This document shows, piece after piece, positions 1 through 64,000 of a stretch of 64,000 nucleotides of DNA (its first letter is position 1; each line of letters begins with the position of its first letter). The DNA lies in NCBI GenBank assembly GCA_015501585.1, contig JADNRY010000066.1, positions 1 through 64,000 on the forward strand, read 5' to 3'. Position numbers and translations under genes: made by a program. The DNA comes from Rhodocollybia butyracea. Its lineage: Eukaryota > Basidiomycota > Agaricomycetes > Agaricales > Omphalotaceae. Below the pieces are notes generated by a model that did not search any database, was not told the origin of the DNA, and was given only the letters and a program-made list of their open reading frames with translations.

Positions 1-1176
1 ATACCCAATACCCGACCAAATACTCCTCCCGCCGCTCCCCCACGCTTTGCCCCCCTAACCCTTTCCGACCACATCGCCCAACTCCAACACACACTTTCTC
101 TCCTAACCGCCGAGCAGTCCTCCTTAACCGCAACCTTAAAATCATCCCGCCGCGACGCTCAAAAAGCCGACGCCCATCTCCGTTCCGAAATCGACATTCT
201 AAAGAAGAGTTCCGAGCGTTTTGTTTCATCCGAGCAACGCTCCAAACAAAAAGTTCTGGCTTTGCAAGAAGCCGTCAAGCGTGCCCAGTTGCTTACCCGA
301 GACCTCGAAGAGAAGGTTTTGGTCGTTACTAACGATGAAGTACCGGTGTTGAATGAGGAGAAATGTAAACGGGAATCTGAATATCGACAGATCAAGGATG
401 CGGCGACAAAGGTGAGGCTTGAAAAAGAAGAGGAGGCAGAGCGGGAGCGGAAACGCATCGAAGGGATGAAGGGTGAATTAGGATCTCTGGTGAAGCAGCT
501 AGAGAAATTGGATACGAAGAAGGAAAAGCTCGAGGGAACGGTTATTAAGGAATTGGAAGAGCATTTAGCAGACGTCGAGAAGGAACTGGAAGAGCTGGAA
601 AGGGAAGAGGAGATGGGAGTTGCAACCGCCCGTCCAAATCCCAATTGGAATTCCACTGTTCTGGACGCCACAATCGGTCGAAGTTCCTCCTTAATACGAC
701 CTCGAGCCATTGCCCACCCCGTATCTCTTCCCCATCCATCATCAAATTCACAATGGACACCGATAACACCTCCGAGACAACCTACACATATGAACAAACG
801 ATCTACATCTGTTCCACAGCCGTCGCTTCAGCATGGAAATGTTCCCCTGACCCACCCTCATCACCAACAGCATGTCACCACTCGTCCGCCAACAACAATC
901 CTAACTAATCCAAATCGACAGGCTGCGAAAACCACTCCTGTCCGCGAACCATCTGTCGAACACCTCTCCCTCTCGAATACTACACCATCTACCTCGGGAT
1001 TGATGTTTGGATCGCCGGGGTTGGTAAGCAACACGATTAGTGCGAGTACGAGTAACACAAGTGGTGGGGGCTCTATCCTTTCTAGTCGTGCACCACCATT
1101 CGAGCCTCAGGCTGGGTTAGCACGTGGAGTTGGGAGTATTGGTGGAAGGAGTCGGTCGAGGGTATCAGGGCCTTAG
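1..1176 (+). CDS. Coiled-coil protein, 3' part only
   Basis: The frame is open from the first base of the window, so the start lies upstream; it ends at TAG 1174-1176. The visible part has about 391 residues. Residues from about 20 to 205 are rich in Glu, Lys and Leu with heptad-like spacing, which predicts a long coiled coil. The tail of about 185 residues is rich in Ser, Thr, Pro and Asn and looks disordered. No catalytic motif is visible and I do not recognise the family. A decayed copy of the last 70% of this gene and its 3' flank lies at 5190-6520. That copy confirms this one as the intact member and shows that the 3' flank up to about 1460 was included in the duplication. Confidence 0.75.
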   Translation: MPNTRPNTPPAAPPRFAPLTLSDHIAQLQHTLSLLTAEQSSLTATLKSSRRDAQKADAHLRSEIDILKKSSERFVSSEQRSKQKVLALQEAVKRAQLLTRDLEEKVLVVTNDEVPVLNEEKCKRESEYRQIKDAATKVRLEKEEEAERERKRIEGMKGELGSLVKQLEKLDTKKEKLEGTVIKELEEHLADVEKELEELEREEEMGVATARPNPNWNSTVLDATIGRSSSLIRPRAIAHPVSLPHPSSNSQWTPITPPRQPTHMNKRSTSVPQPSLQHGNVPLTHPHHQQHVTTRPPTTILTNPNRQAAKTTPVREPSVEHLSLSNTTPSTSGLMFGSPGLVSNTISASTSNTSGGGSILSSRAPPFEPQAGLARGVGSIGGRSRSRVSGP

Positions 1177-2278
1177 GGTGTTTGAAACAGGATAGGGATG
1201 ATATATATGTGATATATGTACATGTGAGCATTACTGCCACTGCTTTGTGATGGAACAATCTTGGGAACCGTGTTCAAATGCACGAAATATCCAGCTTTGA
1301 CCTCTGATTCTGACCGGTCAAAGCTATGTATCACAGTCTAAATCGGGAATTCTCAAGCTCGGTGCAATCATCTCCTAACTAAAAGACATTTAGGATGGAG
1401 ACTGTTCAAAGCTAGCAACTTTGTCCATGGAGTTGAACCTATGATAGCAAAGATGTACGTACCCTTTGGTCCAACTAACACAACCGTGTCTCCTTTATGC
1501 CTTTCAACTCAGAATCTCACAAAAACAAAAACTCTTTCCGGAAATTCGTTGGTACCCGTCAACTTCGCTATTTGGATGGGAGAGGGCGCTTGGGCAGGCA
1601 TAATTTTAAACTTTCGAAGGTTGTTGGGCTGATTATCAAATCTGTTGGACTCGAAAGTTCGGATTCGGAAGGAGGCATTGTCCAAGTTTGACACCTTCCG
1701 AAACTGAGCTATGTAGGAAGACGACACGACGAAACATATCGGTAAGATAACCATGACTTAAGGTCTTCCTCGTGTTCCTGGCGTAGCGTGAACAGATGAG
1801 AACTTTTCTGGATGTAAATCGTGTTAGCTGCACTAATTCCTTTCACTTTCAATAATAGCTATGGCAAACGCCAGCTTTCGGTGATTACTCTTTAGCTACC
1901 CATAAAAAAAACAGAATCCAGATACAGATTCGTAGCGCCAATGTCCAGCCTCATTAATGCTTCACATTATAAAGGTGTTTAAAAAATTAAAGAAGCGGGC
2001 GTCGAGCATGTACCATATAATGTTACGATGTGTTGTGTGTTGTGGTTCTCCCGGCCATGATTAATTAATATACCCCATCTCATCTTATCTGAATAGGGCA
2101 ACGTTTTTGCTGTCGCAGCGTAGCCATTAATAGTTATCGATGGTCATCTACACCTGTTTGCACCACGAACAAACTTATAAAGTCTGCCTAGGAGGCCAAT
2201 CGATGGCATAGGCTTGCTTTTTTCACCTGGCAACGTTTGAACAGACAGCAAACCTTCCAGTAAGCCCCAATCGAGACA
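1177..2278. other. Intergenic, no gene seen
   Basis: AT-rich spacer. The first 280 bases match the flank of the decayed copy at about 6160-6520, including a short TATATATGTGATATATG stretch and a CGGTCAAAGCT block. Short open frames here have no recognisable content. Confidence 0.5.
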
Positions 2279-3881
2279 ATGTCACCCTTGCTATCAAACT
2301 CACATTGTAAAGGTCAGACTATCATGCGACTCATTCAAACCACTGGTACCGACCCGGAGATCTTCTTCGCAGATGAGCAGCAGATACCACCATATGCAAT
2401 CATCTCACATGTATGGGAAGAAGAGGAAGTGACGTTCCAAGATATGCAGGATCCATCCAAGAGAAAGAACATGAAAGGATGGTCCAAGATTGTGCGAGCA
2501 TGCAAGCTGGCGCGCAGTGAGGATTGGGACTACATTTGGTTCGACACCTGCTGCATTGATAAATCCAGCAGTTCCGAGCTCCCAGAAGCTATCAACTCGA
2601 TGTACAGATACTACAGCAAAGCAGAAATCTGTTAACAGATATGCAGAGTGGCCTTTCCAGATCCTCTAATTCTGGCCTCCATGTGTGCTTACAAGGGGAT
2701 GGACATTACAGGAGTTGATAGCACAAAAGACAGTCGTCTTCTTTGCAAAAGACTGGGAGAAATTGGAACTAAAGCGAGTTTACGAGAGATCCTCACAGAG
2801 ATTACTGGGATACCATCGGATATTCTGTTGTCGCGGGCTGATCCGAGCGAGATGAGTATCGCAGCGAGGATGTCTTGGGCTGCCGGAAGGCAGACGACAC
2901 GCATAGAAGACAGGGCATACTCGCTGGTGGGCATTTTTGGTGTTTTCATGCCGACGATCTACGGCGAAGGAGAGCATGCCTTCATCAGACTACAGGAGGA
3001 GATTTTGAAGGTGTCTGACGATCACACAATCTTTGTTTGGAAGGAAAAAGAGACCATGTCACGTTCCAGTGGAATAGTTGCCACCAGTCCAGATGCATTT
3101 GAAGAAAGTGGCGAGTATAAGCGACTTGACGGTGACCCCAATGACCAATATCGGTTTACTAGTCCACCTTCCTCTCTTGATCAATCGCCACCAACAGCTG
3201 TTGGCTCTTCTGAATTATTGCCGGGCGACATCGGAACCTCTGGCCATTTACGTAAAAAAGTCAAAGGGGTTGGATGGGCATCAGCACGAGAGGGTTTCCC
3301 TGGGCACGCTTGTTGAAGACGACGCCATACTGGCTGAGTGCGAAAAAGTTGGGGGGAGCCCACAGGAACTACTGTTCAAGGCGTGGAATCTTCCCCCCAT
3401 CGAACGCAATGACTTCCGATCTAACCGAATATCAGTCTCCATTGCTGGTGGTCAGGGAATAAAGCCGATTAAACAGATAAACTCCGCCAAGAAAATCACC
3501 GATACCGCTAGGATGGGAGCTTTCACGTTGAGCAATCGGGAACCCTGTGTCTTCCTCTTCATGCATGACCCGAGCCACCAGCCATTTGTTGTTGTGGTTG
3601 GAAGAGATACCTGGGACATCTGGTTGGACCTTGTCCTTGATTTCGAAACGGACCAGCCCGATCTCAAGGACATTCAAGAGTCTTACCAGTTAGGTCAGAA
3701 ACGTGCAAGTGTGCGGCAGGAGAATTTTGACATGATATCGAAATTCCTGACAGATAATGTAGCCATCGTCATTGAGACACGACGCCAGAATCGGTGCAAA
3801 GTTGGACATCCTAGCCATATAGTCAATATCCGCATCGACAATGCAGTTCCAGTCGCTCTTCCCATTCGCACTTACCAGTAG
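2279..3881 (+). pseudogene. HET-domain (heterokaryon incompatibility) gene, decayed
   Basis: Intact genes of this family encode proteins of vegetative incompatibility. The likely start is the ATG at 2324 (MRLIQTTG), since HET proteins usually open this way. The first block carries YAIISHVW, the WFDTCCID motif and a MYRYYSKA motif. The expected next block (LTRGWTLQELIA, then VVFFAKDW) is present at about 2650-2760 but in another frame and behind stop codons near 2633 and 2669. The following GTKASLREI, MSWAAGRQTTR, YGEGEHAF and SDDHTIFVW blocks are in a third register. Another frame change occurs near 3120-3140, where PMTNIGLLVHLPL begins. The C-terminal part then runs on to 3881. At least three frame disruptions make a working product unlikely. 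Short introns cannot repair them because the conserved motifs abut directly. Confidence 0.75.
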
Positions 3882-4056
3882 TCTCAAGAACCAGACTCTG
3901 ATGATACATATGCATGTAATGTAGAGTCTGGAATTAACACACAGTAAAGATGAAAAAATCTCTGTTCGGCGGAAAGATAAGATAAGATAATACTTTTATA
4001 GTTTACCACAAAACTTCAGTAACCATTGTGAATCTTGGTCTTTATCCATGCCTGCA

Positions 4057-4980
4057 TTAAGAAGGTGTGGATCGAGTATGGATGTGATGTATCCAGGATT
4101 TGCGGGAGACCAGGATAATTTCGAGGACGAGTTCGAGAGCGCGGAGTCGGCATTCCGGTGGTGTCCTTCCCAACATATACCTGTCGATGGATAACGGACG
4201 AGTTCTGAGCCTGTCGAGGAAGGGCGTTGAGGTAAGCGGTTCTTCGTCCAGGTGAAAAGCGTTGTCCTAATTAGCTAGTTAGAGGTGACCAACAGAAAAG
4301 AAATTCGATATCACATACCTGCTGCCATCCCATTTTCTCAGTACCTATCAAATGCTCCATATCCACCTTACGCTCCTTCGTACCCTTTGCATCATCATCC
4401 CCTTCCTCTCCATAATCCAACTCCATCCACCTTTGAGCTTCCGCCTGCTGCGACGTGAACCGATACCTAGGATTGATTCATCTCTGCTGATTCGGTAATA
4501 TCTTTTTGGTCGCAGCCATCAACGGGGGAAGATAAATCACTCTAACGGGGTGATGTCCAACGCTCACCCCACGTCAGAGTCTTCCGATACGTCGGTCTCG
4601 AAAAAAAAACACATCTCGCTCCAAATTCGTGAAATGAGAGGGAGCGTGATCCCTTGGAGATGTGGGGCTCAACGGAGGGGGAGAAGCCCGGCTCATGAGT
4701 CGTTGATACCCTCCATACTTGGCAGGATCGACACTTCCACTCCCATTCGCCAATGGCGCGTGATAAGTAGGAGGAGGAAAAAGGAATATCTGCGATGGTA
4801 GAATTTTTCCCGTCTAGGATTCGACCGTGTGACCCAGGCCTTCCGTCGAAGGTGAAGTCGGTGAAGATGAGCTGATAGTGGAGCTGCAGGCGATTAAGTC
4901 GAATTATATAGCGTTGTCTGAGATATCTCGAGCTCACTCGAGCTAGCAGTAGTGCTGGTAATAGTAACGACAATACTGTG
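4057..4980 (-). pseudogene. Unrecognised minus-strand gene, probably decayed
   Basis: On the minus strand, 4319-4519 reads as a charged segment (RYRFTSQQAEAQRWMELD...), followed by a plausible GT-AG intron (4267-4318). A 70-codon final exon then ends in TAA at 4057-4059 (DNAFHLDEEPL... to HHIHTRSTPS). The exon length and phase fit. Just upstream the same frame has a TGA, and the remaining minus-strand sequence to about 4980 is broken into short frames. I do not recognise the family. It may be the relic of a gene whose parent lies outside the window, because the next segment (5190-6520) is also a duplicate. Confidence 0.35.
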
Positions 4981-5189
4981 GCCGGGATTGGTGGGGGTGA
5001 TAGGAAGTGTATAATGAATTCGAATGGGGGGTAGAATGGGTGATAGGATGTTCAGTAGGATCGCCTACTGTGCCCTCGTTCAAAATATAAACTTGTTCCC
5101 GCTCTTTCCGTTTCCGTTTTGGGATTTCGCTCAATAGAAGATCAACGGTACCCATACTCCTCCTACTTGGCTTCCCGAAGGAGGGGACC

Positions 5190-6520
5190 GGTGCTGAATG
5201 AGGAGAAATGTAAACGGGAATCTGAATATCGACAGATCAAGGATGCGGCAACAAAGGTGACCGGTGAGGCTTGAAAAAGCAGAAAGGGAGCGGAAATGGA
5301 TCGAGAGGACGAAGGGTAGATTAGGATCTCGGAAAGGGAAGCGGAATGTTAGAGCGGTCCGGAGCTAGTCCGTCAACTTGGGCGCTCATACGTTACGTAC
5401 GTCGTATAGTCATGTCACGTGGTCACGTATCTCATGTTTGCTGTGTATTCGAACCGCTGTTCTGTACGCCACAATCTGTCAAAAGTTCCTCTTTATACAG
5501 CCTAGAGCCATTGCCTACCCCGTCACTGAGGCTCTTCCCCATCCATTGCCGAATTCAAAATGGACACCGATAACACATCCGACCACCCTCATCACCAACA
5601 TTATGTCACTACTCGGCCGTCAACAACAGTCCTAACATCGACAGGCTGCGAAAACCACTCCTGCATATGTTGAACACCTCCCCCTGAATAAGTACTGTTG
5701 GAGTGAATTAAACAAGTCGTCGAATAAGCTTAACGTTCACTCCGGTCTATAGCAAGTAAGCCCTAGCAAACGCGCAGGGGAAATTTGTATTAGAAGCTAC
5801 CTTATATAACCTACAGCTACGGAGAATATGCAGATAAATATAAGATAAAACAAAAGGTAAAACTAATAAGCTCCACTCCGGCGTGCACTCCGGGGGGAGA
5901 ATAAACATCCAACACCACTGGATAAACCGTCGGCGAGCAATACCGATTGCTCAGCTGACTCGATATCTCCAACAAGTACTACACCATCTAATGTTTGGAT
6001 AGCCAGGGTTGTGACTTGGCAAGCAACATTATTAGTGCAAGTAAGAGTAATACAAGTGGTGAAGGCTCTACCCTTTCTAGTCGTGCACCACCATTCGAGT
6101 ATTGGTAGAAGTCGGTCGAGGGTAGTATCAGGGGCTTAGGGGGTTTAAAACAGGATAAGGATGATATATATGTGATATATGTACATGTGAGCATGTCAGC
6201 TATCACTTTGTGATTGATCAATCTTGCGGGAATTGTGTTCCAATGCGCGAAATACCCACCTTTGACCTTCTGATTACGACCGGTCAAAGCTGTGTATCAC
6301 AGTCTAAATCGGGAACCTTCAAAATACAAATACACATGGTACACTGAGCTGAGACCCAAATTGTGGCTTATCGCGGACATCTAACTCTACCAATATACAT
6401 TTGGGATGGAGACTAACTGTGTCATCGTTGTTCAAGCTAGCAACTTTGGCGATCCACCGCCCACTTTTTTTCGCGTTGGGTGAGTGCGCGTGGAGTCACC
6501 TATAGCAAAGATGCTAACAT
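5190..6520 (+). pseudogene. Decayed duplicate of the coiled-coil gene at 1-1176
   Basis: Blocks match 345-430, 655-780, 830-1000 and 1000-1460 in order. Examples are the NEEKCKRESEYRQIKDAATKV region at 5193-5260, the Ser/Pro tail at 5460-5660, the end of the gene at 5985-6140, and the 3' flank to about 6520. Deletions, small insertions and stops break the frame repeatedly. A solo LTR (5696-5974) is inserted within the tail. It shows the duplication is older than that insertion, because the parent at 960-1000 lacks it. Confidence 0.85.
5696..5974. mobile_element. Solo LTR of a Ty1/copia- or gypsy-type element
   Basis: A 279-bp sequence begins TGTTGGAG and ends CTCCAACA, the TG...CA ends of a retroviral-type LTR with a 7-8 bp inverted repeat. 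It is flanked by the perfect 5-bp direct repeat AGTAC (5691-5695 and 5975-5979). No internal domain is present, so it is the product of LTR-LTR recombination. A TTATATAA box lies inside. The ends resemble those of the complete copia element at 17073 (TGTTGG/CCAACA), but the interior differs, so it belongs to another family. Confidence 0.85.
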
Positions 6521-6634
6521 CAAATGTGGCGCTGTTGAAAATATTTAACCGACAATTTTATCTCAAGTTTGGTGTAGCTAGAGGCTAGTAGTAGTACCTA
6601 ACTTGTTCATCACTCACCCACAATGGACTAGTGA

Positions 6635-7351
6635 CTAGAAGAGTATGTCATTGAAACTGCAGCTTCCCTCATTCGGAATCAGCTGAAATAAGAAGGCCCC
6701 TCCTGAGACCATTCCCTGACCACCCTGCGAGCAAGCAGGTCAGTATGATTCCATGGTACATTCAAGATTGACGTCTGAATTAAAGCGAAGCAACCTACCA
6801 TAGGGCAAGTATTGGAAACAGCGTCAAGTACATCCTCACAGCTGTTGATATTTGGGTTCAAGGACCCCGATCCAAACTTGTTCCAGGCTGAGGTCACCTA
6901 TTCCATGTGATAAGCAATGATTCAAGAAGATCGATAGTATGTAGCAGTGAGGGGAAGGAGAGGAGTACGGGCTCCACAAACTACCAAACATCGTGAAAGG
7001 GAGCCACATACATTTGTATCCTAGTCCAAGAGCGTTGAAACATTGAGAATAAACGTCCTTCTCTGCCACCTAAATATGTATCATAAATAGGCGGCGCATA
7101 CTATGGATAGTCGACCTACGGGAGTGATTTCGGTACTAGATTGACAGAATTCAGCTATGAACTGGCTGCAGCTTCCGGGGTCTACTCCTGTTGTAATGCA
7201 GGCAAATTTTTTGGCCAAGGACAGGTGTAATAGCTAATGCGAGAGAGAGGACCACGAAGCCCAGCTACAGCAAGAGAGGCCCATCAGGATTCAAAAGAAT
7301 ACAGACAAATCGGATGGTTACTTTGCTCTGGTAGTTGACCTGGAATGCCAT
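6635..7351 (-). pseudogene. Y3-like small secreted glycan-binding protein, one frameshift
   Basis: Read on the minus strand from ATG 7351: four codons (MAFQ), an intron, then a clear signal peptide (LGFVVLSLALAITPVLG). The mature part has Cys-containing motifs in the order of the Agaricomycete Y3 family: a SCSQFIAEFCQ block, VYSQCFNALG, WNKFGSG, SCEDVLDAVSNTCP, then a glycine-rich block and a final PNEGSCS, ending at TAG 6635-6637. Introns with GT-AG ends separate the blocks. The mature domain is one base out of frame with the signal peptide, at a run of six A. This means either a young pseudogene or a sequencing error in the homopolymer. Y3 proteins bind glycans and are secreted. Assignment to the family rests on recalled motifs only. 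Confidence 0.55.
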
Positions 7352-7630
7352 TGTAAGCTCCTTTGTGGTTGAGAGACTGGAGACTGGGGAATCCTCACCT
7401 AAATATCCCTTTATATACTGTAGGTTCGTAGGTTTGTAGTATGTACCAGCGATACTCAGTACATCAAGCGCCCCTATCTATATCAAGATCCATGGGTCAT
7501 CAACACTCGCTGATATCGTTAATGCTGTCCTTCACCTGCACTGTATCTCCGTTTCGATTTTCGAAAATCGCAAAAAGTTCAATATTCTCTCCCCTGAATG
7601 CCACCTACAAGTACGAGAGAATTCACGGTA

Positions 7631-7775
7631 TCTCAAGTTTCCGTGAAGCCGTCAGATCTTCAGACACGGAATGTCAATATACTCTCGTGCGTCTGCAGTA
7701 CATGGAATAACAGAATCCAGGACAAGAGTCAGAATTTCAAGTCTCCGTTGAGCCGTCAGACACGGCATGTCAATA
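7631..7775. repeat. Imperfect direct repeat, two copies about 104 bp apart
   Basis: The segments 7631-7679 and 7735-7775 share TTTCAAGT-like starts, CCGT(G/T)(A/G)AGCCGTCAGA and CACGG(A/C)ATGTCAATA. No coding capacity is seen. It lies in the spacer upstream of the Y3-like gene. Confidence 0.55.
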
Positions 7776-7779
7776 AAGC

Positions 7780-8706
7780 AGGACGATCGTAAGCAAGCTG
7801 GGCAGCCAACTTGAGTACCTATAGGAGGATTGGATACTGGTACCATCGTGATGGCTTTTCGAGAGTGAAAGGACGCCAACGGACATAGGTTTGCACACCA
7901 TTCACACAATGATACTTATTGTAATGACGCATGAAGACTCAACGCGACTATGATTCCTTAAGCCCGGGTCGCCTGTATTGTGGTCCAACCATCACTGCCA
8001 GATACACTCTTCTCCGAAAAGATGATAAGATTCGATTATTCTGATTCATCAACTTACACTATATAGCAACCTCTAGCAACATGGAGAATGAAAGTCGGCG
8101 GAATGAACGTGTAAGTGCAGAATGAGTGGTGATATTAGCTGTTAGGAAGTGACTAAGAATGTCCAAAAACAGCTTCTATCCGTAAGTGGAGGCTCGAAAG
8201 GTTTAGTGTTCACATCACAGTGGACAAAGACGGGTTTAAACCAGAGGTTTGGAGGCCCTGGAAATGATAGACTCCTAACGCTACGTCACTACCACCCCCT
8301 GCACTTTCAAAGGCGTAAAAGTGTCATCTCCGAGACGGTGTTATGTAGGCTCCACTAATTGGATTCGGAACATATGTTCCAAAAAAGGGACCACATGGCC
8401 ACAACAGGACTCGAACCCCGACGGCCGATGAATATAGGGGACGTTTCATCATCAATCACATGGTCGCGTCTAGTAGATCTCATCATATCCATGGCGTACC
8501 ATACGTGATCGGCAGGAACTCGGTTCGGATCTCAACAGTACTTAACTCGACGCCAAACCGAACACAAACTGGACGTACTATCTGTTAGCACTCGAAACTT
8601 TGAACAAACACGTCGTTTTGTTCATCGTTTAGTGTCTCAATCTGGCTGCAGCCAACATCCTGCGTAAACTATTTGCTTCGTGCCTGGCCTCCGACAAACA
8701 ACCACC
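7780..8706. other. Spacer upstream of the LKR-RRM-SDH gene; tRNA-like B box inside
   Basis: No gene was found. At 8389-8440 on the minus strand, a GGTTCGAGTCC B box is followed within about 20 bases by a run of six T. This is the arrangement of a Pol III gene end. No matching acceptor stem or A box is found, so I read it as a tRNA-derived relic at most. Confidence 0.35.
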
Positions 8707-11700
8707 ATGAGTTGGACGAGCCTCATACGACGAAATTGGGGCTTCAGAAGTATACCTAGAGTCAGACTTGTACACACGGAAACTGAAAATATTCGAACTC
8801 GACCTCTCGTCATCGGAATCCGCCGCGAAGACCCGTCTCGTATCTGGGAGCGACGCGTTCCGCTCACGCCAGAAGATGTTCGGGATATTATAAAGTCTTT
8901 TCGAAACGAACAACGTGGAATAGATCTTGAAATCCACATACAACCATGTTCACGCAGAATCTTCACCAACGAACAATACTCTGCCGTTGGCGCAAAGGTT
9001 ACAGACGATTTGAGCGATGCGCATGTGGTGATTGGCATTAAGGAACCAAGGGTCCAGGATGTGTTGGTTGACGCTGTTGGGGTTCCAGGGACTTTGAGCT
9101 CGAGCTCAGGTTCAATAGCAAAGTGCCCTAGAACATACATGATGTTCTCGCATACAGCCAAAGGACAAGAATACAATATGCCTCTTTTGAATTTGTTCTT
9201 ATCCTCTGGCTCTGGATCGAATTCCTCATATCCAACACTACTCGACTACGAACTTCTTACTTCTTCTTCCAACCCTGGTAAACGTACTCTCGCTTTTGGC
9301 TTCCACGCAGGCCTCGCCGGAACTCTTCTCTCTTTTCATACGCTCGGCATCTACCAACTCACTACTCTCGGTGTCGCTACTCCGTTCCTGTATACTCCAC
9401 TTCCGCAAAGTATGGGAAGTGTCGAGGAGTTGCGAGCAGCGTTTCGGGATGTTGGAAATATGATACGAGATAGTGGAGGAACGGGAGAGGGTTTGGGTCC
9501 ATGTGTCATTGGTGTCACTGGGTAATTACTTTTATTCGTCTTTATCTTTGTTGATCTCTCATATATTCGCATTATAGAACAGGAAACGTCGCCAATGGTT
9601 GCCTATCCATGCTCTCCGAACTCCCTATCGAAAACGTACTCGTGTCCGAATTGGAGGATCTGGTAGTCAGGAGGAAGTTGAGGGGCGAGGATGTTTCCTT
9701 GGACAAGGTTTATGTCGTTCATGTCAAACCGGAGGATCATTTTGTTAAAAGAGCTTTAATTTCCGAGTCCTCTTCTCCGATTACCAATTCCGATGCCTCT
9801 TTGTCACAAATAGCTCCCTCCACCACGTATTCCCGCTCCGACTACTACAGCCACCCATCATCCTATACCTCAATATTCAGCACTTTCATCGCTCCCTATC
9901 TTACGCTTCTGCTGAATGGCACGGGGTGGGCACCAGGTTTTCCGCGGTTAATAGGGAAGGAGGCACTAGGGGACTGTGTAAAGAGGATAAAGGATATCGA
10001 AAGAGAGATAGGAAGAAGGGAAGGAAGGTTCGGTGTTGTTGGCGATATTAGTTGTGACCCTTATGTGAGTGTCTTATTCATAAGAACTTGGTATGGCTTT
10101 TTATTGATTTCCTTACGATCCAGGGTGGTCTCGAATTCCTTACTCACTCGACTACACTCGACAATCCGTACTACAAGATTGACGCCCCAGTTCCTTCGTC
10201 TTCATTAAACTCAGAATCGGACTCCTCATACCCTATTTACATCCAAGCCGTAGACATCCTTCCCGCCTCCCTCCCCCTTGATGCATCGATACATTTTTCA
10301 AAGGGTTTAAAGAGATATTTAGAAGGTGTCTTGAGGCGATATGTAGGGTTGGCGGCGGTGAAGACGAATGACGCTGAGGCCGAATCGGATGTGAACAACA
10401 TTGTAAAGGAAGAAGAAGAAATTAAGGAGACTGAAGAAGCCCTTTCCCGTGCGACGATCGCTTCTTCTGGTAAACTCGCTGGAAGATTTGGGGATATGAA
10501 AGGGGATGGGTCGTTGGGGCAGAAAGTGCAGGCGTGGAGGGATCGGGTATCCTCTTCACGAGTTCAAAGCGATGGTAGCGACCACGAAGCAGGAGCTGAA
10601 GCAAGAGGAAGGGGCTCGAGTGTCTCTTCCTCTAATGACTCTGAAGCCGCAACCTCCGTAGAAACGGCTCTCCATTCACTAACCGGTGCTCAACGAGTCG
10701 TTCACAAACTCAACCTTCAGAAAGACCTTGATGACGAAATCGGATCGGATGATATCGAGGGTGTCAGGACACACAGCTTGTTTGTTAAGAATTTGGATCG
10801 GAAAATCGGGGATAACGAGTTTATGAAGGCTTTTGCGAAGGTATGTTGTTTGTCTCGTTGTTATTGATCTTCTCGTATTCCCAGTCGTTTGTTTTTGGCT
10901 TTTACCTTTTCTATATCAAGCTTTCTGTTTTTCTGTTGCTGCATCTGGTTTCGAAATCTTTTTCTGAATGTTTATTGTTGAATAGTTTGGCCAAGTCCTC
11001 TCCGCACGCACCTTCCATAACCCGGATGGTCGAAATTATGGGTATGTCAGGTATCAGAACGTTGACCAAGGTGTGTCGTGTAATGTTCTCTCTTTCTCTC
11101 TTCCTTCGTAGCAACGTATTTCGCATCTTGTTCCGAAAAGCCACTAAATTCTCGCGCAAACTTGACTCTTGCATATCAAAAACTTGAACTGACCTTGATC
11201 CTTTAGCGTCCGACGCCATAGCTCATATGAACGGTGTCGTCCTCGGATCTGGGCCCGAAGCCCGACCGATTTGGGTGGAAGCGCATGTACCTAAGTCGCT
11301 CCGCCGGCCTAATGCTAGCGAAGATAGCGAGAGCAATACGATCTGGCACGTGAACCAGAGAACGAGTGAAGATGAAGAGGATGGTGAAATCCACAATGAT
11401 AACCCCTTGTCAAAGTCCTCAGCGTTCTCGGAGCCAGAGCCAGGCTCACCAGCTGTTGTAGACTCCGGACCCACTAAACGCAAAAGTATCCTCCTCCTTG
11501 GATCTGGGATGGTTGCTGGGCCCGCTGTGAGATATATCACAGAGAGGATCTTCGAAGCTGGAAACCTTCGGCTTATCATAGCGAGTAAGGAGCAGGCCGA
11601 GTTGGATGCTTTGGAGGCTGGACTGGAGTCGTTGTGGCCCCGGAATTTCAGAGGTGGAACAGCACAGGACATCCTATCCTTCCTTCGTCAAATACGGTCC

Positions 11701-13738
11701 ACACGATCGAAGTTCGTAAAGATTGATGTGGGGGATGCGGTGATGAAGATGAAGATGAGTGAGGCTGGAACCGAAGACAGTGAGGGAGAGGGTTTAAAGA
11801 AGTTGGTGAGGAGTGTAGATGTTGTGGTCAGGTTTGTGCGATATCCTGCTCTCTTTGATGACTCTGGTTCTGAAAGATTTTTTCTCTACTTCCCTTCTCT
11901 ATTTCTGCTGCGCCTACTTTTCTTACTCCTTGCTCCCCGCGATGACAACAATGAAACACATACACAGCCTCCTTCCAGCGTCCCTCCACGTTCCCATCGC
12001 AGAACTTTGTATCCAAGAAGGCAAACATCTCGTCACAGCATCATATATCTCTCCTGAGATGAAAGCGTTGAATGAACGGTAAGCTTATTTCGTTTCCACT
12101 TTTGTCTGCCTTCCACTTTTTCGCTCCAATTACCAATCACTGATTCTTGTTTCATCCATATCCCTATCGACTTATCCCACTATTCATCCTATCATCCTAC
12201 AGCGCTCTCGCTGCCGAGGTCCTCCTTCTCAACGAAATTGGTCTCGACCCAGGCATCGACCACGTTTCTGCGATTTCAATGCTCGAACGTTTGAAATCCG
12301 AAAAGAAGGACGTGAAATCATTCATCAGTTTTTGTGGGGGGCTGCCTGCACCAGAACTCGTTGGTCCAATCTCGAAAAGGGAAAGAAAAAATTTGAATGG
12401 AAAGAAAGGTGTAAAGACCTCAGGCGCGGGTCATACGTATGGCTCCGCGGGCCCGCTATCGTACAAGTTTAGCTGGAGTCCACGGGGGGTATTGACTGCT
12501 GCATTGAATGGGGCGAGATTTAGGTTGAGAGAGAAGGAAGTCGTTGTTCCTGGGCCCGGGATCGCTGCTACGACCGGGACTGTTGAGGCCAGTGGTGGCG
12601 ATATGGGTGGTGCACTGTTGAAAAGTGCATTCCCGTCGGTTGATCTCGCTAGTGCGAGCGAGCATGATGGAGAGCTGGCGGCGATTACCGGGATGTTGGA
12701 AGGGTTACCCAATAGGGACTCGTTGCCATACGAGCATGTGTATGGGTTGTCGAAGGATGGGGATGAAGGTGTTCGTTCAGTGTTAAGGGGAACTTTGCGG
12801 TATGTTTTTGCTTCTAGTCAGCAGTTTCTGGTTTTATGATTATTTCCTTGAATTTTAGGTACAAGGGATTTTCTTCCCTTATGTCATCCTTCCACGCCAT
12901 GGGAATGTTGGAAACCGAAGCTACCATTACGATAGACTCGGGCTCTGATAGAGATCTCGAACGTGCTTGGTATACCGTCTTCGAAAAGGCTAGACGACTT
13001 CGGCAACAGAGGTATCCCTTGCCTGAACTGCCTGAAATGCCTGATCTTTCCACCCCGACAACCACAGATGCTCCCCAAGATTTAGTGTACGTGGAAGCCG
13101 TGAAATGGCTGCTGAACACCGAAACCGGAACTCCCATAGCTTCCTCCGAATCGAACGACTCAAACACACGCGAAAATCCAAATTCGAAATGGATTGGCCT
13201 TCCTCCCCTCCCTGCCTCTCCCACTACTCCGCTCGACCTATTCACACAGCTACTAGCGCACAAGTTGCGCTATGCGCCTGAAGAGAGGGATATGGTTGTA
13301 CTAGTACATGAGGTAATCACTTCGAGCGCAGAGAGCCTCTCGGAAGCGGAGAGAGAGGAAGAAATCCACACATCTTCTCTTGTCATTTATGGCTCCCAGT
13401 CCCCGAATGGAGATTACGAGTCAGCTATGGCGCGTTCTGTTGGTATCCCAGTGGCTATTGCGGCTCTTGCTGTTATTGATGGGGCCGTATCGCCTCTTCG
13501 TTCGGACAAGGAGAAGAAAGTGACGATCCGAGGCGTCCATGGACCTGGACACGAGTCGATCCGGGAACGAGTATTGCAGGGGATGAAGGATGCGGGGATT
13601 GGGATGCGGGAAGGCGTACGGAGGGTAAAGAGGGTGGATTCGAACGCGAATGGGCAGAAAGGTTATGCGTGTGCAAGTACAGGGGTAAACGTGGCGAGTT
13701 TGGAGTCAAGTTTGGTTGTGAGGTATACAGGGGCTTAG
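8707..13738 (+). CDS. Bifunctional lysine-ketoglutarate reductase/saccharopine dehydrogenase with an internal RRM
   Basis: Alpha-aminoadipic semialdehyde synthase type. LKR condenses lysine and 2-oxoglutarate to saccharopine; SDH oxidises that to aminoadipate semialdehyde and glutamate, in mitochondria. Exons: 8707-9521, 9578-10064, 10124-10840, 10986-11070, 11207-11831, 11968-12078, 12203-12799, 12859-13738. Total 4317 nt, 1438 aa, no stops. The N-terminus ([20 protein letters not shown]) is Arg-rich, like a mitochondrial presequence. LKR covers about 33-507 ([39 protein letters not shown]). An acidic linker leads to an RRM at about 650-735, with RNP2 LFVKNL and RNP1 [11 protein letters not shown] covers about 793-1438, with a nucleotide motif [11 protein letters not shown] and later [12 protein letters not shown] and [15 protein letters not shown]. 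Animal AASS has about 930 residues. LKR joins the RRM inside exon 3, and the RRM joins SDH inside exon 5. The start is the first ATG before the presequence. Confidence 0.9.
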
Positions 13739-13844
13739 TCTTGAATTTGGTTGTCTCTTGTTACCCACTTGAATAAATCTGAATTAACTCTAGCTTATGA
13801 AGTCCTCTCAATACTCGATCTGCACCGGAAGTGCGATCAAAATA

Positions 13845-14227
13845 AGGGCTGTTCAATTCTAATCGCGTTAAAAATCGCGAGTGCTCACGATTCACTCAAA
13901 TGAGAGCCGACGAGTGCCACCCTGACCAACCCTGAGTAATAACAAGATGCGCCCGGACCGCCGTGCCCTCACAGTTTGGCTCGTTCTTACTTTTTGGTAG
14001 TACCCATGCCCTAAGTAATGTGTAGGGCATTCAACAGATATAAGAATGGTACAAATTAACTAAAAAGATAGTGTCCTCCTTGTACCTACAGCTTCCTAGA
14101 GCTCGATGAGTCCAGTCATGGCTTTGGCATTGCACCTGATATAAGCATCAGGTGGCATCGTCGGCCTCTCATTTGATTGAATCGTGAGCATTCGCGATTT
14201 TTGCCGCAGTTAGAATTGAACAGCCCT
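13845..14227. mobile_element. MITE with long terminal inverted repeats
   Basis: A 383-bp element with terminal inverted repeats of about 70 bp. The left end AGGGCTGTTCAATTCTAA and the following GCTCACGATTCA...AATGAGAG...CCGACGA blocks return in reverse complement at the right end. The direct repeat ATA flanks both sides (13842-13844 and 14228-14230). No coding frame is present. A 3-bp or TA duplication suggests PIF/Harbinger or mariner origin, which I cannot decide. It sits about 100 bp past the stop of the LKR-RRM-SDH gene. Confidence 0.8.
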
Positions 14228-14562
14228 ATAATCCAATGTATATCTTGCCGCTCGTTGTTCCAAGAAGTTGCTGGCCTTAAATTGCGGTGCCTTCGAGGGA
14301 ACGTCAGAGTCATCACTAAAATAAAGACTAAATTTGACAAAATCCAACACGCTCCGAAACCGAGGGTCAAAACATCAACTTGCTTCTCCGTTCTCCAGCG
14401 TTCTCCTCAGTCTCGCAACAATGCGACGTACCTGAGACGGCTTGTAGGTGACTTTCAGAGCTCAGAAATGAGAACTAGCTTGTCAAGAATTGCAGTGTAC
14501 ATTCGTGAAACTTGTAATTATTTAATTAGTGTCAGATTTCGAACCTCTGTCGTCCGAGCCCG

Positions 14563-15234
14563 TTAGACTATCCCGTTCCCTTCCTCCTTCTGTACAAATG
14601 ATGTAGTCAGTTTCTCACTATCCATCCCTGTTACCGCCCAAAGCTCCTCACACATCTTCACCACAACACTCTTATTCTTATTGTCAGTCTTCATCTGCAC
14701 ACCTTCAAAGAACTCCAGCCCGCGTTTCAACACCTTCCAAGTCACCCAAAGCAAACGTGTACCCACTATAAGAATCGGTAGCAGACATACACTGTATAGG
14801 AATAAATACCCTAGTTGCGGGCCTTGCACAATGTAGTGCATTGCAAGATATATTATAAGGGGTAGCAGATCAAAGTAATTGAAGAGCCACCAACGTGATA
14901 GACCAAGGCTTCCGAGACTGGTCTTGGGTTCCCAGGTGTCAGGATCAGGTATTGCTGTAGTAGGTTGATATGGGACATTTTCAATGGGAATACTAGTAAG
15001 GAGAGCAACTCCTTTGTCGATGTACCCCGAAATCTGTGCGCGCGCGCGGAAGTGAAAGCCGATAATGACGAGAGTATTGACAAAGGCAATAAAGAGCCAG
15101 TAAATGAAAGCCTCATAGAACACTTGGTGGTACGCTCCCAATTGCAAATGCAAAGGGGCCAGCTCCAAGCCGACACTGTGAGATATGACAGTGTTGTTCA
15201 AGTTGGCATTGAAAGAGGTAGAGTTAAATGCCAT
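14563..15234 (-). CDS. Small multi-pass membrane protein of unknown function
   Basis: Intronless frame of 223 aa from ATG 15234. After a polar N-terminus of about 35 residues there are hydrophobic stretches near residues 40-62 (FYEAFIYWLFIAFVNTLVII), 118-136 (YFDLLPLIIYLAMHYIV) and 140-160 (LGYLFLYSVCLLPILIVG). About three membrane spans are therefore likely, with a charged C-terminal tail. I do not recognise a family. It stands alone between two MITEs, and its length and clean frame are the main support. Confidence 0.55.
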   Translation of the reverse strand: MAFNSTSFNANLNNTVISHSVGLELAPLHLQLGAYHQVFYEAFIYWLFIAFVNTLVIIGFHFRARAQISGYIDKGVALLTSIPIENVPYQPTTAIPDPDTWEPKTSLGSLGLSRWWLFNYFDLLPLIIYLAMHYIVQGPQLGYLFLYSVCLLPILIVGTRLLWVTWKVLKRGLEFFEGVQMKTDNKNKSVVVKMCEELWAVTGMDSEKLTTSFVQKEEGNGIV

Positions 15235-16048
15235 AGTGCTGTTGATTTTTGCATGGTGACTTCTTGGATGACTTCATATTTTATTTAGTTTCTTTAACTT
15301 TTAGAGAATGCAAAGGGGAAATAACGCACTCATCGTACATAACATCACCAATACTCGCAGCATAAAAGCAAATGATAATTGTAGAGGTACACTGGGCAAT
15401 GGCAGCATTCTAAAGAATAGTATTTCAGATAAACGATCAATCTTCAAGTTATCCTTGCGATTATTTACAAGACTTGCATCTTCAGATTACTCACCGAAAT
15501 GCAAAATGATGTGACCTCTGACCACAATTTTCGGCGAAGCTTGGTCTGCAGTGCAAATACAATGTCTTCATCTGGGGCATTCAAGTTTAATGTCGAAGTC
15601 TCGGAATTGTTATCCGGGATCTGAGTCTCCAAGTCAGGGTCCTATTTGGAGGGTTGTTCTATGAGCTTAGATGCCCCAAAATATAGTTAAAACTTTGTGG
15701 ACATACTGTAGCGATTTTTTCGTAGTTTTGGGACATGGATGGCTCACTGGACACTACTACACCACTTTGTGTCCACGTTATATATATATATAATCCAGAT
15801 ATAATCATGATGAAGTTTGAGGCACAGACGGCCAAATTTACACCCCGTTACAGCTTTCTAGCTATTAGCAGCCTCCCGCTGACACTTGACGGTGTTGTTG
15901 CCTGCGGAAATAATCTTTCATCTTTAATAGCAATTTAAATGTGGCAATGAGTGGCTTATTACGAGTCCTGAATGTAATGAAGGCTCGTCCTTATGGCCGG
16001 TTTCGCGTGGGAATTTCGTCCCAATTGGTTTTGATGGCATCCAAATTA
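15235..16048. other. AT-rich spacer, no gene seen
   Basis: It contains short open frames without recognisable content and a short TA repeat at about 15780-15792. Confidence 0.45.
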
Positions 16049-16056
16049 AGCTAAGC

Positions 16057-16745
16057 TAGTGCTGCCGCGAGTCGAGTTCAAGTCGAGTCGAGTTATGAAT
16101 AAAAAATAACTCGACTTGATTGCATCAAGTCAAGTTGGAGCCGCTCGTCGAGTTAACTTGATATCAATTACCCAAAAAGGTGACCGTCCAGGGTCAACTC
16201 GCTCAACGCTCAAGTCCTCTCACTTCCAAGGACCAACTTCAAGTCATAAGTTGCAGATGAGCTTCTGTTGTATTTTATATACTTGCTAGTATGTAAATTG
16301 CAACAATGTCACGGTAATTACAGCAGGCATAAGACTTCAGTAACACATGAGCTCTGCGACCAATTATATTAGTGCTGCTGCACTGCAAGAGCTCGCTTAG
16401 AAACCAACTTGAAACTGTTTTTCTAGTTTTGCTACTCAACTTTAAGAATCCACAAGATACTCAGTGACTCAGGCTGGACAGATACACACTCGTTCATGTA
16501 CAATCAAATAAAACTTAACAATGCCAATTACTGCAACGATAACTACAAATTACCCATCCACCAAGAGGCTTGAGGCGCAACAGAGGCCTACTGCCCTGGA
16601 CTGCATATAGAACTACAAAAGAGGAAGCGAGTTCAAGGCAAGCTTCCAAGCCCATCAAAACTCGGTAACTCGCCTTCCTGTTTTAGAACCGAGTCAAGGC
16701 AGTCGAGTTCAGGGTCCAAGCTAACTTGAACTTGCGGCAGCACTA
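16057..16745. mobile_element. Non-autonomous hAT-type element
   Basis: A 689-bp element begins TAGTGCTGCCGC and ends with its inverse GCGGCAGCACTA. The perfect 8-bp target duplication AGCTAAGC (16049-16056 and 16746-16753) is the hAT hallmark. The subterminal regions are packed with GAGTCGAGTT/CAAGT-type motifs in both orientations, as expected of transposase-binding repeats. No transposase frame is present, so it must be mobilised in trans if at all. Confidence 0.88.
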
Positions 16746-17072
16746 AGCTAAGCAGAATTGTTTCACCTTGTCAAAGCACCTGTCATGTGATTTTGTGAAT
16801 TTACCTTCAGCGCTCAACAACAAGTTCAACGCTTCTCACGACTACAGCCTCAAACCAAGGGTTCCCACGCCCGACCGTTTGGACCGTTTTCGAACCGATT
16901 AAATCCGACAAGACCGTTTTTCACCGATGGTCATGTGGGAAGATAAGCGCCCATGCAACTCGCTCTGACGGACAACTCTGGGCAACTATGAGCTCAATTC
17001 AAGCTCAATATACCCTTTTTTTAATGCTATTTAAGTAAGACTATGAACAAATGAACATTTTGGCATGGCAAC

Positions 17073-17420
17073 TGTTGGATATTCGGTCCGCGGTATATGG
17101 CCGCCGGTATGTACAGCTCCAATACCGAGTAGATATCAGACCCGAGTTCTTATCATTTGTTTTAACTTTTATTTCACTGATACGGATTTCTACTTATACT
17201 GTACGTATCGACGTTCCCTTCTTTTCCTCAGCCTTCATCACTTCTGGCTGAGGTATGTCTATTATACTTATGCTCTATGTCCATTATGCTCATACTGTAC
17301 CTATAGCTTAGTTGTACATCGTACTAACGTGTCTCTTAGGTATGGTAATATGATTTAGCCTTCATCACTTCTGGCTGAGCTTAGTTGTACATCGTACTAA
17401 CGTGTCTCTTAGTTCCAACA
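17073..17420 (+). repeat. 5' LTR of the copia element
   Basis: 348 bp, TGTTGG...CCAACA. Two internal duplications are visible: a 22-bp block at 17231-17252 repeated at 17358-17379, and a 34-bp block at 17306-17339 repeated at 17379-17412. The 3' half of the LTR therefore arose by local duplication. Confidence 0.95.
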
Positions 17421-17432
17421 GGTTATGGGCCC
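17421..17432 (+). promoter_or_regulatory. Primer-binding site for a half-tRNA primer
   Basis: GGTTATGGGCCC starts at the base after the 5' LTR. It is the reverse complement of GGGCCCATAACC, the anticodon arm of initiator methionine tRNA (anticodon CAT). It is not the complement of a tRNA 3' end, which would start TGG. This matches the internal tRNA-fragment priming known for Drosophila copia and yeast Ty5. Confidence 0.75.
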
Positions 17433-17519
17433 CGAGTCCGCCTGATACAGCCAGCCTTATAGTGATTACCGGAATCGAATCTTTTATCTTCTCTTCCTGC
17501 ATAACCCTCGTCTCTATCG

Positions 17520-20500
17520 ATGTCTACTACCCCTTCCGCTCCTACTACCCAACCTACTCAGACTACTTCGAGTACACAGACCACTATGACCGCGCCGACT
17601 ATTCCGAGTGATTGGACCATCCCTAGTGGTGGAAATTCACTCTTCCCTCGTGACACTAAGCTCAAAGGTGAAACAAATTTTTCGTCTTGGTCTGCCGTCT
17701 TCCTCGCTGGTGCTCGCACAGTAGGATGTCAATCTATTTTGTCGGGCACGCTTGTTTGTCCTCCCGATACCGACACTAAGTATCTTATCTGGCAACGGAT
17801 GGATTCTTATATGATGAACATGCTTCTCCAGTGTATCTCTGAGAGCATGGTCAGCATGGTAGAAGGTCTTACGAGCGCCGCCGCCTATAAACGACTTTCG
17901 GGTACTTATGGTCCTCAGGGTTCTGGTCTCATCATGACGTTCTTCTCCCGACTCACCCGCCGACTTCCGCTCCAGCATAGCTTTGATTCTTTGTCCGCCC
18001 ATCTTCAGGGTTTCGAATCTGCTCTGCAGGATATCCGGAAAGCTGGGTACGTTGTGGAGGAAGGGTTTGCCTCTGCTATTCTTGTCACTACTCTCCCCAA
18101 TGAAGAAGGTGCGACCGGGTCTTGGCACACCTGGATCCGCAGTTTCTCTCTCACCTCCAGCACTACTCTTGAGTCGACTGTCCAACAGATTTTAGGTTCT
18201 TACCGTTCAGCTCATCCTGACGAGAACTCTAATTCCGGCATGTCGAACGTAGAAGCCGCCGTCGCTGTGCTCGAACGCTCCTATGCGGCCCGTGGAGATT
18301 ATTATTGTGTCAACTGCCACACTCCCGGTCACACCAAGGATTTTTGCCGTAAGCCCGGTGGTGGGAAACATGCTATGGAGGCTAAGGGAGGTAACAGAAA
18401 GGGGAAAAATAAGAAGAAGGGCAAAGAGAAAGCCCACCATGTGGATAGTGGGGGAGGAGGTGAAACTGAGCAGTCTACCTCATCACATTTTGTAGAATCT
18501 TCTTCGGGCGCCAATATTATCGATTTCTCTGCTTACCCGGTGACCGAGACTTCTACAAATGTGAATTCCTCCCAGCCTATGTCTGAGTCAGTGTATCCAG
18601 CTGGTACTACTGCCGATAGGCCTCCCATCATTATCGACTCTGGTACTACGTCTCACATTCATTCTGTTCGTGCCGACTTCACGTCTTTCCACCATCCGGC
18701 CATTTCTCAGAAGGTTACTGGATTTGGTCATGGTACTATGAAGATTGCAGGTCGAGGTATAGCCGTTTTTCTTGCGCGTCGTCGCCATCGTCAACTTGTC
18801 CGTCTCAATCTGAAGGACACTGCTTTCGTTCCTGACTCCTCTCCTACCCTCATTTCCGTTTCCCGACTCGACGAAGCTAAGTGTTATACTGTCTTTGGCG
18901 CAGGGAAATGTGTAACATTCAGTAAGGATGATGCTGGTACTTTTATCCAGCGCCTTATTGATGAGGAGGATGTTGTTTTCACTGGAACGAAGGACGATTC
19001 TCGACTTTATCACCTTGACTCTGCTCCCTCCACCTCTGCGTTTACATCTTCCACCTCGGACAAACCTCCGCTTTACTCCAAACTGGTTCAGCTTCATAAC
19101 GAGCTTGGGCATTTGAACTATCCCGCTTGTCGTGACTTGTACCGTTCGGGTACGCTTGAGGGGATGACCGTGAAACTTACGGCCTCAGAATTGGCTGCAG
19201 AACCCCCCATCTGTGACGCCTGTGCGCAGGGAAAGCTCACCCGTGCGCGCTTTCCTGAATCGAACTCTAGAGCTTCAGAGCCACTGGGCCTAGTTCACTC
19301 AGATCTTTGGGGACCAGCTCCGGTCTTGACCACGACCGGCATGGGGTATCTCATCACGTTTCTTGATGATTGCTCCCATATGGCTTGGGGTTACTTGCTT
19401 CGCCGCAAGAGTGATGCTTTTACTGCTTTTAAGCAGTGGTTAGTTGAAGTAGAGAAGGTAACCGGCAAAAAGTTGAAGGTTTTCCGCACTGACAATGGTG
19501 GGGAATATATAACCAACGAGTGGCGCGATTGGATGAAGGAGCATGGTATCCGCTGGGAAAAGACCGCTCCTTACACTCCTGAACAGAACGGCCGTTCTGA
19601 GCGCCTCAATCGTACAATTTTTGACCGGGTACGCACTATCCTTATTCACTCTCAACTCCCTCTCTCTATGTGGGGCTACGCTGTCTGGTACATTCTTAAT
19701 ATCCGTGCCCGGACTTATGCTAGTCCTCTACCTAAAGGGGAGACACCCTATCATCTCTGGTACAAGAAGCACCCTGACCGTCGAAAATTGCATTCTTTTG
19801 GATGTAAAGTTTGGGTATACAACAACTCGCAGGAGCATAAACTTGACGCTCGTGGTACTCCTGGTATTTTTCTAGGTTTTGACGAGACTCGGGTGGCGTA
19901 CTATGTGTACACGCCAGGTAAAGGTGTACGTTCAGCAATCTCTGTGAAGTTTGATGACAACACTAATGGAGATGGACTTTTGAGCGCCGCGGGGGAGTCC
20001 TATGATTATTCGTCTCTCAAAAATCCTACTTATAAAGATGACGATGAGTTTTCCCCTATAACCGCTCCATCCGCTCTCCCACCTGACCCTCCTGTTCCTG
20101 TTCCTCCTGCTACTCCTCCACCTCGTGCCCCTCGTCCTAATCCCCGCATGCCTTCTGATGCTACACCTGCTAAGACTCGCTCTCGTGCGAGAGCAGAAGT
20201 CCAGCCACAGATTGATGAGGATATTCCTCCGCATGTTGAGCTTGATATGGATGATAGCGGGGATGAGGGGGAGATGCCCGAACTGGCTCATATCTTGAGT
20301 GGTGAAATTCCATTCAATGTTTCGCAGGCTCTCAACTCTCCCGATCATGCAGAGTGGGAAGCCGCTTGTCATTACGAGCTTAACCAGCTCTTGGAGACTG
20401 GGACTTACTCTCTCGTTCCACCACCTCCTGACCGTAAGGCCATTGGTACACGCTGGGTCTTCGCTATCAAGCGCAATGCCGACACTCAGGCCATTGAGGT

Positions 20501-21884
20501 CTACCGAGCTCGACTTGTAGCTCAGGGTTTTACCCAAATTCCGGGTATTGACTTTGTCGATATCCACGCTCCGACTGCTCGTATTGAATCCATTCGTGGT
20601 ATTGCAACCGTAGCGGCCATCCAGGATTGGGAAATTCATGTCATTGATGTGAAATCTGCTTATCTTAATAGCACCATCCCTGATGACCAGCCAACGTATG
20701 TGAAGCAACCGCCCGGATTTGCAGTCAGAGGAAAGGATTCGTGGGTTTGGAAGCTTAACAAGGCACTCTATGGACTTAAGCAGTCTGGTTTTCTCTGGTA
20801 TGAGAAACTAAAAAGTGTTTTGGTTGAACTTGGCTTTCAGGTTTGCATTTCCGATCCTTGTGTCTTCTTTCGTCGTTCTTCCGATGGAATAATCATCATT
20901 GCAACTCACGTCGATGATCTAGCTCTCTTTGGTTCCTCCATTCTACAGATTATTCAATTCAAGGATGAGTTCCGTACTCATTTTGATATCTCGGATAAGG
21001 GGGAGATCTCTCAATTTTTGGGTATGACTGTTACTCGTGATAGATCTGCTCGAACCATTTCCTTTTCCCAACGTTCCTACATCTTGTCTCTCATTTCGCG
21101 TTTCCGACTCGATGATGCTCACCCCGTTGGAACACCCATGGAAAAGACGGTATTGTCCAAAGCTGATTGTCCTTCTGATGATTCTCCTGAACAGAGAGAG
21201 ATGCGCTTGGTGCCCTACGCTGAAGGTGTTGGTTCTCTCATGCACGCCTCCACTCGAACGCGCCCGGACATCACTCGCAGCACCCAACAAGTAGCGCAGT
21301 TCATGCATAATCCCGGTCATATCCACTGGAAAGCAGTGAAACGGATTATTCGCTATTTGAAGGGGACTGTTGACTTTGTCCTCGTCCTTGGTGGCAAGTC
21401 ACTCCTTTTCTTTGCCTATACCGACTCCAACTTTGTTGATCACCTTGAACATGGTCGTTCGGTGTCTGGCGCCGCCCTCACTTTCGGTACAGGTTGTTTT
21501 TCCTGGTATACAAGGAAACAGACTGCTGTTGCGACTTCCACCAGTGAAGCCGAATATTATGCAGCTGGATCTTGTGGTAGGGAAGTTGTTTGGTTCCGCT
21601 CCCTTCTCCAGGAACTCGACTTCACTCAACCTGAACCAACTCAGATGTTTGTTGATTCATCTTCGGCTTTGAAGAACATTAATTCCGACCAAGTCACTAA
21701 TGCAAACAAACATATCAAAATTCACCACCACTGGATTCGTGAAGCGGTTCATTGCGGTGATATTCAGACAGCTGTTGTTGCTTCTAGGGATAATGTCGCC
21801 GACATATTCACCAAAGCTCTTGATGGTGAAACTCATCGACAGGCAACTCGACTACTGGGACTTGTCCCAATGCATTCTCGTTGA
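17520..21884 (+). CDS. Copia Gag-Pol polyprotein
   Basis: One frame of 1454 aa in the copia order. Gag covers about 1-300, with a zinc knuckle CVNCHTPGHTKDFC at about 263-276. Protease has DSGTTSHIH with the catalytic Asp near 373. Integrase has the HHCC finger (HNELGHLNY to CDACAQGK, about 526-565) and the D, D, E residues near 595 (DLWGP), 658 (DNGGEY) and 694 (QNGRSER). Reverse transcriptase has YRARLVAQGFTQ, DVKSAYLN, LYGLKQSGFLWY and the active site HVDD near 1132 (the family usually has YVDD). RNase H has YTDSNFVDH near 1302 and TSTSEAEYYAAG. Stop TGA is at 21882-21884. Gag and Pol share one frame, with no frameshift or stop between them. Confidence 0.97.
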   Translation: MSTTPSAPTTQPTQTTSSTQTTMTAPTIPSDWTIPSGGNSLFPRDTKLKGETNFSSWSAVFLAGARTVGCQSILSGTLVCPPDTDTKYLIWQRMDSYMMNMLLQCISESMVSMVEGLTSAAAYKRLSGTYGPQGSGLIMTFFSRLTRRLPLQHSFDSLSAHLQGFESALQDIRKAGYVVEEGFASAILVTTLPNEEGATGSWHTWIRSFSLTSSTTLESTVQQILGSYRSAHPDENSNSGMSNVEAAVAVLERSYAARGDYYCVNCHTPGHTKDFCRKPGGGKHAMEAKGGNRKGKNKKKGKEKAHHVDSGGGGETEQSTSSHFVESSSGANIIDFSAYPVTETSTNVNSSQPMSESVYPAGTTADRPPIIIDSGTTSHIHSVRADFTSFHHPAISQKVTGFGHGTMKIAGRGIAVFLARRRHRQLVRLNLKDTAFVPDSSPTLISVSRLDEAKCYTVFGAGKCVTFSKDDAGTFIQRLIDEEDVVFTGTKDDSRLYHLDSAPSTSAFTSSTSDKPPLYSKLVQLHNELGHLNYPACRDLYRSGTLEGMTVKLTASELAAEPPICDACAQGKLTRARFPESNSRASEPLGLVHSDLWGPAPVLTTTGMGYLITFLDDCSHMAWGYLLRRKSDAFTAFKQWLVEVEKVTGKKLKVFRTDNGGEYITNEWRDWMKEHGIRWEKTAPYTPEQNGRSERLNRTIFDRVRTILIHSQLPLSMWGYAVWYILNIRARTYASPLPKGETPYHLWYKKHPDRRKLHSFGCKVWVYNNSQEHKLDARGTPGIFLGFDETRVAYYVYTPGKGVRSAISVKFDDNTNGDGLLSAAGESYDYSSLKNPTYKDDDEFSPITAPSALPPDPPVPVPPATPPPRAPRPNPRMPSDATPAKTRSRARAEVQPQIDEDIPPHVELDMDDSGDEGEMPELAHILSGEIPFNVSQALNSPDHAEWEAACHYELNQLLETGTYSLVPPPPDRKAIGTRWVFAIKRNADTQAIEVYRARLVAQGFTQIPGIDFVDIHAPTARIESIRGIATVAAIQDWEIHVIDVKSAYLNSTIPDDQPTYVKQPPGFAVRGKDSWVWKLNKALYGLKQSGFLWYEKLKSVLVELGFQVCISDPCVFFRRSSDGIIIIATHVDDLALFGSSILQIIQFKDEFRTHFDISDKGEISQFLGMTVTRDRSARTISFSQRSYILSLISRFRLDDAHPVGTPMEKTVLSKADCPSDDSPEQREMRLVPYAEGVGSLMHASTRTRPDITRSTQQVAQFMHNPGHIHWKAVKRIIRYLKGTVDFVLVLGGKSLLFFAYTDSNFVDHLEHGRSVSGAALTFGTGCFSWYTRKQTAVATSTSEAEYYAAGSCGREVVWFRSLLQELDFTQPEPTQMFVDSSSALKNINSDQVTNANKHIKIHHHWIREAVHCGDIQTAVVASRDNVADIFTKALDGETHRQATRLLGLVPMHSR

Positions 21885-21891
21885 GGGGGAG
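21883..21891 (+). promoter_or_regulatory. Polypurine tract of the copia element
   Basis: GAGGGGGAG directly before the 3' LTR, overlapping the gag-pol stop codon. This is the usual primer for plus-strand DNA synthesis. Confidence 0.85.
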
Positions 21892-22239
21892 TGTTGGATA
21901 TTCGGTCCGCGGTATATGGCCGCCGGTATGTACAGCTCCAATACCGAGTAGATATCAGACCCGAGTTCTTATCATTTGTTTTAACTTTTATTTCACTGAT
22001 ACGGATTTCTACTTATACTGTACGTATCGACGTTCCCTTCTTTTCCTCAGCCTTCATCACTTCTGGCTGAGGTATGTCTATTATACTTATGCTCTATGTC
22101 CATTATGCTCATACTGTACCTATAGCTTAGTTGTACATCGTACTAACGTGTCTCTTAGGTATGGTAATATGATTTAGCCTTCATCACTTCTGGCTGAGCT
22201 TAGTTGTACATCGTACTAACGTGTCTCTTAGTTCCAACA
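21892..22239 (+). repeat. 3' LTR of the copia element
   Basis: 348 bp, identical by eye to the 5' LTR, ending CCAACA before the GCAAC target duplication. Confidence 0.95.
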
Positions 22240-22244
22240 GCAAC

Positions 22245-25200
22245 TTTAGAGAAACAACGCGAAACACTGAACATCGGATCCGACTCAATCTCATTGCTGA
22301 ACAGGCTCTAAGTAGTAACTTCAATAAGGAAACTTCACTAGTACTTATTTAACTTGCACTGATGACTTCGCGCGCTAGCGCAAAGTTTTTGTATAATTAG
22401 GTTATCTTCTTGTAAGATCTTTAGTGCATAACAAGCCTCATGAAGTACTTATCTTGTAAACAAAAAGCACATACTATGGGTATTCTTTATAGCTAATTTC
22501 TATACTTACGCCGGTGGCGAAAAATTTCGAACTTTGACTCTCAGAAATACAGAATCTGAGCAATATTTAGGCATTGGAGGACCGGGAATTGAAACCCCAG
22601 CCCAACTGGCCCTCGGCAGAATTGATTCCGCTCATGCGTGGGGCTGGCTGCGCCTCCGGCGCGCCAGCCCCTCGGTATGACTGATTTTTCCTTCTCACTG
22701 CACTTTTCGCAGCTCCCAGTTGCCTGTTATTCCTTGTTGCGCCACTTACTCTCTTTATTCGCGTCCTACCGCTTACTGCGTGGCAGTGCGACCACATTTA
22801 CCCAGCGCATTGATTCATCTGACTGATACTGAACCATCCTCTTGACATTTTTTCTTGCATTAAACGCTGCTGCAGTTCTGTCTCTTACATGCACGTGCAA
22901 ATTCTCAGTGCAGTGGATTCTTTTTTGCCACATGGCATTTATATATATCTCATTACTTCCTGTTTTGTACCCCCGCACTTTACTTCCTTGGGTTTTTACT
23001 TTTCATCGGCGGCAGTTGAAGTGCATGCGCTGCCTCTTTTGGTGTATTCAATGGTTCCATCAACAAACTTGATATTTACTGCCCTTTCTAACCTCGGACA
23101 AAATGCCTTCCTTTACTTCTTGTGAGTGTATTCGGGTATCCCTTGCATTCCTCGCACTGATTTTTCTTTCATAGTGCCTACTGAGCTCACCATCAAAATT
23201 TTGCAAATTTATGTTGCTTTCTACATCGATCCTTCATTTGACATCACTCGTGTTCCATTGAATGATAGCAGTGCCCTCAAACTTCAGCATCTTTCCAACT
23301 GAAAAGAGCTCCTTTCCATGCTTACAGTTTGCCGGACATTCACTGCTGTGTTGCCTCCGCTTATATTCCAGTGGGTCAATATCTTTTCAACCAGAGCAGT
23401 CGCCAGCTTCCATCGTGCTGTTCATTCTTGCTCAGGAGAGTGTATTGGATAATATGAGTATCAGAAATGTTAATATGTTATTGACTTACCTTCTGCTGTG
23501 ATGTACTGCAGAGTGTAGTCTGCATTTCATACCTAGTCTCTTCCAGGACCTGTACCTGCCACGCGCTTGCGCGATGGCCCACACTCGCAAGTCAATATGG
23601 GATATATGGTAGTGGTAGTGGTAGTATAACCAACGACGTCCGACGTGGTCCCATTTCGGAACAGCTGGGGCCCCAGCTAAATGTATCACGCCAAATACAT
23701 GCCTGGGATGGTCTCCACAATGCTGTGACCAGCACACCCAAGTGCCATCGCACAAACATCGAGACTACACATAACCTAAGAAGAAGGCGCTAGAGACTGG
23801 ATGATTTTGTAGAGCTATAACAAGCATTGTACCAGTACAGACAAGTACTCAATGAAGAAGAGAAAGCCAAAATTTCATAAATGACCTTCAAAGGATCAAA
23901 GTAGCTTATGCGGAACAAAATGATTGTAAAACGATGCACAAAATCAAAAGCAACGTGAGATGATCCACCGAAAATTTCCGGACCATCTACACACCCAATG
24001 CGAATGACTCACCACTACCACTACCGGGGAAAATTTGTACAAGATTACAGCCCAATGGCGATGAGCTTCAGAGAAAAATTTAGACGCCTCAGCAAGAACA
24101 AGGACAATCGAGAACACGAACAATCGCATTCGAGAACAAGGACAGTCGCATTCGAGAACAAGAACAAGTGTTTTCGGGAAGAACAATTGCAGTAAATCAG
24201 AGCAAACACGACATGCAAAACAAACAGTCACATTGGGACAATTGCTTCTGGCAGCACAGTATCAGTTGAGTTTGATGCAATGGACTGAAAGAAAAATACT
24301 AATAGGTATAGTAGATATATCCTCGGAACGCAATGACAAGCTTTGGAGTTCGTGATCCTTGCAGGTTACAAGAAAAATTTTCGGGCCAATAGAATAGGTT
24401 GTCTTGAACCTCGGGAGTCGGAGGCCTAAGATGCATGAATTAGTACAAAAGAACACTGCATAGCACCGCGCAAATGTCTCAAGGGAACCACCTAAAATTT
24501 CCAGGGAAACTTGTATGAGATCTGTTGAACTTTTTAACACATAGTTCTGGGATATGTTTGGAAAGTTATGCATTTATGGCCCAATAGGGACTAGCTTGAG
24601 GGGAAAAGCGGTATCCAGGAAATAGATCACTTCTTTCTCACGAGAGGAAACAGATGCAGCCTCATTGAACATACAGTCCATAATATGAATAGTACTAGGC
24701 TTCCCCAGTGAAGTATGTGCTGCGCGACGACGAGCTCGACAATAAAAATTTTAAGCGCTCGGTAGATGATGATGGTAGGTGAAAGAAGCACGGAATCGTG
24801 CTTCGCTCCAGCCTCGACAAATTTGATTATAGGAAGAATTTTATCGAACGTTGCATTATGTAGTAGGTGCATTGAATCGGGCTGAGCTGAAGCACGGGAA
24901 CTTTAATATCATCACTTCAGAGGCGAGGAACAGCTTTTGGTAATCCTCTCTGATTCGGAGGTTAGTGAAATCGCATCCTCAGCGTTTTGGATTGGAACGG
25001 TCAGTGCCAAAGGGGCGGAAACCAAGTGAAAACGAAGGTACAGACCAATTTAACGGGCTTGTGAAAGGGCGTTATAAATGGGTTATGAATGTGCTCTTGC
25101 TTTGTATCGGGATCTTGATTTGATCTTGACAGTGTCAAGAACTGTGGTGAGACCAACTTGGCCGGTTTCTTCCTTCCTATGGGGAGTTGATAGGAATTGT

Positions 25201-25336
25201 AGACAGAGGGAAAAGATAACACTAATGAAGCACATGTCGCCGAACAGGTCTGGCAAGTTTTGTCAATTTAAACTGGAACCTCAAGTGTAACAGTCATCCT
25301 ATATAAATGGACAACCATTGAAAGTAAGAAGTTGAA
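22245..25336. other. About 3.1 kb without a recognisable gene
   Basis: No frame with known motifs or a convincing exon chain was found on either strand. A short tandem repeat of about 22 bp (AC(A/G)(A/G)TCGCATTCGAGAACAAG-like) lies at about 24100-24170. The region borders the copia insertion on the left and the 3' end of the A-T-R gene on the right. Confidence 0.5.
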
Positions 25337-28300
25337 TCACATCCCACAATTCACCCAGTATTTGACCCAAGGTTCAACATCCAGGCGTTGAAGAGGGCCC
25401 AGTTCGTTGATCTTCTTGCTCAGGCGCTGGATGCTAGAAGTTTCAAAAATAGCCCCTCCAAGCGCATCTGCATCTGTGTTCTTTCCTTCGCTTGCTACCG
25501 CTATAGCACGTATGAAATCTATGATCTTGTAAGCAGGCTAACAGTGAAAGCCACTGGAGTGAGTAAAGATTGGCGAAAAGCAGCAAGAACTTACAAGCTC
25601 ATTCCGGACCCTTTGCGGCGATGTATTGGCAGTATCCTCTAGAGCTTTCACCCAGCTTTTGAAACTGACCAAGGGTAGAGCTTCCAAATTTAAACTTTTG
25701 ACTGATATGAACGACTCCCGAATCATCGTCATGACACTGGACCAGGCGACAGGTTTGGGATGCACCAAGTTTATGGCTAAAGGAGGGCTTTCAGATGTGA
25801 ATGCTACATCAAGAATTGCTCCAGCAACCGCCTCCGCTGGGAGCCAAGAGACAACCTACATAGTGGTCAGCAATCTATATCAAGAAGCCCTAGGATATTT
25901 ACTTACCCCGGTTGCATCCGGAAGTATACCGAGAGCAAGGCTTGATTTAATTATCATCGGTAACCAGTCACTTAAGGCCCAAGCCCCATTCTGACCACCC
26001 GTAATTTGTCCAATCCGGAAAGATGACACATGTAGTTCACTCTTTGCCAGAATCTGTACACAGGTGGTAAGCTGGGAACAAAAATTATTGGGGATGGGGA
26101 ATACAGACCCTTTCTGAAATATATTTGCTCTCTCCATACCCAGGTCCTACTGCGTACTTGGGATCAGAAACAACCTTATCGGGGTATGGGCCCATAGTGG
26201 TCGGGTCCCATGACTGAGCAGAACCAATAGATGAAGTAAACAAAAATCGCAACCAGTGCACATATCGCGAAGACCGAGCTAGATCTATCAGGTTCCGGGT
26301 TCCGCGAACATGGGGCTCGAATGAAGACAATGAAAGGTTGAAATCTAACCTCCATGCATTGTGGATAATTATCGTCAACGACTCTTGAAGCTATTTCTTG
26401 GTTAGATACAAACCTTTCGTTCAAGGAGATGCAATGGTATCCATACCTTGCTATATACCGCATCGGTTAAGCCTAGCGTTGGGTGAGAACTGTCCCCCTC
26501 GAGTAGGACAAGTTTTTGAGAAGAAAGAAGGCCGACGTCGAGCTCTTTATCCTCGAACCGTTCTTGATGCCGCTTCTTGATAGACAATTTAGAAGAAGGC
26601 CTGTTTAATGTATAGACCTCGGCAACAGATTCATTTAAGAGTAAATCCGCGAGAATCTGGGCCCCAAGGTTACCCGTCGATCCAGTTAAAAGCACCACAA
26701 CTTTTGTCGGCGCATTTCCGGCATTGGGTGGAATGGGGGCTTCGAGACCCTTCGAGTAGAGCGAAATCATACTCTCTATCTCCTCTTCATGACTGTTCAC
26801 TAGAACACCATTTTGTCCTGGCTTGCTTTCAATGAGTCCCACAATGAACTGAGAGAGCTTGGTGATGGTTGGATAGTTGTAGATGACATTCTGGGAAATC
26901 AGGCGAGAGACTAGAACGTTACCGGTGGCCCGTAGCGAACTGACCAGGCGGAGTCGTAGAATCGTTGCACACAAGCTAAAAAACATTCATATCACAATCA
27001 GTGCCCAGGATATATACCTAGGCTCACCTATCGAATCCATGGTGGAAAATATCATCAGAATTGTTGACAGAATTATGACATAAATCTTCCACTTGTGTTG
27101 CAAGCCACTCTTGAATCGTCGGATCTTCCCAACTAGAAGGGGGCTTGACACCACTGGTGTTTGATTCAACGTTTTCGTATCTGTACCGGGAAGAGTGTTA
27201 GCATTATTGTAGTATAGTACTCTTAGAAAAGAAACGTGCATTTGATCAATCTCCTGCTTGTACTCGTGCAATGCTGCTTTACGCATGACCGTCCCTTTCC
27301 CAGCTCGCGGTAGAGGTTTGTTCAATGAGGTGACAAGGATCATCTCTTTGTAAATTCTACTAAATGCAGGTAATAGTTTGTTTCCTTCTTCAATGACAGG
27401 CCTAAAGGCGAATTCCAGTTAGTGCGTGTTCAGAAGATATTGATTAGCATACCATATTTTGTTACGGAAAGCAGACAATTGAGCTGGGTCGTCAATGTCA
27501 ACCCGATTCTCCGGAGAAGGCTCGACTAAAACTCCAGGCTGATCTCGTTCACGTCCAAACATGATGACTGCCCTCAGCCTGACCATCGAGAAAATGTCAG
27601 GACAAAAGTATGATAACCTAAGAATTCTAACTTACAGAGGGCTGTGACCGACCTTGTCCTCAAATGGACCTGGAACAGTTTTTTCTCCAGAGGAATGAAT
27701 GATGACATCGTCTGCTCGTCCGATTCTAATCACAAACTCAGTGATTTCATGGCGTGTATGCAAAAAGACACAAAAACTTACATCGTCCATATTCCAGGCT
27801 TCGTGGGATGAGGGGACCATAAATCCGATGTTGCGTAGCCAGCAACATCTGGGAGGTTCTCTACCGAAACGCGGAATGTATCTGAATTCTAAGAGGGGTT
27901 GAGATAACATTACTTGACAAAGATAGTCCTAGTACCCACCAAACAGTGGAGCTCAAAGGTGCCATCTCCCTGAGGAATCCACCTGACGTTTTGCGTGTCT
28001 GTGAAATCAAACCATGCCCAATCCTCATGATTACCATCAAATTTAAAGTCATATGTAGAGAGAGCTCCAATCTCGGTTCCGCCATAAGTAGCACGCAAGG
28101 GAACCCCACATGTAACGAGATAATCACCGACAGCTAAAGATGCTCTATCAGCGATCAACTGAGAAGTTATATTTCACAACAAGTACCAGAAGCTAGCGGT
28201 CCCCACCAAAGAGCTAACAAGAGACTCAGTCTGAATAACGTCCGGACATTCGTAAAAAACTGACCAAGATCTTGAGCTTTCGCAATACTTCTATACTTGA

Positions 28301-29306
28301 AGAAGACTGAGCCCAAATTTGAATCATAGAAGGGATTGTATAAGAAGCGGTACATGATGTTCTCTTGAGATGATCGATAATGTTATCAGGGGTTGGCGTA
28401 ACGGGTAGGGCTTCAGCACCTGTAACAACAGGAGGATATACTCCCACGGGAGTAGACGCAAATACTGGCATGAAGACTTGAATCAAGATTCCAAGGGCAT
28501 GGAAGCTGGGTAACCCGAAACTTCCTACACGTAATTTGTGACGACGAAACTGTGTTATGAGGGCTATCGAATGGTCAATGTATGCAAAATATTAGAGTGA
28601 AAGGATGTTCAACTCACAAGATAAGCCCCAGTTCATGTAAATAACAGCATGGGTGATGAAAATGGCTTTTGGAAGACCAGTGCTTCCGGACGAGTGCACG
28701 ATCAGAGCAATATGATCTGGGTCGGGCTGGGATGATTGAGGATAGATTTCGAATGGATCCTTCAAGGTTTCGGATCCCAAGTTCGGGAACAAGGCATATA
28801 ATCCTGGAATCTCTTCGAATGTGACTTCATAAGCAGTTTCACACGTCAGTTCCGTTCTGATGTTCTGAAGGAGCTCGTGGAGGGTGGAATGTGTAGTGAG
28901 TAGTCGATGAGCACCAGACTTCTTCAACAAATTCACCACCGCGGCAGCCGTGTTACGGTGAGAGATAAGAAGTGGCTAGGAAATCACGAATTCGATGAAA
29001 GTAAAAGCAGAGCCACTATGCACTTACAACCATTCCTGCCTCCATTATCCCAGCTATCACCGCCGAATATACCACAGTATCGCATAAAGCTACAACTCCC
29101 ACTACCTCGGCTGAACCAGAGTGACGTGGAAAAAGGAGATGAGCTGCGCGATGAGAGGCTCGAACAAACTCGAGATATTTGATCTTAGTAGGCTCGTCTT
29201 TCTCATCTTCGGCATAGAAATATATCGTTTCCTCGGGATTGTTCTTGTAATGAAACCGAAAAAGCTGGGGAATAGTTATGAATTGGCTCAGTGAGGGATG
29301 GATCAT
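25337..29306 (-). CDS. A-T-R adenylate-forming reductase (NRPS-like/Lys2-like)
   Basis: Such enzymes adenylate a carboxylic acid, load it on a carrier and reduce it off with NAD(P)H. Fifteen exons (29306-29028, 28975-28618, 28563-28265, 28213-28187, 28158-27940, 27888-27782, 27725-27636, 27578-27453, 27401-27240, 27180-27028, 26975-26447, 26390-26109, 26053-25907, 25855-25595, 25525-25337) sum to 3228 nt, about 1075 codons. Adenylation: IVHSSGSTGLPKA, ATYGGTEIG, GRADDVIIHSSGEK. Carrier: GFDSLCA, its phosphopantetheine Ser codon split by an intron. Reductase: LLTGSTGNLGA, TIIIHNAW, LRFLFTSSIGS, GYGESKYISER, FRIGQITGG. Oddities: exon 4 holds an in-frame TAG, and GPLAS appears there one base out of frame; the intron at 27239-27187 seems to have a GC donor. 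The substrate is unknown. Lys2 shares the A-T-R order, but the A domain here is of the stand-alone type. Confidence 0.8.
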
Positions 29307-30062
29307 GGTGAATAGCTAGAAAAGGTATGTTGAGTGGCATATCTCATTGAGGTTTTTAAATCCCACCAGCCTTTCTTTCTGGGAAAGTTAGCTCTAAGCG
29401 CAGGTACAGATGTTCAAATCATCGATTGGTTCCCCGACATCGGCGATAAAGAAATAAAGAAATAAGCGACAAAGAGGGAATTACTTTATAGTGCAAGACG
29501 AGTTATTTCTGCAAAACCTGATCATTTGACACGACAGCGGCAAGAACAGCTGGTGCGCTTCATCACGCACCGTTTACACAGAAATAGACAAATCTTCTCA
29601 ATTTAGCCTTCAATTGCGCAAATAGTGTGACGCTATGAAGAATCTAAAGAAAAATGTCATTCGTCGGAGTGTATTCAACAATGTGTTAGTGAGGAGCGTC
29701 GACGCGACGCCATTGCCAGCAAATAACTAATGGAGATGCTGCGATGGTGAATGACGAGCAACTGTGGAAGTTCTTGAAGTTATCAGCGTTGGGCCGGTCT
29801 TATCATCATAAGGAAATCACATGCTACCGCGTTCCCGGATTAAATAAGCGCCTAATCCGCGTGAGGTGTGTCGTTGATCACGATCCAGCCTGCATGACGG
29901 AGAACGTACATGCACTTCGACACGACATACATATCGGAAAACTTGTTCATTATTCCACACGTGAACTTTCGCCCATTCTTTTAATCTGGCTTTGACACAC
30001 ACCCGGACACCGCATAGCGTCCGACTCTTAGTACTTACTTGTGCTTCTTCCAAACCACGACC
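29307..30062. other. Divergent promoter region between the A-T-R gene and LKR copy 2
   Basis: 756 bases separate two start codons on opposite strands, so both promoters must lie here. No recognisable binding site was found. Confidence 0.4.
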
Positions 30063-33000
30063 ATGAATCTGCTACGATGCAATTGGCGCAGTAGTGGCAT
30101 ACGAATGTACAACTTGGGCAGACAGCGTCGAAAAGAATGGAAACGTTTGCACACTGAAACCCAACGAATCAGATCTAAACCCCTTGTCGTCGGAATCCGC
30201 CGTGAGGACCCATCGCTTACCTGGGAACGACGTGTACCATTAACGCCAGGAGATATTCTGCTCATTTCGAAGTCATTTCGATCGCAACTCCGCAACATGC
30301 TTACCACCATCCATCCTTACCAACTTGACGAAAAGGGAGAATTATTGATACCATTTGAGCTTGAATTCCACGTACAACCCTGCTCTCGCCGAATCATCCC
30401 AAACGCACAGTACTCTGCCGTTGGCGCAAAGATTACAGAGGATCTAAGCGGCGCACATGTGATAATCGGGATTAAAGAACCGAGAGTTGAGGAGGTGCTG
30501 GTTGATGGACTTGCAATTCCTGGGACTAAGATGACGGGTTCAGGCTATAGCTCAATAAAAGATAAAGACAACTGCGCCAGAACATACATGATGTTCTCAC
30601 ATACAACCGAAGGGCAAGAATACAATCTCCCTCTTTTGGATTTGTTCTTATCCTCTGGCCCTAATTCGAAATTGCACCTCCCAACATTAATTGACTATGA
30701 ACTTCTCACTTCCGAGTCCTCCTCCAAACGTATCCTCACATTCGGGTTTCACGCAGGCCTCGCCGGAACTCTCCTCTCCTTTCACACGCTCGGGATATAC
30801 CAACTCGCTACTTTAGGTGTCGCCTCTCCCTTTTTATATACTCCGCTCCCGCAGAGTAAGCGCAGTGTCGATGAGTTGAGGGCGGCTTTTCACGACGTTG
30901 GGGATAGAATACGTTTCGAAGGTGGCACTGGGGAAGGACTGGGTCCATGTGTTGTTGGTATTACTGGGTAGGCACTCCATCTAGCTTTCCTCTCAATATC
31001 TATCTAATCGGTTTCAACTTGCCGTATAGAACAGAAGACATCGCTGATGGCTGCCTGTCCATGCTCTCTGAACTTCCAATCGAAAACATACTCGTTTCAG
31101 AATTGGAAGATCTGGTGGTTAGGAGGAAGCTAAGAGGTGGGGATGTTTCGTTGAATAAGGTTTATGTGGTCCATGTGAAACCAGAGGATCATTTGGTTAA
31201 AACGCTTTCGAATTCCGATTCCTCTTATCCTGTCACCGGCTCCGATAACCCTTTTTTGAAACTTCTCAGCTCAACTACGTATTCCCGCTTTGACTACTAC
31301 AGCCACCCTTCAACTTATACATCAACTTTCGCAACCCACATCGCTCCATATCTTACTCTCCTGCTAAATGGCGAAGCGCGGGTGCCGGGTTTTCCCAATT
31401 TGATGTGGAGGAGAACTTTAGAAACGTGTGTGAGGAGGGTAAGGAGATGGAACTCGAGCATGGAAGAAGGGAAGGAAGGTTTGGCGTTGTGGGTGATATG
31501 AGCTGTGATCCCAAAGTGAGCGTCTCTCATACTTCTTTTATCTGTTCGAGTCATTCTTCATCCCTTTGAAATCACCAAATCATACCCCCTTAAATCCTAT
31601 GCCTTATTTGTTCGTTCTATTCATGCCGCATGAGAACTCGAACGAAACTAACGAACCTTTATTCGTTATGTCTATTCTTCCAGGGCAACCTCAGATTCGT
31701 CACCCACTCGACTACACTCAATAACCCATATTACAAGATCGATGTCCCAGCTCAATCCCTTCACTCTTCAATATCTTCTAGCTCAATTGATCACTCCCCG
31801 GTTAATGCATCGGATCCGCCGTCCTCCTTACCCACAGCAAACTCGGACTCGTCGTCCTCACACCCCATCTACATCCAAGCCGTCGACATCCTTCCTGCCT
31901 CCCTCTCCCTCGATGCCTCGATCCACTTCTCGAGCGGGCTGAAGAGGTATCTGAGGGTGTTATCGAATGGTATATGTGGTTGGCGGTGACAAAGACGAGA
32001 GGGTTAACGTGGATAGGGCCTCCTCCTAATCTCAAGCCGAAATCCAGGAGCATAGGCGATCTCATGTCGACGGGCATGGACAAAGACAGGACTGATGCCA
32101 ATCAGATTTTTCCGGTGGAACTGCCTGAAAGACTCAGGAGAGTGTTGAAAAGCAGAGCAATGTCCGATGCCGATATAAATGCCTTACTCACCAATACCAA
32201 GTCTACTAATGGTGCAACAAAAACCAACGCTTCTACCGAATCTATCAAACCCAGCGCTGCCAGGTCGCTAGAAGAAGCAACCTTTTCCCAAGTCATACAA
32301 AGTCTCTCTCGACTGGCTCGCTTCAGAAAACTCTCTAGCGCTACCGAATCATCTGAGTGGCCAGAAGAAGAAAAGCCCGATGAAATCAGAGAAGCTCTCT
32401 TCCGTGCGGCAATCACACAGTCCGGTGAGCTCTTTGAACGCTTCCGCAAAACGGAGTCTCGGCGGTTGAGACGGAAGGTGCAGTTGTGGAGAGATACGGT
32501 ACGAGAAAGAGATGGTGGACCTTCCACTAGTACTACTATTGCCACCTTCACCGCATCCGAGGAACTAGCCACCAATTCCCTAGACCAAAGTTCCGAAGCC
32601 TTGAAGCTTGGAGAAATTATCGGAAGTAATGACGCAGGACCTGGCAACTTTTCTTCTCCCATCGCCACTGCCATTCCTTCATCGTCTATCCCTGACTCTT
32701 CTGCTGGCACTATCTTAGACACAAGGCCTGCTACGGCTGCCAAGGACACCATCGCTGATGAACATACCGATGAATATGACGCCAACGTCGATGCCCGAAA
32801 TGTTGACCCATGCCTCTTGTACATCGGCCATTTAGATCCGCAATTTGAGAGCAAGGAGTTGGTGAGGGCGTTTGCAAAGGTATCCGTCCTGTGTTTATAT
32901 TCAATCATTCCACGACCCATCTTCTATCTTTTTTTTGCTTTCTGCTTTCCTTGCGTATTCCTTGTCTCTTCCGCCCCCCTTCCTGTTTTCCTCACATCTC

Positions 33001-34208
33001 CTGATTAAGAGTCCTCTCCTAGTTTGGCGAAATCCTCGCAGCGTGCGTTGTATGCACCCACAAGGTTGGTAAAAGTAAAACACATGCGGTCGTGAAGTTT
33101 CGAAGGCCTGATCAAGGTGTGTTTTCCGTTACTTTTCATTTGATCTTGTATTATATTATGTTCTGGCTCGAGTTCGAGGATGGTTTGGGTTCTAGTATGA
33201 GCTGGCCGTTCAACGAAGGATGCCTCTATATCCTTTTGTAATTGTACCATGTGGCTATTCACCCTTGCGTTTTCCGTTTTTTTGTTTCTCAGCTTTTGTT
33301 TTTTCATAGCGGCCAACGCCATATCCTCAATGAACGGCGTCAAACCTAACGGACAGTCCCAACAGCTTTTAGTTCAAGTACATAGGCCAAAAAGATCCCG
33401 CGTGGCTCCTACGAGTGTGGGTAGGGTCCTGGTATGTGGAACGCGAACCAGACAGCGAGTAAAGACGAGGCGAAGGAAGGAAAAAAGACGGAGACGGAGA
33501 AAGCCGCACTGATGCTCCGGTAGCCTCCTCTACCTCTTCCTCCACCGATGGTGGTCGCTGGGATAGAACCTTGGATAGTTCGGATAGTGTTCGAAACTCC
33601 CCAAACGGCGAAAGGATTGGAAGAACTAGGGCTAGTGTGGATAGAATTCCAAACGCTTCAAACACTCATACGATGATCGCAAGAACTAGAGATATTGGAC
33701 GCGGGGAAATAGGTAATCGGCTAAATATCGATTTGCGGTCCTTATATGTCAAAAATTTGCCTCCTGAGATTGATGAAAGGGCGCTAGAGGAGCGTTTTGG
33801 TGAGGTATGTATCTTTCATATGTTCCTTTCACTATGTTCCTTTACTTTCTCATCTAATCTTCCAATTCTGAACTGATCTCTTCCTTTTCTAGTTTGGCCA
33901 TATCAACCGCGTTGGCATAAAGCGTAGCGCAGCCGGAGGTTTTGGGTTCATCCAGTACCGAACAGGTGATTCGGGTGCGTCTTTTTGTTAGAAACAAATA
34001 TCCTTGCTCAATCACTCAAATACACCATTTTTCCTCTTCTTTCATAGGGGCCGAAGCCATAAAGAAAATGCACGATAGCATTGTCGTTGTTCAAGGAAAA
34101 GCCTCACGACTCTATGTCGGAGTGCGTATTCCGAAACAGCTTCTCCAGGAAATATCAGACGTACCCGAGCCAGCAAACTCCAACCTGGATCCATTTATAA
34201 CCTTATAG
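30063..34208 (+). pseudogene. LKR-RRM-RRM paralogue of the gene at 8707, frameshifted
   Basis: It starts at ATG 30063 with an Arg-rich presequence-like N-terminus. The LKR domain ([21 protein letters not shown] to [13 protein letters not shown]) is complete in exon 1, and introns match copy 1 in place (30968-31029 first). The dinucleotide motif GTGNVANG of copy 1 has become GTEDIADG. One-base deletions are inferred near 31449 and 31951. A long open frame (31974 onward) then leads to RRM1 (LLYIGHLDPQFES, intron 32880-33022, FGEILAACVV...KTHAVVKF, intron 33117-33309, AANAISSMNG). Another frame break lies at about 33430-33490. RRM2 follows (LYVKNLPPEIDERALEERFGE, FGHINRVGIKRSAAGGFGFIQY), with introns at equivalent places, ending at TAG 34206-34208. 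No SDH domain is joined. The LKR half cannot be made as written. The RRM part looks better preserved. Confidence 0.8.
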
Positions 34209-34779
34209 TACAACAGCAACGTTGAGTGCAGTGAACCGGATAACGGAGGAACGACTAGAAGGGAATACGGAAAGATCTACTTGGAAAGGAAATATGTAAC
34301 TTTATATTTCACAAGTCATCAGTAATGTCGAAAATTAATAAGGTAAAAGTAAGTCTTTACTCCTTCTCTATGTACTATCACCGAAGCGAGATACTGGTAG
34401 GGTCAAAAGTGTAGATATTCAATAAGCAACGGTGCGAAGATGAAAATAGACAGAGTTTTTGCTGCTGCCTGCTGGTTTCTTCTTACTTCCTTTCGATGCC
34501 TCGTCTGAGTCACGGTCGGTGCTTCCTTCCTAAACGTTCGCCCACTCGGACACAAATGCATCCTCGGCTCCGCAATCGTGGTTGAATGATCCTGGATCTG
34601 CTGAAAAAACGACGTTAAGTTTCAGCTTAAAATTATTGTAGCGAGCAAGGAGAGCTAAGTTAACGGCTTCGGTGGCACCGGGACAGTTAGACCAGGTTAG
34701 ACCTCCCCCGTCCTCCTCCTTCCTTGTTCGCTCCAACTACCGACTATATACTGATCCTTACTTCCATATTTTTCCTCAT

Positions 34780-35950
34780 CTCCGATTCCTTCCAACAAGA
34801 GTTTCAACCCATGCATCGACCATGTTTCCGCGATTTCAATGTTAGAACATTTTTGAAAAAAGAGGGTGAAATCATTTTTATCAACTTCTGTGATAGACTG
34901 ACTGCCTGCGCCGAAACTTGCTGGTATTTGTGTTCATGAATCTAAAGCGGTTGACGGGAAGGTCAGTCCTTTGATCCCACAGGCGGCCCTCTATCATACA
35001 GGTTCAACTGGAGGGAGAAGTGAAGTAATGGACTGTTGCGATGAATAAGGCGAGATGTAGGTTGAGGGAGATGGGGGAGGTTGTTCCTGGACCTACTGCA
35101 ACAACAAGTTACTGCTACTTACTGGTGCACTATTGAAAGGTGCGTTCCCGTCGGTTGATTTCGCCGGGGCGAGCGAGTATGACGAGTTGGTGGGCGATTG
35201 CCGGGATGCTGAAAAGTCTACCGAATAGGAATTCTCTGACTCGAGATGTTTATGGGTTGCCTAGGGGCGGGAGGGAGTACTTGTTCATGTTGAGGGAGGA
35301 TGAGGGGTGCGCCTTTCTTGCTTATCTGTTTCTGTGTACATTTGTTTCTCACTTTCTGTTTTTCCATGACATCGGAATGCTATAATCCAAGGATGTCATT
35401 TCGATAGGATCAGCATCTCGAACGTATACACTAAAACAAAGTCTTAATATATAACGTAAGTGTCCTACCTGATACCTAAGATACCTTCCTTCATTTCTGA
35501 TCTTCCAAATTTAACCAATTCGGTTACGGCTCCAACATACGCGCACGCTATGAGACTACGGAATACAGAAACCGTAACTTCCATCTCTCTAACCTCGATT
35601 ACAGTTCGAACCTAAATGCTAACGAGGTTGCTAATGGCCAACAAACTGCGCTCGCCTGGGGGTGTATGCCAGTGGTCGTTGGTGCTTGGGGCTTATCGCT
35701 TCAAGTGCAGGAAAGAGGAGAGAAGGAAGGAAGGGTCCACTAGTTCCGATGGGCAGTACGAATCAGCTATGACGCGTACTGTCGTCGGTGACTGTTGCGG
35801 CGCTTGTTGATTTTTTTTGTGATGGGCCCATGGTTCAAATTCAAATATGAGGGGGAAACGAGGTGACACTGGCAGTCCGAGGTGCCCTTGGGCCCGGGCA
35901 CAAGAGTTGCGGTGAATTAGAAGTATGGATGGGAATGCGAATGAACGATC
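34780..35950 (+). pseudogene. Relic of the SDH half of LKR-RRM copy 2
   Basis: Broken nucleotide matches to the SDH exons of copy 1 appear in order. The [14 protein letters not shown] region is at about 34800-34870, the SWSPRG...ARFRLREKE...VVPG region at about 35000-35095, and the [12 protein letters not shown]...[12 protein letters not shown] region at about 35125-35240. The [10 protein letters not shown] and [11 protein letters not shown] regions are at about 35755-35920. Stops, deletions and frame changes are frequent, so it is dead. Its position shows that copy 2 once also ended in SDH. Confidence 0.75.
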
Positions 35951-37673
35951 TGGATACTGTACTCAATTGTATTTTTGTCCAATTCTGCTCCTTTCATCGT
36001 GGCAACCAGATTCTACGTTTCGGTGACTCGTACACTGGAAAAGCATGCAGCAGAATAGAAATTAATCCTGTGCAGTGTGATTGTAGCTTTTGTAAAGAGT
36101 AGTACGAGAATTTTTGCTGGAATTTCGCCTGCTTACACTGCTTACAAGTCAGGTGTGTATCCATGCATATAATGGACCTGTTACACGTCAAACACACAAA
36201 TGGACTATAAATCCGGAGTAAATCTGACTAGCGTGCTATGTACCTATGGGCCCGACAAAAGAGCAGAGATTCGCTGAGTGCCATGGGTAGAGGGGCATGA
36301 GATGTTAAGCAAAAGGACGACTGAAAGTTACTCTGGAGTCTGGTCGCCGATCAATCTCTTAATTGGCATTTAAGCGCCTGCCAGTTCCGCGTCTGGCGCT
36401 TGTTCCCATTAATTACATCGGGACTAAGAACGCGTTGCAGTGTTGTCAAACTCCAACACAGCCTTCTTTAGCGTGAAATTCTCTTCCATGGCTACTCAGC
36501 TAAGCGCTATGCTCCGTTCATTCACGAAACTTGAGAGACTAGGAAACTATCAATCAGAATTCCAAAAATACACCGAGTGTGTGTATTGAAGCACTTATAT
36601 GGGATCACATAGATACGAAACGTCTATAGTCATATACAGCCAACTTTGGAATTTTTTCCTCACTCGGGCCTACTGTGGCAATGAATCCGATTGCACATCC
36701 CATCTCCGCTCCGAGTCCGTATCATTGAAAACGCGACTGATGTGTTTTGTGTTGACTTCAATTACGCAGCAAAAACTCAAATCGTACCAGGCTTTACCCC
36801 ACCTTGGTCCACAAATGAGTATGGAGTACTTTACTGAATAGTGAAAATCTTGATGTCAAAGCGTGTTAGAGTGTTGATGGATCGTCATATACAGCTTCTG
36901 GTCGACCGAGTCTGGAATGCCGGATAGTGGCTAGTGGCTGCCAGCCGTCAGACTGATCCCCTTTCATGATAGCTTCGAAAGTTATGGCGAAACGACACTA
37001 GCCTCCGGGACTCGTATTGCAAAGACTTGGTGCACAACACATGTTGCTGGGCGGGCACTGCGCCCAGTACGGACACAGTCTAAGCCATCGGATGGGCGGG
37101 GTGACAGGGTCGGGGCTAATATTGATTGCTCATTTACCCCAACACAGGACGTCCCCGAACCACCCTGGAACCGACCAAGACAGCGCGTCGCTGAACACTA
37201 CGCTCAGCACGGACGAAAGCTAATCCATTGAATAATTCAATAGGCTCCTTGTCACTGATTTCTGATACATTTGTTTCCGCCAGTAGTGGTATATGCAAAG
37301 GCTGTACATCCGTAACCGAAGGGTCGATGTTCGCATTGAACCTGCTGTTAAAGTTATCTCGGTTATACGTAGTTTTTTTTGGCCTGAATTCAAAGAGCTG
37401 ACGACGAACAGCGAGCATCGCGAAAGTGCCATCCGATGCTTAGTATGTACATGCCTATTACGATTTCTGGATACCATTGACTACCCCTGAGCTCAGTCAT
37501 TGTGAGGGATCTTCGAGAGATCCTGCTTTTTTGAATGGAACGTTTTGTCAGCCACATGCTATATGCGATAAGCAACTCCGTGGCAAGCGCCGACACGCTG
37601 CTGATCTTTAAAACGCGTCCGCTTACAACTAGGAGGATCCACTATCTCACCACACCGTTCACCATCGAACGAA
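35951..37673. other. Spacer, no gene seen
   Basis: Only short frames without known motifs on either strand. The last few hundred bases should contain the promoter of the transcription factor gene at 37674. Confidence 0.45.
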
Positions 37674-39815
37674 ATGTCTTCAAAATCCACTGTTCCTGTA
37701 CCCAAAAAGTTCGTATTCAAGGAGCCTACGAAACAACTTCGGAGAGGAAAAGCTTGTCTAAACTGCCGATTTCACAAAATTGTAAGCTCTAAAGAACTTC
37801 CAGGATGTTCAGGCCTTTTTATTCAGTTTTGAACCAGAAATGCGACGGAGTAAAGCCAGTATGTGGTAGCTGCACGCGTCTTCCTCGGGAAGAGGAGTGT
37901 GAATACGCTAGCGCCAGCTCAAGAACGAAGGAATTAGAGCAGCGAGTTACCAGACTCAAAGCTCGCGTCCAGGAATTAGAGAGTCCCGAGGTGACCGGAT
38001 CTGGATTACAATTAGCAGATCCTCACTTTGCTGTGAATGAGAGAGTGAGTACTCTCTCAGTTCCCAGCTCAAGGGCTCAGTCTATTTCTGGTAGGTTCAC
38101 CCCAAGTCTGGGAATGGACTGAATTACTGAATCTATGCGTTTGTTGCAGATCATTCCAGCTCTTCTTCTCGTTCTAGCTTCGACCCGCTTCTCGGATCAC
38201 CGGTAAATGGCGCACCGGGTTTCGCCGTAGTACATTCAGACTAACATATGTTTTCACGTTTTAGGAACCTTCTATATCCATTATAAATATGTTGTAAGTC
38301 TCCCGAATTCACAAGTAAAAATGGTTATCTGATGATTCTACAAAAGGCTAGATAACTTCCTCCCTTTCGGTTCACAATTTGGCTTTTTTCTCCATCTTGA
38401 ACGTTTCAAATCTGCTGCGCTGATGAATGCGCCGTTTGGGGATGACTCAAGACCATCTCCAGCTCTACTCAACGCAGTTTATCTATGGGGGGCCCACCTT
38501 TCCCCTGTAGATGCCCTTCAGTCGAACGAAACAATATTTCTCAATCGAGCTCTTCAACATATTTCCGTCGAACTACCCAACGCTTTAAACTCCGCACAGA
38601 TAATGCACACAATCCAGGCTGAAGTCCTAATATCGACATATTTCTTCCGAAAAAATCAGTTGCTGGAGGCCGAGTTCCATCTTAACGGAGCTGTATCACT
38701 CTCACAGTCTGCGGGGCTGCATCAGATCCGCTCGGACAGGGTATTCTCATCCCCAGTGGTCAAGATTCTGATGGAAACAGAGGCATTCCTGCCCCCTGCA
38801 CAAGACGTGATCGAGGAAGGAGAAAGGATCAACGGTTTTTGGGCGGTATATTGTCTCCAACGACTTGTTTCAATAACAGTAGGGAACCCTTCCTACTGTT
38901 TTGGGGGATTGGACAATCCTTTTAGGGATATTGACACCCCTTGGCCTTGCGAATACGAATTTGTAGGTGTCCGTGGTGCTCGTATACATGCACAATTGCT
39001 CACACGGTTGATTTAGGGCTTGTACAACGACGGAGCCTTCGGACGTTCTACCATAGAACAGTTTACTCATGGCCAGAGTCCAATTTTCGAGCCAGTCTTT
39101 GATTTGAGCTCCTACACAAAGGCTGTCGTGCTTCTCCACCATGTGATTCGCCTGGCCCATAAACTGAATCGGGGTGAGTGAGATGTATGCGCAGTCTCGG
39201 GGTTCATATGTATTCATATCTGCTTGTTCATAGGTCTGAACTCTGAGGATGCATATGCAGCATTCACGAATGATTGTATCTTCTTTGAGAGTCTCCTTAC
39301 TCGTTTCCACTCCTCACTTCCTTCTTTGGACATCGACAATTCCTTTTATGGGTTCTCAGGCCCCACGAGGGACTCTCTTGTTGTAACTCACGTCCTGATC
39401 TGGTGCGCATATATGCAGGTCCAAAAGATTTATTCTTCTTGTGGGGTGCCCGACGCCCTGGAGCGCTGTATTGGCACGGCCCAAAACATCATACACACCC
39501 TTGCAGATGCGAACCACTTGCACTTAAATCCGATAGTAGGTACATTGTGTGCCATGGCGTGCAGTACCATCGGCGACGAACTAGTGCGAACAGAAACAGT
39601 AACACAATGGGATCTGGAAACCCTAGGAAATCAAATAGATACAAGTGTGTTGCGCCAAGGCTTGGAAGCTGGGATAGCTACTATGGCCCTCCTCGCCATG
39701 GATAGTCCTGTAATGAGTAAGTGTTCACAATAAAACCATAAGGTTAGCGACTGACTTTCATTTGCAAATAGAATACCAGATGGACAAGCTCCAGAACGCC
39801 TACCCATTCATATGA
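37674..39815 (+). CDS. Zn(II)2Cys6 fungal transcription factor
   Basis: Nuclear DNA-binding regulator. Exons 37674-37781, 37838-38090, 38150-38202, 38265-38293, 38347-38962, 39017-39173, 39234-39716 and 39772-39815 sum to 1743 nt, or 580 aa, with consistent phase and no stops. The zinc cluster at residues 29-55 has C-X2-C-X6-C-X5-C-X2-C-X8-C spacing (CLNCRFHKIKC, then CGSC). An intron separates its halves after the second Cys. A short coiled coil follows (ELEQRVTRLKARVQELES), the usual dimerisation helix. The middle (NFLPFGSQFGFFLHLERF, AQIMHTIQAEVLISTYFF, WAVYCLQRL) matches the fungal-specific transcription factor domain. Family targets usually contain CGG triplets. A decayed piece of a copy lies at 44380-44710, so regulator and oxidoreductase may have been duplicated together. 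Confidence 0.9.
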
Positions 39816-40110
39816 ATTCATGATTTTAATGTTAATATTAATGCATCTATTTATGCTGTATTTATGTATTTTTACAACCTGTATCCATTACATGTACAAT
39901 ACCTTTCTCAAATGTAATCTCGCATATCATACCATGACGGACGAAGAGTCAATGAGCAACGACTCAAATATCAATATGCGTCTGGAATTGACATTAAATA
40001 CAAGCAGCAGCAGCACTGCAATATACATACATAATCAATCACAAAAAGTAAGCAACAAGTGCTGATAAGTAGAAATCGATCCCGAACCTGGGGACCTAAG
40101 ATAATAAATT

Positions 40111-41262
40111 TCAACGGAAGAGATGGTTCCTAGCCGGTCTCTGTAACATAGGCTCATCCGTAATCTTCTCTTCTTCCAACGGACGATAAGGAGTAGCAGG
40201 TCGAGTACGACAAGTAAAATATGCAACGTTATCTTCGGAACTTTCATGCCCGTGCATACCCTCCCCCTCGTAGATGGGAAGTCGTAGGTCTAAGTCTCGA
40301 ACAACGTGGTTGCCATCGGTATGGTGACCAGCAGGCCAGAATGATTTATGCGTAACAACTTGAATCAGACGCGGGGGTGATGGCAGAGGATTGGGGGTGA
40401 CGAGCGGGGCGTTCGGTATTGGCAGAGGCTTCGTGGGCTTCGTCGGCAAAAGCTTTTTAACCTTGCGGTCAACCTGAGGCTGCTTCTTGTCAAGCTCTGC
40501 ACGAAGCTGATCGATTTGCGCTTGCTGCTCTGCAAGCTGACTGAGCGAGGAAAAATTGTGTAGTAAGGCGGCAATCAAGATTCAATAAGACACACCTGCG
40601 CAATGCTTGTTCCATTATTGCAGCTTCAGCTTGTTTCCGCGAGGCAGTGTCCTGGACATTTTTTTCAAACTGACGAGCGGATTTTTGAAGGGTTTTGATC
40701 TTCTTGTGATCGTGAAGATTCTTTTGTTTGAGCTGCTGGTACTGGTCCAGAGCGTCCCGAGCTCTGCGAAGAGGACTTTGCTTGTCGTCAAGTCAGTCAA
40801 ACGAGAAATCGAGTACTTTGGAAAAGTACCTCGTCGGGCTGTCGTGAAGCTATCCACTCGTCTACACAAATACGGACACGCAAAATTTCTTCTTCGGTGG
40901 TATCATGAACCTGGATTAACCGTTTCAAAAGGTCAATTTCCTCCTTCTGGGTATCCCACTGTGTGCAATCGACATGGAGCTTCTGCACTTCACTAGGAAG
41001 GAAGATTTTCCGGCACATAGGGCATTTTGTGGGGAATACTTGATCAAGACACCTGGAGTAACATGATTACCTTGACTATGTTCGTTGGACAGTAAAGCTC
41101 ACTCTGCGCAAAATACATGACCTTGGAAAAGAATTAGAGATGAAAAGTATGATTAGAAGCTTTCATACCACAGTCGATAATATGAGGGGTCCGTTGAGGA
41201 TTCTCCCAGTCGTAGGCCTCCAAACAAACGTCACAGCTACTTGAAGGGTCAACGACCAACAT
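40111..41262 (-). CDS. RING-finger coiled-coil protein
   Basis: Exons 41262-41169, 41121-41103, 41052-40830, 40780-40596 and 40540-40111 sum to 951 nt, or 316 aa. The N-terminus holds a C3HC4 RING: CDVCLEAYDW, CGHVFCAECL, CPMCRK. A RING usually makes a protein an E3 ubiquitin ligase. Glu/Lys/Gln-rich helices follow (QYQQLKQKNLHDHKKIKTLQ and AEQQAQIDQLRAELDKKQ), predicting a coiled coil, and then a Pro-rich tail. The start is the ATG just before the RING; a longer minus-strand frame upstream is possible. The gene starting at 62376 has the same layout and a RING of the same type, so they are paralogues. Confidence 0.82.
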
Positions 41263-41704
41263 TACGGTTAGAAAAGAACAGGCTGGTGGAAGAGTAAGGG
41301 AGCATGAAGCATGGTCATCTTTTGAGGTGCCTAGTGGCTTTGTCCTTGTGCCCTTGAGGCAAAGACGTTTCCTCCGCAAGGCATGAAACGACGCAACAAA
41401 TACTTACGAGTGTACGTAATCGACGATCGCCGTAAGTGATCGTTGTACGCATACTGCCTTTTCTTTTCTTCTCAAGTATATAGATAGTAGAGACCATTCG
41501 GAACCGTACTGTAAGCTTTTGGCCTTGCCAAAAATATAGTCAATCGAAGCAAGTCTTAGTGACCTTTTACGCTCATAAACCGAAGGCATGACTCGTTTTT
41601 CCACCTGTACAGTCCCGGTATAAGGGTGTTTTTCCTCATGGCCTTGAGTCTTCCACTGTTGCACCTACTCGAAACGAAAGTTACAAGAGGAGTATTATAC
41701 GCAT

Positions 41705-41788
41705 GCATTAATGGGGTAGTGGTAACCTGGGTCGTTGCCATCAGGTGACTTATTCGACCCGCCGGGGGTTCGATTCCCTCTTAATGCA
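41705..41788 (+). tRNA. tRNA-Gly (GCC), with intron
   Basis: The acceptor stem GCATTAA pairs with TTAATGC, discriminator A at 41788. The D arm has AGTGGTA. The anticodon stem GGTCG/CGACC holds the loop TTGCCA...T, anticodon GCC at 41737-41739. A 13-nt intron (41741-41753) sits one base after the anticodon, the standard site. The T arm is GGGGGTTCGATTCCCTC with one G-T pair. Confidence 0.88.
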
Positions 41789-42094
41789 TAGTATTATTGT
41801 GGCAGAACAAAAACTTTTATTGGCTTCGTGAGCTTGCAACAATCTCCTCCATAAGTGGATATGAGAAATAATCTCAGCAGTTGTTAAGTAGAGGTGCACG
41901 AGCCGTAAGCAGATTACCTTGTTTTCCTGTAAGCAATTTCATCGGTAATTCCGACGGGACGGATGTGTCAGCTGTTATTACTTTGATGAATAACTCGTGA
42001 ATAACTGTGATGTCTCTGCTGACAATGTGCTATTTTCCAATGTATTTAACCAACAATTCCCTCGAACGTGTATCCATTCCCATCCCTCACTACC

Positions 42095-43467
42095 ATGTCC
42101 AAGACAACCGATATCGCCAAATCTACCATTGTCCTCGTCGGTGCTGGCCTAGGTGGTCTTGCGCTGCTTGAAAAGCTTTCAACCAGCATTAACCCCGACA
42201 AACACTCTCTTATTCTCATTGATGCCCGTCCAGCATTAATGCATCTCATTTCGACTCTCCGTCTCATCGTGTCAGACTCAGACAACCTCCTCGAAAAAGC
42301 TATTCACCCGTACGGAACACACACTTTTCGAAACAAATTTGTCGGAAACGCGTCTTTCATCCATGCCTCGGTAACCGAAATCAAGTTTGGTGATTCTGAA
42401 CTTTTGTTAAATAACGGTCAAACGGTCAAGTATGATGTGCTCGTGCTCGCTACTGGCTCGGTTTGGCCTCGTCCAATCGCTTTCCCGAACGAGAGTCGTG
42501 AGGCAATCATCGAACATGTAAAGTCGCGTCGTGCAGAGTTTGAAAAAGCGACAAACATCCTGCTTGTCGGCGGTGGGGCTGTCGGTATAGGTCAGTTACT
42601 ATTCATCGCGTCAATTTTATTACTCATGTCATGTGCAGAGCTTTCTGGAGAACTTCGAGATGCATTCCCTGTAAGTCTTTCTTTCTCTCCCGAGCGAATA
42701 ATTCTGATATCATGTATTCAGACAAAACCGATAACTATCATTCATCGCGAACGCCTTCTGCTCAACTCGACATACCCGGACAAATTCCGTATCCGCATGC
42801 AACGCCAACTCGAAACGCGCAGCATAGCTGTCCTCACAGATGACTATATCTCTGACTCTGACTTAGCGTCTGTTTCTGAAAGCCAGGTCCCATCGGCCGG
42901 CTTCGTCTCCGCACGAGGCACCAAGCTCAATCCAGATCTTGTTGTTCCGACCTGGGGTAATCGCCCCAACACCTCCTACCTCCCGTCCTCCGTCCTCTCC
43001 TCGTCTTCCCGTGTGAAAATCCTCCCAACATTCCAGCTCCCTGATCATCCGAACGTGTTTGCTTTCGGTGATATAATCGATTGGGACGAACAGCACATGG
43101 CCGGAAAAGCAGTGGCTTTCCATGCACCGAAGGTCGCTACGAACGTAATGCTTTATTTGAATCTGGTTGAGTCAGCTGGTCCTGACGCAAAGGTGGATTT
43201 GAGCGCATCGAAGAAGAGTGTCAAGTATACTGGAAGTTTCGAAGGGTTGGCGATTACGAATGGAAAGGTGGGCACCGCTTCGAGCACCATATCCTGATAT
43301 TGGTTTTCTGATATTTCGTTCTTTCATAGGCATCTGGCTTGGGATTCTTAGACGTCCTCTGGGGCATCACCTTGTCCGGATGGGTTGTTTCAATGATCAA
43401 ATCAAAAGGCCTTTTTGTGTCGGGCTTGTCTAAAGTGACGGGGTACACGCCCTCCACATCGAAGTAG
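42095..43467 (+). CDS. FSP1/AIFM2-like FAD-dependent NAD(P)H oxidoreductase, copy A
   Basis: Family members use FAD and NAD(P)H to reduce quinones, often at membranes of mitochondria or lipid droplets. Exons 42095-42590, 42639-42670, 42722-43267 and 43330-43467 sum to 1212 nt, or 403 aa, about the usual family length. The FAD-binding motif VLVGAGLGG lies at about 13-21 and the family motif ATGSVWP at about 130. The NAD(P)-binding motif LLVGGGAVGIELSGEL is split by the first intron. The second FAD motif, VFAFGDIIDW, precedes a C-terminal domain ending GYTPSTSK. No signal peptide is seen. Copy B at 45257 has the same exon pattern. The real substrate is not shown by the sequence. Confidence 0.88.
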
Positions 43468-43679
43468 CTAGTTCGCATTTTCTGGTTTCTTCGATATTTA
43501 TTGTACTCGCGGTGGGCTTTTGCACCAACAGCACGATCGTTGACCTTTTTTTTTCTATACCCCAGGTCTCATACATTATCATTTTGACTCTCGTTGATTG
43601 GTACCATTCTATTCGGGTTTGTGCAATTCTACTGTTTCAATCTATGGAGGGATAAATCATTTTCTCGATATGCAACTTT

Positions 43680-44379
43680 GGAATGTGGTCCAAGGTCGTC
43701 CTGTCAATCCAATTTTTTAGCTCGTTCTTAAGAAAGGACTGAAAGCTGTAAGGCTTGATAAAGTTATTAAGAAATTGCTCTTCAAGACTTCCTTAAAATC
43801 GTTCCTTAAAGCTTGTCATTCTCGTGTTCGCTCGAGTTTTTAAAGTACTTTTGAGAAATACCGTTCTGAAACGTTCATTATTGTCTTTAATGTCGCTTTA
43901 ATGTGCGAGATTTACAGTTCGAGGTCCTTCTCCAAAGCGATTTCATTAGAGTCCTTTATAGTTTGAGTGCGTCTTTAAGTATGTACATCTTAGATCACAA
44001 ATAAGTTAAAGAGATTGGAATCCCATTACTAACGAACTACCCTTTCATTGCTCGGTTTAATCCAACTCGTGGTACAATGAGGACGACGTACCGTACCCCG
44101 GGCCTATGTCCAAGGATGAGCTTGACTTCAGAGAAGAAACCTCTGGCAACAGTGCTCGGATTCTGATTCGGAGAACGGGGATAGTGGGAGTGTGTCGTTA
44201 TACAGTGGATGAGCACAGGGAACCCCTACACTTGTGCACAAGTGGGTCGTGCCCGAGACCAACAAGTCTGACTTTTTCACGTTAGAGGAGGACTGGTAGC
44301 CACAAGCTGTTGATATCATGATGGCATCGGCCACTACAAGAATCTAGGTGAACAGGAGCAGAATACTCTTTCAAGTGCA
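43680..44379. other. Spacer between oxidoreductase copy A and the transcription factor relic
   Basis: Homology between the 3' flanks of the two oxidoreductase copies ends near 43670 (copy B: near 46860). Beyond it is AT-rich sequence with recurrent CCTTAAA/CTTTAA motifs and no gene. Confidence 0.45.
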
Positions 44380-44710
44380 AGTGGTTCGCATCTGCAAGGG
44401 TATGTTTTGGGCCGTGCCAACATAGCGCTCCAGGGCATCAGGGACCCCAAAAGAAGAATACATCTTCTGAATTGCATAGAGTACATGCCACGCACCAGAT
44501 CAGGACGTGAGTTACAACAAGAGAATCTTTTGTGGGGCCTGAGATCGAGAACCCATAAAAGGAATTGTCGACGTCCAAGGAAGGAAGTGAGGAGCGGAAA
44601 CGAGTGAGGTGACTCTCAGAGAAGATGTAATCATTCAATGCTAGACCGCACAGTGAGCGTGTATCCACCGTCCGGAGGTGCACCAAACGCTTATCCAACG
44701 CTCGAATCTA
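44380..44710 (-). pseudogene. Fragment of a Zn2Cys6 factor gene (copy of 39234-39500)
   Basis: The minus strand encodes a piece nearly identical to the seventh exon of the factor at 37674. It has the LTRFRSSLPSLDVDNSFYGF block, then SGPTKDSLVVTHVLIWC, then a broken version of the following QKIYSSCGVPDALERC segment. The zinc cluster and both gene ends are missing. It lies between the two oxidoreductase copies and in the opposite direction to both. Confidence 0.8.
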
Positions 44711-45256
44711 AAATGTTTAGATTCTGAAAACAGTTGGAAAGAGCTCAAAAAATGACGGAGAAAGGCTCATCGTGAGGATCTCTGCTCGGAGAAATGTGCC
44801 AGTAGATGGTTGAAGAGAGTAATAAACTAACCACTGCTAATACGAGCAGTACACCAGTGCTAGTCCATTTGGGTGTGAGGCACAAAAGGAATTCCTCCTG
44901 GCATCTGTATTACTGTCCTTTCGTTCTTTTCCCCTTTCATAAAACTCGGTCACTCATTATCATGTTCTCGGATCGTTCCGACCCGGACCGTTTATTCCTT
45001 TCCTTCCTCCCTGTCGTTGGGACCGAACTCTCTTTACTACCGTCACAAATGCAGACAAGTCAAACAAGTTCTGGTCTGTGAAGCCATTATCGGCTTTTCC
45101 AAAGCTATGCTTGCATTGACGCGTCGAGGCAGTCAGGACCTGGCGGACTTCACGCCCATGATCCGATCCTAAATAGGGAGCTCTTCAAAGATATAACAGG
45201 TCTGTGGGTTGGCTATCAAGGTACTGACAATGCTACATCCAGCAGTTCCCAGTTAC

Positions 45257-46643
45257 ATGTTTCCGTTCCCCTTGCCCAAGGAAACCAACATCAAATCTAC
45301 CATTGTCCTCGTGGGCGCCGGCCTAGGTGGTCTCGCGCTACTCGAAAAGCTTTCAACCAGGATCACCCACAAACACTATCTTGTTCTCATTGATGCCCGT
45401 CCGGCATTAATACATCTCATTTCAACTCTCCGCCTCATCGTATCAGACGCAGACAACCTCCTCGAAAAAGCTATTCACCCGTACGGAACACACACTTTTC
45501 GAAACAAACTTGTCGGAAACGCGTCTTTCATCCATGCCTCTGTAACCGAAATCAAGTTTGGTAATTCTGAACTTTTGTTGAACAGCGGTCAAGCGGTCAA
45601 GTATGATGTGCTCGTGCTCGCTACTGGCTCGGTTTGGCCTCGTCCAATCGCTTTCCCAAACGAGAGTCGCGAGGCAATTATCGAACATGTAAAGGCGCGT
45701 CGCGCAGAGTTCGAAAAAGCGACAAACATCCTGCTTGTTGGAGGTGGGGCTGTTGGTATAGGTCAGTTGCTATTCATCGCCTCAAGTTTGTTGCTCATAT
45801 CATGCGTAGAGCTTTCTGGAGAACTTCGAGATGCATTCCCTGTAAGTCTTTCTTTCCCCCTACTGAATAGCTCTGATACCTTCTGATACCATGTATTTAG
45901 ACAAAACCAATAACCATCATTCATCGTGAACGCCTTCTGCTCAACTCGACGTACCCGGACAAATTCCGTATCCGCATGCAGCGGCAACTCGAAGCGCGTG
46001 GCATAACCGTCCTCATAGATGATTTCATCTCTGATCCTGACGTGGCGTCCGTTTCTCAAAATCAGGTCCCCTCGGCCGGCTTCGTCTCTTCGCGAGGCAC
46101 CAAGCTTAATCCAGATCTTGTTGTTCCTACCTGGGGAAATCGCCCCAACACCTCCTACCTCCCATCCTCCGTCCTCTCCTCATCTTCCCATGTAAAAATC
46201 CTCCCAACGTTCCAACTCCCTGATCATCCGAACGTGTTTGCTTTCGGTGATATCATCGACTGGGACGAACAGCACATGGCCGGAAAAGCAGTAGCTTTCC
46301 ATGCACCGAAGGTCGCTACGAACGTAATGCTTTATTTGAATCTGGTTGAGTCTGCTGGTCCTGGCGCAAAGGTGGATTTGAGTGCGTCGAAGAAGAGTGT
46401 CAAGTATACTGGAAGCTCTGAAGGATTGGCGATTACGAATGGAAAAGTAGGTTCTACATTGAGCACCGTGTCCTAATATTGGTTTTCTAAGCATTCGTTT
46501 CACAGACATCTGGGTTGGGATTCTTAGATGTCCTCTGGGGTATCACCTTGTCCGGATGGGTTGTTTCAATGATCAAATCGAAAGGCCTTTTTGTGTCGGG
46601 TTTGTCTAAAGTGACGGGGTACACGCCCTCCACATCGAAGTAG
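45257..46643 (+). CDS. FSP1/AIFM2-like FAD-dependent oxidoreductase, copy B
   Basis: Exons 45257-45761, 45810-45841, 45901-46446 and 46506-46643 sum to 1221 nt, or 406 aa. An in-frame ATG at 45230 would add nine residues; I chose 45257 because homology to copy A begins soon after. The protein is nearly the same as copy A from STIVLVGAGLGG to GYTPSTSK, with all nucleotide-binding motifs intact. Intron positions are identical but intron sequences are more diverged. The N-terminus and 5' flank differ from copy A, so it may have acquired a new promoter. No lesion is seen, so both copies could be functional. Confidence 0.86.
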
Positions 46644-46869
46644 TTTGTTCGCATTTTCTGGTTTCTGCGGTATTTTATTGTGGATGACGATAGTACTCGT
46701 GATGGGCTTTGTAACAACAGCACGACCGTTGACCTTTTTTTTTTCTGTACCTACATATACCCCAGGTCTCATGCATTATCATTTTGGCTTTCATTAATTG
46801 GTACCATTCTATTCGGGTTTGTGCAATTTTACTCTTTCAATCTGGCTATGGAGGGATATCAATCGTTCT

Positions 46870-47166
46870 TCCAGTATGCAATCGTTCTGTTAATTTCCCT
46901 ACAAAGCATAGTATGCGTAACCAAACAGTGTTTGAAGCAAACCCGCGCAATCCAGGTCAGTCTTCAATATTGGGTCAAGTAGTGGTCCACCGCCAGCTTG
47001 GATGATGCATAGGACCAAGGATAATGGGATTGGGGCGGGAAAACTGGGGCAAGGAAACCTGATTTAGAGCAGCTGACAGTAAAGTGACGGGTTCTCCTTG
47101 GATAACTTTACGGGTGACAAGTCCTCCTGTAAAATAGAAATCCTTTGAGTCTTCGATCGATTTTGG
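46870..47166. other. Spacer, no gene seen
   Basis: It begins where homology to the flank of copy A stops. No recognisable content. Confidence 0.4.
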
Positions 47167-47254
47167 TCCTTCCTAGCTCATTTGGTAGAGCGCGTCGCTA
47201 GTATAAACAAGATCCCTTGTAAATGACGAGGTCGTTGAAGTCGGCTAGAAGGAA
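47167..47254 (+). pseudogene. tRNA-Thr (AGT) relic lacking its T loop
   Basis: The 5' part is a good tRNA: TCCTTCC acceptor, TAGCTCATTTGGTAGAGC D arm/A box, and anticodon stem CGTCG with loop CTAGTA followed by an intron of about 19 nt. The 3' part ends AGAAGGA, which pairs with the acceptor except for one mismatch. Between them GTTG is followed directly by AAGT, where GTTCGA should stand. The T loop and B box are therefore missing and the gene is probably dead. Confidence 0.65.
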
Positions 47255-48658
47255 ATACACATGTTATAATATCCTTTCTTGTGATTCTGCGCGCTCAATT
47301 AGCGCCAGTGCACAGCGCTCAAGCGCTCAAGTTCGTTAGACCTTTTACTTAGTGCCACTGATGTCTCCGCCTGAACAGACCCTTTGGTGTACGCCGGCAC
47401 ATTCAAGTGACTTTATCTGTTTCCTAGCCCGAGTTAACCAACCGAAGAGCGCAGAGACTACTTGTGGGCAGCCCATTATACATTGTTCAATGGTTGGGCG
47501 GCGCCGACGAACTCTTCAATTGTAAAACCCAATGATTCACCTCCTGTAGAACAGCGTCGGTATAGTTCCAGCAAGAACCAAAGAGCGAAATTGGAAAACT
47601 TGGAGAATGCCTATTCAAAAAAGTCTGTGTTTTATCCGAGAGCTTGATCAAGAGGCCGTGGCGATTTTCTGACTCAAGAAACTAAAGAAAAACGAGATTT
47701 TTGCGAGCTCAGTCAGTGCTCGACATGTTCACATTATCGTAGGACTTCATTTTATCCATCACTTTGGCTTAGAACCTACCGTCTTGGAAACTCCTTGTCA
47801 GCTCTTGGACCCTTTATTCACCTCTGAAGAATACCACGAAACCAATCTCGCTGCTACAAAAAGCCTACCTGGATTCCATCAATATTCTGAAGCTACGAAT
47901 GCCTCCGCCCAATTATCTTCGATCTCTGTACGCTGCTTCACTGAACTATTGACTCTCAAAAGATCTACTGTGGAAGCCGGGTATGAAGAGGATATTGACT
48001 CACCCCTGGAGTATCAGACAGAGGATTGTGTCAATGGTCACTACTGTAAGTAGCTTATTTCATCATCGCTTCGCCCAGACCTCTTCCTTCACGCTTTCTC
48101 GCAACCTTACCCCTCGCTTTCTTTAAACGGGACAACTCACAATTCGATATCCGTAGAGAGTCCCAAATAGAAGAACGCCGAAGACAAAGCAAGAGCCGTG
48201 TCTGGAACTCTTCCAGGCTGTCATCTACAGTAGTTCTCGTAACTGTTATACTATCTCTCCTTGATAGCATCTCTTCCGCCAAGGTGTGTCTGTTGCTAGG
48301 ACCTTTTCCTCTACACATTGTCATGAATTTTTTTGACGCAGAAGTCAGGAGTGGCAAGTTGCGAGCACTAATATGATAGTCCTGTGCTTAAACTGGAGAC
48401 CTTTGGTAAATGCGACGGCACCTTGAACACTGGAAAGCTTCCAAATATGCAAGGCGAGCGTCCCTACCATTTTACCGATTACTCAAATCGGAGGCTGACA
48501 AATAGTTGTATTGTCTGAGGGCGAAAGAACACAATAAACTATGCCATGGTGTCAAGAATCCATGGCCACCACATTCAAGCAAACAATAGATCTAAAACGA
48601 ATGAACTGCGAGGACGAGGCGGGGCTTCATCATTTCTCAATGCCGAGAAGGTAACCAT
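47255..48658. other. Spacer, no firm gene
   Basis: An 88-codon open stretch at 47784-48053 lacks an ATG start and any known motif, and ends at a possible splice donor GTAAGT. I could not chain it to further exons. Confidence 0.35.
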
Positions 48659-48764
48659 GGTGAGATGGCCGAGCGGTCTAAGGCGCCAGACTAAGGAGAC
48701 CAGCGTATCTGATACGCAATCTATCTGGTCCGAAAGGGCGTGGGTTCGAATCCCACTCTCATCA
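48659..48764 (+). tRNA. tRNA-Leu (AAG), with intron
   Basis: The acceptor GGTGAGA pairs with TCTCATC (one G-T), discriminator A at 48764, followed by TTTT as Pol III terminator. The D arm has GAGCGGTCTAAGGC. The anticodon stem CCAGA/TCTGG encloses the loop CTAAGG...A, anticodon AAG at 48693-48695. The intron of 26 nt is at 48697-48722, after position 37. The long variable arm (TCCGAAAGGGC) is typical of leucine tRNAs. The T arm is GTGGGTTCGAATCCCAC. Confidence 0.95.
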
Positions 48765-48768
48765 TTTT

Positions 48769-49486
48769 GCTAAAAATGGGACCCAAGCCTTTTTTCAAGT
48801 TTTTGATGTTGTTTGTTTTCACTCTTGATGATAAGCTTCTATCTCAGTGGGTTTGTAACACCCTCCTTGAGATCATGTAGATCGTCAATCTACAAAGGTT
48901 GAATTGCCAAAGGACAGTCCTCATTCTCTTGCTCAACTATCTTGTTAATGTCAATCATAAGGGTGTTAGCTGGTGGCAGGATTAAACATGCCCAAAACAT
49001 CTCATTTGGGAAGGAGGTACAATTTGAGGCAGGAATAATGTGTGGGAGGAAGGGGCCAAATCTCACAACCTCCCAAACAGGGTCACTTCATCCCAGGTGG
49101 GGATCCTTGCATGGCAAACTCAGCATCAAGAAAAAGCAAAATATGGAGAGAGACAAAGGATAGTGTTGAACTTTACAACCCCAGACAGTTCCACAAAAGA
49201 ACAAGAGCAAGCAACAACAACGTGGCAAGAGACAAAACAACAATTAATTAAGCGCCTGTCAAGGTACATGTGATCTGATGTAACTATCTAATCAATACGG
49301 TGAGACTCATACCAACAGATAGATGCAAAAAGTCACTTAAATGCAAGGATTCACTCTCAAGGCATGACTGGTATACAGGAGATTCAACCTTGATCCTATA
49401 CAAACTGAATGCTGGATTAAGCCCTGTTCTAATGTGATTTTGACATAGTCAGTACTAGATTGAATTACTTATACTTCGATCTCACC
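48769..49486. other. Spacer, no gene seen
   Basis: Open frames of 70-77 codons overlap here in several registers and carry no recognisable motif. Confidence 0.4.
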
Positions 49487-50993
49487 TCAACACCATCCAA
49501 TGCCCTCCTCACTGTAAGCTTCATTCTTATTTTTCAATGTCTCAGAGGATCCGCTCTTGGAGCTAGATTCGTAGGGCGTCTCAGTGGTTGTCAAGCGCTG
49601 ACCAGCCGGGATGGAGAACACCATATTTCCACCTATACTGATATTGCTGAGTTGTTGTGATGAGATAGCAGGAGCAAACCGCAGAGGGCCGGTATTTGCA
49701 TTATTGTCAGAGCGTCCAAATTCATGTTCAAGATGAGACCGTCTAAGGGCGACCAGTATGAGAATTAGCGTTGGATACATTCCGACCTACAAGTAAAATG
49801 AGTAAATAGCGTATATTGTCCAGCAAAACAAACGTGCTATTATGTTCATGGTAAAATTTGCATAGTTCACGTATGGTGTGGGGGAAATCTGGGGGATGAC
49901 TATCACATTCTTCAGAATCTGGTCAAGATTGAGTTTTTCAATGTCTCATATTTTGGAACCTCTCCAGAACTCACCCATAACACCGTATATACAGTACCAG
50001 TTTCCACGAATATTATCAACACACATTCGGTGAAGGTTCTACGGTCACTGCCGTTGGCGAATTGTTGCTGAATTTCATGTCTGAAATACCTAGAGAAAGT
50101 TTTAGGTGGCAATTGGCACTCCTTAGAAACATTGTACAGACCACACTTGGTGTGCTATCATGCCTGTAGCCCATATGTTAATGAGTGCAGAGGAGCTGAG
50201 CGCGATTATATCAATGTATAGCTGTGAGGGAGCCAAAGCATGCAAATGTATCAAGTTTGGGAAACTGATTCCGATCTGAGTTAGGTTACACGTTAGCGCC
50301 GTAGCTGAGAAGTATATGATGAGGATACTATGTCCTGAAAGAGCGAAGTATTTTTGCACATTTACCAGCTTGAATCAATAGTAAAACAATAGCTGTTGCA
50401 GTGACGCTTTTTCTCCATCGGCAAACTACGCACACTCTCCAGCAGACAATTAGATCACCCATTACAACCTGCCAGGGAGGTTAAACCTAAAGCGTTCGAA
50501 GGGGAGCAGAGAAAATTTACGCAGATATTGTTAGTTATCGCCTGAATAACACGCAAAAGCATGTTCTCGGTGTTGAGCGCGGAATCATTGTCCTGAGGGG
50601 AAGAAAGCTCCTCGGGGATAGAGACCTTCAGGTCCGTCCAAACGCGGCGAACGTCGATCGCCCAATCCAAAGTGGCAAGTGTGTACATTACAAGGGTGAA
50701 GGCCAGCATTATTTGTTTTGAGCGCGCGCGGAGACCTCGAGATCTGTTAGTCATTAATCTCGACGATTAGAGATTGTTAGAAGGCAATTCCCACATAACA
50801 ATGTAGGACATCGTGAAGATGAGCACAGTGAAGATGGCTATGAATTTTATAAGTATCAGCACAAGGGAGGATATGAATATGGCGAAAACCTACCCCAGAG
50901 AATAGTCTCTACAAGAAGAGGGAATACACGAAAATCAGTGGTTTCTGCCAAAGTTTGACGAACACCCTCGACTTCTGCTTCAGAGAGACTCAT
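49487..50993 (-). CDS. Agaricomycete multi-TM membrane protein, copy 1
   Basis: Start ATG 50993 (MSLSEAEVEGVRQTLAETTD), stop at 49487. Several short introns interrupt it. The second junction joins FTMSYIVI to SRGLRARSKQIML across an intron with donor GTGGGA. Recognisable blocks are LVMYTLATLDWAIDVRRVW, AITNNIC, CWRVCVVCRW, LTCNLTQIG, LAPSQLYIDIIALSSSALIN, FVETGTVYTVLW and MYPTLILILVAL, then a polar tail of about 85 residues. These belong to a large, unnamed family of about seven-span proteins common in mushrooms; its function is unknown. No lesion is evident. A tandem paralogue lies at 52451. Confidence 0.72.
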
Positions 50994-52450
50994 CTTTGCC
51001 GGGTTATCTATGTCGTTCAGTCGTCTCTTATATAACGATGGGGCGACTAAAAAAAGGCTGTTAAGAGCCCAGTTAATCTTCTCATAAATTTAGGCAACGA
51101 AGCTCACGGAACAATGAGCTCTTGAGAGATTGGAAACATTGTTCGTAATTGACGGTACGAGAGCGAACTGATCTATCATCCCTATCATTTCGCGTACGTG
51201 CAGATGGCAGAAGGACCTCGCTTTGCCACCGTCCAACAATTGTTTCTCACTTCATGCCCTCAGAGTGATTGCTATTCATAGAAAGGAAGTTTCTCACTGC
51301 TTCGCCGACACATAATAAAGTCAGAAGAGTACTTTGACGACGCCGGACGCGACTCGGATTTTGCGTACCTACTACCTCTTGCGATAATCATGTACGAGTC
51401 CCATGTCTCGACCCCCCTTTCTCCAAATTGTTGCCAGGTCAAACCAGTGGCAGTTTAGACGGAAAGAGGGCTGTCAGCGTTACGCTGATCATGGGCGTTA
51501 CTTTTACCGAAACTCTGGTAAGAGTCTTTGACTAGTGTGCTAAATTTCACTTGCCTCAAGATCCTTGGCCGGCTTCCAATCCTCAAGTGACAAGCACTGC
51601 AGTACTTCCTTCGCACATTCGTTGGCTCATGGCGATCGATTGCCGTCGACAGTCGGCTCAATCTGCCACCACATAATCCCGCCGTATTACTGGTTTTTCG
51701 TTGACAATGGCGGCACACTCTGTATGTACAAGACTCGTCAGCATGCAACTAATTTCAGCCGAATTCAAAGCTGGAGCGCTGGAGGACAACTCGTCACCTA
51801 TTTTTGCCCATCCTTAGTCAAATTTTGCTCAACTTGCGCTGGCTCAGCTTACCTGCGCTTGATTAGCTCCGCCTTCTGGAGTTGTACCGCACGTTCATTC
51901 ACCTACAATATTTCTTCAGGCTTTTTGGTGTTCGCAATGTCTCCATTCCACTTGTATTTTGTTCGTCATGCATATTTTTCGTAAATATAATCTCGCCCGC
52001 TGTGATTTTTTTTCGCTGCGGCTATCTAAACGTCAATGGGGCGAGAATTTTTCGGGGCCGGCTAGTATGTGGATGCTGATTACGCCATCCCAACTCGAGG
52101 TTTCGTAGAAGGCTCGGTTAATAGGGAAAGTGGCCAGAGGCGCCATCGTCGCCCACTAAGCTCCTCATCTGATACAAGGCATCTTGATTGAAGAGATATT
52201 CACGATTTAGACTACAGTAGTACTAACTTTAAGTCTTCTAAACTTTGTGTTCAGGCCCAGAATCTCGTAGAAAAATCCCAGTCGCGAGATTGCTTTCCCA
52301 GTGTCGACGTTCTCCAGCTTTCACTGCATTGTACCGGAAGTTTACTGCCTGTTAGACAGCAAATTTGTCCAACCCCTTACGCAAGCGAGTGTCATAACCC
52401 CTCTGATGATGCTCATGGGCCAAATAGAAGCGTTGGTCCCTCCAGGAGCA
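50994..52450. other. Spacer between tandem membrane protein genes
   Basis: About 1.45 kb. The first part should hold the promoter of copy 1. Frames of up to 139 codons occur on the plus strand but have no known motif and look like chance. Confidence 0.4.
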
Positions 52451-54019
52451 TTAGATTGAAGCACACCTACTGTGAGATCTGGTGATTTGTTCTGTCAACA
52501 TTCCCTCCCGGCTGAAATTTTCATCCCTGATTTTCAATGTTTCCGAGGATCCGGTCTTGGTGCTGGATTCATACGGAATCTCGATGTTCGCCAAACGCTG
52601 ACCATGAGGTATGGAAACCACCATATTTCCACCTACGCTGACATTACTGACGGACTGCTGTAATGAAGTGGCAGGGGCAAACCGCAGGGGGCCGGTATTT
52701 GCACTGTCGTCAGACTCGTACTGGAATTGATATTCGAGGTGTGACCGTTGCAAGGCGACCAATATGAGAATGAGCGTTGGATACATTCCGACCTATGAAT
52801 CATAGTGAGTAAATACCATATGCTGCCCAACAGAAAAAACGTACCACTATGTTCATGATAAAATTCGCGTAGTTCACGTATGGTGTGGGGGAAACTTGGG
52901 GGATGATTATTACATTCTTTAAAATCTAGTGAAAATCAAGCTGGTCAATATTTCAGCCAGAATCTCTTCAAAACATACCCATAGTACCGTATAGGCGGCA
53001 CCAGTCTCCACGAACAGTGTCAACACACTTTCAGTACAGGATTTCCGGTCGCTATTTGATAGATACTGCCGAATTTCGCGTCTAAAAATCCTACAAGAGA
53101 GTTTTAGGCGACCGGTATTTCCATAAAAACATCGAACAGACCACGCTTGTAGTGCAATCATACTTGTAGCCCATATGTTAATGAGCGCGGAAAAGCTTAG
53201 TGCAATTATGTCAATGTATAGCTGTGAGGGGGCCAGAGCTTGTAGATGTGTCACGTTTGGGAACCCAACGCCAATTTGGGTTAGGTTACATATGAACACA
53301 GTGCCTGTGGGTTGGGAACACATCGGTGATTGGTAAAGATTGGTAAAGTCAATGTTCTCCAGTAGGGACAAGTATTCATTTGCCCACTTACTAACGAGAG
53401 ACAATAATAAGAAAATGCCCGTAGCAATGACGCTTTTTTTCCATCGGCAAACTACACACACTCTCCAGCAGACTATCATATCGCCAATTACAACCTACCA
53501 GGAGTGTTTAAACCGGAAGGGGATGCGGAGGAGCGAGGAAAACTTACGCAGATATTGTTAGTTATCGCCTGAATAATACGCAACAGTATGTTCTCGGTGT
53601 TGAGCGCGGACTCGTTGTCCTGAGAAGAAAGCTCGGCAGGGATGGAGATGTTCAGGTCCGTCCAAACTCGACGAACGTCGATCGCCCAATCCAAGTGGCG
53701 AGTCCATACATTACAAGCGTGAGGGTGAGCATTATTGTTTTTGAGCGCGCGTGAAGACCTCGGGATCTGTCAGTGGTTAATCTCGATGATCATAGATTGT
53801 TAGAAGGTAAGCCCTACATAACAATATAGGACATCGTGAAGATGAGCACGGTGAAGATGGCTATGAAATTTATGAATATCAGCACAAGTGAGGATATGAA
53901 TATGGCGAAAACCTACTCCAGAGAATAGTTTCGACAAGAAGAGGGAATACGCGAAAATCAGTGGTTTCTGCCAAACTTTGGCGAAAAACCTCGACTTCTG
54001 CATCAGTGGTGAGACTCAT
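52451..54019 (-). pseudogene. Agaricomycete multi-TM membrane protein, copy 2, frameshifted
   Basis: Start ATG 54019 (MSLTTDAEVEVFRQ), stop at 52451. It is collinear with the gene at 49487-50993, including intron positions and the blocks CNLTQIGVGF, LAPSQLYIDIIALSFSALIN, FVETGAAYTVLW and MYPTLILILVAL. In the first long exon one T is missing from a run where copy 1 reads ATLDWAIDVRR. Copy 2 leaves the frame at about 53695 and regains the family sequence one register away. Downstream exons look intact, so decay is recent or the base is a sequencing error. Confidence 0.65.
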
Positions 54020-55006
54020 CCTCACAAAGTCGTTTAGTGATTATCTCTTATACTTATAGCAACGGGTGGCTGAGAAAAAAGACCGTTATAAGACTAAGTA
54101 GTATATCTTCACCCCGGCTTTTAAGAGACTGATCACTGCCATTGTTAAATGGGCCTCACTATCGCCCACGTGCCGGCAGCGAAAGGACCAGCGGTTATTT
54201 CTCGTTTCGAGCCCTAAGAACAATAACTAGTCAATGACTAGTCAAAAAGGAAATTGTTCAATGCTCCAGCCTTCGTCGACACATACAAAACTCAGAAGAG
54301 CACTTCGACGATCGACTTGCGGCCTTTGCGTACCTCTTTCCTTGCCTCTCCCGTGTGATAAATGGTTATAATTCTGCATGTGTGAGCGCTGGCTGTCCGG
54401 CAATAGTCACAGTACGATCCATTTCCCGGCGACCCCCTTTTCTCCGTATTGTTGCAGTTAAATTGACAGTCTAAATGGGAAAAGCGAAGTGCTGTTGCCC
54501 TGTTACTGTACGCCACAATCATAGGCTTTACTTTTCTGAGTTTCTGTGAGAAATTGATTTCCTGGTGGTGGTTGGCAAGACTTAGATGCCTCTTGGCATG
54601 CAAGCTTATGCAATAATCTTCCGAAGTCAGTAATAATATCCCTACCGCTTGCTTTAATCTTTGACTGAATTTCAAGCCTCAAGCTTCAAAACGAATTCCA
54701 GATAATATATTACTCGAGCTCATGGCTGTCGACGGGCTGCTCAATCTGTCATGTCAGCTCTCCCGCCGGCTTCCTCAGGGACCGCGTGGTACTTAAACCT
54801 CCCGTCTGCCTCCCGTCGATTTTGTCACCAGGCAATTATTACTTTTTCTTCAAGCCGTGATCTGCTCCTCTAAACTCTATACTAAGTTAGTAAGTTGATA
54901 GTGAGTATGCTTCGTCTTGTAATTTGAATGCTGCTCAGATATTCAAAATGACCATGACGAGCGCTTTAGTAACCGCCGGCGGCAAAAAGTTTGCTCACCA
55001 TCCACC
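54020..55006. other. Spacer, no gene seen
   Basis: It contains the divergent promoters of the membrane protein copy 2 and the SET gene. No other content recognised. Confidence 0.4.
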
Positions 55007-56143
55007 ATGTATTCCGTTCAGAGGACTACTGCCTGGGGCGGTCGCGGCTTATTTTCCATAGCCAATATACCAGCTGGGACCCTGCTACACACATCTTCTC
55101 CCTACGCTTCAGTTGTGTATGCCAGGTACGTTTCCGTGCAATATCTTGATTTCGTGTTCTGAAACGAGGCTAGTTATAAAAAGGAAGTTTGTGCTCACTG
55201 TTTTGCCTATGCATACGAATCTCAGAAAAGCACCTGGAATATCAAGACAAGTTTCGATGGCAGCTCTTCATACTTTTGCAGCGACATCTGCAAAGATGAC
55301 TGGAATTCTACTGATGGCCTGATGTCCCAAGCACTTGCAGCCCTCGATAAGCTAGAAAAGACTATGAAGAAGAAACCTATGATCGACATGGAAACCATCT
55401 CTCCCCCAGAACATGGAAGTATTACTCTGGAGGAGATTGATTCTGCGTGGAAGAGAGCCGAAAAGACATCGAAAAGAGCAATCGCGAAAGAACCTCTCAC
55501 AGAAATAGAACTAGACACTGCACGCCTATTGGCTTCCGCAGTTGTACGCCGACATATAGATACTTATCCCAACGCTGATTCTAATACTATCCCCGGAACG
55601 AGCTGGCCACAGTTTCTTCAGCTGCAGGACAACGAGCTACTGTACACTCAAGCTAGCCCATACTCTCTCTCCTCCAATCTTCGCATCTACCTCTTTGTAC
55701 GGAATGCGCTCTGGTTCCGGATTCCCGTATTACAGCCTTACCTGGAAACATCAGATACTATTCGAGCTATACTTGCTCGGGATCAAGGCAATTCGTTTGG
55801 GCTTTTCGAAATGGACGGGGAAAGTGAGATGCTTGGTTATGCGATCTACAGTTCAGCGTCTTACTTCAACCATGGTCAGTTCATAACGCAGATAGTTTTT
55901 TTTCGCTTGACACATTTTTCTACAGACTGTAATCCCAATGTACGCAAAGAACGACAAGGACGATCCATGTCATTTTACGCTAAACGAGATATAGTCCCTG
56001 ATGAGGAGCTTTGCATAAACTATGTTGATATCGAGGACGTGGTTACTGCAAGGAAAGCATTGTTATCGAAGGGCTGGTATTTTGACTGTGCGTGCCTTCG
56101 ATGCCATACAGAACTAGAAAACAGTAGAAAACTATTAGATTAA
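55007..56143 (+). CDS. SET/MYND-domain protein (SMYD-like)
   Basis: Probable protein-lysine methyltransferase. Exons 55007-55125, 55174-55874 and 55926-56143 sum to 1038 nt, or 345 aa. The start of the SET fold is at residues 3-30 ([19 protein letters not shown]). A Cys-rich MYND-like insertion follows (VCAHCF to [11 protein letters not shown]). The second half of SET has SYFNHDCNPNV, where the intron splits NH and DC. Next come [19 protein letters not shown] and a post-[12 protein letters not shown]. This order (split SET around MYND) is that of SMYD proteins. At 345 residues it is compact and lacks a large C-terminal repeat domain. Substrate unknown. Confidence 0.85.
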
Positions 56144-56392
56144 ACCACTACTAGATGGTGTAGATGCCTTGTCGCCATATAGATTCCCAATGTTCCAAAT
56201 GTTTACAACAATTGTTACAAAGCAGCTGGGAGGGACGGAAAGTAAAATCGGGGATGAGCGTGAGCAAGAAATGAAACAGATATAGGGTATGTACATGTGT
56301 ATCTAGATAACGAATAAGGTATCAAGTAAAACAGGGAGGAGAAAACAACAACGATGATACAGCAGAGGAATAGTGCACAGAGGGACTGTAAT

Positions 56393-59133
56393 TTAAAGTC
56401 TCTTCAGATGTAGGGCTTCAAGAGCAGCATGAGTGCGCATATGCAGTGAATTCTGACGAACAAAAGTCAATTAAAACTGTCGGTGTCGAAGTTATACACA
56501 TACCTCCAAGCTGTATCTGCCCTTCCTTCCGGATTGACCAACCTCAAGGTATTTCCCTGTATCAACGAAGGCTATCAGCAACGCAGATAAGTGATAGAAC
56601 GCGGCACACACCTGAAAGAACGAGATCGAAATGCTTTTTTGCTCCCGCAGTGTCGCCCTGGCACGCCAATAGACGACCAAGCTCATAATCTATCCAAAAA
56701 GATCAGGTTGCGACTCTGAGATGGCAAGATGCCTCACTCACGAGCTTGATACACAAGTTGGTGGTCGAACTCAATCTTTGGACCATGCTCCAAGACTGCA
56801 TTGAATGCAGCTTCAGCTTCTTTACCAGCTTGATCCCGAGGAACACTGGAAATTTGATCTTCATCTAATTCTGCGTCCGGATCCTATGGGGGTGGGGGTT
56901 AACGTGCGAAAACAAACAGGTTAAAAATTTACCGGATAAGCCATATATCGCTTGCAGACACCCTCCATCAATTTCGCCAAACAATAATCATCCCAGTATC
57001 CCTTGCCATTGTGGTATTTCTTTGGGTCATTGCACTTGTTGAGCTCCGCCAAAGTACGATTTACTTCCGGTAACATCTTGTTCTCGACTACATTACCTGG
57101 CGCATGTGCGATAGCGAGATTAAGGTATGATAATTCCAACATGGGAAGAGCTAGTCTGCGATCTTGTGAAATGTACTTCCGAGCCTTCCGAGCCACAAAT
57201 TTTTCTAGAGGTATGCTTTTTCCAGCGATACGCTGCCTCAAAGTCGGTACTTTCTCCATGAGCTTTGTAGCTTCTTCCCACATCTGGGTTGTTGTCCGCA
57301 CCTTCCCTCCCTTGCCACTTGATAGTGATTCAGGCTCTAAGGTGTCCCCACGGTCAACAGCATCAGCTAGTTCTATCAAACTCACTGCCATTCCGTAGGA
57401 ATAGATCGACTTGGACCACTGCAAATGAATTAGTGACTGTACTTTCGTCTGGAAGACAGATACTTACACTAGCTTCTTCTTGTAAAATCTCCCATGCTTC
57501 TAAAGCGCCGCGTAAATGCCAGCAAGCCATGCGGGCGATGCTAATTTCCCAAAACGATATATGATGAAGATTTCGGTATTGGCTTTGAACCTCCATAGCC
57601 CGAGTATAGTATCCAATGGCTCGCAAGGGCTGAGATCTAGCCAGCGAAGCTCGACCCGCCCAAACAAGAAAAATACACCTATATGGACGTCATATGGGTC
57701 ATCCTGAACCAAAGATCATGGCATACCGTCCGGGTACCGCTTGAGATTCCAATTAATGATTTTCTGCGCCATTCCAACATCAATGCCCTCAAAAGTGAAA
57801 CTCGAGAGGACCAGGTGAAAGATTAGAAGTGCCATATCACAAAGCGATCGCCTGACCCCTTCTTGCGCTGGAATGAAAGTGAGATCCGTACTCCACTTTA
57901 GTTTTAGAAAGACTTACCTGTAGAAAGGCCTGGTTCGTCACTGTCCTTTGACCAACCGCCGGCTCGGCACAAAATCTCCAACGCTTCGCGTCGATCACCC
58001 TTGTATCCAAACAGCTCCACAATAGTAAGCAACTTGGTTGGTAGAAGACTCAGGATCAACGTAGACATTCCTGCCCCGAGGTAAACTCCAGATCGAAAGT
58101 GTGCATCAATTGAGGGATCTTCTGCGGGTCCTCCATTCGCTACGGATTCAGCATCCATGGTATTGATGTATTTAAGGAGAGTACGGTAGACTTGGATAGT
58201 GGTACGCATATTGAGTCTGTAGAAAATATTTAGTTTATTTCCAGACGGTTATTGCCGAGCTCTGCGTACGCTTCTTTGATGAATGCCAGCCAGTCCCCTT
58301 TGCTACAGGTTCAGGACTCATGGTATTGATGTAATTGAGGAGAGTGCAGCTTACCGGAGTAAACGATACCGAGGAGAGCCTGAACATTGATTCTCAGTGA
58401 ATGAAAGGATGCTAGAATGTGACACGTACTTTTTCAAAAAGGCTCTCCGCATATACGAGTTCAGCATGGCGTTCGACATCAGTCATAGTCGTTATAAACC
58501 CAACACCTGTTGTGTTCAACGACGAGACGACGTATCCTGCTAATCTTGACGTGAAAAAAGCTGCTTTCTTGCGATGTTGAATCGCAATGAGATTACCCTG
58601 TTTCGTGTGTTCTATAAAGGTTTATTAAACACAAGTTTTTCAAACTGCCAATCTGTTGATAGCACCTATCCCTGATAAGATGTCCTAGCTAGAATTGAGA
58701 ATGGATCTTGTGAAGAGCATTCAGGTGATATACCTCGTCAGCAAACGACATTAACGCCTTCACACATTGTATCAGCCCATAGCCGGTAGCAAAATACAGT
58801 CGTTCTCTGTGAACAGGGGTAAGTTAGGATTAAGAAGGATGTCAAACAAGCTACAGACTTCTTTACATCGCTTTGATTGCAGTAATCCTCAGATTCCACC
58901 ATTTGTGAGGCAAGAAACAGTTCTAGCGCATAACTGACTCCCGGAAGATCTCCAAGTGCCTCAGATGGCTTATAAGGGTATTTTACAGCTGGAGGAGAAG
59001 GATAAATGGACCTGTACGAAGGGCCCATTTTGACTTTGGTCTCGTTATCTGTTCCTATTACTGCAGTCGTGGAAGTGTTCGATGTCGAAGATTTGGTTTC
59101 AACTCCAAGAGAGACTGCGTCTAATTCTGACAT
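56393..59133 (-). CDS. TTC39/IML2-family TPR protein
   Basis: Start ATG 59133 (MSELDAVSLG), stop at 56393. Many short introns. Family blocks appear in order: ERLYFATGYGLIQCVKALMSFADE, KQGNLIAIQHRKKAAFFTSR, TTMTDVERHAELVYAESLFEK, the ALLGIVYSG segment and DWLAFIKEA, STLILSLLPTKLLTIVELFGYKGDR, SLARSQPLRAIGYYTRAM, ISFWEISIARMACWHLRGALEAW, and near the end QAHYELGRLLACQGDTAGAKKHF. The last ones are TPR-like. The yeast relative Iml2 is tied to mitochondria and lipid droplets. Exon edges were not all fixed. A short piece near 58310 resembles 58150 (ATGGTATTGATGTA...GAGAGT), a small internal duplication within an intron. Confidence 0.78.
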
Positions 59134-60706
59134 GTTGGTGAGATCTAAGGAGAGTGGGTAAGGCAGCGCTTGATGAATTCATCGTGAATTCACCGAGCTT
59201 CCACAATAATCAAGTGCGGATTCGGCGGAGGTTCCTCACCGGTTGGCAATCACACACGTGAGCATTGCCAGACGCCTAATTTGTAAGCAATTTAAAATTC
59301 AAATCAATACTTCCAGAGTACCTAAGTAGTACTTATCCATATTTGAGAGGAGACCACAACCGTACCCGTTTCCCTAATTGACCAACTTCAGCTGTTGTAC
59401 ATTACGCTATTGCTAATTAAATCAGGCTGCTGATAGATGACGGCCTCGAATCACCGTTCGGCGGTGAAGTTGCTTGTGAAGTTGCTTGCTCCAGTCTCGA
59501 TGCAGTCAATAGCATTCGTGACACTACCGTAGGGTGTGGTCAATAACCTCCGTAGCCTTATGTACGTGTTCGCCGTTTAACGTTCACTCCTAGATATTGT
59601 ACCCATAGAGCGGGGTCAATAAGGTATAGTACTATAGTCCTATATATGGCCCTCACCTCAAGCTACAGTTAGGCACGGACAGCCTAATTTTGAAACTTCA
59701 TTTTTCGAAATCGTAACCTTTTGCCATTTCCGAGTCGGAATGCTGTTGCTGCAAGTCCGGGTAGGCTATTTGTTTCGTTTTCACGAGTTGATATGGGGCA
59801 CTAAACACAATGAATAATGAAGAAAAACAGAATGAGATGCGGCGTACCTTCCACAGTGACGCTGGGGTGTACAAACCGCTATTCTGGGCTTGACGTTTTG
59901 TTTTCTCTCGCTCCCGTTAAAACAGCGAAAGGTACGCATTTGTTTCAAGGAACATTCAATCGCAGTATGCCTTGAATATCTTCCAACCACATTTGAATAT
60001 CTATCGCTAGATAGACGCGAGTTTTTGCTCTGAAAACACGCTTGTGCAACGTGTTTCCAAGTGCAGGCAATCTATTGGCAAAGCGAAATATGAACACCGA
60101 ACGCCCAAGAGACCGTGTGACATGGGAGTTCATATGGGAGAAATCATATAACATATCTTCTGGAAGGGAATGTGGAGAGGTACAGGCAAAAAAAGTGGCG
60201 AGGTAAGCTCTAGAAGCTTTGGCCTACCTTGAAGCATTAACGGCACACAACATTGCACTATGTAACGCAACGCCTTCAGTTCATGTTTATTTGTATCGTG
60301 TGCCGTTGTACGTCCTGTCTAAGATCACGAATGAAATAAAAAGGTTGATCAAGCTGTAAGTCCCTTGGGAAACCTTATAGCTAGATCATAGTAGGCGAGG
60401 AAAGCAAGCCAGCTCGATTTAGGGATCGGAACGAACTGCTGAACCTCCGTTCAGGAATGTTTGCGCAAAAGCCTCTCGGTGACAGCAGACAGACATACCC
60501 GCAAAAGCCAGAAGGTAGATGCAACTTCAAACAACCATCCTGAATATGGGTTCTTTAAAAGTATCCTGTTCCCCTTAATCTGAGATAGTAAACGAGTGTT
60601 ATAAACAATAAACTCCTTCGGAGTGAGATTTTAGTACACGGCAAGAAACTCCTCGAATGTGCATAGTTGCTCCAATCCTCATGGCTATTAAAACAGGCGA
60701 AGAAGT
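59134..60706. other. Spacer, no gene seen
   Basis: About 1.6 kb between the start of the TTC39-like gene and the 3' end of the Sec61 beta gene. Frames of up to about 70 codons have no known motif. Confidence 0.4.
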
Positions 60707-61162
60707 TTATTTGGTGAACATGCGTATGACCTTGGCCGAAATGTGAAGGAAGAAGATGGACCCAATGAATACGAGGGACAGGACGAGAACGATGAAAGGG
60801 TCACTGAATGCGAAATAAGCAAGAGCACACGCTAAACTTGTGTGTATCACTTACACTCGCAACCCAGGTGAATCGTCTGTGTATAGCTTCAACATTGTGT
60901 TTGATGACCCTCCTGCACCAGCAGCACGGGTAGAGTTAGGTTTTACAGCTTGATTACTTGTTGCCCGTCGACTATGAACCAGAAATTCATAAGAATGCAA
61001 AACTGCAAGATAACAATTCTTTGACGCACCGAATTTGGGCACCAGGAGGTTTCGCCACGGAGGACGTGGTAGAACGAGTCGCCGGAGACCGAGGAGTATC
61101 AGAGTCAGACTAAAAGTAACAATTAATTCGGGTAACGACATACAACCGCGTCCACTGACCAT
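60707..61162 (-). CDS. SBH1: Sec61 beta subunit of the ER translocon
   Basis: Tail-anchored subunit of the Sec61 protein-conducting channel. Exons 61162-61160, 61109-61030, 60971-60855 and 60803-60707 sum to 297 nt, or 98 aa, the usual size. The N-terminal half is Ser/Thr/Arg/Pro-rich (SDSDTPRSPATRST). The family signature RAAGAGGSSNTMLKLYTDD follows, then SPGLRVDPF and a single C-terminal membrane span (IVLVLSLVFIGSIFFLHISA) with a short basic end. The first coding exon consists only of the ATG; the intron starts directly after it (GTCAGT). No other start fits the family's N-terminus. Confidence 0.93.
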
Positions 61163-62375
61163 AGTTGAAGTTGTGAGGAGCTAATTGGAGTTTTGCTGGC
61201 AGCAGTCTGGGAATATTAATTCACGTGACATACTACACGTCAGCGCGTTTTTCTAACGACTGATCCAAAGTTCAAACCCTTCCGCTCAATTGCAATCTTC
61301 TCGAGCAGCCTTGACACACATTAATCCAAGTTGTACTTGATCGAACAGCGATGTACCTAGTGCCAGGTAGCTGGGCTAATCTTCCATCGCTAGCTGTATG
61401 CTTTCTTCTAAAATCCCAGTCTTTTTTCAATTCGAGTTGCATGATATTGACTCACTCATATACTCGCTTTGAGAGTATGTCCTCTGCGACTATAACTCAG
61501 CAATTTGTTCTTTCAAGTTTCAAAATTGAAGCTATGTTGCGCTTTGACCCATGCAGTGATCATTTGGCTTGAAGTTCCTACATTCAATTGTCATGACCCA
61601 CTTCCACAATATCCCTCGATGACATTCTCCATACATCAACTCCATGACAGAAAGAACCACTCGGCTGAGCTTGTTTTCTTTTGCGTCTTCCACGTTTTTC
61701 GGGTTCTCTAGTGGAAAACGCTCAGACTAAAATGGTGTGTTTTTCTTTATTGCTGATATTCTCATCGCCCGCTCATGAAAGATGTCCTTGCCGTTTGATA
61801 GTTTCATGAGATATTTCGCGACAACTGAACACTTGGATCAAGTATCTCTCTTCCCAGCTCTTTGAGGCATCGGCTATTTTCGATCAGTCTACTGAGGCGC
61901 CTCCTCCTGAAGCACGGACCGAATGTCAGGATCAGGTGATGGCAGGGCAGAATTTATCGGAAATTATCGTCAAAAATACTTCGGCCTCACCTTATCTCGC
62001 GTCAGGGAGAAACTTTCTTGGACGTCAAGGAAATTAAAAGCTATTCTGGACAGCCTGAGGAAATTGCTTAGGGGATTCTTGGGTCTTCAGAAACTCGGTA
62101 TCTATGTATGTTCCCATTTGCTGGCGCTGATATCCGATAACTGACCTGGTTTGATTTCAAAAGAAAGCGATGTGACGTTCATTCCGCCTGGCTTGCTTAT
62201 CCTTGCCTCGTGCCCCCAAATCGAGGCTTCGCCCTATTAGGTTGCATTTCTTTCCTTTTGGATGTTTCTTCTTAACCGACAGTTTGCACGTGTCCTGATC
62301 CCGTTCGTCATATATTCCGTTTTCCTTCCAGGTTGGCTTGCCTTCGGTCCCCCGGCATAACTACTTTCTGTCTTA
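61163..62375. other. Spacer, no firm gene
   Basis: It contains the promoters of SBH1 (minus) and the RING gene (plus). Open frames of up to 73 codons here are without recognisable motif. Confidence 0.4.
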
Positions 62376-64000
62376 ATGTTCAGTCTTGGTTCAGGTTCAA
62401 TATGCGACGTCTGTTTGGATAGATTTGACGAGAATCTCAAGGCTCCATGCAGTATCTCATGGTAAATGCTTGTGTGTACTCATAGTGTTTCAGTTGTCTG
62501 ATGTACCTCTAGCGGACACGTATTCTGCGCAGATTGCCTTCATCATATCACGCGTCAAACTTGCCCTCTATGTCGCATATCCTTCGACCCTCGATCTATC
62601 GTCAAATTGCATCTCGATTTTCCTAGCAACCCGCCTGCTGAAAGCGAAGCGGACTCAACCTCTGCTGAACAAGAAGCCCGTTCTCTTCATGAAAGGATTG
62701 CTGCAGTCGCTAACGCTGGTACCACTGAAGCAAATTTACGTGCGTTGATCTCAGAATGCAAAACTTTTCTTTCAAACCATCCCCGGAATCTGGTTAGTAC
62801 TGGTACTATTCTGCTACGCGTTTGTAACTCGGATACCCTTAGTTTCAGGACCTGCGCGTTAGCCTTCGTATGATCGCATATCTTTGCGAAGTGAAGAGTA
62901 CTCTGAGGTCACAAAATCAAACGGTGGACTCCTACCGAGAGCAGCTTGAAGGGAGCAGGACAGAGTACGAAGAACTCCAGAGGAGGTTGTCAGAAGTGGA
63001 TGGTGCTAGGAAAGAGGCGGTTAGCGCAAGAAAGAAGGCCGAGGTAGAGAAGCGTGATGTGCAATCCCATGCCGTACAACGAGAACTGGAACTCACGCAA
63101 AAGGTATCGGAGATGCAGAATAAATATATTGATCTATTAGAGTGAGTTTTTTTGACCAATTTCTCATTATGTGTTTCTGACACGTTTGCTCATTTCTAGG
63201 CAAGTAAGTCCCCCGTTCTTTCATAGATATGGCTTGCTAAACTGTCCTTAGCTGAACGAACAGAAGGCACTGAACGACAGCCTTCGGGAAGAACTTCACC
63301 CTTTAACTGGTTCATTTTATAATGAGCACACTGACTATCAACACCAAGCTCGACGTGTTCTTGATTCATCGAGGCCAGTTAGTGAAGGGCGTATCGATCG
63401 ATCGGAGCTGAAAGGGCTCAACGCCCCAGAGCAAGAATTCCTGATATCACCTCTTCCAGAGTTCACTAGCAACGCACTTGCGGCGGATGCCTTTTTGGGA
63501 CTACCAAACGAAGATCCAGTGGACAGTTCCGGCGGCTGCGGAGCCGTTGACTGTCCTCATTCATGCGAATGTGCATCTTCACCCCAGTTCACCCCTGAAG
63601 AAATGCCATCAAATCCTCCAACAGCACCAGTCACACCCAGCTTGTTAACCTTGACCGCACCAAAGAACGATGGGCGCACCTCGCGTTCGCATTCGTTCTC
63701 CGGTCATTCTGTTGTTTCCACTCGTCCTGCTTCACCTGTTGTACGTCCTATCCAGGACCACATCCAGACCCATAATCCCCAGGAACGGAATAGCCTGTTG
63801 CGCAATCACCTTCACGATCTGCTAACTGACACTCCTCCGTATATGTCTTCGTCTCTGCCTAACACGGCAGACCTGCCCTTTTATGACAAAGTCACAAGTT
63901 CCGGTCATCGTTCACCTCGTCGCTCAATAAGGACTCTTGAAAGCCCTATAATTTCCTTGTCTCCTGCGCCCATTCCGATTCCATCTGTTCAACCAACTAC
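62376..64000 (+). CDS. RING-finger coiled-coil protein, 5' part (open at window end)
   Basis: Start ATG 62376 (MFSLGSGSICDVCLDRFDE). Exons 62376-62461, 62513-62792, 62849-63141, 63200-63203 and 63252 onward keep phase; the fourth is only 4 nt. The RING is C3HC4: CDVC, CSISCGHVFCADCL, CPLC. A basic stretch (FDPRSIVKLHLDF) and a long coiled coil at about 100-230 follow (SYREQLEGSRTEYEELQRRL and on). From about 230 the protein is Ser/Pro-rich and probably disordered. It is a likely E3 ubiquitin ligase with unknown targets. The gene at 40111-41262 is a shorter paralogue with the same RING-helix-Pro-rich order and an intron near the same RING residues. Confidence 0.82.

Follow-up and report, generated by a model that had tools for sequence, protein, structure and literature searches.

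A gene of Rhodocollybia butyracea appears to encode one bifunctional lysine-catabolic enzyme, a lysine-ketoglutarate reductase (LKR) half followed by a saccharopine dehydrogenase (SDH) half, in which a complete RNA-recognition motif (RRM) is held in the flexible joint between the two. What is new here is a known enzyme with a captured RRM whose donor is unusually clear; the LKR-SDH fusion itself is already known. Based on the sequence comparisons described below, the best reading of the RRM is that of a lineage-specific RNA-binding appendage, to which we give about an even chance, with a tolerated passenger as its close rival.

We built the gene model from the raw sequence of the window, the whole 64,000-nucleotide stretch of R. 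butyracea DNA that was analyzed. The gene runs from start codon to stop codon at 8707..13738 of the forward strand, as do its parts and the paralogue described below, and contains eight exons (8707-9521, 9578-10064, 10124-10840, 10986-11070, 11207-11831, 11968-12078, 12203-12799, and 12859-13738). All seven introns are GT-AG, and the spliced frame has 1438 codons plus a stop. The spliced product is 100% identical to the public R. butyracea protein (P0001), which lies on a contig equal in length (264,475) to that of the window, comes from the same assembly, and so does not provide independent support for the model. The domain order of the 1438-residue product is LKR, RRM, SDH, with Pfam placing AlaDh_PNT_N at residues 37-167, RRM_1 at 653-715, Sacchrp_dh_NADP at 796-954, and Sacchrp_dh_C at 960-1393. 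RRM_1 (PF00076) scored 42.2 bits in the whole protein and 47.5 bits with the RRM alone, compared to a Pfam cut-off of 20.7.

The LKR half (8707..10570, approximately residues 1-583, its end being approximate) matches over residues 34-503 the solved AASS LKR structures 8e8t, 8e8u, and 8dda, which we take to be those of the human enzyme. It is followed by a low-complexity linker (10571..10768, approximate limits) and by the RRM (10769..11307, residues 650-735), which is spread over exons 3, 4, and 5 and contains the motifs RNP2 (LFVKNL) and RNP1 (RNYGYVRY) with the aromatics F, Y, and Y present. Two introns lie inside the RRM, intron 3 (10841..10985, phase 0, at FAK/FGQ) and intron 4 (11071..11206, phase 1, at DQ/A). 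An acidic low-complexity linker (11308..11481, approximate limits) then leads into the SDH half (11482..13738, approximately residues 794-1438). Exon 3 thus encodes LKR sequence together with the start of the RRM, and exon 5 the end of the RRM together with the start of SDH. A first-pass annotation of this DNA had the coordinates, the RNP motifs, the sharing of exons, and the length of 1438 codons all correct. The N-terminus is arginine-rich with no acidic residue before E25, and resembles a mitochondrial presequence by eye only.

Fusion of LKR to SDH is ordinary in mushrooms. A search of 5.8 billion proteins, in which 7984 candidates were scored, gave 243 relatives, and by our reading both PF05222 (LKR) and PF16653 (SDH) are found in 118 of the best 120 of these, although a plant paper (PMC3017810) describes LKR and SDH as separate genes in yeast and fungi. 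An RRM model was found in only one of the best 120 of 243 relatives, the R. butyracea protein itself, so that the earlier statement that AASS enzymes have no RNA-binding domain holds, as far as an RRM is concerned, for the other 119. We also made a dedicated profile from 115 RRM3 domains of Rrm4-type proteins, taken from 120 listed rows after exclusion of five plant proteins. When run against the best 120 of 243 relatives, this profile detected P0001 only (E 5e-21), the next match having an E of 1.3, which rules out an overlooked RRM in these proteins. A separate search with residues 600-790 (1004 candidates of 0.55-1.75 times the length) recovered no protein other than the query's own and P0121, which is Rrm4-like. 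The relatives were compared as proteins, and an RRM could conceivably lie in a mis-annotated intron elsewhere. Among the papers listed by the literature searches, none is on the LKR-RRM-SDH architecture or on the gene, as judged by titles and abstract openings. The architecture is so far confined to one species. The first-pass annotation had proposed that its absence from all other fungi would speak against the fusion; the order was indeed found in no other fungus by the two protein searches, but this reads as lineage restriction rather than as an artefact because a second R. butyracea locus has an LKR-RRM-RRM arrangement with SDH remnants.

The joint into which the RRM was inserted is short, variable, and of low complexity in relatives. 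In the predicted model of an Armillaria relative (P0038; mean pLDDT 87.9, pTM 0.52), the joint at residues 465-474 is the sole internal stretch with a pLDDT below 50. A site that is variable and of low confidence would be expected to tolerate an insert. Of the 172 columns without variation among 35 relatives, a selection from the best 120 of 243, P0001 keeps 168, and the start Met accounts for one of the four missed columns, probably because of the alignment; by this measure both catalytic halves look competent. We infer from these comparisons that both halves work much as they do in relatives, with the joint tolerating the insertion. The Lentinula LKR-SDH proteins P0004, P0005, and P0006 reach approximately 1350 amino acids, and the length of P0004 is due in part to low-complexity inserts inside its LKR half, a further sign of insertion tolerance. 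The genome contains further LKR- and SDH-like matches on C679, C828, C1172, and C1068, candidates for separate lysine-biosynthesis genes.

On sequence grounds, the inserted RRM derives from RRM3 of an Rrm4-type protein, from which it has diverged. By way of the match P0121 we reached P0175, the Rrm4-like protein of R. butyracea itself, with three RRM stretches and, near the C-terminus, a single MLLE match. The inserted RRM shows 44-46% identity (70-73 bits) to RRM3 of the organism's own Rrm4 and, among the matches listed, 43.5-50.6% identity (69-83 bits) to RRM3 of Rrm4-like proteins. In a 56-row tree, it groups at 99/99 with 33 Rrm4 RRM3 domains, apart from 22 RRMs of poly(A)-binding proteins; the 33 were chosen from 115, and the bootstrap for this tree had not settled. 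The inserted RRM has a long branch there and no settled place inside the Rrm4 RRM3 group, and the RRM trees in general rest on 87 columns with long branches. In the donor family, RNP1 is RGFGFVS(Y/F) in 115 of 115 Rrm4 RRM3 rows and RNP2 is LF(C/I/V)KNL in 110 of them.

Intron positions also bear on the donor. In the rrm4-type gene, located on contig C708, three introns interrupt RRM3, the first following Gln289 (phase 0) and the others falling within Ser295 (phase 2) and Ala320 (phase 1). The two introns of the inserted RRM correspond to the first and third of these exactly in position and phase; the chance of both coinciding if placed randomly over the domain is approximately 9e-5. Because the introns are shared in position and phase, the RRM was acquired as genomic DNA and not by way of an mRNA copy. 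The Ser295 intron is absent from the inserted RRM and from two further RRMs, RRM-a and RRM-b, of the second locus. The rrm4-type gene contains a 17-nt exon within RRM3 (L056 3424-3440). P0129 of Collybiopsis confluens, an Rrm4-like protein of 1173 amino acids with an extra PF13865 model, exceeds in length the other Rrm4-like rows listed, most of which have approximately 730-840 amino acids, and is possibly a merged gene model.

The second locus, a paralogue at 30063-35940 (+), is found in the same window and starts 16 kb past the end of the first gene. Its LKR part and linker (30063..32807) are 63% identical to the main gene over residues 5-410 of the latter. These are followed by RRM-a (32808..33400; exons 32808-32879, 33023-33116, and 33310-~33400), the RNP1 of which lacks the aromatics, by RRM-b (33721..34205; exons 33721-33804, 33893-33974, and 34048-34205), which has RNP motifs with aromatics, and by decayed SDH remnants with several stops (34800..35940). 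RRM-a and RRM-b score 48.2 and 49.5 bits with Pfam, both over the cut-off, and both have introns at the same two positions as the RRM of the main gene. All three RRMs group with 16 Rrm4 RRM3 rows at 99/99. Neither this two-RRM paralogue nor the rrm4 RRM3 origin had been part of the first-pass annotation.

The reading frame of the paralogue is broken in both assembled haplotypes, the window and C1129 (L012). In the window copy, a stop at 33510 closes the RRM-a frame ahead of RRM-b. The window copy alone is broken near 31444, and the other haplotype alone near 30930 and near 31258; near 31960 both are out of frame, through different single-base differences. In the other haplotype the middle exon of RRM-a is out of frame, and its contig stops short of the SDH remnants. 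Many haplotype differences in the paralogue are of homopolymer length, and at these, true decay cannot be distinguished from errors of assembly. The haplotypes also differ between the two genes. An element of approximately 383 bp (13845-14227), just 3' of the LKR-RRM-SDH stop and with 77-nt inverted ends that are 83% complementary, is missing from the other haplotype, the empty site suggesting a short ATA-type target duplication. The region at approximately 16060-22510 of the window is mostly absent from C1129, which matches short pieces of it, some inverted, a pattern that points to inserted or rearranged DNA between the paralogues.

We examined the history of the insertion by comparing the two loci. 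An 18-row LKR tree pairs the two R. butyracea loci (100/100) and places Lentinula as their sister (96/92). The two LKR exons tested give dS values of 0.84 and 0.90 for this pair of loci. For the RRM against RRM-a, the dS is 0.69 by YN00 and 0.83 by NG86 (resampled 0.51-1.49), the latter close to that of the LKR part, which was counted in favor of the RRM predating the duplication of the locus. A single origin of the three RRMs is compatible with the data (AU p 0.53). It is supported but not proven that the RRM entered once, before a local duplication that postdates the split from Lentinula; the paralogue's RRMs with their shared introns make it most likely that the RRM is older than the duplication. 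The simplest history would be an insertion in the Rhodocollybia line after the Lentinula split, followed by gene duplication, after which one RRM was gained (or lost) and the SDH lost in one copy. A gain of the RRM before the Lentinula split with loss in relatives, which are known as proteins only, would be less simple.

To evaluate constraint, we compared the RRM with a neutral-decay simulation in which the rrm4 RRM3 coding stretch was decayed to the same identity with stops forbidden (n=1000); the simulation has no indels and includes any time that the RRM spent elsewhere before insertion. With a generic RRM profile, the real RRM scored 55.6 bits compared to 19 +/- 8 for the neutral decays, whose maximum of 42.5 left 0 of 1000 reaching it. 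With the Rrm4 profile, 10 of 1000 reached the score of the real RRM, and all three RNP aromatics survived in 100 of 1000. When stops were allowed, 112 of 1000 stayed open. RRM-a, with its RNP1 aromatics lost and its locus broken, nevertheless reaches 55.8 bits with this generic RRM profile, and a good fold score consequently does not show present function. The inserted RRM keeps 30 of the 53 columns that are at least 95% conserved in Rrm4 RRM3, such that the exact RNA specificity of the donor may be gone, and its length differences from Rrm4 fall in loops as placed in the alignment. Set against RRM-a, the RRM has a dN/dS of 0.70 by NG86 (resampled 0.36-1.27) and of 0.96 by YN00 (0.66/0.69), compared to 0.22 (0.15-0.32) for LKR exon 1, with the dN of the RRM being approximately three times that of LKR. 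This difference indicates either weak constraint on the RRM or the decay of one copy. Taken as a whole, the sequences suggest that the fold was kept through much of the divergence while the surface changed fast, and one of the compared copies may be decaying.

These data bear directly on whether the RRM is a tolerated passenger, dropped into a permissive joint where it is translated and folded but has no RNA role, the fold being kept solely because misfolding would harm the enzyme. We consider this a serious possibility, at somewhat under an even chance. It would account for the high dN/dS of the RRM relative to that of LKR by either method, for the loss of many residues conserved in Rrm4 RRM3, and for the loss of the RNP1 aromatics in RRM-a, and it is consistent with the variable, low-complexity joint of relatives and with the occurrence of the RRM in a single species. 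It does not readily explain why, in RNP1, F has been replaced twice by Y while the F of RNP2 was kept, an outcome achieved by only a tenth of the neutral decays, nor why RRM-b has the RNP aromatics and why the length differences from Rrm4 are confined to presumed loops.

If the RRM is instead an RNA-binding appendage, it would be a folded domain that has retained the capacity to bind short single-stranded RNA. Most likely, the enzyme would then associate with mRNAs, either as a precursor awaiting import or as a pool located outside the matrix, and these might include mRNAs of mitochondrial proteins that the Rrm4 system transports. The Rrm4 of Ustilago moves mRNAs on endosomes, mitochondrial-protein mRNAs being among the cargo, and its RRM3 binds UAUG, as described in the review PMC12852828. 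The UAUG motif occurs 20 times in the LKR-RRM-SDH coding sequence compared to an expected 17.2 +/- 2.8, which is no enrichment. Autoregulation of the gene's own transcript through UAUG was therefore rejected as far as the coding sequence is concerned. Of the earlier interpretation, the genuine fusion among relatives without an RRM (within the best 120 of 243) stands, and RNA binding, a mitochondrial location, and autoregulation are putative. Import into the matrix would keep the RRM from cytosolic mRNA and would count against an RNA role. A feedback from lysine flux to RNA would be speculative.

The RRM introns could also act as a processing switch, a site for making LKR alone, although we consider this improbable. 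Skipping of exon 4 would produce a stop after residue 677, retention of intron 3 a stop after residue 681, and retention of intron 4 a stop after residue 714, but many introns in the region would act alike. There is a precedent in plants, whose LKR/SDH also has an extra stretch between LKR and SDH that is the source of single-function transcripts (PMC3017810); unlike the R. butyracea protein, this interdomain is described in the available part of that source with no mention of an RRM.

It is very unlikely that the fusion is an artefact of the gene model or assembly. The public protein shares the assembly of the window, and the neighboring paralogue differs between haplotypes in homopolymer length, but the second haplotype has the same LKR-RRM-SDH gene with five coding differences (three of them silent) and no gap or coding indel. 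One silent change falls within the RRM, and five differences are too few for an estimate of selection. The RRM introns have homologous counterparts in an independent gene, and the window contains a paralogue of the same arrangement. Because the rrm4-type gene and both paralogue RRMs have introns at these two positions, the modelled splice sites are very probably real. The shared exons, the haplotype agreement, and the introns homologous to those of another gene bear out the first-pass conclusion that gene prediction did not create the fusion; the fusion is real.

An origin of the RRM from Pab1 or from any RRM protein other than Rrm4 is hardly conceivable: a PDB sequence search points first to poly(A)-binding proteins, Rrm4 RRM3 itself resembles Pab1 RRM4 (75 bits), and the profile made from the former gives Pab1 RRM4 a higher score (85 bits) than the LKR RRM (72 bits) and so does not discriminate on its own, but direct comparison gives only 43 and 48 bits to the organism's own Pab1 RRM3 and RRM4, the tree places the inserted RRM with Rrm4 RRM3, and Pab1 RRM3 and RRM4 are in one open frame without these introns (the locus being Pab1 by our reading).

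The R. butyracea protein can be compared with known systems. The AASS/LKR-SDH proteins of Agaricomycetes, animals, and plants have the same LKR-then-SDH order in one protein, to which the R. butyracea protein adds a complete RRM and long linkers in the joint. Rrm4, an endosomal mRNA transporter studied in Ustilago maydis, has three N-terminal RRMs and C-terminal MLLE domains, whereas the R. butyracea enzyme has one RRM, descended from RRM3, with RRM1 and RRM2 absent and no MLLE found at E 0.001. Many residues conserved in Rrm4 RRM3 are changed in the enzyme, and the same fungus has a separate Rrm4-like protein in P0175.

Reports of RNA binding by metabolic enzymes mostly concern enzymes that lack an RNA-binding domain, and such binding is for this reason hard to test. 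Here, a known enzyme has acquired a textbook RRM whose parent is known and for which a parental target motif has been published, and a comparison set is available in the RRM-less proteins of the sister genus Lentinula and in the diverging paralogue within the window. Together, these make the distinction between an RNA role and mere tolerance directly testable. The gene further provides a clear example of the insertion of a multi-exon domain inside a coding sequence, and represents a good test case for domain capture.
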